Below are positions 1-34,875 of a stretch of 34,875 bases of DNA, in pieces. The notes below the pieces were generated by a model, which worked only from the letters and a program-made list of their open reading frames with translations, was not told where the DNA came from and searched no databases. The first letter of the stretch is position 1, and each line of letters starts with the position of its first letter. A program made the translations under genes and the position numbers. This DNA comes from Bacteroidales bacterium. Lineage in GTDB: Bacteria > Bacteroidota > Bacteroidia > Bacteroidales > VadinHA17. The DNA is taken from contig JANYIW010000129.1 of the NCBI GenBank assembly GCA_025358645.1, positions 1 through 34,875 on the forward strand, in the 5' to 3' direction.

Positions 1-57
1 ATTGAAAGCTTCTTCCGTATTACGTGAGAAATTGAGATAAGTGCTGACTCGTGCCAT
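1..57 (-). CDS. VOC/PhnB-like protein, N-terminal 19 codons only (cut by window edge)
   Basis: The first 57 bases read on the minus strand give an open frame starting with ATG at 57 and running off the window: MARVSTYLNFSRNTEEAFN. This closely resembles the start of small PhnB/glyoxalase-like VOC-fold proteins, which typically open with a beta strand (VSTYLNF) followed by a helix containing an 'EEAFxFYxxxF' segment. These proteins are usually about 140 residues long and often of unknown substrate, so no reaction is claimed. It is transcribed away from the neighbouring secreted-protein gene end at 192, with about 135 bp between. The family call rests on 19 residues only. Confidence 0.6.
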   Translation of the reverse strand, partial: MARVSTYLNFSRNTEEAFN

Positions 58-119
58 GATTGTGTGGTTTAATATTCTCAGTTTAACAATCGGGAGAGAA
101 TTTTTGTTTTTTCATTATA

Positions 120-127
120 CAAACATA
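120..127 (-). promoter_or_regulatory. Possible Bacteroidota -7 box for the VOC-like gene
   Basis: Read on the minus strand, 127-120 is TATGTTTG, an exact match to the Bacteroidota -7 consensus TAnnTTTG, about 60 bp upstream of the ATG at 57. I do not see a good TTG at the expected -33 distance, so this is a partial match only. Confidence 0.35.
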
Positions 128-191
128 ATTATTCGGGCACAGTTTCCTTTGTTTTTTTATTTCTGCTAATTGTATAGTTCAGACAGCGGAC

Positions 192-911
192 TTAATTATC
201 AGACAAATATTTATTATACCAAAATAACGACACATCGGCATAAGAGTAATTTTCGGTTCTGAACAGTTTTGTATTAAAGAATTTTTTATCAATCATGTTT
301 TCTATTTGGGAACCACTTTTATCAATTCCATAATTATATGCAGTTGCAAGAAATTTCAACCTGGCCACTTCGTCTTTCCGGTTCGTTTTATAATTCTTTT
401 CACAGATCTTTAAAAATATAATCAGATAATTAAATTGAGTTTTTGGATCTTCAAGATCTGTTACAATAGATTTTCGGAAATCTTTAATATCATCAAATTC
501 TGACCGGTTCTGAAAGATGATTTCTGATTTACGTCCTAAAACTGTTTTCCCCTTTTCACGGATTAATTCAGCAAAGGAGGGTTTCATCTGGAACTGTCCG
601 ATTGAAAAGTCAGCATAATCCTCACCAAGATTTACATATAGTGTTTTAAGCAAAGTGATCTCCATCTTGTCGCGCAAAGCTGAATAACGGACAAGTTCGG
701 GGAATACAATTGCAATAGCCAGTGGATAAGAGATGTGATTTTTAATAAGAATAGGTGCCATCCAGCTTCTGTTTTCTCTTTCAAAAACCTGTGCCTTCTT
801 CCAGTCCTCACCAAAAAGATCCTGGTAGTTAACAGACTGTGAGCGTGCCTGTACGGAAGAAAAGATAAACAGGAGTATAGGTAAAGAGGAAATATGTAAT
901 TTGCGAAACAT
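192..911 (-). CDS. Secreted protein of unknown function with a lysozyme/SLT-like motif pattern
   Basis: 239 residues. The N-terminus (residues 1-24, ending near VQARS) looks like a cleavable signal peptide, so the protein is probably periplasmic or exported. I cannot name the family with certainty. Three short segments are spaced as in the GH23/soluble lytic transglycosylase fold: a candidate catalytic Glu72 in IVFPELVRYS, a SIGQFQMKP segment (103-111) that resembles the S-x-G-(L/F)-x-Q-(I/M)-x-P motif, and ATAYNYG (189-195) resembling the 'AYNAG' motif. From this I infer a peptidoglycan-acting or lysozyme-like enzyme, but overall similarity is weak and I can do no structural check. It follows the 946-2007 gene by 34 bp on the same strand and may be cotranscribed with it. 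Confidence 0.55.
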   Translation of the reverse strand: MFRKLHISSLPILLFIFSSVQARSQSVNYQDLFGEDWKKAQVFERENRSWMAPILIKNHISYPLAIAIVFPELVRYSALRDKMEITLLKTLYVNLGEDYADFSIGQFQMKPSFAELIREKGKTVLGRKSEIIFQNRSEFDDIKDFRKSIVTDLEDPKTQFNYLIIFLKICEKNYKTNRKDEVARLKFLATAYNYGIDKSGSQIENMIDKKFFNTKLFRTENYSYADVSLFWYNKYLSDN

Positions 912-945
912 ATTATTTTCAACTTATTTTACAGGAAGTTGAGAT

Positions 946-2007
946 CTAGAACACCATCTTACATTGCATAATTGCATTCTTCTTTGGAGAATAATACATA
1001 TAGGCAAGGGAAACCTGCCCATTAACTTTTACAAGGTGAGGACAGAAGAGATCAGACATAGTGGTATTATCGCTGAAGGTGAGTGTTCCATAGCCACTAT
1101 ATGCATATTTTGTATTTGATGTGTTGACAAATAAGTTATTGGGTGAGCCCATTTCCGGCTTAATTGTCAGAATAGTTTTTCCCTGCAGATCTGTAATTTT
1201 ATTATACCAAATCATAAGTATATCGTCATATTTTATATTGGCTGGTATGCCTGTCCCGTTTATCAATGGATCGTAGGTTGTGTTAGGTATATTGGTAACA
1301 AGCTTAGGTGATGTCCCGGTAATTCCGCCAACCTTCAACATTTTTTCCTGCATATCATGGGCATACTTCATTGAAAGATCCATTTTCTCCTGGTCGGTTT
1401 TTGCATTTTTGATTGCTTCATTAAACTTCTTTCCCTCGTCCTCAGTAATAAGCATGTTTTCAACAACCATAGCTGCAAACTTATCCTTCGATTTTGTTAC
1501 TGTGAAAGTATTGATCTGGGCATACGGGCCGTATGTTTTGCCATTAAATGTAATAAGGAGTTTATCGCCCGACTTGCTGATGTATGGTTTATTCCTCAAA
1601 ATAAAACCTTCAATGGTTTTATTATTTTCATCCAATGCTTCAAACACAGCAATTTGGGGATCGCCTGATTTGTAAGGACCCTGTGTAACGCCGTCCTTTA
1701 CAATATAATATTCACCATTACCCCTTGTTTTAGCGAGGATGCTGCCATCGTCCAGTATGCTTAATGATAGTTCTTCATAATCGAGTTTCAATTTTCCACC
1801 CATATCCATAATAACTACAGCATCGGAGCAGGCACATGCCGGTTCTGGTTGGTCTGAATGTTTCTTATTCGAGCCCTCTTCTGGTTCTTTGACAACATCC
1901 TTTGACGCAGATTTTGAAACCTTATTCAGTAATCGGCCAATCTGGGCATTGACAGGATTTTCAAATAATAAGCAAAATGCCACAAAAAATAAGATCGACT
2001 TTTTCAT
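946..2007 (-). CDS. Secreted hypothetical protein
   Basis: 353 residues, not recognised. Residues 1-21 (MKKSILFFVAFCLLFENPVNA) form a typical signal peptide with an AxA-like cleavage site just before QIG. The mature protein begins with a lysine/serine-rich linker and a CAC pair (about residues 58-60), then appears beta-rich, with two related stretches ending in 'GPY' (VTQGPYKSG and GKTYGPYAQ) that suggest repeated beta modules. A charged helical region (about 190-225) separates these from the C-terminal beta part. No catalytic motif is visible. It lies 77 bp downstream of the large PspC gene and 34 bp upstream of the lysozyme-like gene, all on the minus strand, so it could belong to an envelope-related transcription unit. 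Confidence 0.6.
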   Translation of the reverse strand: MKKSILFFVAFCLLFENPVNAQIGRLLNKVSKSASKDVVKEPEEGSNKKHSDQPEPACACSDAVVIMDMGGKLKLDYEELSLSILDDGSILAKTRGNGEYYIVKDGVTQGPYKSGDPQIAVFEALDENNKTIEGFILRNKPYISKSGDKLLITFNGKTYGPYAQINTFTVTKSKDKFAAMVVENMLITEDEGKKFNEAIKNAKTDQEKMDLSMKYAHDMQEKMLKVGGITGTSPKLVTNIPNTTYDPLINGTGIPANIKYDDILMIWYNKITDLQGKTILTIKPEMGSPNNLFVNTSNTKYAYSGYGTLTFSDNTTMSDLFCPHLVKVNGQVSLAYMYYSPKKNAIMQCKMVF

Positions 2008-2084
2008 ACTATCAGCTTTAATTTATTTTCCAATATAAATATAGCTTCTTAAAATTAATAGAGGTCCTAAATTCAATTTTATTT

Positions 2085-3593
2085 TCACTCTTTAATTCGG
2101 ATATTGGTGTGCTCTGCGCTTTCAAGACCATTATCTGTCATTATCCATAAGCTATTACCAGATTCCCATCGAGATTCGGGATATTCATCAGATTCATTTC
2201 TGAATGAAGAATGAAGCAGAATTTTGGGATCTTTTTCAAATTTCAATATACTACCTGCAGGAATATAAATGTTTATTCCAATGTTATCTGCTGACCATTT
2301 TCGACCAGCCGGAATTGTAAAATATTCATCAAGATGCAGAGTATCGCCTTTAATATTGTAATTGTAAAGCAATTGATCTGTTTTTTTTCTGGCTTCCAAC
2401 CCGGTGCGGCCAGATGAACGCTTTCTTACTTCTACTCTTGTTGCCTTATCATCCGATCTGTCTACACTTAAAGATGGACGGATATACAATTCTTTCTTTT
2501 CATCATTAAGAAAAACCGTGTATTCTTCATGGGGCAATGAAATCATTTTTTCATATTTAAGATCCGCTATTTTAAGATCTGTCAATATATAAAGAGTATC
2601 AGGTGTTTTTGGGAGAACGGTCTCTACTGTTGTCTTGCCAGTTTGAGCAAAGCTGATTCCCTCATTGAAAAGAATTATGGTAAGGGCTGCAATTGTCATT
2701 ACCCAGAGGACCAACCCGGTAAGGCTGACCACGCCATCTCTTGCCCTGAACCAGAATATCATTTTTACACCCCAGTAGATAAGGGCAATCATTGGTAATA
2801 TAATAGCAACTGATGTCAATATAATTATCCATGGAACGGTAGCAGGATTCACAATATAAGTCAGAAAATCGGGGAAGTAGATAAGGTTTACACCTGCAGA
2901 ATCGATTGAGAATGCCCCGGGATATTTGAAGACAAAGACCATAACAAAACTTAATATGAAAAGGAATCCCGTAAGAACAAGCAAAATACCTGTCATAATC
3001 AGGAAAATCCGTAATATAATATAACACACTCTGCCGAGCGCCCTGAAAACTTCGTTGATGGCATTTCCTAATCTTGAGGGACTATTATATCCGATAATGT
3101 AAAGGGGAGTTCCTGTTTTGGCTGCTGGCAGAGCAATCCACAAACCTATATATATAAAGAATCCTAATCCGAAGAATGCAGCAAAAAGAACAAACAGAAT
3201 TCTGAAGAGTACGGGATCAGTTTCGAGATAGGCAGCAATACCACTACAAACTCCACCGATAATCTTATCTTCCGGATTACGATACATTCTTTTTTTCTGT
3301 GAAACATAAAATGGTGCTTCTGATGCAGTTTCATTCTGATCAAAATCTTCCGGTTTTCCAATAATCGAAATCATAGATTCTACATTTTCCCGGGTAATAA
3401 CGCCGGCCGAACCTTTCCGTGACTGAAATATTTCAGCAATGCGCGATTCGATATCCTCAATTGTCTCATGGCCGCCTTGGACATTGCCAAAACGGTTATT
3501 AATTGCCTGAAGATAATCTCGTAATTTCCGGAATGCCTCATCATCAATCTGAAAGAGGGCGCCACCGAGATTTATATTAATTGTCTTGTCCAT
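2085..3593 (-). CDS. PspC-domain membrane protein with C-terminal beta-rich region
   Basis: 502 residues. Residues 1-85 form a soluble N-terminal module (INLGGALFQID ... DIESRIAEIFQ ... VITRENVESMI) that is clearly paralogous to the start of the small PspC protein encoded at 4003-4590. Residues about 101-157 are a PspC domain: RMYRNPEDKIIGGVCSGIAA followed by a hydrophobic segment and LWIALPA. Further transmembrane segments lie near 183-220, 249-273 and 285-305. The C-terminal 330-502 is hydrophilic and beta-rich, probably on the other side of the membrane. PspC proteins act in the phage-shock or envelope-stress response in proteobacteria; the role here is inferred. It is the third gene of an operon after pspC (small) and padR, 30 bp downstream of padR. 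Confidence 0.85.
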   Translation of the reverse strand: MDKTININLGGALFQIDDEAFRKLRDYLQAINNRFGNVQGGHETIEDIESRIAEIFQSRKGSAGVITRENVESMISIIGKPEDFDQNETASEAPFYVSQKKRMYRNPEDKIIGGVCSGIAAYLETDPVLFRILFVLFAAFFGLGFFIYIGLWIALPAAKTGTPLYIIGYNSPSRLGNAINEVFRALGRVCYIILRIFLIMTGILLVLTGFLFILSFVMVFVFKYPGAFSIDSAGVNLIYFPDFLTYIVNPATVPWIIILTSVAIILPMIALIYWGVKMIFWFRARDGVVSLTGLVLWVMTIAALTIILFNEGISFAQTGKTTVETVLPKTPDTLYILTDLKIADLKYEKMISLPHEEYTVFLNDEKKELYIRPSLSVDRSDDKATRVEVRKRSSGRTGLEARKKTDQLLYNYNIKGDTLHLDEYFTIPAGRKWSADNIGINIYIPAGSILKFEKDPKILLHSSFRNESDEYPESRWESGNSLWIMTDNGLESAEHTNIRIKE

Positions 3594-3623
3594 TAGTGTC
3601 AGTGTTAATTGGTTAATAATTTA

Positions 3624-3950
3624 TTATCTGGTTCTGATCTGATTGACTGATTCGACAAGCTCCTTCCATGATTTATCGAGATCGGAAAGGTACTTCCGGC
3701 CTTCACCGGTTAGTTCATAATATTTACGTGGAGGGCCCTGTTGAGATTCTTCCCAGCGGTAACTTAGCAAGCCGGCATTTTTTTGCCTTGTAAGAAGCGG
3801 GTAAAGAGTGCCTTCAACCACTATCACCTCTGCCTCCTTGAGTTCCTTTATAATGTCGCTTGCATAACATGAATTTCTGGATAACACCGATAGGATGCAA
3901 TACTCCAGTATCCCTTTGCGCATTTGAGCTTTATTATTTTCTAAATCCAT
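3624..3950 (-). CDS. PadR-family transcriptional regulator
   Basis: 108 residues, the usual size of the short PadR subfamily (a winged helix-turn-helix plus a short C-terminal helix). The recognition helix and wing are evident in EGTLYPLLTRQKNAGLLSYR followed by GPPRKYYELTGEG (about residues 46-82), the most conserved PadR signature. PadR proteins are mostly repressors, often autoregulatory and responsive to small hydrophobic compounds. The gene lies between two pspC genes, with the small one upstream (53 bp) and the large one downstream (30 bp), so it is very likely the regulator of this cluster. A perfect dyad of PadR-operator type sits at the operon promoter (4678-4696). Confidence 0.92.
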   Translation of the reverse strand: MDLENNKAQMRKGILEYCILSVLSRNSCYASDIIKELKEAEVIVVEGTLYPLLTRQKNAGLLSYRWEESQQGPPRKYYELTGEGRKYLSDLDKSWKELVESVNQIRTR

Positions 3951-4002
3951 GATATATATTTTTTAAAGTTTACACTTCTTATAATTTATAATCAGCTATC
4001 TG

Positions 4003-4590
4003 CTAGAGGTTCATGTTCTTTCTGACAGTATCAAATTCTTTTTTTACAGAATCCTTGATATTGTGGATATTGACCGGATTCCCTTTCATTTCAATTTTTT
4101 CAGTAGTAGTTTTTGCCTCGGGAAGAACGATATATAAAATGAGATAAATCAGAATGCCAACGCCCATCATAGCTAGTATGAAGAATATCAATCTGACAAT
4201 CCAGAGTTCGATATCCCAGTAGGCTGCCATTCCTGCACAGACTCCTCCAATAACTCTATGGTCGGTATCGCGGTACATCCTGTGATAACCCGGCGATGAA
4301 AACTTATCCCGGGCTGTAGGTCTTTCATTGTCGGATATATCTTCGGGAGTTCCCAAAACTGCTATTACCTGATGGGCATCCTCAATGTTTATTACCTGTT
4401 TATAATTGGTAAGTTTTGTCCGGAATAGTTCGGCCATCCTCGTCTCAATATCCGAGAGGATCTCTGTGGAGCTATCTTCTCCGGCAAAATGAAGTTCAAG
4501 TTTCTTAAGATACCCTTTTAGTTCGGTATAGGCATCTTCGTCGATGTTGAAAGAATATCCGCCGAGATTTATGCTTACTGTGATTTTCAT
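4003..4590 (-). CDS. Small PspC-domain protein
   Basis: 195 residues. N-terminal module (1-80: SINLGGYSFNIDEDAY, DIETRMAELF, VIAVLGTPED) shared with the larger PspC protein of the same operon. The PspC domain spans about 102-160 (RMYRDTDHRVIGGVCAGMAA, then a membrane segment FFILAMMGVGILIYLILYIV and LPEAKT). A basic, probably cytoplasmic tail of about 35 residues follows. It is the first gene of the operon pspC-padR-pspC and so lies next to the promoter and dyad at 4656-4696. The shared N-terminal module suggests the two PspC proteins arose by duplication or interact through that module; this is inference. Confidence 0.87.
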   Translation of the reverse strand: MKITVSINLGGYSFNIDEDAYTELKGYLKKLELHFAGEDSSTEILSDIETRMAELFRTKLTNYKQVINIEDAHQVIAVLGTPEDISDNERPTARDKFSSPGYHRMYRDTDHRVIGGVCAGMAAYWDIELWIVRLIFFILAMMGVGILIYLILYIVLPEAKTTTEKIEMKGNPVNIHNIKDSVKKEFDTVRKNMNL

Positions 4591-4655
4591 AGTTCTATTT
4601 ATTTTTTACTACCGTTTAAAATTCACTACTGTTTAATGCCTGTAACATGACAATG

Positions 4656-4687
4656 CAAAGATATATATAAAAATATATACTATGCAA
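4656..4687 (-). promoter_or_regulatory. Promoter of the pspC-padR-pspC operon
   Basis: On the minus strand there is a -7 box TATCTTTG (4663-4656), a perfect TAnnTTTG match. A -33 TTG (4687-4685) lies 21 bp upstream, within the 17-23 bp spacing described for Bacteroidota. The predicted transcript starts near 4649, giving a leader of about 60 nt before the ATG at 4590. Confidence 0.65.
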
Positions 4688-4696
4688 TACATAGTA
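4678..4696. promoter_or_regulatory. 19-bp dyad, candidate PadR operator
   Basis: TACTATG-CAATA-CATAGTA is a perfect 7+7 inverted repeat with a 5-bp centre in otherwise AT-rich intergenic DNA. Its centre contains the -33 TTG of the minus-strand pspC-padR promoter, so a bound dimer would block sigma contact. PadR-family operators are dyads of this general kind (ATGT-N8-ACAT is one described form). It also lies 124 bp upstream of the divergent oxidoreductase start, so control of both directions is possible. Confidence 0.6.
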
Positions 4697-4771
4697 CTAA
4701 AATAATCTAATTATTCTTAAAGAAGTAGATAATCAATTAATATTATGGATGTTCGGGGAGATTCACTTCGT

Positions 4772-4786
4772 TTGGCAAAATGCCAA
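4772..4786. promoter_or_regulatory. Short inverted repeat upstream of the oxidoreductase
   Basis: TTGGCA-AAA-TGCCAA, a perfect 6-bp inverted repeat with a 3-bp centre, 33 bp before the chosen ATG at 4820. It could be an operator or a small leader hairpin for the oxidoreductase gene. Six base pairs is short enough to be chance. Confidence 0.3.
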
Positions 4787-4819
4787 CAAATTCCTATTTT
4801 TATCAAAATATTTTTAGGA

Positions 4820-5806
4820 ATGAAAAAGAAATATAAATGGGGAATTCTTGCTCCCGGTAAGATGTCTGCTAAATTCACAGAAGGATTAAAACTTCTTGAT
4901 AATGTTGAACTTTATGCAGTAGGATCTCGTGATAAATCGAGAGCTGAACAATTCGCCACGGATCACGGGTGTAAGAAATCTTACGGAAGTTATGAAGAAC
5001 TGGCAAATGACAAAGAAGTCGATGTGGTTTATATTGCATCTCCGCATTCTCATCATTTGGAACATACTTTGATGTGTCTTAAAAAGAAGAAAGCAGTTAT
5101 TTGTGAAAAGGCATTTGCTTTAAACAGCACTGAGGTAAATGCAATGATTAGCGAAGCTAAAAAGCAGAAAGTGTTTCTGATGGAAGCGCTTTGGCCTCCT
5201 TTTCAGCCAATTTACATGAAAACTAAAGAGATTCTGCTCGGAGGTGAGCCGGGTAAGATAATTCATATTAATGGCCGGTTTTCATTCCAGGCTCCTTTTG
5301 ACAAAGCTGATCGTAAATTTAACCTGGCGCTGGGAGGAGGCTCACTTCTTGATATTGGAATTTATCCGGTGATTGATGCTCTTTATTTTATGGGGGTCCC
5401 TTCGGATGTAACCGCAAAAGCATCATTCACAGAGACCGGATCGGAGGATTCTATAAGCATTATATTCAGCTATTCTGACGGCCGTATGGCCAACATTTAC
5501 AGCTCATTCCGCACTGCCGGGGGAATCGGGTGTGATTTACTTTGTGAAAACGGAAACCTTTTCTTTTCTCGTGCACGCGACATGTCGCAGCGGCTTACCG
5601 TTGCCATGAATGGCAGAGAAATTGTGGAATATTCGCTCCTTCCGGCTGCCATGGGTTACCAGTTCGAGGCAATGGAAGTTATGAGATGTCTTGATGAGGG
5701 TAAACTCCAGAGCGATGTAGTTCCCCACTCTTTTAGCATCGACCTGATGAATACACTTGACAGGATAAGAAAAGCAGCAGGGATTGTATATCAGGGGAGA
5801 GACTAA
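4820..5806 (+). CDS. Gfo/Idh/MocA-family NAD(P)-dependent oxidoreductase
   Basis: 328 residues from ATG 4820; an upstream in-frame ATG at 4745 would add 25 residues with no family character, while MKKKYKWGILAPGKMSAKF is the expected Rossmann-fold start. The dinucleotide-binding domain covers about 1-120 (GILAPGKMS; VYIASPHSHH; CEKAFALN), followed by the alpha/beta substrate domain with EALWPPFQP and GGGSLLDIGIYPV, the usual signature around the active site. Sequence style is closest to the dihydrodiol-dehydrogenase/sugar-reductase branch, so it probably oxidises or reduces a sugar or cyclitol; the substrate cannot be told. The canonical EKP motif reads EKA here. It is transcribed alone, divergently from the pspC operon, and followed by a repeat-rich block. 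Confidence 0.88.
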   Translation: MKKKYKWGILAPGKMSAKFTEGLKLLDNVELYAVGSRDKSRAEQFATDHGCKKSYGSYEELANDKEVDVVYIASPHSHHLEHTLMCLKKKKAVICEKAFALNSTEVNAMISEAKKQKVFLMEALWPPFQPIYMKTKEILLGGEPGKIIHINGRFSFQAPFDKADRKFNLALGGGSLLDIGIYPVIDALYFMGVPSDVTAKASFTETGSEDSISIIFSYSDGRMANIYSSFRTAGGIGCDLLCENGNLFFSRARDMSQRLTVAMNGREIVEYSLLPAAMGYQFEAMEVMRCLDEGKLQSDVVPHSFSIDLMNTLDRIRKAAGIVYQGRD

Positions 5807-5807
5807 T

Positions 5808-5860
5808 GAAAAAGACAAAAGATAAAAGGCAAAAGTGAGATCAAGGAGAAGGGTTAAGTC
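5808..5860 (+). repeat. Degenerate 7-bp-period purine-rich array
   Basis: Directly after the oxidoreductase stop the sequence reads as heptads: aaaagac, aaaagat, aaaaggc, aaaagtg, then drifting units ending near ggttaag. The same kind of units, including a nearly identical 'gataaaaggca(a/t)aagtga' stretch, occurs at 18.61-18.77 kb, so this is a member of a dispersed heptad-repeat class and not chance A-richness. Confidence 0.55.
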
Positions 5861-5950
5861 CTATCCGATAAATCAGTTACCCCTAAATCCCCTAAAGGGC
5901 ATAGCCGTCAACTTAAGCTTGGGGATTAATGAGAAACTGCGTAAAAAAGT

Positions 5951-6412
5951 TTCCCCTCCTTTTGAAGGAGGGGTGGTCGGGAAGATTGATTATCTTATAT
6001 ATACAGTATTTTATTTCCCGACCGGGGTGGTTGATTCATTGATACAGAAGACAACACAGTATAGGTAACTACATAGTTGACTTTTTTTGTGCTTCAGAAA
6101 AACTTGTAATTGAGCTTGATGGAAATCCGCATGGTGAATATCATAAAATAGAAAAAGATAAAAAAAGAGATCAATATTTTGAAGGCCCTGGATTCTCAAT
6201 ACTGAGGTTTGAAAACAGATTAGTATTCCAGGAACCTGAATTTGTAAAAAATGAAATAAGAAAAACCTTCAAAAGAAAAGATCCTGAATTTGAATAAACA
6301 ATCAACCACCCTGGCCGGTATCAGCATTTGTATCATAATTAAAAAGTGGTCCGGCCACCCCTCCTTCAAAAGGAGGGGAAATGTATCGGATGTATATTCA
6401 ATACCTTACATT
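5951..6412 (+). mobile_element. Palindrome-bounded repeat element with DUF559 remnant, copy 1
   Basis: The left end is a near-perfect palindrome (5953-5973; CCCCTCCTT and AAGGAGGGG around TTG) followed by TGGTCGGG. The right end (6358-6378) is its exact reverse complement preceded by CCGGCCA, so the ends form terminal inverted repeats of about 30 bp. A second, inner inverted pair follows: CCGGGGTGGTTGATTCATTG on the left (6022-6041) and CAATCAACCACCCTGGCCGG on the right (about 6299-6318). About 32 bp beyond the right palindrome are also shared with copy 2 at 30393-30693. The interior carries a broken nuclease gene (6046-6297). The exact boundaries are uncertain. No transposase is present, so it would be non-autonomous or relic. 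Confidence 0.7.
6046..6297 (+). pseudogene. DUF559 endonuclease-domain gene, 5' part deleted
   Basis: 83 codons ending in TAA at 6295-6297. The frame reads RRQHSIGNYIVDFFCASEKL, then VIELDGNPHGEYHK, then DQYFEGPGFSILRFENRLV, which is the conserved core and C-terminus of the DUF559 family (PDDEXK/Vsr-like fold). The acidic residues of VDFFC and VIELDG would be the metal-binding ones. There is no start codon: an in-frame TGA lies at 6040-6042 and the usual N-terminal about 45 residues (the 'LLWxxLK...KFRRQ' half) are missing. The missing piece is exactly what copy 2 at 30.5 kb retains. It is clearly a remnant, although the remaining codons are undamaged. Confidence 0.8.
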
Positions 6413-6468
6413 CTGTTTTGTACTAAACTCTCTCACTATTTTACTATATTTAACACCTTAGTTTGACG

Positions 6469-6497
6469 GCCCCCCATTTGGGGGGTTGGGGGGTAAA
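6469..6497 (+). repeat. C-run/G-run hairpin repeat
   Basis: A gcccccc-attt-gggggg hairpin followed by ttggggggt and an A-run. The same sequence, inverted, is at 22023-22051, and a shorter relative is at 21962-21980. It lies 31 bp before the rlmI start and forms the right arm of the outer inverted pair. Confidence 0.65.
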
Positions 6498-6527
6498 AAA
6501 AAGATTTATTAGAAAATACCTATTAGA

Positions 6528-7709
6528 GTGGAACGAATTAAAATAGTCCTGAAATCCGGCAAAGAACAATCTATTCGCCGTTTTCATCCCTGGATATTCT
6601 CCGGGGCAATTAAAAAAATGTATGGTAATCCTGTTGAAGGAGATCTGGTGGATGTTTTTGATAATAAAGATGCTTTTCTGGCAGTGGGACATTATCAACC
6701 CAGCTCAATTGCAGTAAGGATACTTTCTTTTATACAGGAAACACCCGATATAAATTTTTTCAGGGAAAAGATAAAACGTGCAATCAATTATAGGAGAGCT
6801 ATCGGCATTATAGATAATCCGGAGATTAATGTATTCAGACTCATCCATGGTGAAGGTGATGGATTGCCTGGTCTGATAGTTGATTTTTATAATGGTGTGG
6901 CAGTGATGCAGATGCATTCGATAGGTTTCTACAGGATCAGGAAGGAAATTGCAACAATCCTGTCCGAAGTTCTGGATAATCGTATTATCGCTGTTTATGA
7001 TAAAAGTGAAGGTACTATTCCTCACATGTCGGGAGTAACAGCAACTAATGAGTTCCTGTTTGGAAATTCAGGCCCGGTTATTGTCACAGAAAACGGCTAT
7101 AAATTTAAAATTGACTGGACGACAGGCCAGAAAACCGGATTCTTCATTGATCAGAGAGAGAACAGGAAACTGCTTGAAAAATATACAGAAGGGAGAAATG
7201 TATTAAACATGTTCGGTTATACCGGAGGCTTTTCTGTATATGCGATGAAAAACGCAGCAGTTGTTCATACAGTTGACAGTTCGTTCCCGGCTATTGAACT
7301 GGCAAATGAAAATATTAAGCTCAATTGGGGAGAGGATAAAAGACATGAATCATTTCAGGTCGATGCATTTGATTATATGAATCATATAAAAGATCAGTAT
7401 GACCTGATAATACTCGATCCGCCTGCATTTGCAAAGCATAATAATGTTCTGGCAAATGCTTTACAGGGATATAAGAGGCTGAATATAAAGGCAATAGAAC
7501 AAATTAAACCAGGTGGAATTATTTTTACATTCTCCTGCTCACAGGTTGTCACAAAAGAGAATTTCAGGAAATCGGTCTTTGTTGCAGCAGCCAATACCGG
7601 CCGAAGCGTAAGAATATTACATCAGTTGAGCCAGCCCTCTGACCATCCTGTAAATATTTATCATCCCGAAAGCGAATATCTGAAAGGTCTGGTTATTTAT
7701 GTTGAATAA
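6528..7709 (+). CDS. rlmI: RlmI-like 23S rRNA (cytosine-5)-methyltransferase
   Basis: 393 residues, the normal length for the RlmI/YwbD family that methylates C5 of a 23S rRNA cytosine (C1962 in E. coli) using SAM. It starts at GTG 6528; MERIKIVLKSGKEQSIRRFH then PWIFSGAI is the expected N-terminal PUA-like RNA-binding domain (about 1-80), and no ATG upstream fits. The central domain contains the family's DGLPGLIVDFY. The Rossmann methyltransferase domain follows, with the SAM motif VLNMFGYTGGFSVYA (near 225), the catalytic-loop motif LIILDPPAFAKH (near 294) and FTFSCSQ near 340. The stop lies 7 bp before the preferred tex start, indicating a two-gene operon. The upstream DNA is repeat-rich, so its promoter may lie within a repeat. 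Confidence 0.88.
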   Translation: MERIKIVLKSGKEQSIRRFHPWIFSGAIKKMYGNPVEGDLVDVFDNKDAFLAVGHYQPSSIAVRILSFIQETPDINFFREKIKRAINYRRAIGIIDNPEINVFRLIHGEGDGLPGLIVDFYNGVAVMQMHSIGFYRIRKEIATILSEVLDNRIIAVYDKSEGTIPHMSGVTATNEFLFGNSGPVIVTENGYKFKIDWTTGQKTGFFIDQRENRKLLEKYTEGRNVLNMFGYTGGFSVYAMKNAAVVHTVDSSFPAIELANENIKLNWGEDKRHESFQVDAFDYMNHIKDQYDLIILDPPAFAKHNNVLANALQGYKRLNIKAIEQIKPGGIIFTFSCSQVVTKENFRKSVFVAAANTGRSVRILHQLSQPSDHPVNIYHPESEYLKGLVIYVE

Positions 7710-7716
7710 TAATATT

Positions 7717-9864
7717 ATGACTACAAACAGGAATATTCTACTTGTTGCAAAAAAGCTTGGTCTCCACGAATGGCAGGTCGAAAATACTATCAGGCTGATG
7801 GATGGAGGAGCAACAATTCCGTTCATAAGCAGGTACAGGAAAGAGATGACAGGCAGTCTTGATGAAGTGCAGCTGATGCATATAAAAGAAGAGTATGAAC
7901 GGTTGAAGGAACTGGATGCAAGAAAGGAAGCTGTTATAAAGTCAATTGAAGAACAGGAAAAGATGACAGCTGAGCTCCGAAAGAGAATTGATGCAGCTGG
8001 TATCATGTCTGAACTTGAGGATATTTACCTGCCTTACAGGCCTAAGCGGCGTACAAGGGCAACAATTGCAAGGGAAAAGGGACTTGAACCTCTTGCTATT
8101 CTTATTATGGATCAGAAGGAGAATGATCCGGCTCTTAAGGCTGAAGGATTTCTCAATGACGACGTAGAAACCGTGGGAGATGCAATTGCAGGAGCCTCCG
8201 ATATTATAGCAGAATGGATTAACGAGGATGAAAAAGCACGAAAACAACTCAGATATCTTTTCGAGAAGGAATCTGTTATTTATTCAAAGGTTGTAAAGGG
8301 AAAAGAAGCAGAAGGTATAAAATACAGCGATTATTACGATTGGTCAGAGCCTCTTAAAAAGTGTCCTTCTCACCGGCTGCTTGCAATGCGAAGAGGGGAA
8401 GATGAAGGTTTTCTGAGGTTGTCTGTCGAACCTGATGAAGAACATGCTCTCGATATGTTAAATTCGATTTTTATAAAGGGCAGGAACAAGTCCTCTGATA
8501 TCGTTATAGTCGCGGTAAAAGACAGTTGGAAGAGGCTGCTCTCGTCATCGATGGAGACAGAATTCAGAAATATATCCAAGGAAAAAGCAGATATAGAAGC
8601 CATTACAGTTTTTGCAGAGAACCTTCGTCAGCTGCTGCTCGGATCACCACTGGGTGAGAAAAATGTACTGGCTATTGATCCGGGTTTCAGGTCGGGTTGC
8701 AAGGTTGTTTGTCTTGACAGGCAGGGCACTTTTATCCATAATGAGACAATCTATCCTCATCCTCCTCAGAATGAAACTGCTATGTCAATTAAGAAGATCT
8801 TATCTCTTGTAAATGCTTATAAGATTGAAGCCATTGCGATTGGTAATGGTACTGCCAGCCGGGAAACGGAAGATTTTATAAAATGGGTCAAGTTCGAAAA
8901 CGATATCCAGGTTTTTGTTGTCAGTGAAGCCGGAGCATCAATATATTCAGCTTCCAAGATTGCACGCGATGAATTTCCCGACTATGATGTAACTGTACGA
9001 GGCGCCATATCTATCGGAAGACGACTGATGGATCCATTGGCTGAATTGGTTAAGATCGATCCTAAATCGATAGGAGTGGGACAGTATCAGCACGATGTTG
9101 ATCAGCAGAAACTGCAGAAATCGCTCGACGATGTAGTCATGAGTTGTGTTAATGCTGTTGGCGTGGAAGTCAACACTGCAAGTAAGCACCTGTTGACTTA
9201 TGTATCCGGCCTTGGACCACAGCTTGCTCAGAACATTATTGATTATAGAACCGAAAACGGACCATTCAGAACTCGTAAAGAGCTTCTTAAAGTTAAACGA
9301 ATGGGAGATAAGGCATTCGAGCAGAGCGCCGGCTTTTTGCGGATACGTAATGCTGATAATCCACTCGACGCAAGCGCAGTTCACCCCGAAAGTTATCACG
9401 TTGTTGAAAAAATGGCTAAAGACCTTGGCTGTGAACTTAAGGAATTGATCACCAATGAGGATAAACGAAAAGAGATAAAGCTTGAACTTTACGTATCCCC
9501 AATCACCGGACTGCCGACACTTAAAGATATTATTAATGAGCTGGCTAAACCGGGACGCGATCCAAGATCAAAAATTAAAGAGTTCAGTTTCGCGGATGTG
9601 CATACCATGGAAGACCTTATAGAGGGTATGATTGTACCAGGGATTGTAACAAATATTACAAAATTTGGAGCCTTTGTTGATATTGGGATCAAACAAGATG
9701 GTCTTGTCCATATTTCAAATATGAGTAAAACATATATTACTGATCCATCGACTGTTGTGAAGCTTCACCAGCATGTAATGGTGAAGGTCCTGGCAGTTGA
9801 TGCCGAAAGAAAACGTATTCAGCTGTCGATGAAGGATGTTGAGATAAATAAAACGAAGGAATAA
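7717..9864 (+). CDS. tex: Tex-family RNA-binding transcription accessory protein
   Basis: 715 residues from ATG 7717; an ATG at 7699 overlapping rlmI would add six residues (MLNNNI) and is possible. Order: Tex N-terminal helical/HTH region (VENTIRLMDGGATIPFISRY then RKEMTGSLDE), YqgF/RNase H-like domain (LAIDPGFRSGCK, about 320-450), helix-hairpin-helix repeats (LTYVSGLGPQLAQNI, about 490-560), and a C-terminal S1 domain (PGIVTNITKFGAFVDIG and DGLVHISNMS, about 635-705). Tex is an essential or fitness gene in several pathogens, binding nucleic acid and affecting transcription; the molecular role is not settled. It ends only 7 bp before the convergent BKACE gene. Confidence 0.93.
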   Translation: MTTNRNILLVAKKLGLHEWQVENTIRLMDGGATIPFISRYRKEMTGSLDEVQLMHIKEEYERLKELDARKEAVIKSIEEQEKMTAELRKRIDAAGIMSELEDIYLPYRPKRRTRATIAREKGLEPLAILIMDQKENDPALKAEGFLNDDVETVGDAIAGASDIIAEWINEDEKARKQLRYLFEKESVIYSKVVKGKEAEGIKYSDYYDWSEPLKKCPSHRLLAMRRGEDEGFLRLSVEPDEEHALDMLNSIFIKGRNKSSDIVIVAVKDSWKRLLSSSMETEFRNISKEKADIEAITVFAENLRQLLLGSPLGEKNVLAIDPGFRSGCKVVCLDRQGTFIHNETIYPHPPQNETAMSIKKILSLVNAYKIEAIAIGNGTASRETEDFIKWVKFENDIQVFVVSEAGASIYSASKIARDEFPDYDVTVRGAISIGRRLMDPLAELVKIDPKSIGVGQYQHDVDQQKLQKSLDDVVMSCVNAVGVEVNTASKHLLTYVSGLGPQLAQNIIDYRTENGPFRTRKELLKVKRMGDKAFEQSAGFLRIRNADNPLDASAVHPESYHVVEKMAKDLGCELKELITNEDKRKEIKLELYVSPITGLPTLKDIINELAKPGRDPRSKIKEFSFADVHTMEDLIEGMIVPGIVTNITKFGAFVDIGIKQDGLVHISNMSKTYITDPSTVVKLHQHVMVKVLAVDAERKRIQLSMKDVEINKTKE

Positions 9865-9871
9865 AAAAATG

Positions 9872-10741
9872 TCAATGAGTCATCCGGCCATATTTACCAT
9901 TCCCTGATTCCATATTCATTTTCTGCCGGAATTCATCGGAGCTCATAATATTTCTGCCATTTGCTTCAGCAATAATATGTATCCTTTTTAGCAAATCGAG
10001 ATTACTGGCTAATTTTGTTCTTTTTGAGTCATACCAGATATTGTCCTCCAAACCTACTCTCACACCACCGCCAATTGCAATTGCGACAGAGTTCATTTTC
10101 AACTGATCGTCACCTATCCCGGCAAGACTCCAGATAGAATTTTCAGGAAGGTCTCTGATCATAATCCCTGCATATAATATATCAGCCTGAGCACAAGCAA
10201 TATTTCCCAATAAAAGATTAAAATAGTACGGCGGTTCCAATAATCCTCTTTTTATAAGGTACTTAGCATAATTAATCATTCCGGCATCGAAGGCTTCCAG
10301 TTCAGGAACCACTCCATGCTTTTGCATTTTACCAGCGAGAGACTGAATCATATCAGGAGAATTAATACTGGCTATTTTATTGAAATTAAGAGAACTAAGA
10401 GTCAAACTTCCCATATCTGGCTTCAGGAAACCGTCTAATTCCAATGCATCGGAACGTTCTTCAAATTTAATGTGGGTCCTGCCACTAAGAGATACACAAA
10501 CAACTAAACCAGGTGCAAATTTTCTTATTCCTTCAATGATTCCGGCATATATTTCTTTTTCGAAAGTGGCATTTCCATTTTCAGGACTCCGGGCATGAAG
10601 ATGTACTTTTGTAATTCCAAGTTCCCATGCAAGATGAATATCTTCTATGATTTCTGATACAGTGACAGGTACATGAGGCGTCATACCCTTTGTTGGAATC
10701 ATTCCCGTGGGTGTGAAGTCGATTATCAGATTTTCTTCCAT
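9872..10741 (-). CDS. Beta-keto acid cleavage enzyme (BKACE, DUF849)
   Basis: 289 residues, standard for the BKACE family, whose members condense a beta-keto acid with acetyl-CoA to give acetoacetate and a new CoA ester; 3-keto-5-aminohexanoate cleavage enzyme (Kce) of lysine fermentation is the prototype. The zinc ligands appear in KVHLHARS (His47, His49) and in VRVGLEDNIW (Glu232), with Arg228 and Asp233 in the positions of the catalytic residues of Kce. The TIM-barrel start ENLIIDFTPTGMIPTK is typical (many members read 'IITVAPTGAIPTK'). Substrate specificity cannot be read; none of the other lysine-fermentation genes is in the window, so Kce activity is not supported. It lies 20 bp downstream of a GNAT gene, probably in the same operon. 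Confidence 0.88.
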   Translation of the reverse strand: MEENLIIDFTPTGMIPTKGMTPHVPVTVSEIIEDIHLAWELGITKVHLHARSPENGNATFEKEIYAGIIEGIRKFAPGLVVCVSLSGRTHIKFEERSDALELDGFLKPDMGSLTLSSLNFNKIASINSPDMIQSLAGKMQKHGVVPELEAFDAGMINYAKYLIKRGLLEPPYYFNLLLGNIACAQADILYAGIMIRDLPENSIWSLAGIGDDQLKMNSVAIAIGGGVRVGLEDNIWYDSKRTKLASNLDLLKRIHIIAEANGRNIMSSDEFRQKMNMESGNGKYGRMTH

Positions 10742-10761
10742 TTTGGAATTTGATTAATAAA

Positions 10762-11415
10762 TTAATAGGTTTTAAGGGTAAAACGCCATTTTAATCTTTT
10801 GAATATCTCAATATAAAGTACAAGTTTAAGGTTTTTTGCGTTCAACTTCTGTTTATACCTGACTGCTGAAGAATTGAAAAACTCACTTATACTATATATC
10901 TTATCCCGGCCCATTTTATTTATGATTTCGTAACTTTTATAACGTAAGTATGGCGCCAGATTTTTGCCTCTGAATGAATCCATTGTATACATATATGTTA
11001 AATATGCTTCGTCGTTTTTCAAAGAGATATTTAGTGATGAGAAGTCAACTTCTTTGAGATTTATAAACAGAAAGGAGGCAATCTCATCTTTATGTTTTAA
11101 CGCCAGACATTTTTTCCCTGCGTTCAGATAGGCAAGTAGTCCATCCATTGAATATGTGGTGAGCTTTTCTTCAATTTTTTTTATTTCTTCAGCTTCAATG
11201 AATTCCACAGTGTAATCTGAAACGATTCCTTTAATCTCAGGTATTACAGTAGGGGTTATTCCTTCCTGAACCCAATAATAGGGAGAAATTTTAATTCCGA
11301 TCCTGGCTAATTGGTTTTTTATCGACTGTAAGACCAAACCGTGTTTAACCTTACCCATTATTTTTTTAACCACAGTTGCTTTTCTTTTTTTACCTTGAGC
11401 AGGAATCATATCCAT
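10762..11415 (-). CDS. GNAT-family acyltransferase
   Basis: 217 residues. The C-terminal half has the GNAT acetyl-CoA-binding signature: YMYTMDSFRGKNLAPYLRYK (beta 4, then the R-G-K-N-L-A pyrophosphate loop) followed by a helix, then ISEFFNSSAVRYKQKL, matching the 'N..s...y.k.GF' segment. The N-terminal 60 residues are basic and may be a separate substrate-recruiting part; an internal ATG (MGKVKHGLVLQ, at 11358) is an alternative start. The acceptor is unknown. Its placement 20 bp upstream of a BKACE gene suggests the two share a pathway, perhaps both using acetyl-CoA, but this is inference. Confidence 0.75.
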   Translation of the reverse strand: MDMIPAQGKKRKATVVKKIMGKVKHGLVLQSIKNQLARIGIKISPYYWVQEGITPTVIPEIKGIVSDYTVEFIEAEEIKKIEEKLTTYSMDGLLAYLNAGKKCLALKHKDEIASFLFINLKEVDFSSLNISLKNDEAYLTYMYTMDSFRGKNLAPYLRYKSYEIINKMGRDKIYSISEFFNSSAVRYKQKLNAKNLKLVLYIEIFKRLKWRFTLKTY

Positions 11416-11469
11416 TTTATTTTATTTTTATTTCAGGTGTATCTTCTAAGAATAGAACCGTGTACCTCA

Positions 11470-13035
11470 TTATTGCATCCTTGACCCCTGATCGGTAATC
11501 TGCCTTGGTTTCATTACAGGTTTATATGGCAATTTTGCATTGCGCATTGCTGCATTATAAACAAATGAAGCCGTTATTACTGCGTTCTGTTTAAGATCAG
11601 CCATAACCAGTCTTTCATAAGTATCCATTACAGTATGATAACCACGGCCATATTCTATTTCATCCTGAATAAACTGGAATGCAGGTAACCCGATACGGTC
11701 AAATGAAAGGTGATCGGTTCCGGAAGTGTTTTTTATTGTGACGGTAGAACAGCCCATATCTTCGAAAGGTTTCAGCCATTCTTCAAAAATTGGCCTTACC
11801 AGTTCGTTTTCCTGCAAATAAATACCTCTGTATTTACCCGATCCGTTATCCATATTAAAATATGCTGCAAACTTGTCGTAGTCGGGTTTATGTTCTTTCG
11901 TTTCCGGATCGGCAAGATATTTTTCGACATAACCCGATGATCCGAATAAGCCTTGTTCCTCACCGCCCCAGAGAGCAACCCTGATTGTTCTTCGCGGTGC
12001 AATATCCAGGTTCTTAAGTATACGAAGAGCTTCCAGCATTACTATACAACCCGATGCATTATCTGCAGCTCCTGTGCCACCATTCCATGAATCAATATGC
12101 GCACCCAGAAGGACTATTTCATTTTTCAGATTCTTATCGGTACCCGGTATTTCACCGATTACGTTATAAACGACAGGACTGTTAAAAAATTTATTTTGTA
12201 TGTCTATCTCCATTTCTACGGCAATGTTGTGTTGTAAAAGACGTACCATTCTTCCATGATCTTCAATTGGGAGATTCAACTCTGCAACAGGTTCTTTATC
12301 ACCTGATTTATAACTTGAACCATTTGACCTTGGAACATTGAAAGTACCTGAACTATTGAGGATTACTGCAGCGCCTTCACTTTTGAGAAACTCAGTTATT
12401 TTTAATCGCAAAGCTCTTTGAGCCATCATAGCATCACGATCAAATGGTGGTCTTCTTATAATATTAGCTGAGGAAGCCATTAACAGGTCTTTTAATTGAA
12501 CATCAGTCAGACGGTTTGCAAGAGGTTCATAACTAACCTCATAAGTTGCTATGGACGGCATCAGAACTATTTTCCCCGCGACTTTTCCCTTGTACTTGTC
12601 AAGATCACCCTCTGCTTTAACGTCAAGGAGAATAACTCCACTTTTGACTAAACCGTTAGTGCTCCCGGTCCATGCAACTGGGTTACAGGCGAAGTTTGCA
12701 TAATATGGTGCAGTCAGTGCTGCATAAGTTTTAAGGTTATCCCAGCCTCCCTGGCTAAAATCCTTTGAGGCTTCAATTCTGACATTCTGAAAGCCAAATT
12801 CTTCCATTTTCTTTTTTGCCCATTCATTTCCACGGTTGTATCCCGTGGAGGCTGTAAGTCTGGGACCTACAAAATCAGTAAGCCAGAATGCCAGATCCTC
12901 TATACTTGAATTCTTTAAACCTTCCTGTTTGATTTTATAAATCATACTGAGGTCAACATTTTCACTTTGAGAGACTAACCATAATGGAAGTAAAAACAGT
13001 AATATAATAGTTGTTGCAATTTTTTTTAATTTCAT
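11470..13035 (-). CDS. Secreted M28 metallopeptidase, carboxypeptidase Q-like
   Basis: 521 residues with a signal peptide (IILLFLLPLWLVSQ, cut near residue 23). A PA-like insert is seen around 130-250 (VILLDVKAEGDLDKYKGKVA). The di-zinc M28 domain includes GAHIDSWNGG (His313, catalytic Asp315), AADNASG (Asp325), WGGEEQG (Glu359/360), NMDNGSG and GTDHLSFDR, giving a complete ligand set. The closest relatives by motif are plasma glutamate carboxypeptidase/CPQ-like dipeptidases, so it likely trims peptides in the periplasm. It lies 20 bp downstream of the GH2 glycosidase on the same strand, suggesting cotranscription. The C-terminus (about 495-521) is basic and unconserved. Confidence 0.88.
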   Translation of the reverse strand: MKLKKIATTIILLFLLPLWLVSQSENVDLSMIYKIKQEGLKNSSIEDLAFWLTDFVGPRLTASTGYNRGNEWAKKKMEEFGFQNVRIEASKDFSQGGWDNLKTYAALTAPYYANFACNPVAWTGSTNGLVKSGVILLDVKAEGDLDKYKGKVAGKIVLMPSIATYEVSYEPLANRLTDVQLKDLLMASSANIIRRPPFDRDAMMAQRALRLKITEFLKSEGAAVILNSSGTFNVPRSNGSSYKSGDKEPVAELNLPIEDHGRMVRLLQHNIAVEMEIDIQNKFFNSPVVYNVIGEIPGTDKNLKNEIVLLGAHIDSWNGGTGAADNASGCIVMLEALRILKNLDIAPRRTIRVALWGGEEQGLFGSSGYVEKYLADPETKEHKPDYDKFAAYFNMDNGSGKYRGIYLQENELVRPIFEEWLKPFEDMGCSTVTIKNTSGTDHLSFDRIGLPAFQFIQDEIEYGRGYHTVMDTYERLVMADLKQNAVITASFVYNAAMRNAKLPYKPVMKPRQITDQGSRMQ

Positions 13036-13055
13036 TTTATGTGTTTTAGGGGTTT

Positions 13056-15881
13056 CTATTTTTTCATTACAAAAACTAAAGAAGGATCAACAGGGTATCT
13101 TCCAAATCGTTCACCGAAAATTGCCAAACCTCCAGGCATAGATTCATCAACTTCGAACCTGATTTTGAGAGCCTTGTTTGTTGCTTCCTTGATTAAATGC
13201 TTTGGAATAGAGGCTTTTACAAGATAGCCATACGAACCAGCTTCGTTTAGTTTGTGGTTTTGTGGTTGCGCAAACCATGATAAAATGCCACGGTGATCAG
13301 CAGGATCATCCTCTAAGTTAAATGTTCCGACGGATTCACCATTAACTTTTATTCTTACCAGTGATGGGTATTTATATGTATCGGTCATTGGATATGAATT
13401 TGGATTCGCGCTTGGATCAACAGTACCTTTTCCACGCATATAATCTCCTTCAGGAAGGACGGCATCTTTCTTATCTTTTCCAAATAACTGTTTTGCTGAT
13501 AGTTCAGCAATTATTGTAATTTGGTCCGTATTGTCGGTTGTTACACCATCCGGAATAGTAATTTCATATTCAAAATATCCTGAGCCGGCTCCATTTACTT
13601 TCAGTCCGTCGAAAATATTCCATTGTTTTATACTCCAGGCCTGAGATTTAAAGCTATTTGGAGCAAATCGGACAACTTTTAGGTTTTGCCCGTCGGTAGT
13701 TATTGTCTCCAGACGTTCTGAAGTTCCCTTTCCGATATAAAAAGTCGTAAAATTGTGGTGAAGTACATTTCCCGATGCATCTTCAACTACGATCGATAAG
13801 ATAGCCAAACCTCTCGTTGATGGCATTTGGACTTCAATTGGCTGCAATTCTTTGGCCATCCATGGTTGATAAGGAATCGATTTTGATGAATTTGAATAGG
13901 TCTTATAGTTTCCAAGTTGATCCCAACCGTAAAGTGATGTTTTAAGGGTTAAATTGCTGCCCAAATCAGCATCGGTCATAAAAGAGGCGAACAATGGAAC
14001 CTGGATTTTTTCCAATGGTTTAACCTCGCGGCAAAGAAGTCCTGCCGGTGCAATATAAATTTTACTGTGAAAGTCATTGGTAGTCATGCCCGGCACCAGA
14101 TCCCCTAATCCGGTATATTTTTCGGTCCTGTCATAACGCACATAACCATTGAATTCGTTTATGACATCGTGATGTTCGGTATATAGCCAACCAGCAATTT
14201 TTGGGTGACTGCGGAACTCATTCATCATCAGATGATAATCCCATGACCAATCCACATCGCCAGTGCTACCGGTATAACCCCAGACATTGCCACATTCGCT
14301 GTTGACTAATGGTTGATTGCCTTGTACCCGACCGCCAATAAAATTCCATTTTGAACCTACAAAGGTATTAGCGACAACTTCATCCAGATTTTTTTTCCAT
14401 TCATATCCTGGAATATAGACATGCCAGGTGTTAATATCGGTTACTACATGGTCATTATTGCATGGTGAATTATCTTCGATTAATCTTGTTTGATCCAGTT
14501 GTTTTGCTTCTTTAAATACATTTTCAACCCAATTTTGTGTTTCAGGTGTATAAAGTCTTTTCTTATCAACACCTGCATTTGCTGTAAACAATCCCCACGT
14601 TTCGTTAAAAAGTACCCACTGGAAAATTGATGGGTGATTGTAATCCCTCTCAATCATTCCTTTCATTGCTACAGAATGTTCTTTTTGTGCCTCAGCGGTT
14701 GGTTCTCCCCAAAAGTTAGGAACATCTGCCATTATTAAAAGTCCTAATTTATCAGCCCAGTAAAGTTTTCTCGGAACCTCTACTTTAATGTGTATCCTGT
14801 TAACATTCAATCCAATACGTTTTGAAAGAAGTATTTCATCTTTCATAAATTTGTCAGAAGGAAAAGTATAAAAACCTTCTGGATTATAGGATTGATCTAA
14901 ACACATCTGCAGGTAAACAGGTTTGTTATTGAGAGATACATACGGTATAACTGTTCCTGGCAAAGACATTACGCCAATCTTACGCATTCCAAAATAACTT
15001 TTAATGCGATCAATCTCTGAATCCTTTTCCAATACTGATGCCTCAACATCATATAAAAAAGGATTGTCTAAATTCCAGAGTTTCATTTTTTCTATAGGAA
15101 CCTGAAATGTTATTTCAGATTGTCCTTTTTTAATTTTCTGAATAATTTCAGGTTTTGTCTGGTCCCCGTTAAGGAATTTTAATTTTATTGAGGTATTACC
15201 TGTGGAAGGTTGACTTGTTTTGGCTAAAACAGTTACTATTTGTTTGTCAATATCAGGAGTGAAATGAATGATTTTGATAAAACTTTGTCCACGGGCATCC
15301 AGATAAACAGTTTGCCAAATGCCTTTTGCCTGTCCATATCCTTGTTTCCCTTCAAGCTTATAAGGAAAAGGCGAGTCATCCACCCTTACAACTAATTGTT
15401 GCTTTTGTCCTTTTTTGATAAAAGGAGTAATGTCAAATTCAAATGGAGTATATCCACCCTGGAAAGTACCAAGAGCCTGTCCATCAAGCCAGGCAGTTGT
15501 GATCCAATCGCTTGCCCCAAAAACGATAAATGTCTTTTTACCTTCCCAGTCAGATGCAACTTCTATTTGCCGGCTATACCATCCTATTTCTGCCTCATTG
15601 GTAACACCCGACAATTTTGATCCCCAGGGAAACGGGACAAGTATCTTCTTATCAAAGCTACTTGTTTGGTTATACCATTTTTCTTGTTCACCCACATTTT
15701 TCGTATCGAATTTAAAATCCCACAATCCGTTCAGATTCTGCCACATTTCACGCTGAAAATCAGGACGCGGATGCTCTGGCAAAGGAATTTGCTGCACCAC
15801 TTGTCCCTTACTTTCGAACGGGATAGAATTCAAAATTAAAAGAGAAATAATTGGAAGAAGGAGTCTTGAAATCTTTTTCAT
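13056..15881 (-). CDS. Secreted glycoside hydrolase family 2 enzyme
   Basis: 941 residues with a signal peptide (ISRLLLPIISLLILNSIP, ending before KGQ). GH2 architecture: sugar-binding jelly roll (about 40-215; PRPDFQREMWQNLNGLWDF), Ig-like domain (about 215-320), and TIM barrel (about 325-610) with LNVNRIHIKVEVPRKLYW, the acid/base Glu427 in LFNETWG and the nucleophile Glu529 in NSECGNVWGYTG. A further 330 residues of beta-sandwich follow the barrel. Beta-galactosidase, beta-glucuronidase or beta-mannosidase activity cannot be separated by eye. It probably attacks polysaccharide or glycan oligosaccharides in the periplasm. No SusC/SusD pair is nearby, so this is not a complete polysaccharide utilisation locus. 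Confidence 0.9.
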   Translation of the reverse strand: MKKISRLLLPIISLLILNSIPFESKGQVVQQIPLPEHPRPDFQREMWQNLNGLWDFKFDTKNVGEQEKWYNQTSSFDKKILVPFPWGSKLSGVTNEAEIGWYSRQIEVASDWEGKKTFIVFGASDWITTAWLDGQALGTFQGGYTPFEFDITPFIKKGQKQQLVVRVDDSPFPYKLEGKQGYGQAKGIWQTVYLDARGQSFIKIIHFTPDIDKQIVTVLAKTSQPSTGNTSIKLKFLNGDQTKPEIIQKIKKGQSEITFQVPIEKMKLWNLDNPFLYDVEASVLEKDSEIDRIKSYFGMRKIGVMSLPGTVIPYVSLNNKPVYLQMCLDQSYNPEGFYTFPSDKFMKDEILLSKRIGLNVNRIHIKVEVPRKLYWADKLGLLIMADVPNFWGEPTAEAQKEHSVAMKGMIERDYNHPSIFQWVLFNETWGLFTANAGVDKKRLYTPETQNWVENVFKEAKQLDQTRLIEDNSPCNNDHVVTDINTWHVYIPGYEWKKNLDEVVANTFVGSKWNFIGGRVQGNQPLVNSECGNVWGYTGSTGDVDWSWDYHLMMNEFRSHPKIAGWLYTEHHDVINEFNGYVRYDRTEKYTGLGDLVPGMTTNDFHSKIYIAPAGLLCREVKPLEKIQVPLFASFMTDADLGSNLTLKTSLYGWDQLGNYKTYSNSSKSIPYQPWMAKELQPIEVQMPSTRGLAILSIVVEDASGNVLHHNFTTFYIGKGTSERLETITTDGQNLKVVRFAPNSFKSQAWSIKQWNIFDGLKVNGAGSGYFEYEITIPDGVTTDNTDQITIIAELSAKQLFGKDKKDAVLPEGDYMRGKGTVDPSANPNSYPMTDTYKYPSLVRIKVNGESVGTFNLEDDPADHRGILSWFAQPQNHKLNEAGSYGYLVKASIPKHLIKEATNKALKIRFEVDESMPGGLAIFGERFGRYPVDPSLVFVMKK

Positions 15882-16123
15882 TTTTCGTTAGGCTAGTTGT
15901 TATTACTAATTTTGTTCATTAATATTTTTGCTTAGTGTACAGTTGGAAATATTTTTTTACAAGATAGGCTTTTTAAGAGTTCCAATAATGATGAGGTAAA
16001 AGACTTCGCCGAACAAGAATAAATCTTCTTACTTTTGTCTTTCTTTGTCCACCATAGCTTTCTTTGACTTCTGAAATACAAGGAAAGGAGGTAGCGAAGG
16101 TGGATTATCTTTTATCTTTTACT
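15882..16123 (+). other. Intergenic region between divergent GH2 and mutS2 genes
   Basis: It holds a TAnnTTTG box at 16030-16037, a weak 6-bp inverted pair TCCACC (16048-16053) / GGTGGA (16099-16104), an AAAGGAGGT stretch at 16084-16092, and cttttatcttttac (16109-16122), which recurs inverted at 18611-18624 just after mutS2. No gene is seen. Confidence 0.5.
16030..16037 (+). promoter_or_regulatory. Possible -7 box of mutS2
   Basis: TACTTTTG matches TAnnTTTG and lies 87 bp before the preferred mutS2 start. No clear TTG is seen at the -33 distance. Confidence 0.35.
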
Positions 16124-18610
16124 ATGATTTATCCCGAAAATTTTGAAAATAAGACAGGTTTTGACAGGATACGAACTCTGCTGAGAGAAAAATGCCTCAG
16201 TCCTATGGGGCTCGAAAAGGTGGATAATATTAAATTCATTGAGGATTTCGAACATTTATCTCACCTATTATCTGCAACTTATGAATTTCAGCAGTTATTA
16301 ATATTTGAAGTTTCATTTCCTGCTGAACATTACTATAAGATTTCTGATTGTCTTAATAAGATCAGGGTTGAAGGCACATTTCCGGAAGTCCCGGAGGTGT
16401 TTGACCTTAAGCGTTCACTTGAAACAGTTAAGACAATTCTGAATTTCTTCAGGAATAAAGATGCTTCAAAATATCCGGTTCTTCAGTCAATGTGCGGTTC
16501 AGTAAAAACTTATCCTTATGTTCTTGACGCCGCGGACAGAATTATTGACAAACGCGGAGTTATTAAGGATAATGCTTCCCCCCGTTTAAAAGAGATCAGA
16601 GCTGAGCTTATCGGGAAAAGCATTCATGTAACAAAGAGGCTGAATGCTATTCTTAAACAAGCTCAGTCGGACGGGATTGTTGATTCGGATACTTCAGTTT
16701 CATTAAGAAATGGAAGAGGAGTGATCCCTGTGAGCAGCTATGATAAAAGACGGATCAAGGGCCTTATTCATGACCAGTCAGCTTCCGGAAAAACAGTTTT
16801 TATTGAACCTGAAGAGATAGTTGAGATCAACAACGATATTATTGAACTTGAATATGAGGAAAGAAGGGAGATAGTCAGGGTTCTAACGGCATTCGCTGAA
16901 AATGTCAGGCCCTATATCGACGATCTTATTGAATCTAATTTATTCCTCGGTGAAATAGATTTCATGAGATCAAAAGCGCTTCTTGGCAACTATCTGCATT
17001 CTATCAGACCTATTCTTGTTAATAAGCCATTTCTGATGTGGAGAAAAGCGATCCACCCTCTGCTGGCAATTACATTTGAGAAGTCGGCAGGGAGGAAAGT
17101 GGTTCCTCTGGAAATAGTTCTTGATGAGAGAGACAGAATATTACTGATCTCCGGACCTAATGCCGGTGGGAAGTCTGTATGTCTAAAGACAGTTGGACTA
17201 CTTCAGTATATGTTACAGTGCGGGTTGACAATTCCGGTTGCTGAAGGATCGGAAACAGGGATCTTTAAGAATATTTTAATTGATATTGGTGATGAACAAA
17301 GTATTGATAATGATTTAAGTACATATAGTTCTCATCTTATTAATATGAAATATTTCGTTAAAAACGGCAATGAGAAAACACTGATCCTGATAGATGAATT
17401 CGGAACAGGTACGGAGCCGATGCTCGGCGGCGCTATAGCCGAAGCTATTCTTGGTGAGCTGAACAGAAAAAAAGTATTTGGTGTAATAACAACTCATTAC
17501 ACAAACCTGAAGCACTTCGCATCCCTGACGGATGGTATCGTAAATGGTGCAATGGCGTTTGATAACCATCTCATGCAACCTCTCTTTCAGCTTACAATTG
17601 GTAAGCCGGGGAGCTCATTTGCATTTGAGATCGCCCGGAAAATAGGTTTACCTGAAGAGATCCTTGAAGAGGCATCAGGAAAAGCCGGAGTAAAAAATAT
17701 TGACTACGACAGACATCTTAAGGATATAGCCCGCGACAAACGATATTGGGAGACTAAACGTCAAAGTATCAGGCAACAGGAGAAGAGGCTGGAAGAGCTC
17801 ATGGCTGAGTATGATATGGAGCTTTCGGGAGCCAAGACTCTCAGGAAAGAAATTATTTCAAAGGCCAAAGACGAGGCTCAGCATCTGCTGAAAGAATCTA
17901 ACCGGATGATTGAGAATACTATACGTCAGATCAAAGAGTCACAGGCAGAAAAAGAAAAAACCAAAGATATCCGGCAGCAACTTGAAGAATTTAAAAATAT
18001 AGTTGAAGAGGAAGCGAAACCAATAGAGACCGCATCGGAAGAGAAGATTGCCATTTTGAGTACCAGAGCTAAAAGGATTAAATTGGAACCTGAACCTGAA
18101 ATCAAAATCAAAATAAATATACCTGCCGTTTCTCATGTCCATCCGCTTAAGCCAGGTGATCCTGTCAGAATGATTGATACTCAGGCTGCCGGAGAGATAA
18201 TTGAGATAAAAGATAAGATGGTTCAGGTTGAAACAGGCAGTCTGAGGTTTTTTGTTCCACTTAATAAAATTGAAAGAATATCAAGATCAGATCTGAAAAA
18301 GAGTCTCAGGGCAAACCAGGTTTACCACGAAAATGATCCTGGTATTGTTCAGCGAAATATTAATTTTAAACCTGAAATCGATATTCGCGGTGTACGTGGG
18401 GAGGAAGCCATTACTCAGGTAATGGAGCTGATTGATAATGCCCTCATTGTGCAACATCGCAACCTGAGGATCCTTCATGGGAAAGGCAATGGTATATTAC
18501 GACAGCTTGTAAGACAGTATCTTGCCACTGTTAATGTTGTAAAAACTTTCCGCGATGAACATGTGGAGTTTGGGGGTGCGGGGATAACGGTAGTGGAGAT
18601 GGATTTTTAA
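16124..18610 (+). CDS. mutS2: MutS2 (Smr-domain MutS paralogue)
   Basis: 828 residues from ATG 16124 (MIYPENFENKTGFDRIRTLL), the normal MutS2 start; an upstream ATG at 16064 and a GTG at 16100 are in frame. The GTG sits 8 bp behind AAAGGAGGT, so it cannot be fully excluded. Domains: core/lever helices (1-300), ABC ATPase with Walker A GPNAGGKS (near 344), signature region and Walker B LILIDEFGTGTEP (near 420), a long coiled coil (about 520-650), a KOW-like beta segment (about 680-740), and the C-terminal Smr nuclease domain (about 750-828: EIDIRGVRGEEA, LRILHGKGNGILR). MutS2 lacks the mismatch-recognition domain; known roles are suppression of recombination and rescue of collided ribosomes. 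It is monocistronic, followed by a heptad-repeat array. Confidence 0.94.
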   Translation: MIYPENFENKTGFDRIRTLLREKCLSPMGLEKVDNIKFIEDFEHLSHLLSATYEFQQLLIFEVSFPAEHYYKISDCLNKIRVEGTFPEVPEVFDLKRSLETVKTILNFFRNKDASKYPVLQSMCGSVKTYPYVLDAADRIIDKRGVIKDNASPRLKEIRAELIGKSIHVTKRLNAILKQAQSDGIVDSDTSVSLRNGRGVIPVSSYDKRRIKGLIHDQSASGKTVFIEPEEIVEINNDIIELEYEERREIVRVLTAFAENVRPYIDDLIESNLFLGEIDFMRSKALLGNYLHSIRPILVNKPFLMWRKAIHPLLAITFEKSAGRKVVPLEIVLDERDRILLISGPNAGGKSVCLKTVGLLQYMLQCGLTIPVAEGSETGIFKNILIDIGDEQSIDNDLSTYSSHLINMKYFVKNGNEKTLILIDEFGTGTEPMLGGAIAEAILGELNRKKVFGVITTHYTNLKHFASLTDGIVNGAMAFDNHLMQPLFQLTIGKPGSSFAFEIARKIGLPEEILEEASGKAGVKNIDYDRHLKDIARDKRYWETKRQSIRQQEKRLEELMAEYDMELSGAKTLRKEIISKAKDEAQHLLKESNRMIENTIRQIKESQAEKEKTKDIRQQLEEFKNIVEEEAKPIETASEEKIAILSTRAKRIKLEPEPEIKIKINIPAVSHVHPLKPGDPVRMIDTQAAGEIIEIKDKMVQVETGSLRFFVPLNKIERISRSDLKKSLRANQVYHENDPGIVQRNINFKPEIDIRGVRGEEAITQVMELIDNALIVQHRNLRILHGKGNGILRQLVRQYLATVNVVKTFRDEHVEFGGAGITVVEMDF

Positions 18611-18770
18611 GTAAAAGATAAAAGACAAAAGACAAGAGACAATAGTAAAGAAGCACAGAGCACAGAGCACAGAGCACAGAGCAGAGAGCACAGAGCAGAG
18701 AGCAGAGAGCACAGAGCACAGAGCACAGGGTTAAGAAATGATAAAAGGCATAAGTGAAAATAAGGCGACC
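18611..18770 (+). repeat. Heptanucleotide repeat array after mutS2
   Basis: The array begins at the first base after the mutS2 stop and keeps a 7-bp phase: about four A-rich units (aaaagat, aaaagac, aaaagac, aagagac), two transitional units, then eleven units of acagagc or agagagc (18652-18728), then drifting units (taagaaa, tgataaa, aggcata, agtgaaa). It separates two convergent genes. Seven is not a multiple of three, so the array would be read in all three frames; minus-strand frames across it give only low-complexity Leu-Cys-Ala-Ser translations and no believable protein. Confidence 0.85.
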
Positions 18771-18781
18771 GCAGAAATAGA

Positions 18782-19855
18782 TTAATTGAGTCTTACCGTA
18801 CCGTAAGATGAAACTACTTTAACTCTCGATGATGGATTATCTTCATTTCCAAAAGTTCCTGAAACTTCTTTTGAATTGTTCTCAATGATTCTTCTTTGAT
18901 TCTTGAATTTATCTTCACTGTATTTCAGTCCGCCATAAGTTACCTTTGCATCCAGTTTATAGTTTGCTGATTCATCAATTCCAAGTTTAACTCCCATATA
19001 GTGAGTTTCCACATCAATTGATTCAAAATCAGCTGGTATGCGGTCAATTGAAAAAGAACCATAACTGCCGTTGTAGGTAAGTTTTTTTGTCAGTTCTCCG
19101 ATGTTGACTTCAGTGTATCCATTCTCAAGAACCAGGTTTTTTATATTTTCAATTTTTATATTGTCATATTTACTCTCTCCTACCATTGAACTGGCTTCTC
19201 CCAGAGATATCTTGGAATATTTGCTATCAAGAAGAATTGCCTGGCTTTTTGTTATATCCATGCTTCCGACATATCTTTCAGTCAGATTGAGCCATCCTGT
19301 TTCCTCGATTGTTCCTTTTCCATAGGACAGGGTAAGACTGCTCAATGGTTTAATATTTCCTCTTGTAAGTTTTCCTGCAGTAAGATTGCCATATTTGATA
19401 TTAATATCCATTAATCCGTGAAGCTCATCGATATCAGTATTGCCATATTTGTTAGAAAGTGTGAGGTCAGTTCCGACAGGCATTTTTATAGTATAGTCTA
19501 TACTGAATTTTCTTGAATCACCCCAGCCGGTAAAGTTGAAACTGTCATTAATTATAGTTTTTGCCGAGATAACATTTGCTCCTTCAGAAAACTGAACATC
19601 TATTAAATCAAGGTATCTCTTAGCTTTTTCTTCATTTGACATATCAACAGTTACTTTAACGTCAATAACTATCTGGTCCTTATCCGAGCTCTCAATTGCC
19701 ACATCTCCATACTTGTTGCTGATTTCAAGTGTTTTTGTTCCTGCTGTAAACTCCTTATGAAATTCCTTTTTTATCTCCTGTGCGGATATTGATGAAGAAA
19801 TTAAAAAGAGTGACAGGAAGAAGAGCGTTCCTAATTTATAATCTGACTTTTTCAT
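18782..19855 (-). CDS. DUF4097-like secreted beta-repeat protein
   Basis: 357 residues from ATG 19855 (MKKSDYKLGTLFFLSLFLIS); a longer start at 19879 adds eight residues. A signal peptide ends near SISAQ. The mature protein is a series of short beta strands with repeated 'NKYGDV', 'NKYGNT', 'IKYGNL', 'LSYGKG', 'SKYSKI', 'SKYDNI', 'GSYGSF' and 'SSYGTV' turns, typical of DUF4097 beta-helix-like adhesin domains. These proteins commonly follow ECF sigma/anti-sigma pairs in Bacteroidota, as here; a surface or envelope sensing role is inferred. It overlaps the anti-sigma-like gene by 20 bp, indicating coupled translation. Confidence 0.8.
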   Translation of the reverse strand: MKKSDYKLGTLFFLSLFLISSSISAQEIKKEFHKEFTAGTKTLEISNKYGDVAIESSDKDQIVIDVKVTVDMSNEEKAKRYLDLIDVQFSEGANVISAKTIINDSFNFTGWGDSRKFSIDYTIKMPVGTDLTLSNKYGNTDIDELHGLMDINIKYGNLTAGKLTRGNIKPLSSLTLSYGKGTIEETGWLNLTERYVGSMDITKSQAILLDSKYSKISLGEASSMVGESKYDNIKIENIKNLVLENGYTEVNIGELTKKLTYNGSYGSFSIDRIPADFESIDVETHYMGVKLGIDESANYKLDAKVTYGGLKYSEDKFKNQRRIIENNSKEVSGTFGNEDNPSSRVKVVSSYGTVRLN

Positions 19856-20417
19856 TTTCCTTCTTATTTTGGTTACCATTCCTGATTGTTTTAAGCTGAT
19901 TCACTATATAAGTCATGACTTCAAGTTTCGTCTGATAATGCTCAATCATTGCACTTATTATGCGTTCATCGTTAGGATTTGCTTTGAGTTCTTTCTGCAG
20001 GGAGACATAAGTCGAGTCCATACTATTCATCTCTTTGAGAAGCATTGATTTTTGTGCAGGATTATTTTTCAGATCCACATTTACGATTTCCCCCTCCATG
20101 AGATTTACCTGGTGTACGTAATAATTTTCAACCTCCCTGTATTGTGGAGAGACCTGTCCGAGTGTCATCCTGCTGCTGCCTGTGCGGATGAAATGGTCCC
20201 ATGTCCAGAGTGAAGAAAGAGTAATAAGCAATGTCACCACCGCTGCTTTTAACAGGTAGGGTACAATACTTCTTTTTATGGAACTGCTCTTGAATCTTTT
20301 CTCAAGCTTCCTGTTAAATCTTTCCAGGTGACCTGTTGAAGGTTCCGCATCTTCCAAAAAGTCCTTATTGTTTCTGATTATGTCTTCTATATTTTTCATA
20401 ACTGTTGAGTTATTCAT
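19836..20417 (-). CDS. Membrane-anchored anti-sigma-factor-like protein
   Basis: 193 residues. An N-terminal cytoplasmic region (1-50; IEDIIRNNKDFLEDAEPSTG, then HLERFNRKLEKRF) precedes one transmembrane helix (about 51-73, IVPYLLKAAVVTLLITLSSL), then a periplasmic helical part (about 80-193) with a basic, glutamate-rich end. There is no zinc-binding ZAS motif visible (no HxxxCxxC), so it is not a classical ZAS anti-sigma. The assignment rests on topology and on direct coupling to the ECF gene: its ATG overlaps the sigma stop codon in an ATGA arrangement (20414-20417). It would hold the sigma factor at the membrane until an envelope signal arrives. Confidence 0.65.
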   Translation of the reverse strand: MNNSTVMKNIEDIIRNNKDFLEDAEPSTGHLERFNRKLEKRFKSSSIKRSIVPYLLKAAVVTLLITLSSLWTWDHFIRTGSSRMTLGQVSPQYREVENYYVHQVNLMEGEIVNVDLKNNPAQKSMLLKEMNSMDSTYVSLQKELKANPNDERIISAMIEHYQTKLEVMTYIVNQLKTIRNGNQNKKENEKVRL

Positions 20418-20974
20418 TTTCCTTTTAATTCTCCGATGAGTTTTTGTTTCGCTCTGGAGAGTTGCGATCGTGATGTGCTGCTGTTGATTGAAAGTATTTC
20501 TGCTATCTCATCGTGATCGTACCCTTCGAGAAGGTACAGAGAGAGTATAATTCTGTATCCATCGGGAAGTCTTTCAATCGCTTCTTTTACCTCTACCACC
20601 CGAACGTCAATCTCCTCATTTCTAGCTGTATCTTCACCGCTATCATCTCTTATACCAACGTGTGAATCAATATCTTCAAAGATCGCTTTTCTTTTATTCA
20701 GGGCATCCAGTGAACGGTTAACTACTATTTTTTTGAGCCACGCACCGAAACTTACAGTTCCTGAATAAGTATCAATTTTTTCAAAGGCCGCAAGGAATGA
20801 TTCCTGCATTATATCTTCAGCTTCCATCGTGTCATTTACAATTCTCAGACTTGTATTGTACATTGCTTTATAGTACAACTTGTAGATCTGAAACTGTGCT
20901 TTCTGGTCGCCGGTTTTACAACCGTCCAATAGATCCTGATGCAGGTTTCTGAATGCCGCTTCTACATTTGACAT
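20414..20974 (-). CDS. ECF-type RNA polymerase sigma factor
   Basis: 186 residues from ATG 20974 (MSNVEAAFRNLHQDLLDGCK); an upstream ATG at 21019 would add 15 unconserved residues. Region 2: QFQIYKLYYKAMYNTSLRIV then AEDIMQESFLAAFEKIDTYS (the sigma 2.2-2.4 signature). Region 4: IERLPDGYRIILSLYLLEGY then DHDEIAEILSINSSTSRSQL, a helix-turn-helix that binds the -35 element. A serine-rich linker with acidic residues lies between. The operon is sigma, anti-sigma-like, DUF4097-like protein, which points to an envelope-responsive regulon with likely autoregulation; I do not find a repeated promoter motif to prove that. Confidence 0.93.
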   Translation of the reverse strand: MSNVEAAFRNLHQDLLDGCKTGDQKAQFQIYKLYYKAMYNTSLRIVNDTMEAEDIMQESFLAAFEKIDTYSGTVSFGAWLKKIVVNRSLDALNKRKAIFEDIDSHVGIRDDSGEDTARNEEIDVRVVEVKEAIERLPDGYRIILSLYLLEGYDHDEIAEILSINSSTSRSQLSRAKQKLIGELKGK

Positions 20975-21094
20975 CTTTACGTAAAGACTAGTTTTTATAT
21001 GTGTTGCTGCACCCACCATCTTTTAATTTTCTAATCAATAGACGTGGTATAATTTTTAATGCTGCACTCATCTGAAGATATTTTAAATAAAATT

Positions 21095-21931
21095 TCAGAA
21101 TAAGTTAAGAATTATTCCCTGTGTCACCTGTCCGGTTGAGTAATCCAATTGGGATCCAAACAGGCTATGTGGTATGGAAAATATCAGGAGTAGCATAAAA
21201 GCAGCCAGTGCAGTATAGAGAGGCCTTTCCTTCTTTCTGTTCATTACAACAGCAATAATCCAGAAGACGAATGCAATCAGGGTTTTATTATCAGTCAGGT
21301 CCCACCCATAAGGTATTCCTGTCCAAAAATCGCCAAAAGCAAAGTATTGCACGATCGGGCCAAGAATCATACCACCTATAGCAAATAAGATAAGTGTAAG
21401 AATTCCATATTTTTTATATGACGGGTATTTTGTCACAGCCATTAGTCCGGCAAGGGTTGAGAACAGCATTGCAACAAACATAAACAAGATATGCGGAAGA
21501 AGAATGTACAATGGAACCCCTCCTTTGAACCGGATGACTATCGGGGAATCTTTTAAAAAGGTCTGTGTTCCATTGGAATCGTCTATTTCAAAATAGTACT
21601 GAAGCTTGCCTGCGGCAGGTTGTTGTGGTACTTCAGCAAAAAATCCCGTATTTTTTGTATCTGATCTAAACTTGAAATCAATAGTCTGGTAATCATCTTT
21701 GCTGTTGAATCGTTTGAAGAAGAGTCTTGCTTTGATTTTCGTATCAGATATATTCAGTTTTACTTCAGATTTTTCATTAAGTGCAAGGCTTCTGACAAGT
21801 TTAAGTTTATATGTGATGTTATTCAGTTTAACATTCACTTCCTTAGGATATGTAGGACCTGTATGTCTCTGGTATATTGCTGCACCAATTGTAATTACAA
21901 AAGCGAGTGTCCAAAGGATAACCTTTTTCAT
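21095..21931 (-). CDS. Multi-pass membrane protein of unknown function
   Basis: 278 residues, not recognised. Transmembrane segments are expected near 4-20, 139-164, 176-198, 217-230 and 238-256. Between the first and second lies a hydrophilic beta-rich domain of about 115 residues (VNVKLNNITYKLKLVRSLAL, KARLFFKRF, FFAEVPQQPAAGKLQYYFEI) that looks like an Ig-like or fibronectin-like fold, presumably periplasmic. No catalytic motif is seen. It lies between the sigma operon and the M28 lipoprotein gene, separated from the latter by a 225-bp repeat-rich spacer, so cotranscription is uncertain. Confidence 0.65.
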   Translation of the reverse strand: MKKVILWTLAFVITIGAAIYQRHTGPTYPKEVNVKLNNITYKLKLVRSLALNEKSEVKLNISDTKIKARLFFKRFNSKDDYQTIDFKFRSDTKNTGFFAEVPQQPAAGKLQYYFEIDDSNGTQTFLKDSPIVIRFKGGVPLYILLPHILFMFVAMLFSTLAGLMAVTKYPSYKKYGILTLILFAIGGMILGPIVQYFAFGDFWTGIPYGWDLTDNKTLIAFVFWIIAVVMNRKKERPLYTALAAFMLLLIFSIPHSLFGSQLDYSTGQVTQGIILNLF

Positions 21932-21961
21932 TTTTAAGATAATTTATATTTTTCTACTTTT

Positions 21962-22051
21962 TACCCCCCACCCCCCAAAAATTTGTTTTTACTTTTATCG
22001 TTTGTTTTTTTACTTTATCTTTTTACCCCCCAACCCCCCAAATGGGGGGCT
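21962..22051. repeat. Two C-run repeats in the spacer after the M28 gene
   Basis: 21962-21980 reads taccccccaccccccaaaaa and 22023-22051 reads taccccccaacccccc then aaat then ggggggc. The second is the exact inverse of 6469-6497. The stretch between them is T-rich with an approximate 7-bp period. Confidence 0.6.
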
Positions 22052-22059
22052 TTATCCTT

Positions 22060-22146
22060 TTGACTTGTTTTAACTTTTATTTTTTGTTTTAATTTTCCGG
22101 TTTGCGGTATGCGGCCTCTGTGCCCTGTGCCCTGTGCCCTGTGCCT
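22060..22146 (-). repeat. Heptanucleotide repeat array with changing unit
   Basis: On the plus strand the array reads, in constant 7-bp phase, ttttaac, ttttatt, ttttgtt, ttaattt, then tccggtt, tgcggta, tgcggcc, tctgtgc, and three cctgtgc units. On the minus strand the last group is gcacagg, differing by one base from the gcacaga unit after mutS2. The array starts 11 bp after the stop of the M28 gene on the minus strand. Confidence 0.75.
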
Positions 22147-22156
22147 ATTAGTTTAA

Positions 22157-23947
22157 TTATAATTGTATCAATAAAACAACTTTTTGATCACCTCGCAACA
22201 CTTCAATACTTATTGTCTGGCCATGTTTAAGTTGGCCCATTCTGAACATATAGTCCTGGATATTATTTACAGGTTTATTTTCAATTGCTGTGATAATGTC
22301 GCCTTTTTTCATACCTCCAAGAGCTGCCGGTTTACCGGGTGTCACAAAATCTGCTCTTAGTCCGTTTTTAACAACTCCGGCAAAATCGGGCATAATTCCA
22401 AGGGTAACACCTTTTCTATAGCTTACTCTGCCTGTTTCTGCTTTTGGTCCTGATTCTTTGAACTGCAACCGGGAGGCAGATGAAGCCAATTCTCTGGCAA
22501 CAGGAAATATCAGACTTGAAATTCTCACCATACCTTTGTAATTTATCTTATCGTATGTGTCGGAAGGGGTATGATAATCAAGGTGTGCACCTGTAAAATA
22601 AAACAGTACTGGTATGTTTTTGCCATAAAAAGAAGAGTGATCTGAAGGTCCATAACCTTCATTTGAGAGGGTTAATTTTATTACAGACGTATCGCTTTTT
22701 GAGTATATAAGATCTTTCAGACCAGTTGCAGTACCTACTCCGGAGATCTGCAGATTATTTGTCTCATTTAATCTACCTACCATGTCCAGATTAATCATTG
22801 CATTTACCTTTGATAGATCGATACCGGGTTCGTCGGTAAAATGCTTTGATCCGAGAAGACCTTCTTCTTCCCCGGTAAAGGCGATGCAAATAATGCTTCT
22901 CTTGTGGCTGCCACTTGTTTTTGAGAATTTTTTAGCAAGCTCGAGCATCATAGCCACTCCCGATGCATTATCGTCGGCTCCATGATGAATACCGAGTGTG
23001 TCAACGGCACGGCTGGATGATCCTGGTCCTCCCATTCCGAGATGATCAAAATGTGCACCAATAATAATAAATTCATTTTTCAGTTTTTCGTCTTCCCCCG
23101 GCAGTATCATTGCAACATTTCTTGTACTTGCATACTCCCTGACAATTTCAGCTTTCCCTTTAACTTTTACTTTTGTGGAAAATGAAACCGGCTTCCTGCC
23201 TTCGTTAAGTGTTTTTTCGAGTGTGGCAATATTATTCCCCGACTTAGCAAGGATGACGTCAGCAACTTCTCTTTTTATCCTTAAAACAGGTATATCAACA
23301 GAAAATCCGATAGCATTCAAAGATTCAAAAGCATCTTTTTGGTCAAACGAAGGACCAGATACCATCAAAACGCCTGCTGCGCCCATATCTTTTGCAATAA
23401 GCGCTTTATCTCTGTCTTCGCTGAACTTAGAAAAGGAGCTTCTTGTATTATCCGGTTCAGGGTCGGCACGAAGCATAATTACCCATTTTCCCTTTGGGTC
23501 AATTCCTTTATAGTCATCCCATTTAAGGCTATCTGCATTGATATTAAAACCGTACCCTACAAAAAGCGCTTCTGATTCAAGACTGGCATTTGAGCTGAAC
23601 CCCATTGGCATAAAGTCTTTTTCGGGTGTATAAGTTATTCCCTTTAGCGAGAGTACATTCTCTTTTCCAACCAGGGCTTTTTCAGGAACTTTAAACCTCT
23701 GAAATCCATCCCCCGTCAGAGGTGTCAATCCATAAGAAGCCAGTTTATTTTTTATGAATAATGCAGCAAGACTATCGCCGGGTGATCCGGTCAATCTGCC
23801 AAGGAGCGGATCTGATGAAAGATATTTGATTTCTCCACGAAGAACTCTGGTAGTCACTTCCCGGTTTGCTCTGCATGAGAACAAAAAAACGACAACAATT
23901 ATTAGAAGAGCCCTGTTGAGACATGTCAAAATCTTACTTCTGTTCAT
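22157..23947 (-). CDS. Lipoprotein M28 aminopeptidase with PA and PDZ domains
   Basis: 596 residues from ATG 23947 (MNRSKILTCLNRALLIIVVV); a start six codons upstream is possible. The signal sequence ends in the lipobox VVFLFSC, so the protein is probably lipid-anchored. A PA domain covers about 115-235 (SEALFVGYGFNI, GKWVIMLRADP, AAGVLMVSG). The M28 domain (about 270-490) contains GAHFDHLG, HHGADDNASGVAMM, FTGEEEGLLGS, NLDMVGRL and DYHTPSDT, i.e. all five zinc ligands and the catalytic Glu. A C-terminal PDZ (about 515-596) contains GLRADFVTPGKPAALGGMKK and GDIITAIENKPV. This is a common Bacteroidota periplasmic peptidase. It begins 10 bp after the stop of the ornithine aminotransferase gene, so the two are probably cotranscribed. 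Confidence 0.9.
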   Translation of the reverse strand: MNRSKILTCLNRALLIIVVVFLFSCRANREVTTRVLRGEIKYLSSDPLLGRLTGSPGDSLAALFIKNKLASYGLTPLTGDGFQRFKVPEKALVGKENVLSLKGITYTPEKDFMPMGFSSNASLESEALFVGYGFNINADSLKWDDYKGIDPKGKWVIMLRADPEPDNTRSSFSKFSEDRDKALIAKDMGAAGVLMVSGPSFDQKDAFESLNAIGFSVDIPVLRIKREVADVILAKSGNNIATLEKTLNEGRKPVSFSTKVKVKGKAEIVREYASTRNVAMILPGEDEKLKNEFIIIGAHFDHLGMGGPGSSSRAVDTLGIHHGADDNASGVAMMLELAKKFSKTSGSHKRSIICIAFTGEEEGLLGSKHFTDEPGIDLSKVNAMINLDMVGRLNETNNLQISGVGTATGLKDLIYSKSDTSVIKLTLSNEGYGPSDHSSFYGKNIPVLFYFTGAHLDYHTPSDTYDKINYKGMVRISSLIFPVARELASSASRLQFKESGPKAETGRVSYRKGVTLGIMPDFAGVVKNGLRADFVTPGKPAALGGMKKGDIITAIENKPVNNIQDYMFRMGQLKHGQTISIEVLRGDQKVVLLIQL

Positions 23948-23957
23948 AATGTGAATT

Positions 23958-25169
23958 TTATTCAAAGAGTTTAAATGCTTCTTTTATTAACCCAATAGCT
24001 TCCATGAGCTGTTTTTCTGTGATTACAAGCGGAGGAGCAAACCGGATAATATGATTATGGGTAGGTTTTGCAATGAGTCCCAAATCCTTCATGGCAAGAC
24101 AAACATCCCACGCTTCTTTACCATTCTTTGGTTTTATAACCACTGCATTTAACAGACCTTTACCGCGAACAAGTTCAACCATATCAGATTTGATGCTACG
24201 GAATGCCTCACGAAATATTTTACCGAGTCGATCAGCGTTTTCAGCAAGTTTTTCATTTTTAATCACCTCCAGGGCTGCGACAGCTACCTTGGCAGCAAGA
24301 GGGTTGCCTCCGAAAGTGGAACCATGTTCTCCGGGTTTGATAGTCAGCATAATCTCATCATCGGCAAGCACTGCTGAAACAGGCAGAACACCACCCGATA
24401 AAGCTTTCCCCAGTATAAGAATATCGGGACGAACGCCTTCATGATCGCATGCCAGCAATTTACCAGTACGTGCAATACCTGTTTGTACCTCATCGGCTAT
24501 AAAAAGTACATTTTTTGATTTGCACAGGTCATAAGCTTTTTTCAGATAGCCCTCATCCGGTACAAAAACCCCTGCTTCCCCCTGGATAGGTTCAACCAGA
24601 AAACCCGCCACATCGGGATCTCTGAGAGCATTTTCAAGAGCCTTTAAATCATTATATGGTATGATTATAAACCCGGGAGTAAAAGGTCCGTAATCATCTC
24701 TGGCATCAGGATCAGTCGACATTGAAACGATCGATATCGTCCGGCCATGAAAATTGCCTTCGCATGCAATAATCTTCGCATTGTTTTGCTTTATGCCTTT
24801 TTTCTTATATGCCCATTTACGACAGAGTTTAAGGGCTGTTTCATCAGCTTCGGCTCCTGAATTCATTGGCAGCACCTTGTCGTATTTAAAATACTTCGTG
24901 ATATATTCTTCATACTCACCAAGCGCTGAATTATAAAATGCCCTCGATGTGAGCGTGAGCTTTGTTGCCTGATCTGTTAATGCTTTAATAATTGCCGGAT
25001 GGCAATGTCCTTGATTCACTGCTGAATAAGCTGAAAGGAAATCGAAATATCTTTTTCCTTCAACATCCCAGACAAATGGTCCTAAACCTCTTTCGAGAAC
25101 TACCGGAAGCGGATGATAGTTATGAGCGCCAAATTTGTCTTCCCGATTAATATAATCCTGAGCATTCAT
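23958..25169 (-). CDS. rocD: Ornithine aminotransferase (ornithine-oxo-acid transaminase)
   Basis: 403 residues, the usual length for this class III PLP enzyme, which moves the delta-amino group of ornithine to 2-oxoglutarate, giving glutamate semialdehyde and glutamate. Key segments: [20 protein letters not shown] (N-terminal substrate part), [30 protein letters not shown] (phosphate binding), [40 protein letters not shown], and the PLP lysine Lys255 in [19 protein letters not shown]. The [15 protein letters not shown] run is distinctive of ornithine over acetylornithine aminotransferases. No other arginine or proline catabolic gene is nearby; the M28 peptidase downstream in the same operon may supply amino acids. 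Confidence 0.93.
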
Positions 25170-25359
25170 ATTATTGATTATTAAATAGATAATAAATTAT
25201 TAATTATGTCTACAATCTTACAAAAGCTTTTCAATATTTCAAAATGATAAAATTCAGATAAATAGGGTTTTGGTTTAACAGTTGTAGGGTTAATAGGATT
25301 TTGCTTATATAGTTATTGGGTTAAGGCATTATTGGGTTAATTCGTTAGTCTCTCAGTCT

Positions 25360-26049
25360 CTACTTCTCTCCGTCATTTACTAAAAGGTCAGGTCTTAACC
25401 TGCTGGTCCTTTCCTCTGACTGTTCATGTCTCCAGTTTTCGATTTTTGCTGTATGGCCCGAAAGAAGTATTTCAGGAACTTTCCAACCATTAAAATCTGC
25501 CGGTCTTGTATAGACAGGCGGCGCCAGAAGATCATCCTGAAAGGAATCGGAGAGTGCGGATTGTTCATCTGAGATAGCTCCCGGAATAAGTCTCACGATA
25601 GCATCAGTAATAGCAGCAGCAGGTAATTCGCCACCGGACAAGACATAGTCTCCAATAGATATTTCCCTGGTTATCAGATTATCACGAATTCTTTGATCTA
25701 TTCCTTTATAGTGGCCGGCAAGAATTATAATATTGTTTTTAAGTGATAGCTGGTTAGCCATTTTCTGATTAAATTTTTCTCCATCCGGGGAAGTATAGAT
25801 AATTTCATCATAATGTCTCTCACTTTTAAGTTTTTCAATAGCCTTAAAGATCGGCTCTATCATCATAACCATTCCTGCACCCCCGCCAAATGCATAGTCA
25901 TCCACGCTTTTATATTTATCATTAGAAAAATCGCGGAGATTGATAATATTTATTTCAACCAGTTTCTTATCCTTTGCCCTTTTAACAATTGAATGATTAA
26001 AAGGGCTCTCAAGTAATTCCGGCTGGACTGTGATAATATCAATTCTCAT
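25360..26049 (-). CDS. trmD: tRNA (guanine-N1-)-methyltransferase
   Basis: 229 residues, complete. TrmD methylates N1 of G37 in tRNAs with a G36 using SAM, preventing +1 frameshifts. Visible family features: [20 protein letters not shown] at the start, [19 protein letters not shown] (SAM site), [19 protein letters not shown], and the trefoil-knot motif [16 protein letters not shown], then [20 protein letters not shown] and [13 protein letters not shown]. It is not in the usual rpsP-rimM-trmD-rplS operon here; it stands alone between rocD and a divergent YkgJ-type gene, 77 bp from the latter. Confidence 0.95.
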
Positions 26050-26126
26050 CTGAACTATTTTCTGTAAAAATACGAAGAAAATCCTGGAGTGGTCTCAAAC
26101 TCCAATCTTCTTTATATATTTGGCGG

Positions 26127-26360
26127 ATGAATTGCAGAGAAAATTGTGGAGCTTGTTGTGTTGCATTGTCAATTTCTTCTCCTTTACCAGGGATGGCCGC
26201 TGGCAAGCCGGCAGGGGTGAGGTGCATTCATCTGATGGATGACTTAAGGTGTGCTATTTATAATGCCGCCAGCAAACCAAAAGTATGTTCTGATTTTAAT
26301 GCGGAACCTGAGTTTTGCGGATCAACGCAGGCGGAGGCAATGAAAATATTATCTACCTGA
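26127..26360 (+). CDS. YkgJ-family cysteine-cluster protein
   Basis: 77 residues. The N-terminus MNCRENCGACCVALSISSPL has the defining CxxxCGxCC arrangement, and further cysteines at RCIHL, RCAIY, KVCSDF and EFCGS complete a metal-binding (zinc or Fe-S) set as in the UPF0153/YkgJ family. The function is not established; related proteins are often annotated as Fe-S oxidoreductase-like. It is short but complete, including the 'CxIYxxRPxxC'-like element (CAIYNAASKPKVC). It diverges from trmD and its 3' end overlaps the end of the convergent amidohydrolase by 12 bp. Confidence 0.85.
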   Translation: MNCRENCGACCVALSISSPLPGMAAGKPAGVRCIHLMDDLRCAIYNAASKPKVCSDFNAEPEFCGSTQAEAMKILST

Positions 26361-28037
26361 AGCATACACAACTTTCCCACCTGTTATAGTATAATCCACT
26401 TTTGTCTTCATTATCTCATTCTCTGGTATTACCAGTATGTCTTTATCGACTATTATAATATCTGCAAGAAAACCGGTTTTTATCATGCCTTTCCGGTTTT
26501 CCATAAACTGGGAATATGCTGAACCGAGAGTATAATATTTTATTGCATCTTCCATTTTGATCTTTTGTTCAGGGCGCCACCCGTCACCTTCTTCCCCAAG
26601 CCTGTCTTTCCGGGAAACTGCCGCATAAAGTCCTTCCATCGGATTAAGCGGTTCCACCTGGTAATCTGTGCCAAATGCAAGTGTTGCACCGGCATCTGCA
26701 AGACTTTTCCATGCATAAGCCCCTTTTGCTCTTTCAGGACCAATGCGCTTTTCACAGAATTTCTTGTCAGTGATGCAGTGAGTCGGTTGCATTGAAGCGA
26801 TCACTCCAAGTTTTGCAAAACGCGGGATATCAGAAAGTTGAATTGTTTGTGCATGTTCATCACGGTGACGACTGTCGCGTTTACCGTTTACCTGTTCTGC
26901 CTTTTCAAATGCATTGAGAGTCCAGTTATTTCCTTTATCACCAATTGCATGAACACCGATCTGAAAACCATATTTATCAGCTGTTATAACCATGTTTTCA
27001 AACTCTGCATAAGGCATCATGGAAAGCCCTGATGTGGATGGGTTGTCTGTAAAGGGTTCAAACATTAAAGCGGTTCCTGATCCTATTGTTCCATCTATAA
27101 ATGCTTTCAGGTAGCCGAATCTTATCCAATTGTTCTCTTTAGGATATTTTTTCTCAAGCTCAAGGTAGTTTTTCAGCAGAATTTTGTCTGAAGTAAGTGA
27201 TTTGCCAATATCTATCCTGCATGTGAGTTCCCCATCTCTCTGAAGTTTTTCATAAGCCTCGAAATCAGCTGCTCCAGGCACCTGAACACTGGTTACCCCC
27301 AGCTCACGGGCTTCTCTCAAAGCAAGGAGATACCCTTTCCATACCCTTACGGTTTCTTCTTCAGCAGTTCTTACCGTTTTAACCTCTCCGGTTTTAATCA
27401 TAGATTCTGCATTTTCTTTAATTATTCCCGTGGGTTCACCGGTTACAGGATCCTTTTGTATCTCCCCACCAAAAGGGTTGGGAGTGTTTTTTGTTATTCC
27501 TGAAGCTTTCAGGACAAAAGAATTCACCAGAATTGAATGACCGTCTGCCCGGCTAAGCATAACAGGGTTATCAGGAGAAACTTTATCCAGGAGTTCTTTT
27601 GTGGGCCATTTTTTATCAATAAACATTTCGTGTTCCCAATGGCCTCCTTTGATAAGTTCCCCACGGATGGATTTTCCAACCTGTTCCTTAACCTTCTGAG
27701 TTATAACTGAAGGATCAGTAGTATAACGGAGTTCAATATAGTCGGGATCAAGAGGACCAAAATGCACATGAGCATCATTAAAGCCAGGAATTACCAACCT
27801 TCCTCCGGCATCAACCACTTTTGTAGATCCTTTTTCTATCAGACGTGATATCTCTGAGGTTGTTCCAACTGCTATAATGTTTTCACCTTTAATTGCGATA
27901 GCTTCAGCTGTAGGATTGTCTTTATCAATTGTGATAACTTTTCCATTAATTATTACGAGATCAGCTTTTACTTTTTGTGTGCATGAGCAGGTTATTGTCA
28001 TGATTATTATTGATAATGAGATGATTATATTTTTCAT
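26349..28037 (-). CDS. YtcJ-like amidohydrolase, exported lipoprotein candidate
   Basis: 562 residues. The signal sequence MKNIIISLSIIIMTITCSC has cysteines at 17 and 19 in a lipobox-like context, so export as a lipoprotein is likely. The amidohydrolase fold starts with ADLVIINGKVITIDKDNPTA. The metal site includes DAHVHFGPL (His90, His92), and later GVHAIGDKGNNWTLNAFEKA, HRDEHAQTI and FGTDYQVEPLNPMEG. The 'NPFGGEIQKDPVTGEPTGII' stretch is typical of the YtcJ/LAF3 group. Substrates for this group are mostly undefined. It is monocistronic and diverges from dapB. Confidence 0.87.
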   Translation of the reverse strand: MKNIIISLSIIIMTITCSCTQKVKADLVIINGKVITIDKDNPTAEAIAIKGENIIAVGTTSEISRLIEKGSTKVVDAGGRLVIPGFNDAHVHFGPLDPDYIELRYTTDPSVITQKVKEQVGKSIRGELIKGGHWEHEMFIDKKWPTKELLDKVSPDNPVMLSRADGHSILVNSFVLKASGITKNTPNPFGGEIQKDPVTGEPTGIIKENAESMIKTGEVKTVRTAEEETVRVWKGYLLALREARELGVTSVQVPGAADFEAYEKLQRDGELTCRIDIGKSLTSDKILLKNYLELEKKYPKENNWIRFGYLKAFIDGTIGSGTALMFEPFTDNPSTSGLSMMPYAEFENMVITADKYGFQIGVHAIGDKGNNWTLNAFEKAEQVNGKRDSRHRDEHAQTIQLSDIPRFAKLGVIASMQPTHCITDKKFCEKRIGPERAKGAYAWKSLADAGATLAFGTDYQVEPLNPMEGLYAAVSRKDRLGEEGDGWRPEQKIKMEDAIKYYTLGSAYSQFMENRKGMIKTGFLADIIIVDKDILVIPENEIMKTKVDYTITGGKVVYASGR

Positions 28038-28205
28038 GTTTGTTGGTTTTCGATATTGAAATATAATAATATTTATTTGTAATTGCAGTTATATGTCCTT
28101 GCAAGTAACTATTTTGAAAATAATTTAACTTCTCTTTAAGAATTATGTTGATTTTTAATGACGTATGGTATTACAAAACAGGTAATTTCGCAAAAACAAT
28201 TGATT

Positions 28206-28922
28206 ATGAACATTGCATTAATAGGTTATGGAAGAATGGGTCACGAAATTGAATCCATAGCCATTAAACGCGGTCATCTTATCAAACTCATTGTAGATCA
28301 GGATAATGAGAATGATCTGAATAGAACTAATCTGACTGGGATTGATGTTGCAATTGAGTTCTCTTCACCTGCGGCAGCATTTAATAACATAAGTAAATGC
28401 CTTAATGAAAAGATTCCTGTAGTATCAGGTACCACTGGCTGGCTTGAAAACTATAATGAGGTTATTGAAATATGTAATAAGAATAATACAGCTTTTATTC
28501 ATTCTTCAAATTTCAGTATAGGTGTGAATCTGCTTTTCAGGCTTAACGCTGAACTTGCACGACAAATGGATCGTTACAGGGATTATGATGTCACAATAGA
28601 GGAGATACATCATATAAAAAAGCTGGATGCGCCTAGTGGGACTGCAATAACGCTTGCAGAAGGTATTATTGGTAAGCATTCAAAGTATAAGAAATGGTGT
28701 TTTGATAAGGATAAAACGGATATATGCATTCCTGTAAGATCAATCAGGGAAGGTGTCGTTCCTGGAACACATACAGTTTCCTGGGATTCAGATATTGATA
28801 CAATAAGCCTGAAGCATGAGGCTAAAAGCAGGAAAGGATTCGCATTGGGCGCTGTAGTCGCCGCTGAATTCATACATTTCAGGAAGGGGATATTCACCAT
28901 GAATGATGTAATAGGTTTCTGA
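28206..28922 (+). CDS. dapB: 4-hydroxy-tetrahydrodipicolinate reductase
   Basis: 238 residues from ATG 28206 (MNIALIGYGRMGHEIESIAI); an upstream ATG at 28158 would place 16 unrelated residues before the nucleotide-binding strand. The NAD(P) motif GYGRMG is at 7-12; GTTGW at about 75-79 and SSNFSIGVNL follow. The catalytic EEIHHIKKLDAPSGTA is at about 132-147, with His135/His136 and Lys139 in the expected places. It catalyses the NAD(P)H-dependent step of lysine and diaminopimelate synthesis and so supplies the cell wall. The product is slightly short (E. coli 273), as is usual in Bacteroidota. It is followed 42 bp later by lepB, a pairing that recurs in this phylum. Confidence 0.95.
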   Translation: MNIALIGYGRMGHEIESIAIKRGHLIKLIVDQDNENDLNRTNLTGIDVAIEFSSPAAAFNNISKCLNEKIPVVSGTTGWLENYNEVIEICNKNNTAFIHSSNFSIGVNLLFRLNAELARQMDRYRDYDVTIEEIHHIKKLDAPSGTAITLAEGIIGKHSKYKKWCFDKDKTDICIPVRSIREGVVPGTHTVSWDSDIDTISLKHEAKSRKGFALGAVVAAEFIHFRKGIFTMNDVIGF

Positions 28923-28964
28923 TAATTATTTATATTTTTACCGGCTCTATAAAACAGTTAAATC

Positions 28965-30347
28965 ATGAATGAACTTTTTACAAAAAAAAATATAAAGTTT
29001 GCAATCGCTGCATTTCTTTATATTCTTGTCGTAATATGGATTGGTAATTACTGGTTCCTGATCGGATTGGCTGTTATCTACGATTTGTATATAACCGGGA
29101 AAGTCAACTGGACATTCTGGAAAAAGCGAAATGGCAAAAACAATGCATTTATTGAATGGCTTGATGCGTTGATTTTTGCAGTGATTGCAGTTTCTCTGAT
29201 AAATATTTTCCTGTTTCAGAATTACAAAATTCCGACTCCATCCATGGAGAAATCATTACTTGTTGGTGATCATCTGTTTGTAAGCAAACTTGCTTATGGA
29301 CCAAGAATGCCAAACACTCCCCTTGCTTTTCCTTTTACACAGAATATTATGCCTCTCACCAAAGGCAAGTCGTGGTCGAATCTGATTATCTGGCCGTATA
29401 AACGTCTGGCAGGCGGAGGAAAAGTAAAAAATAACGATGCTATAGTTTTTAATTTTCCTGCCGGGGATACTGTTGTTCTCGAAGAAGCAACCCCCGATTA
29501 TTATGAGATTGTGAGGCGAAGAGCGAGAGACCTGAAAGAGATGGATGCAGGGGCTTCTCACAAACCACAGAGTTATTATCTGCAAACAGCAAGGAAAGAT
29601 ATATGGGATAAATATACGGTTATATACAGGCCGGTTGACAGACGAGATAATTATGTAAAAAGGTGCATTGGTATTCCCGGAGATACTGTTACTATTAAAA
29701 AAGGAGTGCTCTATGTAAACGGGAAAATTGTTCCGGACAATGGTACCCAGCAAACGACTTATGCTGTCAATACAAATGGAACTACAATCAATCCAAAGGC
29801 ATTTGAGCGGCTGGATATCTCAAAATCTGATCAGACAATGATTTCCGGTGCACAATACCTGCTGCCACTTACCAAAGGAAATGCGGAAGCAATATCAAAG
29901 TTTTCAAATGTTTCTAACGTATCCTCAATATATCAAAGTAAAGGTGACTATGCTTTGCATATCTTTCCATATAATCCTGTTTATGGATGGAATGAAGATA
30001 ACTATGGACCTATATGGATGCCTGTAAAAGGTACGAGAGTAAATATAGATACATCCAATCTCTGTCTTTATGAGCGTATAATTAATGTATATGAGCATAA
30101 TACCCTGAGGGTTGATGGAAGCACCATCTATATAAATGATGCTCCTGCCACGAGTTATACCTTCAAGATGAATTACTACTGGATGATGGGAGATAACCGT
30201 CATAATTCAGCAGATTCGAGGTATTGGGGCTTCGTTCCGGAGGATCATATTGTGGGCAAGCCAAAGTTCATTTGGTTATCGCTCAATAAGGAAGCCAGTG
30301 GTCTTAAAAGTATCAGGTGGAGCAGGATGTTTATGCAGGCGAAATAA
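28965..30347 (+). CDS. lepB: Signal peptidase I
   Basis: 460 residues, long for the family but usual for Bacteroidota. Two hydrophobic segments at about 11-40, then a third at about 66-84. The catalytic Ser93 is in IPTPSMEKSLLVGDHLFVSK, the general base Lys232 in NYVKRCIGIPGDTV, and the conserved box MGDNRHNSADSRYWGFVP at about 408-425. A large insertion (about 260-390) separates the halves of the periplasmic catalytic core and is typical for the phylum. It cleaves signal peptides of exported proteins, many of which are encoded in this window. It forms an operon with dapB and ends 45 bp before the second DUF559 repeat element. Confidence 0.94.
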   Translation: MNELFTKKNIKFAIAAFLYILVVIWIGNYWFLIGLAVIYDLYITGKVNWTFWKKRNGKNNAFIEWLDALIFAVIAVSLINIFLFQNYKIPTPSMEKSLLVGDHLFVSKLAYGPRMPNTPLAFPFTQNIMPLTKGKSWSNLIIWPYKRLAGGGKVKNNDAIVFNFPAGDTVVLEEATPDYYEIVRRRARDLKEMDAGASHKPQSYYLQTARKDIWDKYTVIYRPVDRRDNYVKRCIGIPGDTVTIKKGVLYVNGKIVPDNGTQQTTYAVNTNGTTINPKAFERLDISKSDQTMISGAQYLLPLTKGNAEAISKFSNVSNVSSIYQSKGDYALHIFPYNPVYGWNEDNYGPIWMPVKGTRVNIDTSNLCLYERIINVYEHNTLRVDGSTIYINDAPATSYTFKMNYYWMMGDNRHNSADSRYWGFVPEDHIVGKPKFIWLSLNKEASGLKSIRWSRMFMQAK

Positions 30348-30392
30348 AAAAATTCTCGTTTAAGTATTTTTAAAAGTTTGGTATGAATAATT

Positions 30393-30693
30393 CTCCCCTC
30401 CTTTTGAAGGAGGGGTGGTCGGGATGATTGAATATCTTATATATACAATATTTTATTTCCCGTCCCGATTGCTATCGGGAGGGGTGGTTGATTCATTGTT
30501 GAGTTATGGAACATTTTAAAATCAAAAAAACTTAATGCTAGAAAATTCAGAAGACAACACAGTACAGGTAATTACATGGCAATCAACCACCCTGGCCGGT
30601 ATCAGCATTTGTATCATAATTTAAAAGTGGTCCGGCCACCCCTCCTTCAAAAGGAGGGGAAATGTATCAGACATATATTCAATACTTTACATT
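30393..30693 (+). mobile_element. Palindrome-bounded repeat element with DUF559 remnant, copy 2
   Basis: Same ends as copy 1: left palindrome 30395-30415, right palindrome 30639-30659 in reverse complement, the inner CAATCAACCACCCTGGCCGG pair member (from about 30580), and a shared right tail to 30693. The element is about 300 bp against 460 for copy 1. It differs by an extra TCCCGAT-TGCT-ATCGGGA hairpin (30463-30480) in the left arm and by keeping the opposite part of the nuclease gene. It fills the 349-bp space between lepB and the convergent rplT, ending 4 bp before the rplT stop; its hairpins may serve as a terminator for both. Confidence 0.7.
30504..30578 (+). pseudogene. DUF559 gene fragment, 3' part deleted
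   Basis: About 25 codons with no start codon: LWNILKSKKLNARKFRRQHS then TGNY. This is the conserved 'LLWxxLKxxxLxxxKFRRQxxxGxY' segment of DUF559 nucleases. The reading then runs into the inner inverted repeat, so the VDFFC...IELDG core is missing. The RRQHS(I/T)GNY portion overlaps the beginning of the fragment in copy 1 (6046 onward), showing that both come from one parent gene. Confidence 0.75.
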
Positions 30694-30696
30694 ACG

Positions 30697-31041
30697 TTAC
30701 CTGACTGTTTCTACGATTGCTTTAAAAGCTTCGGGGTGATTCATTGCAAGGTCGGCAAGCGTTTTTCTGTTCAGTGTAATGCCTTTTTTATCCAGTCTGC
30801 CGATAAATTCTGAATAGTTCATGTCATACTGGCGAACACCTGCATTTATCCTTTGAATCCATAAAGCTCTGAAAAGGCCTTTCTTTCTCTTCCTGTCGCG
30901 GTATGCATACCCCATACCTTTGTCGAGGGTATTCTTTGCAACTGTTATTACGTTTCTTCTTGATCCGAAATTTCCTTTTGTCTGTTTAAGGACTTTTTTT
31001 CTTCTTGCTCTTGATGCTACTGCATTTACTGATCTTGGCAT
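30697..31041 (-). CDS. rplT: 50S ribosomal protein L20
   Basis: 114 residues, normal length. The start [20 protein letters not shown] and [20 protein letters not shown] are hallmarks of bL20, an early 23S rRNA-binding assembly protein that in other bacteria represses its own operon. Third ribosome-related gene after infC and rpmI. The spacer between rpmI and rplT is unusually long (119 bp) and contains a REP-like palindrome. The stop lies 4 bp from the end of the DUF559 repeat element. Confidence 0.97.
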
Positions 31042-31131
31042 AACTCATTTTTTTGAATGTCAGCGGTCCGGTAAAAGACTCTTGTATGCTGAACAATCTG
31101 TTAATACTATAATTAATTTTATCAATGCGTT

Positions 31132-31159
31132 GTATAGACGTTGCATGCAACGTTTATAC
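31132..31159. repeat. 28-nt REP-like palindrome between rpmI and rplT
   Basis: The core ACGTTGCATGCAACGT (31138-31153) is a perfect 16-bp palindrome, extended by gtatag/ttatac to a 28-nt near-perfect hairpin one base after the rpmI stop. Sequences of the form 'GTAGAGACGTTGCATGCAACGTCTCTAC' style (split here: GTAGAGACGTTG, CATGCAACGTC) recur as extragenic palindromes in many bacteria from memory, so I read it as a repetitive palindrome that entered a ribosomal-protein operon. It could also act as a processing or attenuation site. Confidence 0.6.
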
Positions 31160-31160
31160 A

Positions 31161-31358
31161 TTATTTCATTGCAAGCAACAGCTTAACGTTCTTAAGATCT
31201 GTTTTGTGAACCAGACCGCCATAAGTAAGATTTCTCTTACGTTTAGTCGATTTCTTCGTCAGGATGTGGCTTTTAAATGCATGTTTACGCTTGATCTTTC
31301 CAGTTCCGGTCAGAGAAAATCTTTTCTTTGCACCCGGATTCGTCTTCATTTTTGGCAT
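31161..31358 (-). CDS. rpmI: 50S ribosomal protein L35
   Basis: 65 residues, normal length. [20 protein letters not shown], then [20 protein letters not shown], is the bL35 signature. It lies 26 bp after the infC stop in the conserved infC-rpmI-rplT order. No oddity in the coding sequence. Confidence 0.97.
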
Positions 31359-31384
31359 TTCTCTCGTTCAAATATATTAATAAA

Positions 31385-31933
31385 CTATTTTTTCTTTTTT
31401 GGTGAAAAAGATACGATCATCCTTTTGCCTTCAAGCCTTGGAAGTTGTTCAACTTTTCCATATTCTTCAAGGTCGTTGGCAAACCGTAATAATAACACTT
31501 CGCCCTGTTCCTTGAACAAAATCGATCTTCCTTTAAAGAATACATAAGCTCTTACTTTTGCACCCTCTTCGAGGAATCTCATAGCATGTTTGAGCTTAAA
31601 ATTATAATCATGATCATCGGTGTTTGGTCCGAACCTGATCTCCTTAACAACTACCTTTGATGCCTTGGCCTTGATCTCTTTTTGCTTTTTCTTTTGCTGA
31701 TAGATAAATTTCTGATAATCAACAATGCGGCAAACAGGGGGATCGGCATTTGGCGAAATTTCAACCAGGTCAAGTTCCAGGGTATCTGCCAACCTGAGAG
31801 CATCCTGTATACTCATTACATCCGCTTCTATTTCTTCACCGACTACTCTGACCATCTTGGCAGTGATCCTGTGGTTGATTTTGTGAGCCGGCTGGGTAAC
31901 CCTTGCCGGGCTTCGCCTAATTGGTAAAGCTAT
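31385..31933 (-). CDS. infC: Translation initiation factor IF-3 with AUA start
   Basis: 182 residues if begun at ATA 31933: [20 protein letters not shown] (first residue decoded as Met), then [20 protein letters not shown]. The first ATG (31855) would leave out the first 26 residues, which match conserved IF-3 N-terminal sequence ([15 protein letters not shown]). An in-frame TAG lies 12 bases before the ATA, and no ATG, GTG, TTG or ATT occurs between the TAG and the ATA. A perfect AGGAGG (31947-31942) sits 8 nt upstream of ATA. The next non-standard candidate, ATT at 31921, would be 20 nt from it. IF-3 has the usual N-domain, a lysine-rich linker ([20 protein letters not shown]) and a C-domain. 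It lies 48 bp after thrS. Confidence 0.92.
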
Positions 31934-31941
31934 AGCTCTTT

Positions 31942-31947
31942 CCTCCT
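31942..31947 (-). promoter_or_regulatory. Shine-Dalgarno sequence of infC
   Basis: On the minus strand, AGGAGG, followed by 8 nt (aaagagct) and the AUA start. This is unusual in a phylum where most genes, including the others in this window, lack such a site. Confidence 0.75.
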
Positions 31948-31981
31948 AATTTTTATTAATACTAACATTACTTATAGTGCA

Positions 31982-33922
31982 TTAAAATGCAATTTCCTTT
32001 TTGATCTCAGAATTTATAAAATTCACAAATTCTGAGACTTTCATGCTTCCTTTATCGCCTTCTCCCTGCTTCCTGACAGCTATTGATTCATTCTCAACTT
32101 CTTTTTCACCGATTATAAGCAGATAAGGAATCTTCTTTAATTCATTATCCCTGATCTTCTTACCTATCTTTTCGCTTCTGTCGTCAATTAGAGTGCAAAT
32201 ATCGGAATTATTTAGAATTTCCAAAACTTTTCCGGCATAATCATTGAATTTTTCACTTATTGGTAAAATGACTGCTTTTTCAGGTGCAAGCCAGAGTGGA
32301 AATTTACCGGCTGTATTTTCAATTAATACGGCAACAAACCTTTCCATCGATCCGAAGATTGTCCTGTGAATCATCACCGGTCTGTGTTTCTGATTGTCAT
32401 TACCGTTATATGTAAGCTCAAACCTCTCAGGCAGGTTATAATCAACCTGAATGGTACCTAACTGCCATTTTCTGCCGATTGCATCTTTTACCATAAAATC
32501 GAGTTTCGGACCATAAAAAGCTGCCTCACCGATAACTACAGTTGTCTCAAGATTTTTCTCTGCCGCGGCCTCAATAATATCCCGCTCTGCTTTTTCCCAA
32601 TTTTCGTCTGAACCAATATACTTCTGTTTGTTGGCGGGATCACGTAAAGAAACCTGAGCTGTAAAGTTATTGAAATTCAGAATCTTGAATATATATAATA
32701 TAAGGTCGATAATGCTTTTAAATTCCTCTCTCAACTGATCGGGTCTGCAAAAGTGATGAGCATCGTCCTGTGTGAAACTTCTGACCCTTGTAAGTCCATG
32801 TAATTCACCACTCTGTTCGTACCTGTAAACTGTTCCGAATTCTGCCATTCTGTAAGGCAGATCCTTGTAGGAGTGAGGGGTTGCATTATAGATCTCACAG
32901 TGGTGAGGGCAGTTCATTGGTTTGAGCATAAACTGTTCGCCTTCCTGAGGAGTTGAAATGGGTTGAAATGAATCAGCGCCATATTTTTCAAAATGACCTG
33001 ATGTCTTATAAAGGTTGACATTTCCAATGTGTGGTGTAGTGACAATCTTATATCCTCTTTTCCTTAATTCTTTTGTAAGAAATGTTATAAGATTCTGTCT
33101 GATATCTGACCCTCTCGGAAGCCATAATGGCAGACCCATTCCCACCTTTGGTGAAAAGGTAAATAGTTCAAGTTCTTTACCGATTCTGCGATGATCTCTT
33201 CTTTTTGCCTCCTCAAGAAATACAAGATACTCATCGAGCAGCTTCTGTTTTGGAAAGGTGATGCCATAAATTCTTGTAAGCATCTTTCGGTTCTCGTTAC
33301 CTCTCCAGTATGCACCTGCAACACTCAAAAGCTTAATAGCCTTTAATGGCGCTGTAGAAGGAAGGTGTGGTCCCTTGCAGAGATCCGTGAAATTGCCTTG
33401 TGTATATAATGTAATAGTACCGTCTGTAAGCTCGCTTATAAGTTCAGTTTTATATTCATCGCCCTTTTTTGAGAAAAAATCAAGAGCCTCTTTTTTACTT
33501 ATATCCCGCCTGCTATATGTAAGATTCATGGCGGCGAGCTCTTTCATCTTATTCTCAATAGTCTGAAGATCATCTTCAGTGATTACTTTATCATTGCCAG
33601 GATCTACATCATAATAGAATCCATTCTCGATAGCAGGACCAATTCCAAACTTCATACCCGGATATAGAGACTCCAGGGCTTCAGCCATAAGGTGGGCTGA
33701 AGAGTGCCAGAATGCATGTTTTGCTTCAGCATCTTCCCACTTATGGAGCTTCAGTGTTGCATCGCTGTTAATTGGTCTCATGAGATCCCATATCTCCCCA
33801 TTTACTGTGGCTGCATATACTTCCTTAGCCAACCTGGGGCTAATCAGTTCCGCGACATCAAGACTGCTGATTCCTTTGTTGTATTCTCTTGCGGATCCAT
33901 CAGGAAAAGTTATCTTTATCAT
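31982..33922 (-). CDS. thrS: Threonyl-tRNA synthetase
   Basis: 646 residues from ATG 33922 ([20 protein letters not shown]); a GTG three codons earlier (33931) is possible but less likely. Domains: TGS (1-60), editing/SAD domain (about 65-225; [15 protein letters not shown] and [10 protein letters not shown], which carry the editing-site histidines and cysteine), class II catalytic core (about 240-535; [30 protein letters not shown] with a zinc cysteine, [20 protein letters not shown], and [20 protein letters not shown]), and anticodon-binding domain (about 540-646). Complete and unremarkable. First gene of the thrS-infC-rpmI-rplT operon, an order conserved widely in bacteria. Confidence 0.97.
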
Positions 33923-33948
33923 TCTGAACACTTCATTTTATTGGAGTG

Positions 33949-33956
33949 CAAAGATA
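33949..33956 (-). promoter_or_regulatory. Likely -7 box of the thrS operon promoter
   Basis: TATCTTTG on the minus strand, identical to the -7 box of the pspC operon, lying 27 bp before the thrS ATG. A TTG occurs 26 bp further upstream (33985-33983), slightly beyond the usual 17-23 bp spacing, so the -33 element is uncertain. The leader would be only about 20 nt. Confidence 0.5.
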
Positions 33957-34122
33957 ATTATAATTTTATAAAAAATCAGTAACAATAAAAATCACCCTTA
34001 ATCTCAACTTAAGTAAAAAAAGGATGCAACAAATTGCCTGAAAAATTGTCTCTGTAGAAAAGTGGCACGCTATTTGAAACGAACTTATTGTAATTATAAA
34101 TTGAACAATTAATAATCGACAT

Positions 34123-34869
34123 ATGAAAAGGATAATCTACATTTTTCTGGCTCTACCGCTAATTCTCTTCTCTTGTGTAAAAACCCCGGTAGCTTCTTTC
34201 TCTACTGATATAAAGGAACCAATTGTCGGTCAGCCCGTTGCTTTTTACAACAATTCTCAAAATGGTGACAATTTTGAATGGGATTTTGGCGATGGATACA
34301 AGTCAAATGAAAGTAATCCGGTACATACCTTTAGTTCAACAGGTTCGTATAAAATTACATTAACTGCGACTTCTAAAAGCGGACGTTCGGATTTGGCAAG
34401 CCTCACATTTAACGTTGTGATACCAACTCTTTTGGAAATTGAGGTTCGGGAATATTATACTGATGCTCTTATTCCGGGCGCAAATATAATTCTCTACTCC
34501 TCCATAACCGATTGGGATGCGCAGACTAACAAGGTTGATGAAGGTTTTGCAGATGCAGGCGGGATTGCGGTATTTTCCAATCTCGATCAATTTGTATATT
34601 ATGTTGATGTATGGGAAGCTACACATGATAATTTTACATTACGCAAGGAAGATGTAGGATTTGTAACTACGCCCCAGATAATACCTCATAAAATTAACAG
34701 ATTTATTGCGTTTGTTGATATTGCAACTCATGCAAAAGGAGTTGCCAGAGGAATCCGTGAAATGGCTATTATAAAACTTGAAAGAAAAGCTGTTGATAAG
34801 AGTCAACCGGCAGCTGACTCAGGAACTGAGAACTGGCAGGAATTATATAACCGCAGGGTGGGGAAATAG
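34123..34869 (+). CDS. PKD-domain lipoprotein
   Basis: 248 residues, complete. The signal sequence MKRIIYIFLALPLILFSC ends in a lipobox (ILFSC), with Cys18 as the lipidation site. Residues about 22-98 form a PKD domain: ASFSTDIKEPIVGQPVAFYN, FEWDFGDGYKSNESNPVHTF, GSYKITLTATSKSG. The remaining 150 residues form a second beta-rich domain (LLEIEVREYYTDALIPGANI and DAGGIAVFSNLDQFVYYVDV) resembling carboxypeptidase regulatory-like or transthyretin-like folds. It is probably a surface or periplasmic binding protein of unknown partner. It diverges from thrS and is followed by the window end. Confidence 0.82.
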   Translation: MKRIIYIFLALPLILFSCVKTPVASFSTDIKEPIVGQPVAFYNNSQNGDNFEWDFGDGYKSNESNPVHTFSSTGSYKITLTATSKSGRSDLASLTFNVVIPTLLEIEVREYYTDALIPGANIILYSSITDWDAQTNKVDEGFADAGGIAVFSNLDQFVYYVDVWEATHDNFTLRKEDVGFVTTPQIIPHKINRFIAFVDIATHAKGVARGIREMAIIKLERKAVDKSQPAADSGTENWQELYNRRVGK

Positions 34870-34875
34870 CTTGGT

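Follow-up and report, generated by a model that had tools for sequence, protein, structure and literature searches.

Both repeats under study in the window (the whole 34,875-nt stretch of DNA analysed here) derive by internal deletion from one DUF559 nuclease element. They belong to what is very probably a family of mobile, palindrome-bounded nuclease units, and a DUF559 lineage found in frame within essential proteins is, as far as we could find, undescribed. The initial annotation had suggested a mobile nuclease element; intact palindrome-bounded relatives and empty sites bear this out, and the protein-nested lineage had not been foreseen.

The two copies lie where they had been reported and have palindromes, tags and tails in common (Table 1). 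The palindrome CCCCTCCTTTTGAAGGAGGGG lies on the left of each of them and returns as its reverse complement on the right, and two direct repeats, of 80 nt (91%) and 119 nt (94%), are common to both copies. The arms of copy 1 (5950-5980 and 6351-6381) form inverted repeats with 30 of 31 bases matching. The ends are compound: an outer hairpin is followed by further sequence and then by the tag GGGGTGGTT, and in copy 2 this further sequence contains a second hairpin (CCCGATTGCTATCGGG). Copy 1 retains the DUF559 core ascribed to it, as a fragment matching PF04480 at 6040-6267 with 77.2 bits (cut-off 20.6); it comprises the C-terminal two thirds of the domain and is devoid of the parent's start. 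The piece in copy 2 scores 18.6 bits, under the same cut-off. The loss from copy 1, previously put at about 49 bp, has to be revised, as about 150 bp of the gene front are missing relative to the longer left half at the end of contig C64 (landmark distances). For copy 2 the earlier figure of about 225 bp agrees with the core lost relative to copy 1 (about 222 bp) and leaves out a further 104 bp or so of the front, relative to C64. The copies had also been thought to rebuild most of one gene between them; they do hold pieces of one DUF559 gene, the start of which is present in neither.

Table 1. Features of the two DUF559-derived repeats and of related palindromes in the window.
Feature	Coordinates	Strand	Basis
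Copy 1, whole repeated unit, common to other genome copies	~5896..6470		blastn among copies, motif positions; exceeds palindromes
Copy 1 unit, outer motifs GCCGTCAA / TTGACGGC	5904-5911 / 6463-6470		motif positions
Copy 1, left palindrome, then TGGTCGGG	5953..5973	+	motif positions, inverted-repeat search
Copy 1, inner left tag CCGACCGGGGTGGTTGATT, inverted partner 6300-6318	6018..6036	+	repeat search
Copy 1, DUF559 remnant RRQHSIGNYIVDFFC...IELDG..., parent start codon missing	6046..6297	+	PF04480 match, translation
Copy 1, inner right tag AATCAACCACCCTGGCCGG	6300..6318	-	repeat search
Copy 1, right palindrome	6358..6378	-	motif positions
Separate solo palindrome GCCCCCCATTTGGGGGGTTGGGGGGTAAAAA, adjoining copy 1	6469..6499	-	31/31 inverted match with 22020-22050
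Second solo palindrome, GCCCCCCATTTGGGGGGTTGGGGGGTAAAAA type	22020..22050	+	inverted-repeat search
Copy 2, more deleted derivative, in lepB-rplT gap (gene names from the initial annotation)	30393..30693	+	congener G083 without copy, 41 bp there
Copy 2, left palindrome	30395..30415	+	motif positions
Copy 2, second hairpin CCCGATTGCTATCGGG and tag AGGGGTGGTTGATT	30464..30493	+	landmarks
Copy 2, DUF559 remnant LWNILKSKKLNARKFRRQHSTGNY	30501..30578	+	18.6 bits, below cut-off
Copy 2, right palindrome	30639..30659	-	motif positions

A genome-wide listing located the same DNA about 15 times in the genome (4.06 Mb, 414 contigs), window copies included, which excludes chance as the origin of the window repeats. 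Contig C64 ends in a left half that includes a start codon (ATGAAAAACC...), and contig C142 opens with the right part of an element; the two were treated as separate copies, although they seem to stem from one full copy interrupted by the contig ends. Judged by landmarks, the internal deletions differ between copies, and one deletion junction, joining TTCATTGAT to (T/A)CAGAAGAC, is common to C215a, C89a and C27 on three contigs, with a near variant in C89b. Therefore, the deletion derivative itself has multiplied or was spread by recombination, in agreement with the MITE-like decay proposed before. The three intact DUF559 genes of this genome (C299, C386 and C78) are flanked by palindromes as well, each by its own sequence (by eye). 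The motifs GCCGTCAA and TTGACGGC(TATGCCC) flank several elements (L186, L190 and, at 5904 and 6463, copy 1), occur also beside the C386 element and probably represent a further, outer repeat family. Elsewhere in the window, positions 18638-18749 form an imperfect tandem repeat of AGCACAG-type units with a spacing of mostly 14.

Four congeners contain full-length DUF559 copies with closely similar compound ends (L190 in G078, L186 in G081, L191 in G079 and L211 in G076), which substantiates the postulated parent, a nuclease gene between palindromes. Two copies of G078, L209 (DUF559 Pfam match 1e-34) and L223, have the ends AAGTTTCCCCTCC...GGAGGGGAAACTT and are alike over about 590-620 bp; on the right side their homology stops at GGAGGGGAAACTT, and on the left the alignment extends over about 35 weakly alike bases past AAGTTTCCCCTCC. 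The elements L225, L216 and L229 (G071, G083) start with (TCC)ACCCCCCAACCCCCC and end at most about 15 bases from GGGGGGTTGGGGGGT; their ends are of the type of the solo palindrome at 6469-6499. Terminal inverted repeats bound the unit, in that alignments of copies from different loci break off at the palindromes or close to them.

The initial annotation had named a chance association of DUF559 genes with such repeats as the finding that would speak against it, and the observed association is far above that in the controls. We scored the best inverted repeat between the 350-bp flanks on either side of each DUF559 domain, with a threshold of at least 14. The class sample of 60 genomes, 36 of them with DUF559, gave 104 rows, of which 94 were used (10 short or own-copy fragments omitted); four domains lay too close to a contig end, leaving 90 assessable. 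Of these, 46 reached the threshold vs 13 of 1271 positions obtained by shifting within these loci, and the 44 domains scoring below 14 count against the explanation favoured here. At the genus level (29 loci out of 59 matches, 27 assessable), the threshold was reached by 18 of 27 DUF559 domains vs 4 of 83 other small ORFs in the pooled loci, and in a sample of named contigs (the best 80 of 571) by 33 of 79 domains vs 8 of 1689 controls. Each element has ends matched to one another: across 84 free elements the mean left-right score was 17.2 within a locus, compared to 9.1 between genomes and 10.4 between different loci of one genome.

Empty sites in orthologous loci, the second line of evidence suggested earlier, were found for copy 2 and likewise for two intact elements. 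The place of the C299 element measures 613 bp in the source genome (G000) vs 7 bp in G083, and that of the C78 element 622 bp vs 24 bp, in loci that are 95-96% alike. The former is element-free also in G072, G071 and G077, the only others of 16 genomes with both flanks, and the latter in G075 and G067, the two other genomes aligned. In G083 (91-95% alike), the lepB-rplT gap occupied by copy 2 is element-free and has 41 bp, which include a terminator-like hairpin; copy 2 is missing as well from G072 and G067, the other genomes whose gap was read. No clean target-site duplication was seen at these sites: filled and empty versions are set apart as well by short stretches that have been replaced or have diverged, and because the flanking letters differ, none is readable. 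For copy 1, the oxidoreductase-rlmI interval was ruled out as an empty site, since rlmI is preceded by a different gene in four congeners (G083, G072, G071 and G075). Across the corresponding window region 5810-6530, the four congeners have, by eye, a 3'-5' exonuclease before rlmI, and a rhomboid-like gene comes after the oxidoreductase in G083. The copy 1 locus may represent a rearrangement at the repeat or a misjoin in the fragmented assembly. Matches to 2 phage records (32-39% identity) and to 36 records of a plasmid collection (all below 60% identity, the 15 listed from outside Bacteroidota) are all distant, and so no vehicle was found.

If DUF559 were merely a passenger, Y1 (HUH) transposases or another enzyme would mobilise the REP-like palindromes in trans, a scenario that we consider unlikely. 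We counted the pattern ACCCCN{2,5}CCCCTN{2,20}AGGGG in 60 genomes. The repeat count correlates with the number of DUF559 genes (Spearman 0.66, uncorrected for shared ancestry) and, with rho 0.39, with the number of Y1_Tnp matches; the reversed control pattern gave no trend (-0.14; 59 genomes, own genome left out). With the own genome again left out, the median was 3 repeats in the 35 DUF559-bearing genomes vs 0 in the other 24. In favour of the passenger scenario, and against our own explanation, are the largest repeat loads, which occur in genomes with both DUF559 and Y1 transposases, and G043, with 30 palindrome matches, 7 Y1_Tnp matches and no DUF559 at 1e-5. Against it, the partial correlation for Y1 falls to 0.24 (p 0.07) with DUF559 held fixed, that for DUF559 being 0.61 with Y1 held fixed; RAYT is thus the less likely main driver, although Y1 transposases may help. 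The own genome, which has repeats and DUF559, gave zero Y1_Tnp matches at 1e-5 in its fragmented assembly. A mere passenger would also leave unexplained the 20 invariant columns among 18 aligned nested domains, including E, D, ExDG and H positions, which we take to be catalytic. The genome G025 has 89 repeat matches, for the most part near-identical among the matches listed. Between the same repeat ends it has a single DUF559 gene, interrupted by an internal stop, and there are also units of about 150 bp whose ends are inverted.

The enzyme itself has a predicted PD-(D/E)XK-like fold, nearest to the homing endonuclease I-Bth0305I, which an excerpt of PMC3943268 describes as representing the EDxHD family. 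A profile of 25 family members searched against PDB (hmmsearch) retrieved 3hrl (4.7e-32) and then 3r3p, a 'Mobile intron protein' (8e-5). Foldseek with the AlphaFold model of L209 (pLDDT 84) likewise returned 3hrl followed by 3r3p, the catalytic domain of I-Bth0305I (E 9.5e-5, TM 0.75 normalised to target length); Vsr ranked 18th (E 0.08). Of five free proteins translated, four are 120-127 aa long and extend little beyond the domain; the tail of L227 is longer and is translated from the palindrome. This prediction weighs against the RAYT/TnpA-like working put forward in the initial annotation. Spelled out, DUF559 would cut the ends as folded single-stranded hairpins, as TnpA/RAYT does with REP, and the element would move by peel-and-paste. 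The hairpin ends with a foot tag, stems kept while their sequence varies, and solo and inverted-pair copies recalling the arrangement of REP and BIME would suit such a mode of action. We nevertheless regard it as distinctly improbable, as Pfam detects in the family enzyme only DUF559 and one restriction-endonuclease family, and inspection of the window palindromes revealed no GTAG or CGTC foot.

In addition to free elements, we found DUF559 nested in long host frames, namely LeuS (at two sites), MetH, RecG, RecJ, PP2C-type phosphatases, HsdR and type IIG-like enzymes, and, in the named sample (best 80 of 571), IleS, MetG and ValS. Host names are a reading of motifs, confirmed by Pfam for two LeuS, one MetH and one RecG. 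That sample was seeded with nested domains, so its share of nested cases (75 of 80 by a length rule) is biased and not a frequency; in it, the frame of L293 is cut by the end of its contig, and in L308 hardly any sequence follows the domain. Nested cassettes lack a stop of their own and read on into the host frame, the palindromes being translated as linkers such as SPSPLGEGRGEG. No Hint splicing domain was found by Pfam in four nested hosts (two LeuS, MetH and RecG), where the matches were to host domains, to DUF559 and to nuclease families akin to it. A tree was built from 119 domains (4 of 123 fell below 85 aa and were omitted); one 21-row cluster in it (SH-aLRT 89) takes in 20 of the 26 nested domains and has hosts mixed within it; the nested/free label changes 7 times vs about 24 times when shuffled. 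A recent copy is seen in G007, where two paralogous PP2C-type genes have cassettes that are about 95% alike, and 100% over the first 100 bp compared; the hosts are about 80% alike over a conserved motif past the right palindrome and unalignable thereafter, one locus beginning at a contig end. Among type IIG-like enzymes, L063 (G052) has a cassette where L067 (G026) has the short palindrome-type peptide KTPPLERGMGGV, and L067 contains its own cassette elsewhere in the protein.

LeuS served as a test case. The gene of G051 has a 463-bp stretch where that of G009 has 34 bp, and the G051-type cassette is missing from all six readable congeners (eight searched, two not covering the site); five of the six have a short loop there, and the loop of G063 is longer. 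A 250-aa query matched in 117 of 119 class genomes; nine of the 117 have a gap of about 410-700 bp at one loop, and none of the nine has a LeuS match other than the two halves. We read 50 LeuS loci (the 30 best matches and 20 chosen, seven of them for a split), 44 of which were parsable: 35 have loops of at most 20 aa, six of 30-41 aa and three full cassettes. The loop of L370 (G142) consists of left and right palindrome with no nuclease and constitutes the coding counterpart of the window deletion copies. In L367 (G120:C8:95300-96300), an unrelated in-frame palindromic repeat, read HPELVSGS...MLKQVQHD, occupies the same loop, which is therefore at least permissive and perhaps merely so. Among the loci scanned, 32 distinct LeuS genes carry a cassette at the loop, including those of the isolates Cellulophaga baltica DSM 24729, Gillisia mitskevichiae DSM 19839 and Leeuwenhoekiella marinoflava DSM 3653. 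Hairpin stems of at least 7 were present at 23 of 31 cassette ends on the left and at 26 of 31 on the right, with varied sequences, compared to 5 of 276 LeuS windows and 1 of 62 nuclease-part windows. In G054, one of the nine (L096/L254, G054:C1:374400-375900), the LeuS frame is broken at the right palindrome of the cassette, which could be a sequencing error in the G run. An AlphaFold model of a LeuS fusion was too poor for the host fold (mean pLDDT 62, pTM 0.37), with means of about 64-86 for DUF559 blocks. In L148 (G009) and L149 (G063), about 150 bp of the leuS 3' end match again downstream, at about 0.6 kb and 2 kb, respectively.

Nested DUF559 domains might instead be old domesticated parts of LeuS, MetH and other hosts, vertically inherited and immobile. 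This would fit G054 and G013, two genomes of one genus in which a single alignment of 84% identity spans host and cassette, and it would fit the result for co-conversion near the LeuS junction: third-position identity was 0.387 for inserted pairs, 0.358 for mixed and 0.346 for uninserted ones (from 32 genes with and 38 without the insertion, leaving out 7 whose loops were of intermediate length). This excess is slight, and we dropped the claim of recurrent homing with co-conversion at the loop. Still, domestication appears highly improbable in view of the six congeners without the G051 cassette, the single cluster spread across many host genes, the four changes that the LeuS label needs on the tree and the closely similar cassettes in the two G007 paralogues. 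A LeuS cassette is also present, at site 1, in a MAG contig labelled Candidatus Paceibacterota (L271), through either a binning error or cross-phylum transfer. That the hairpins are ordinary bidirectional terminators or insulators, that DUF559 is a host repair or defence gene and that repeats and gene do not form a single mobile unit is hardly credible given the matched ends, the homology limits at or near the palindromes, the empty sites, the multiplied deletion derivative and the palindromes inside coding sequence, even though the empty site of copy 2 in G083 has its terminator-like hairpin and a Caulobacter DUF559 protein has been proposed as a Vsr-like repair enzyme (excerpt of PMC12907096).

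We favour, with reasonable though far from full confidence, a homing-like nuclease cassette with palindromic ends that would drive its own movement. Such an element would consist of one DUF559 gene of about 120-150 codons between inverted GC-rich hairpins with a C-run/G-run tag. The starting point is what we observed: the ends are matched element by element, copies occur at several places per genome, and empty sites exist for some of them. From homology, DUF559 would be a site-specific, EDxHD/Vsr-like endonuclease of the homing type. It may cut or nick its target, probably palindrome-like or permissive DNA, and repair would copy the element in; the hairpin ends would act as recognition sites and portable homology, and the nuclease may cut these ends itself. 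Deletion derivatives with both ends would be copied in trans and accumulate as MITE- or REP-like repeats. The stopless lineage sits in frame in protein loops, its hairpins read as Pro/Gly/Ser-rich linkers; it may be an intein-like homing cassette in which no splicing domain is detectable and which is tolerated because it leaves the reading frame intact.

Compared with known systems, the DUF559 element resembles a cross of homing endonuclease and REP/RAYT, missing a defining feature of each. Its catalytic domain is homologous in sequence and fold to that of EDxHD enzymes, and both occur sporadically in conserved genes; however, no intron or intein was found around DUF559, and DUF559 elements have paired palindromic ends. 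I-Bth0305I has a long DNA-binding extension (excerpt of PMC3943268), whereas the free DUF559 proteins of about 125 aa have none. Similarities to REP/RAYT and BIMEs include tagged hairpin repeats, a gene between inverted repeats, many solo or paired copies and a load that tracks the gene, but the protein there is Y1 (HUH), in place of the PD-(D/E)XK-like DUF559. The REP foot is GTAG/CGTC (excerpt of PMC3733652), and the window tag is, by inspection, a C-run/G-run. The same excerpt mentions Rickettsia palindromic elements (RPE) and in-frame REPs, palindromes inserted in protein genes, which by description resemble the LeuS remnant L370; in the elements studied here, the palindrome pair also bears a nuclease. 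MITEs are comparable as short, recurrent internal-deletion derivatives with both ends kept, but their counterpart here derives from a DUF559 element instead of an IS with known transposase, and no clean target-site duplication was seen at the sites compared. Inteins place a nuclease in frame within conserved sites of housekeeping proteins, as nested DUF559 cassettes do, and differ by their splicing domain, not found in the four nested hosts scanned.

In the open-access literature that we searched, we found neither palindromic ends described for DUF559 nor any account of DUF559 cassettes in frame within other proteins. These hairpin-bounded, EDxHD-like cassettes might constitute a new class of mobile element, a proposal for which we see the case as evenly poised. 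One lineage would parasitise essential enzymes as an in-frame, unspliced domain, spread by cutting cassette-free loops or solo palindromes, be kept because imprecise loss breaks an essential gene, and seed REP-like palindromes and in-frame linker peptides. The elements offer a candidate enzyme and origin for the abundant GC-rich palindromic repeats of Bacteroidota, as RAYTs do for REPs, and they suggest a function to test for DUF559. As the nuclease domain resides in the sole LeuS found in several genomes, an essential enzyme there contains a second, apparently mobile catalytic domain. This makes homing without splicing directly testable and points to sites in aminoacyl-tRNA synthetases, MetH and RecG that are naturally permissive for insertions.
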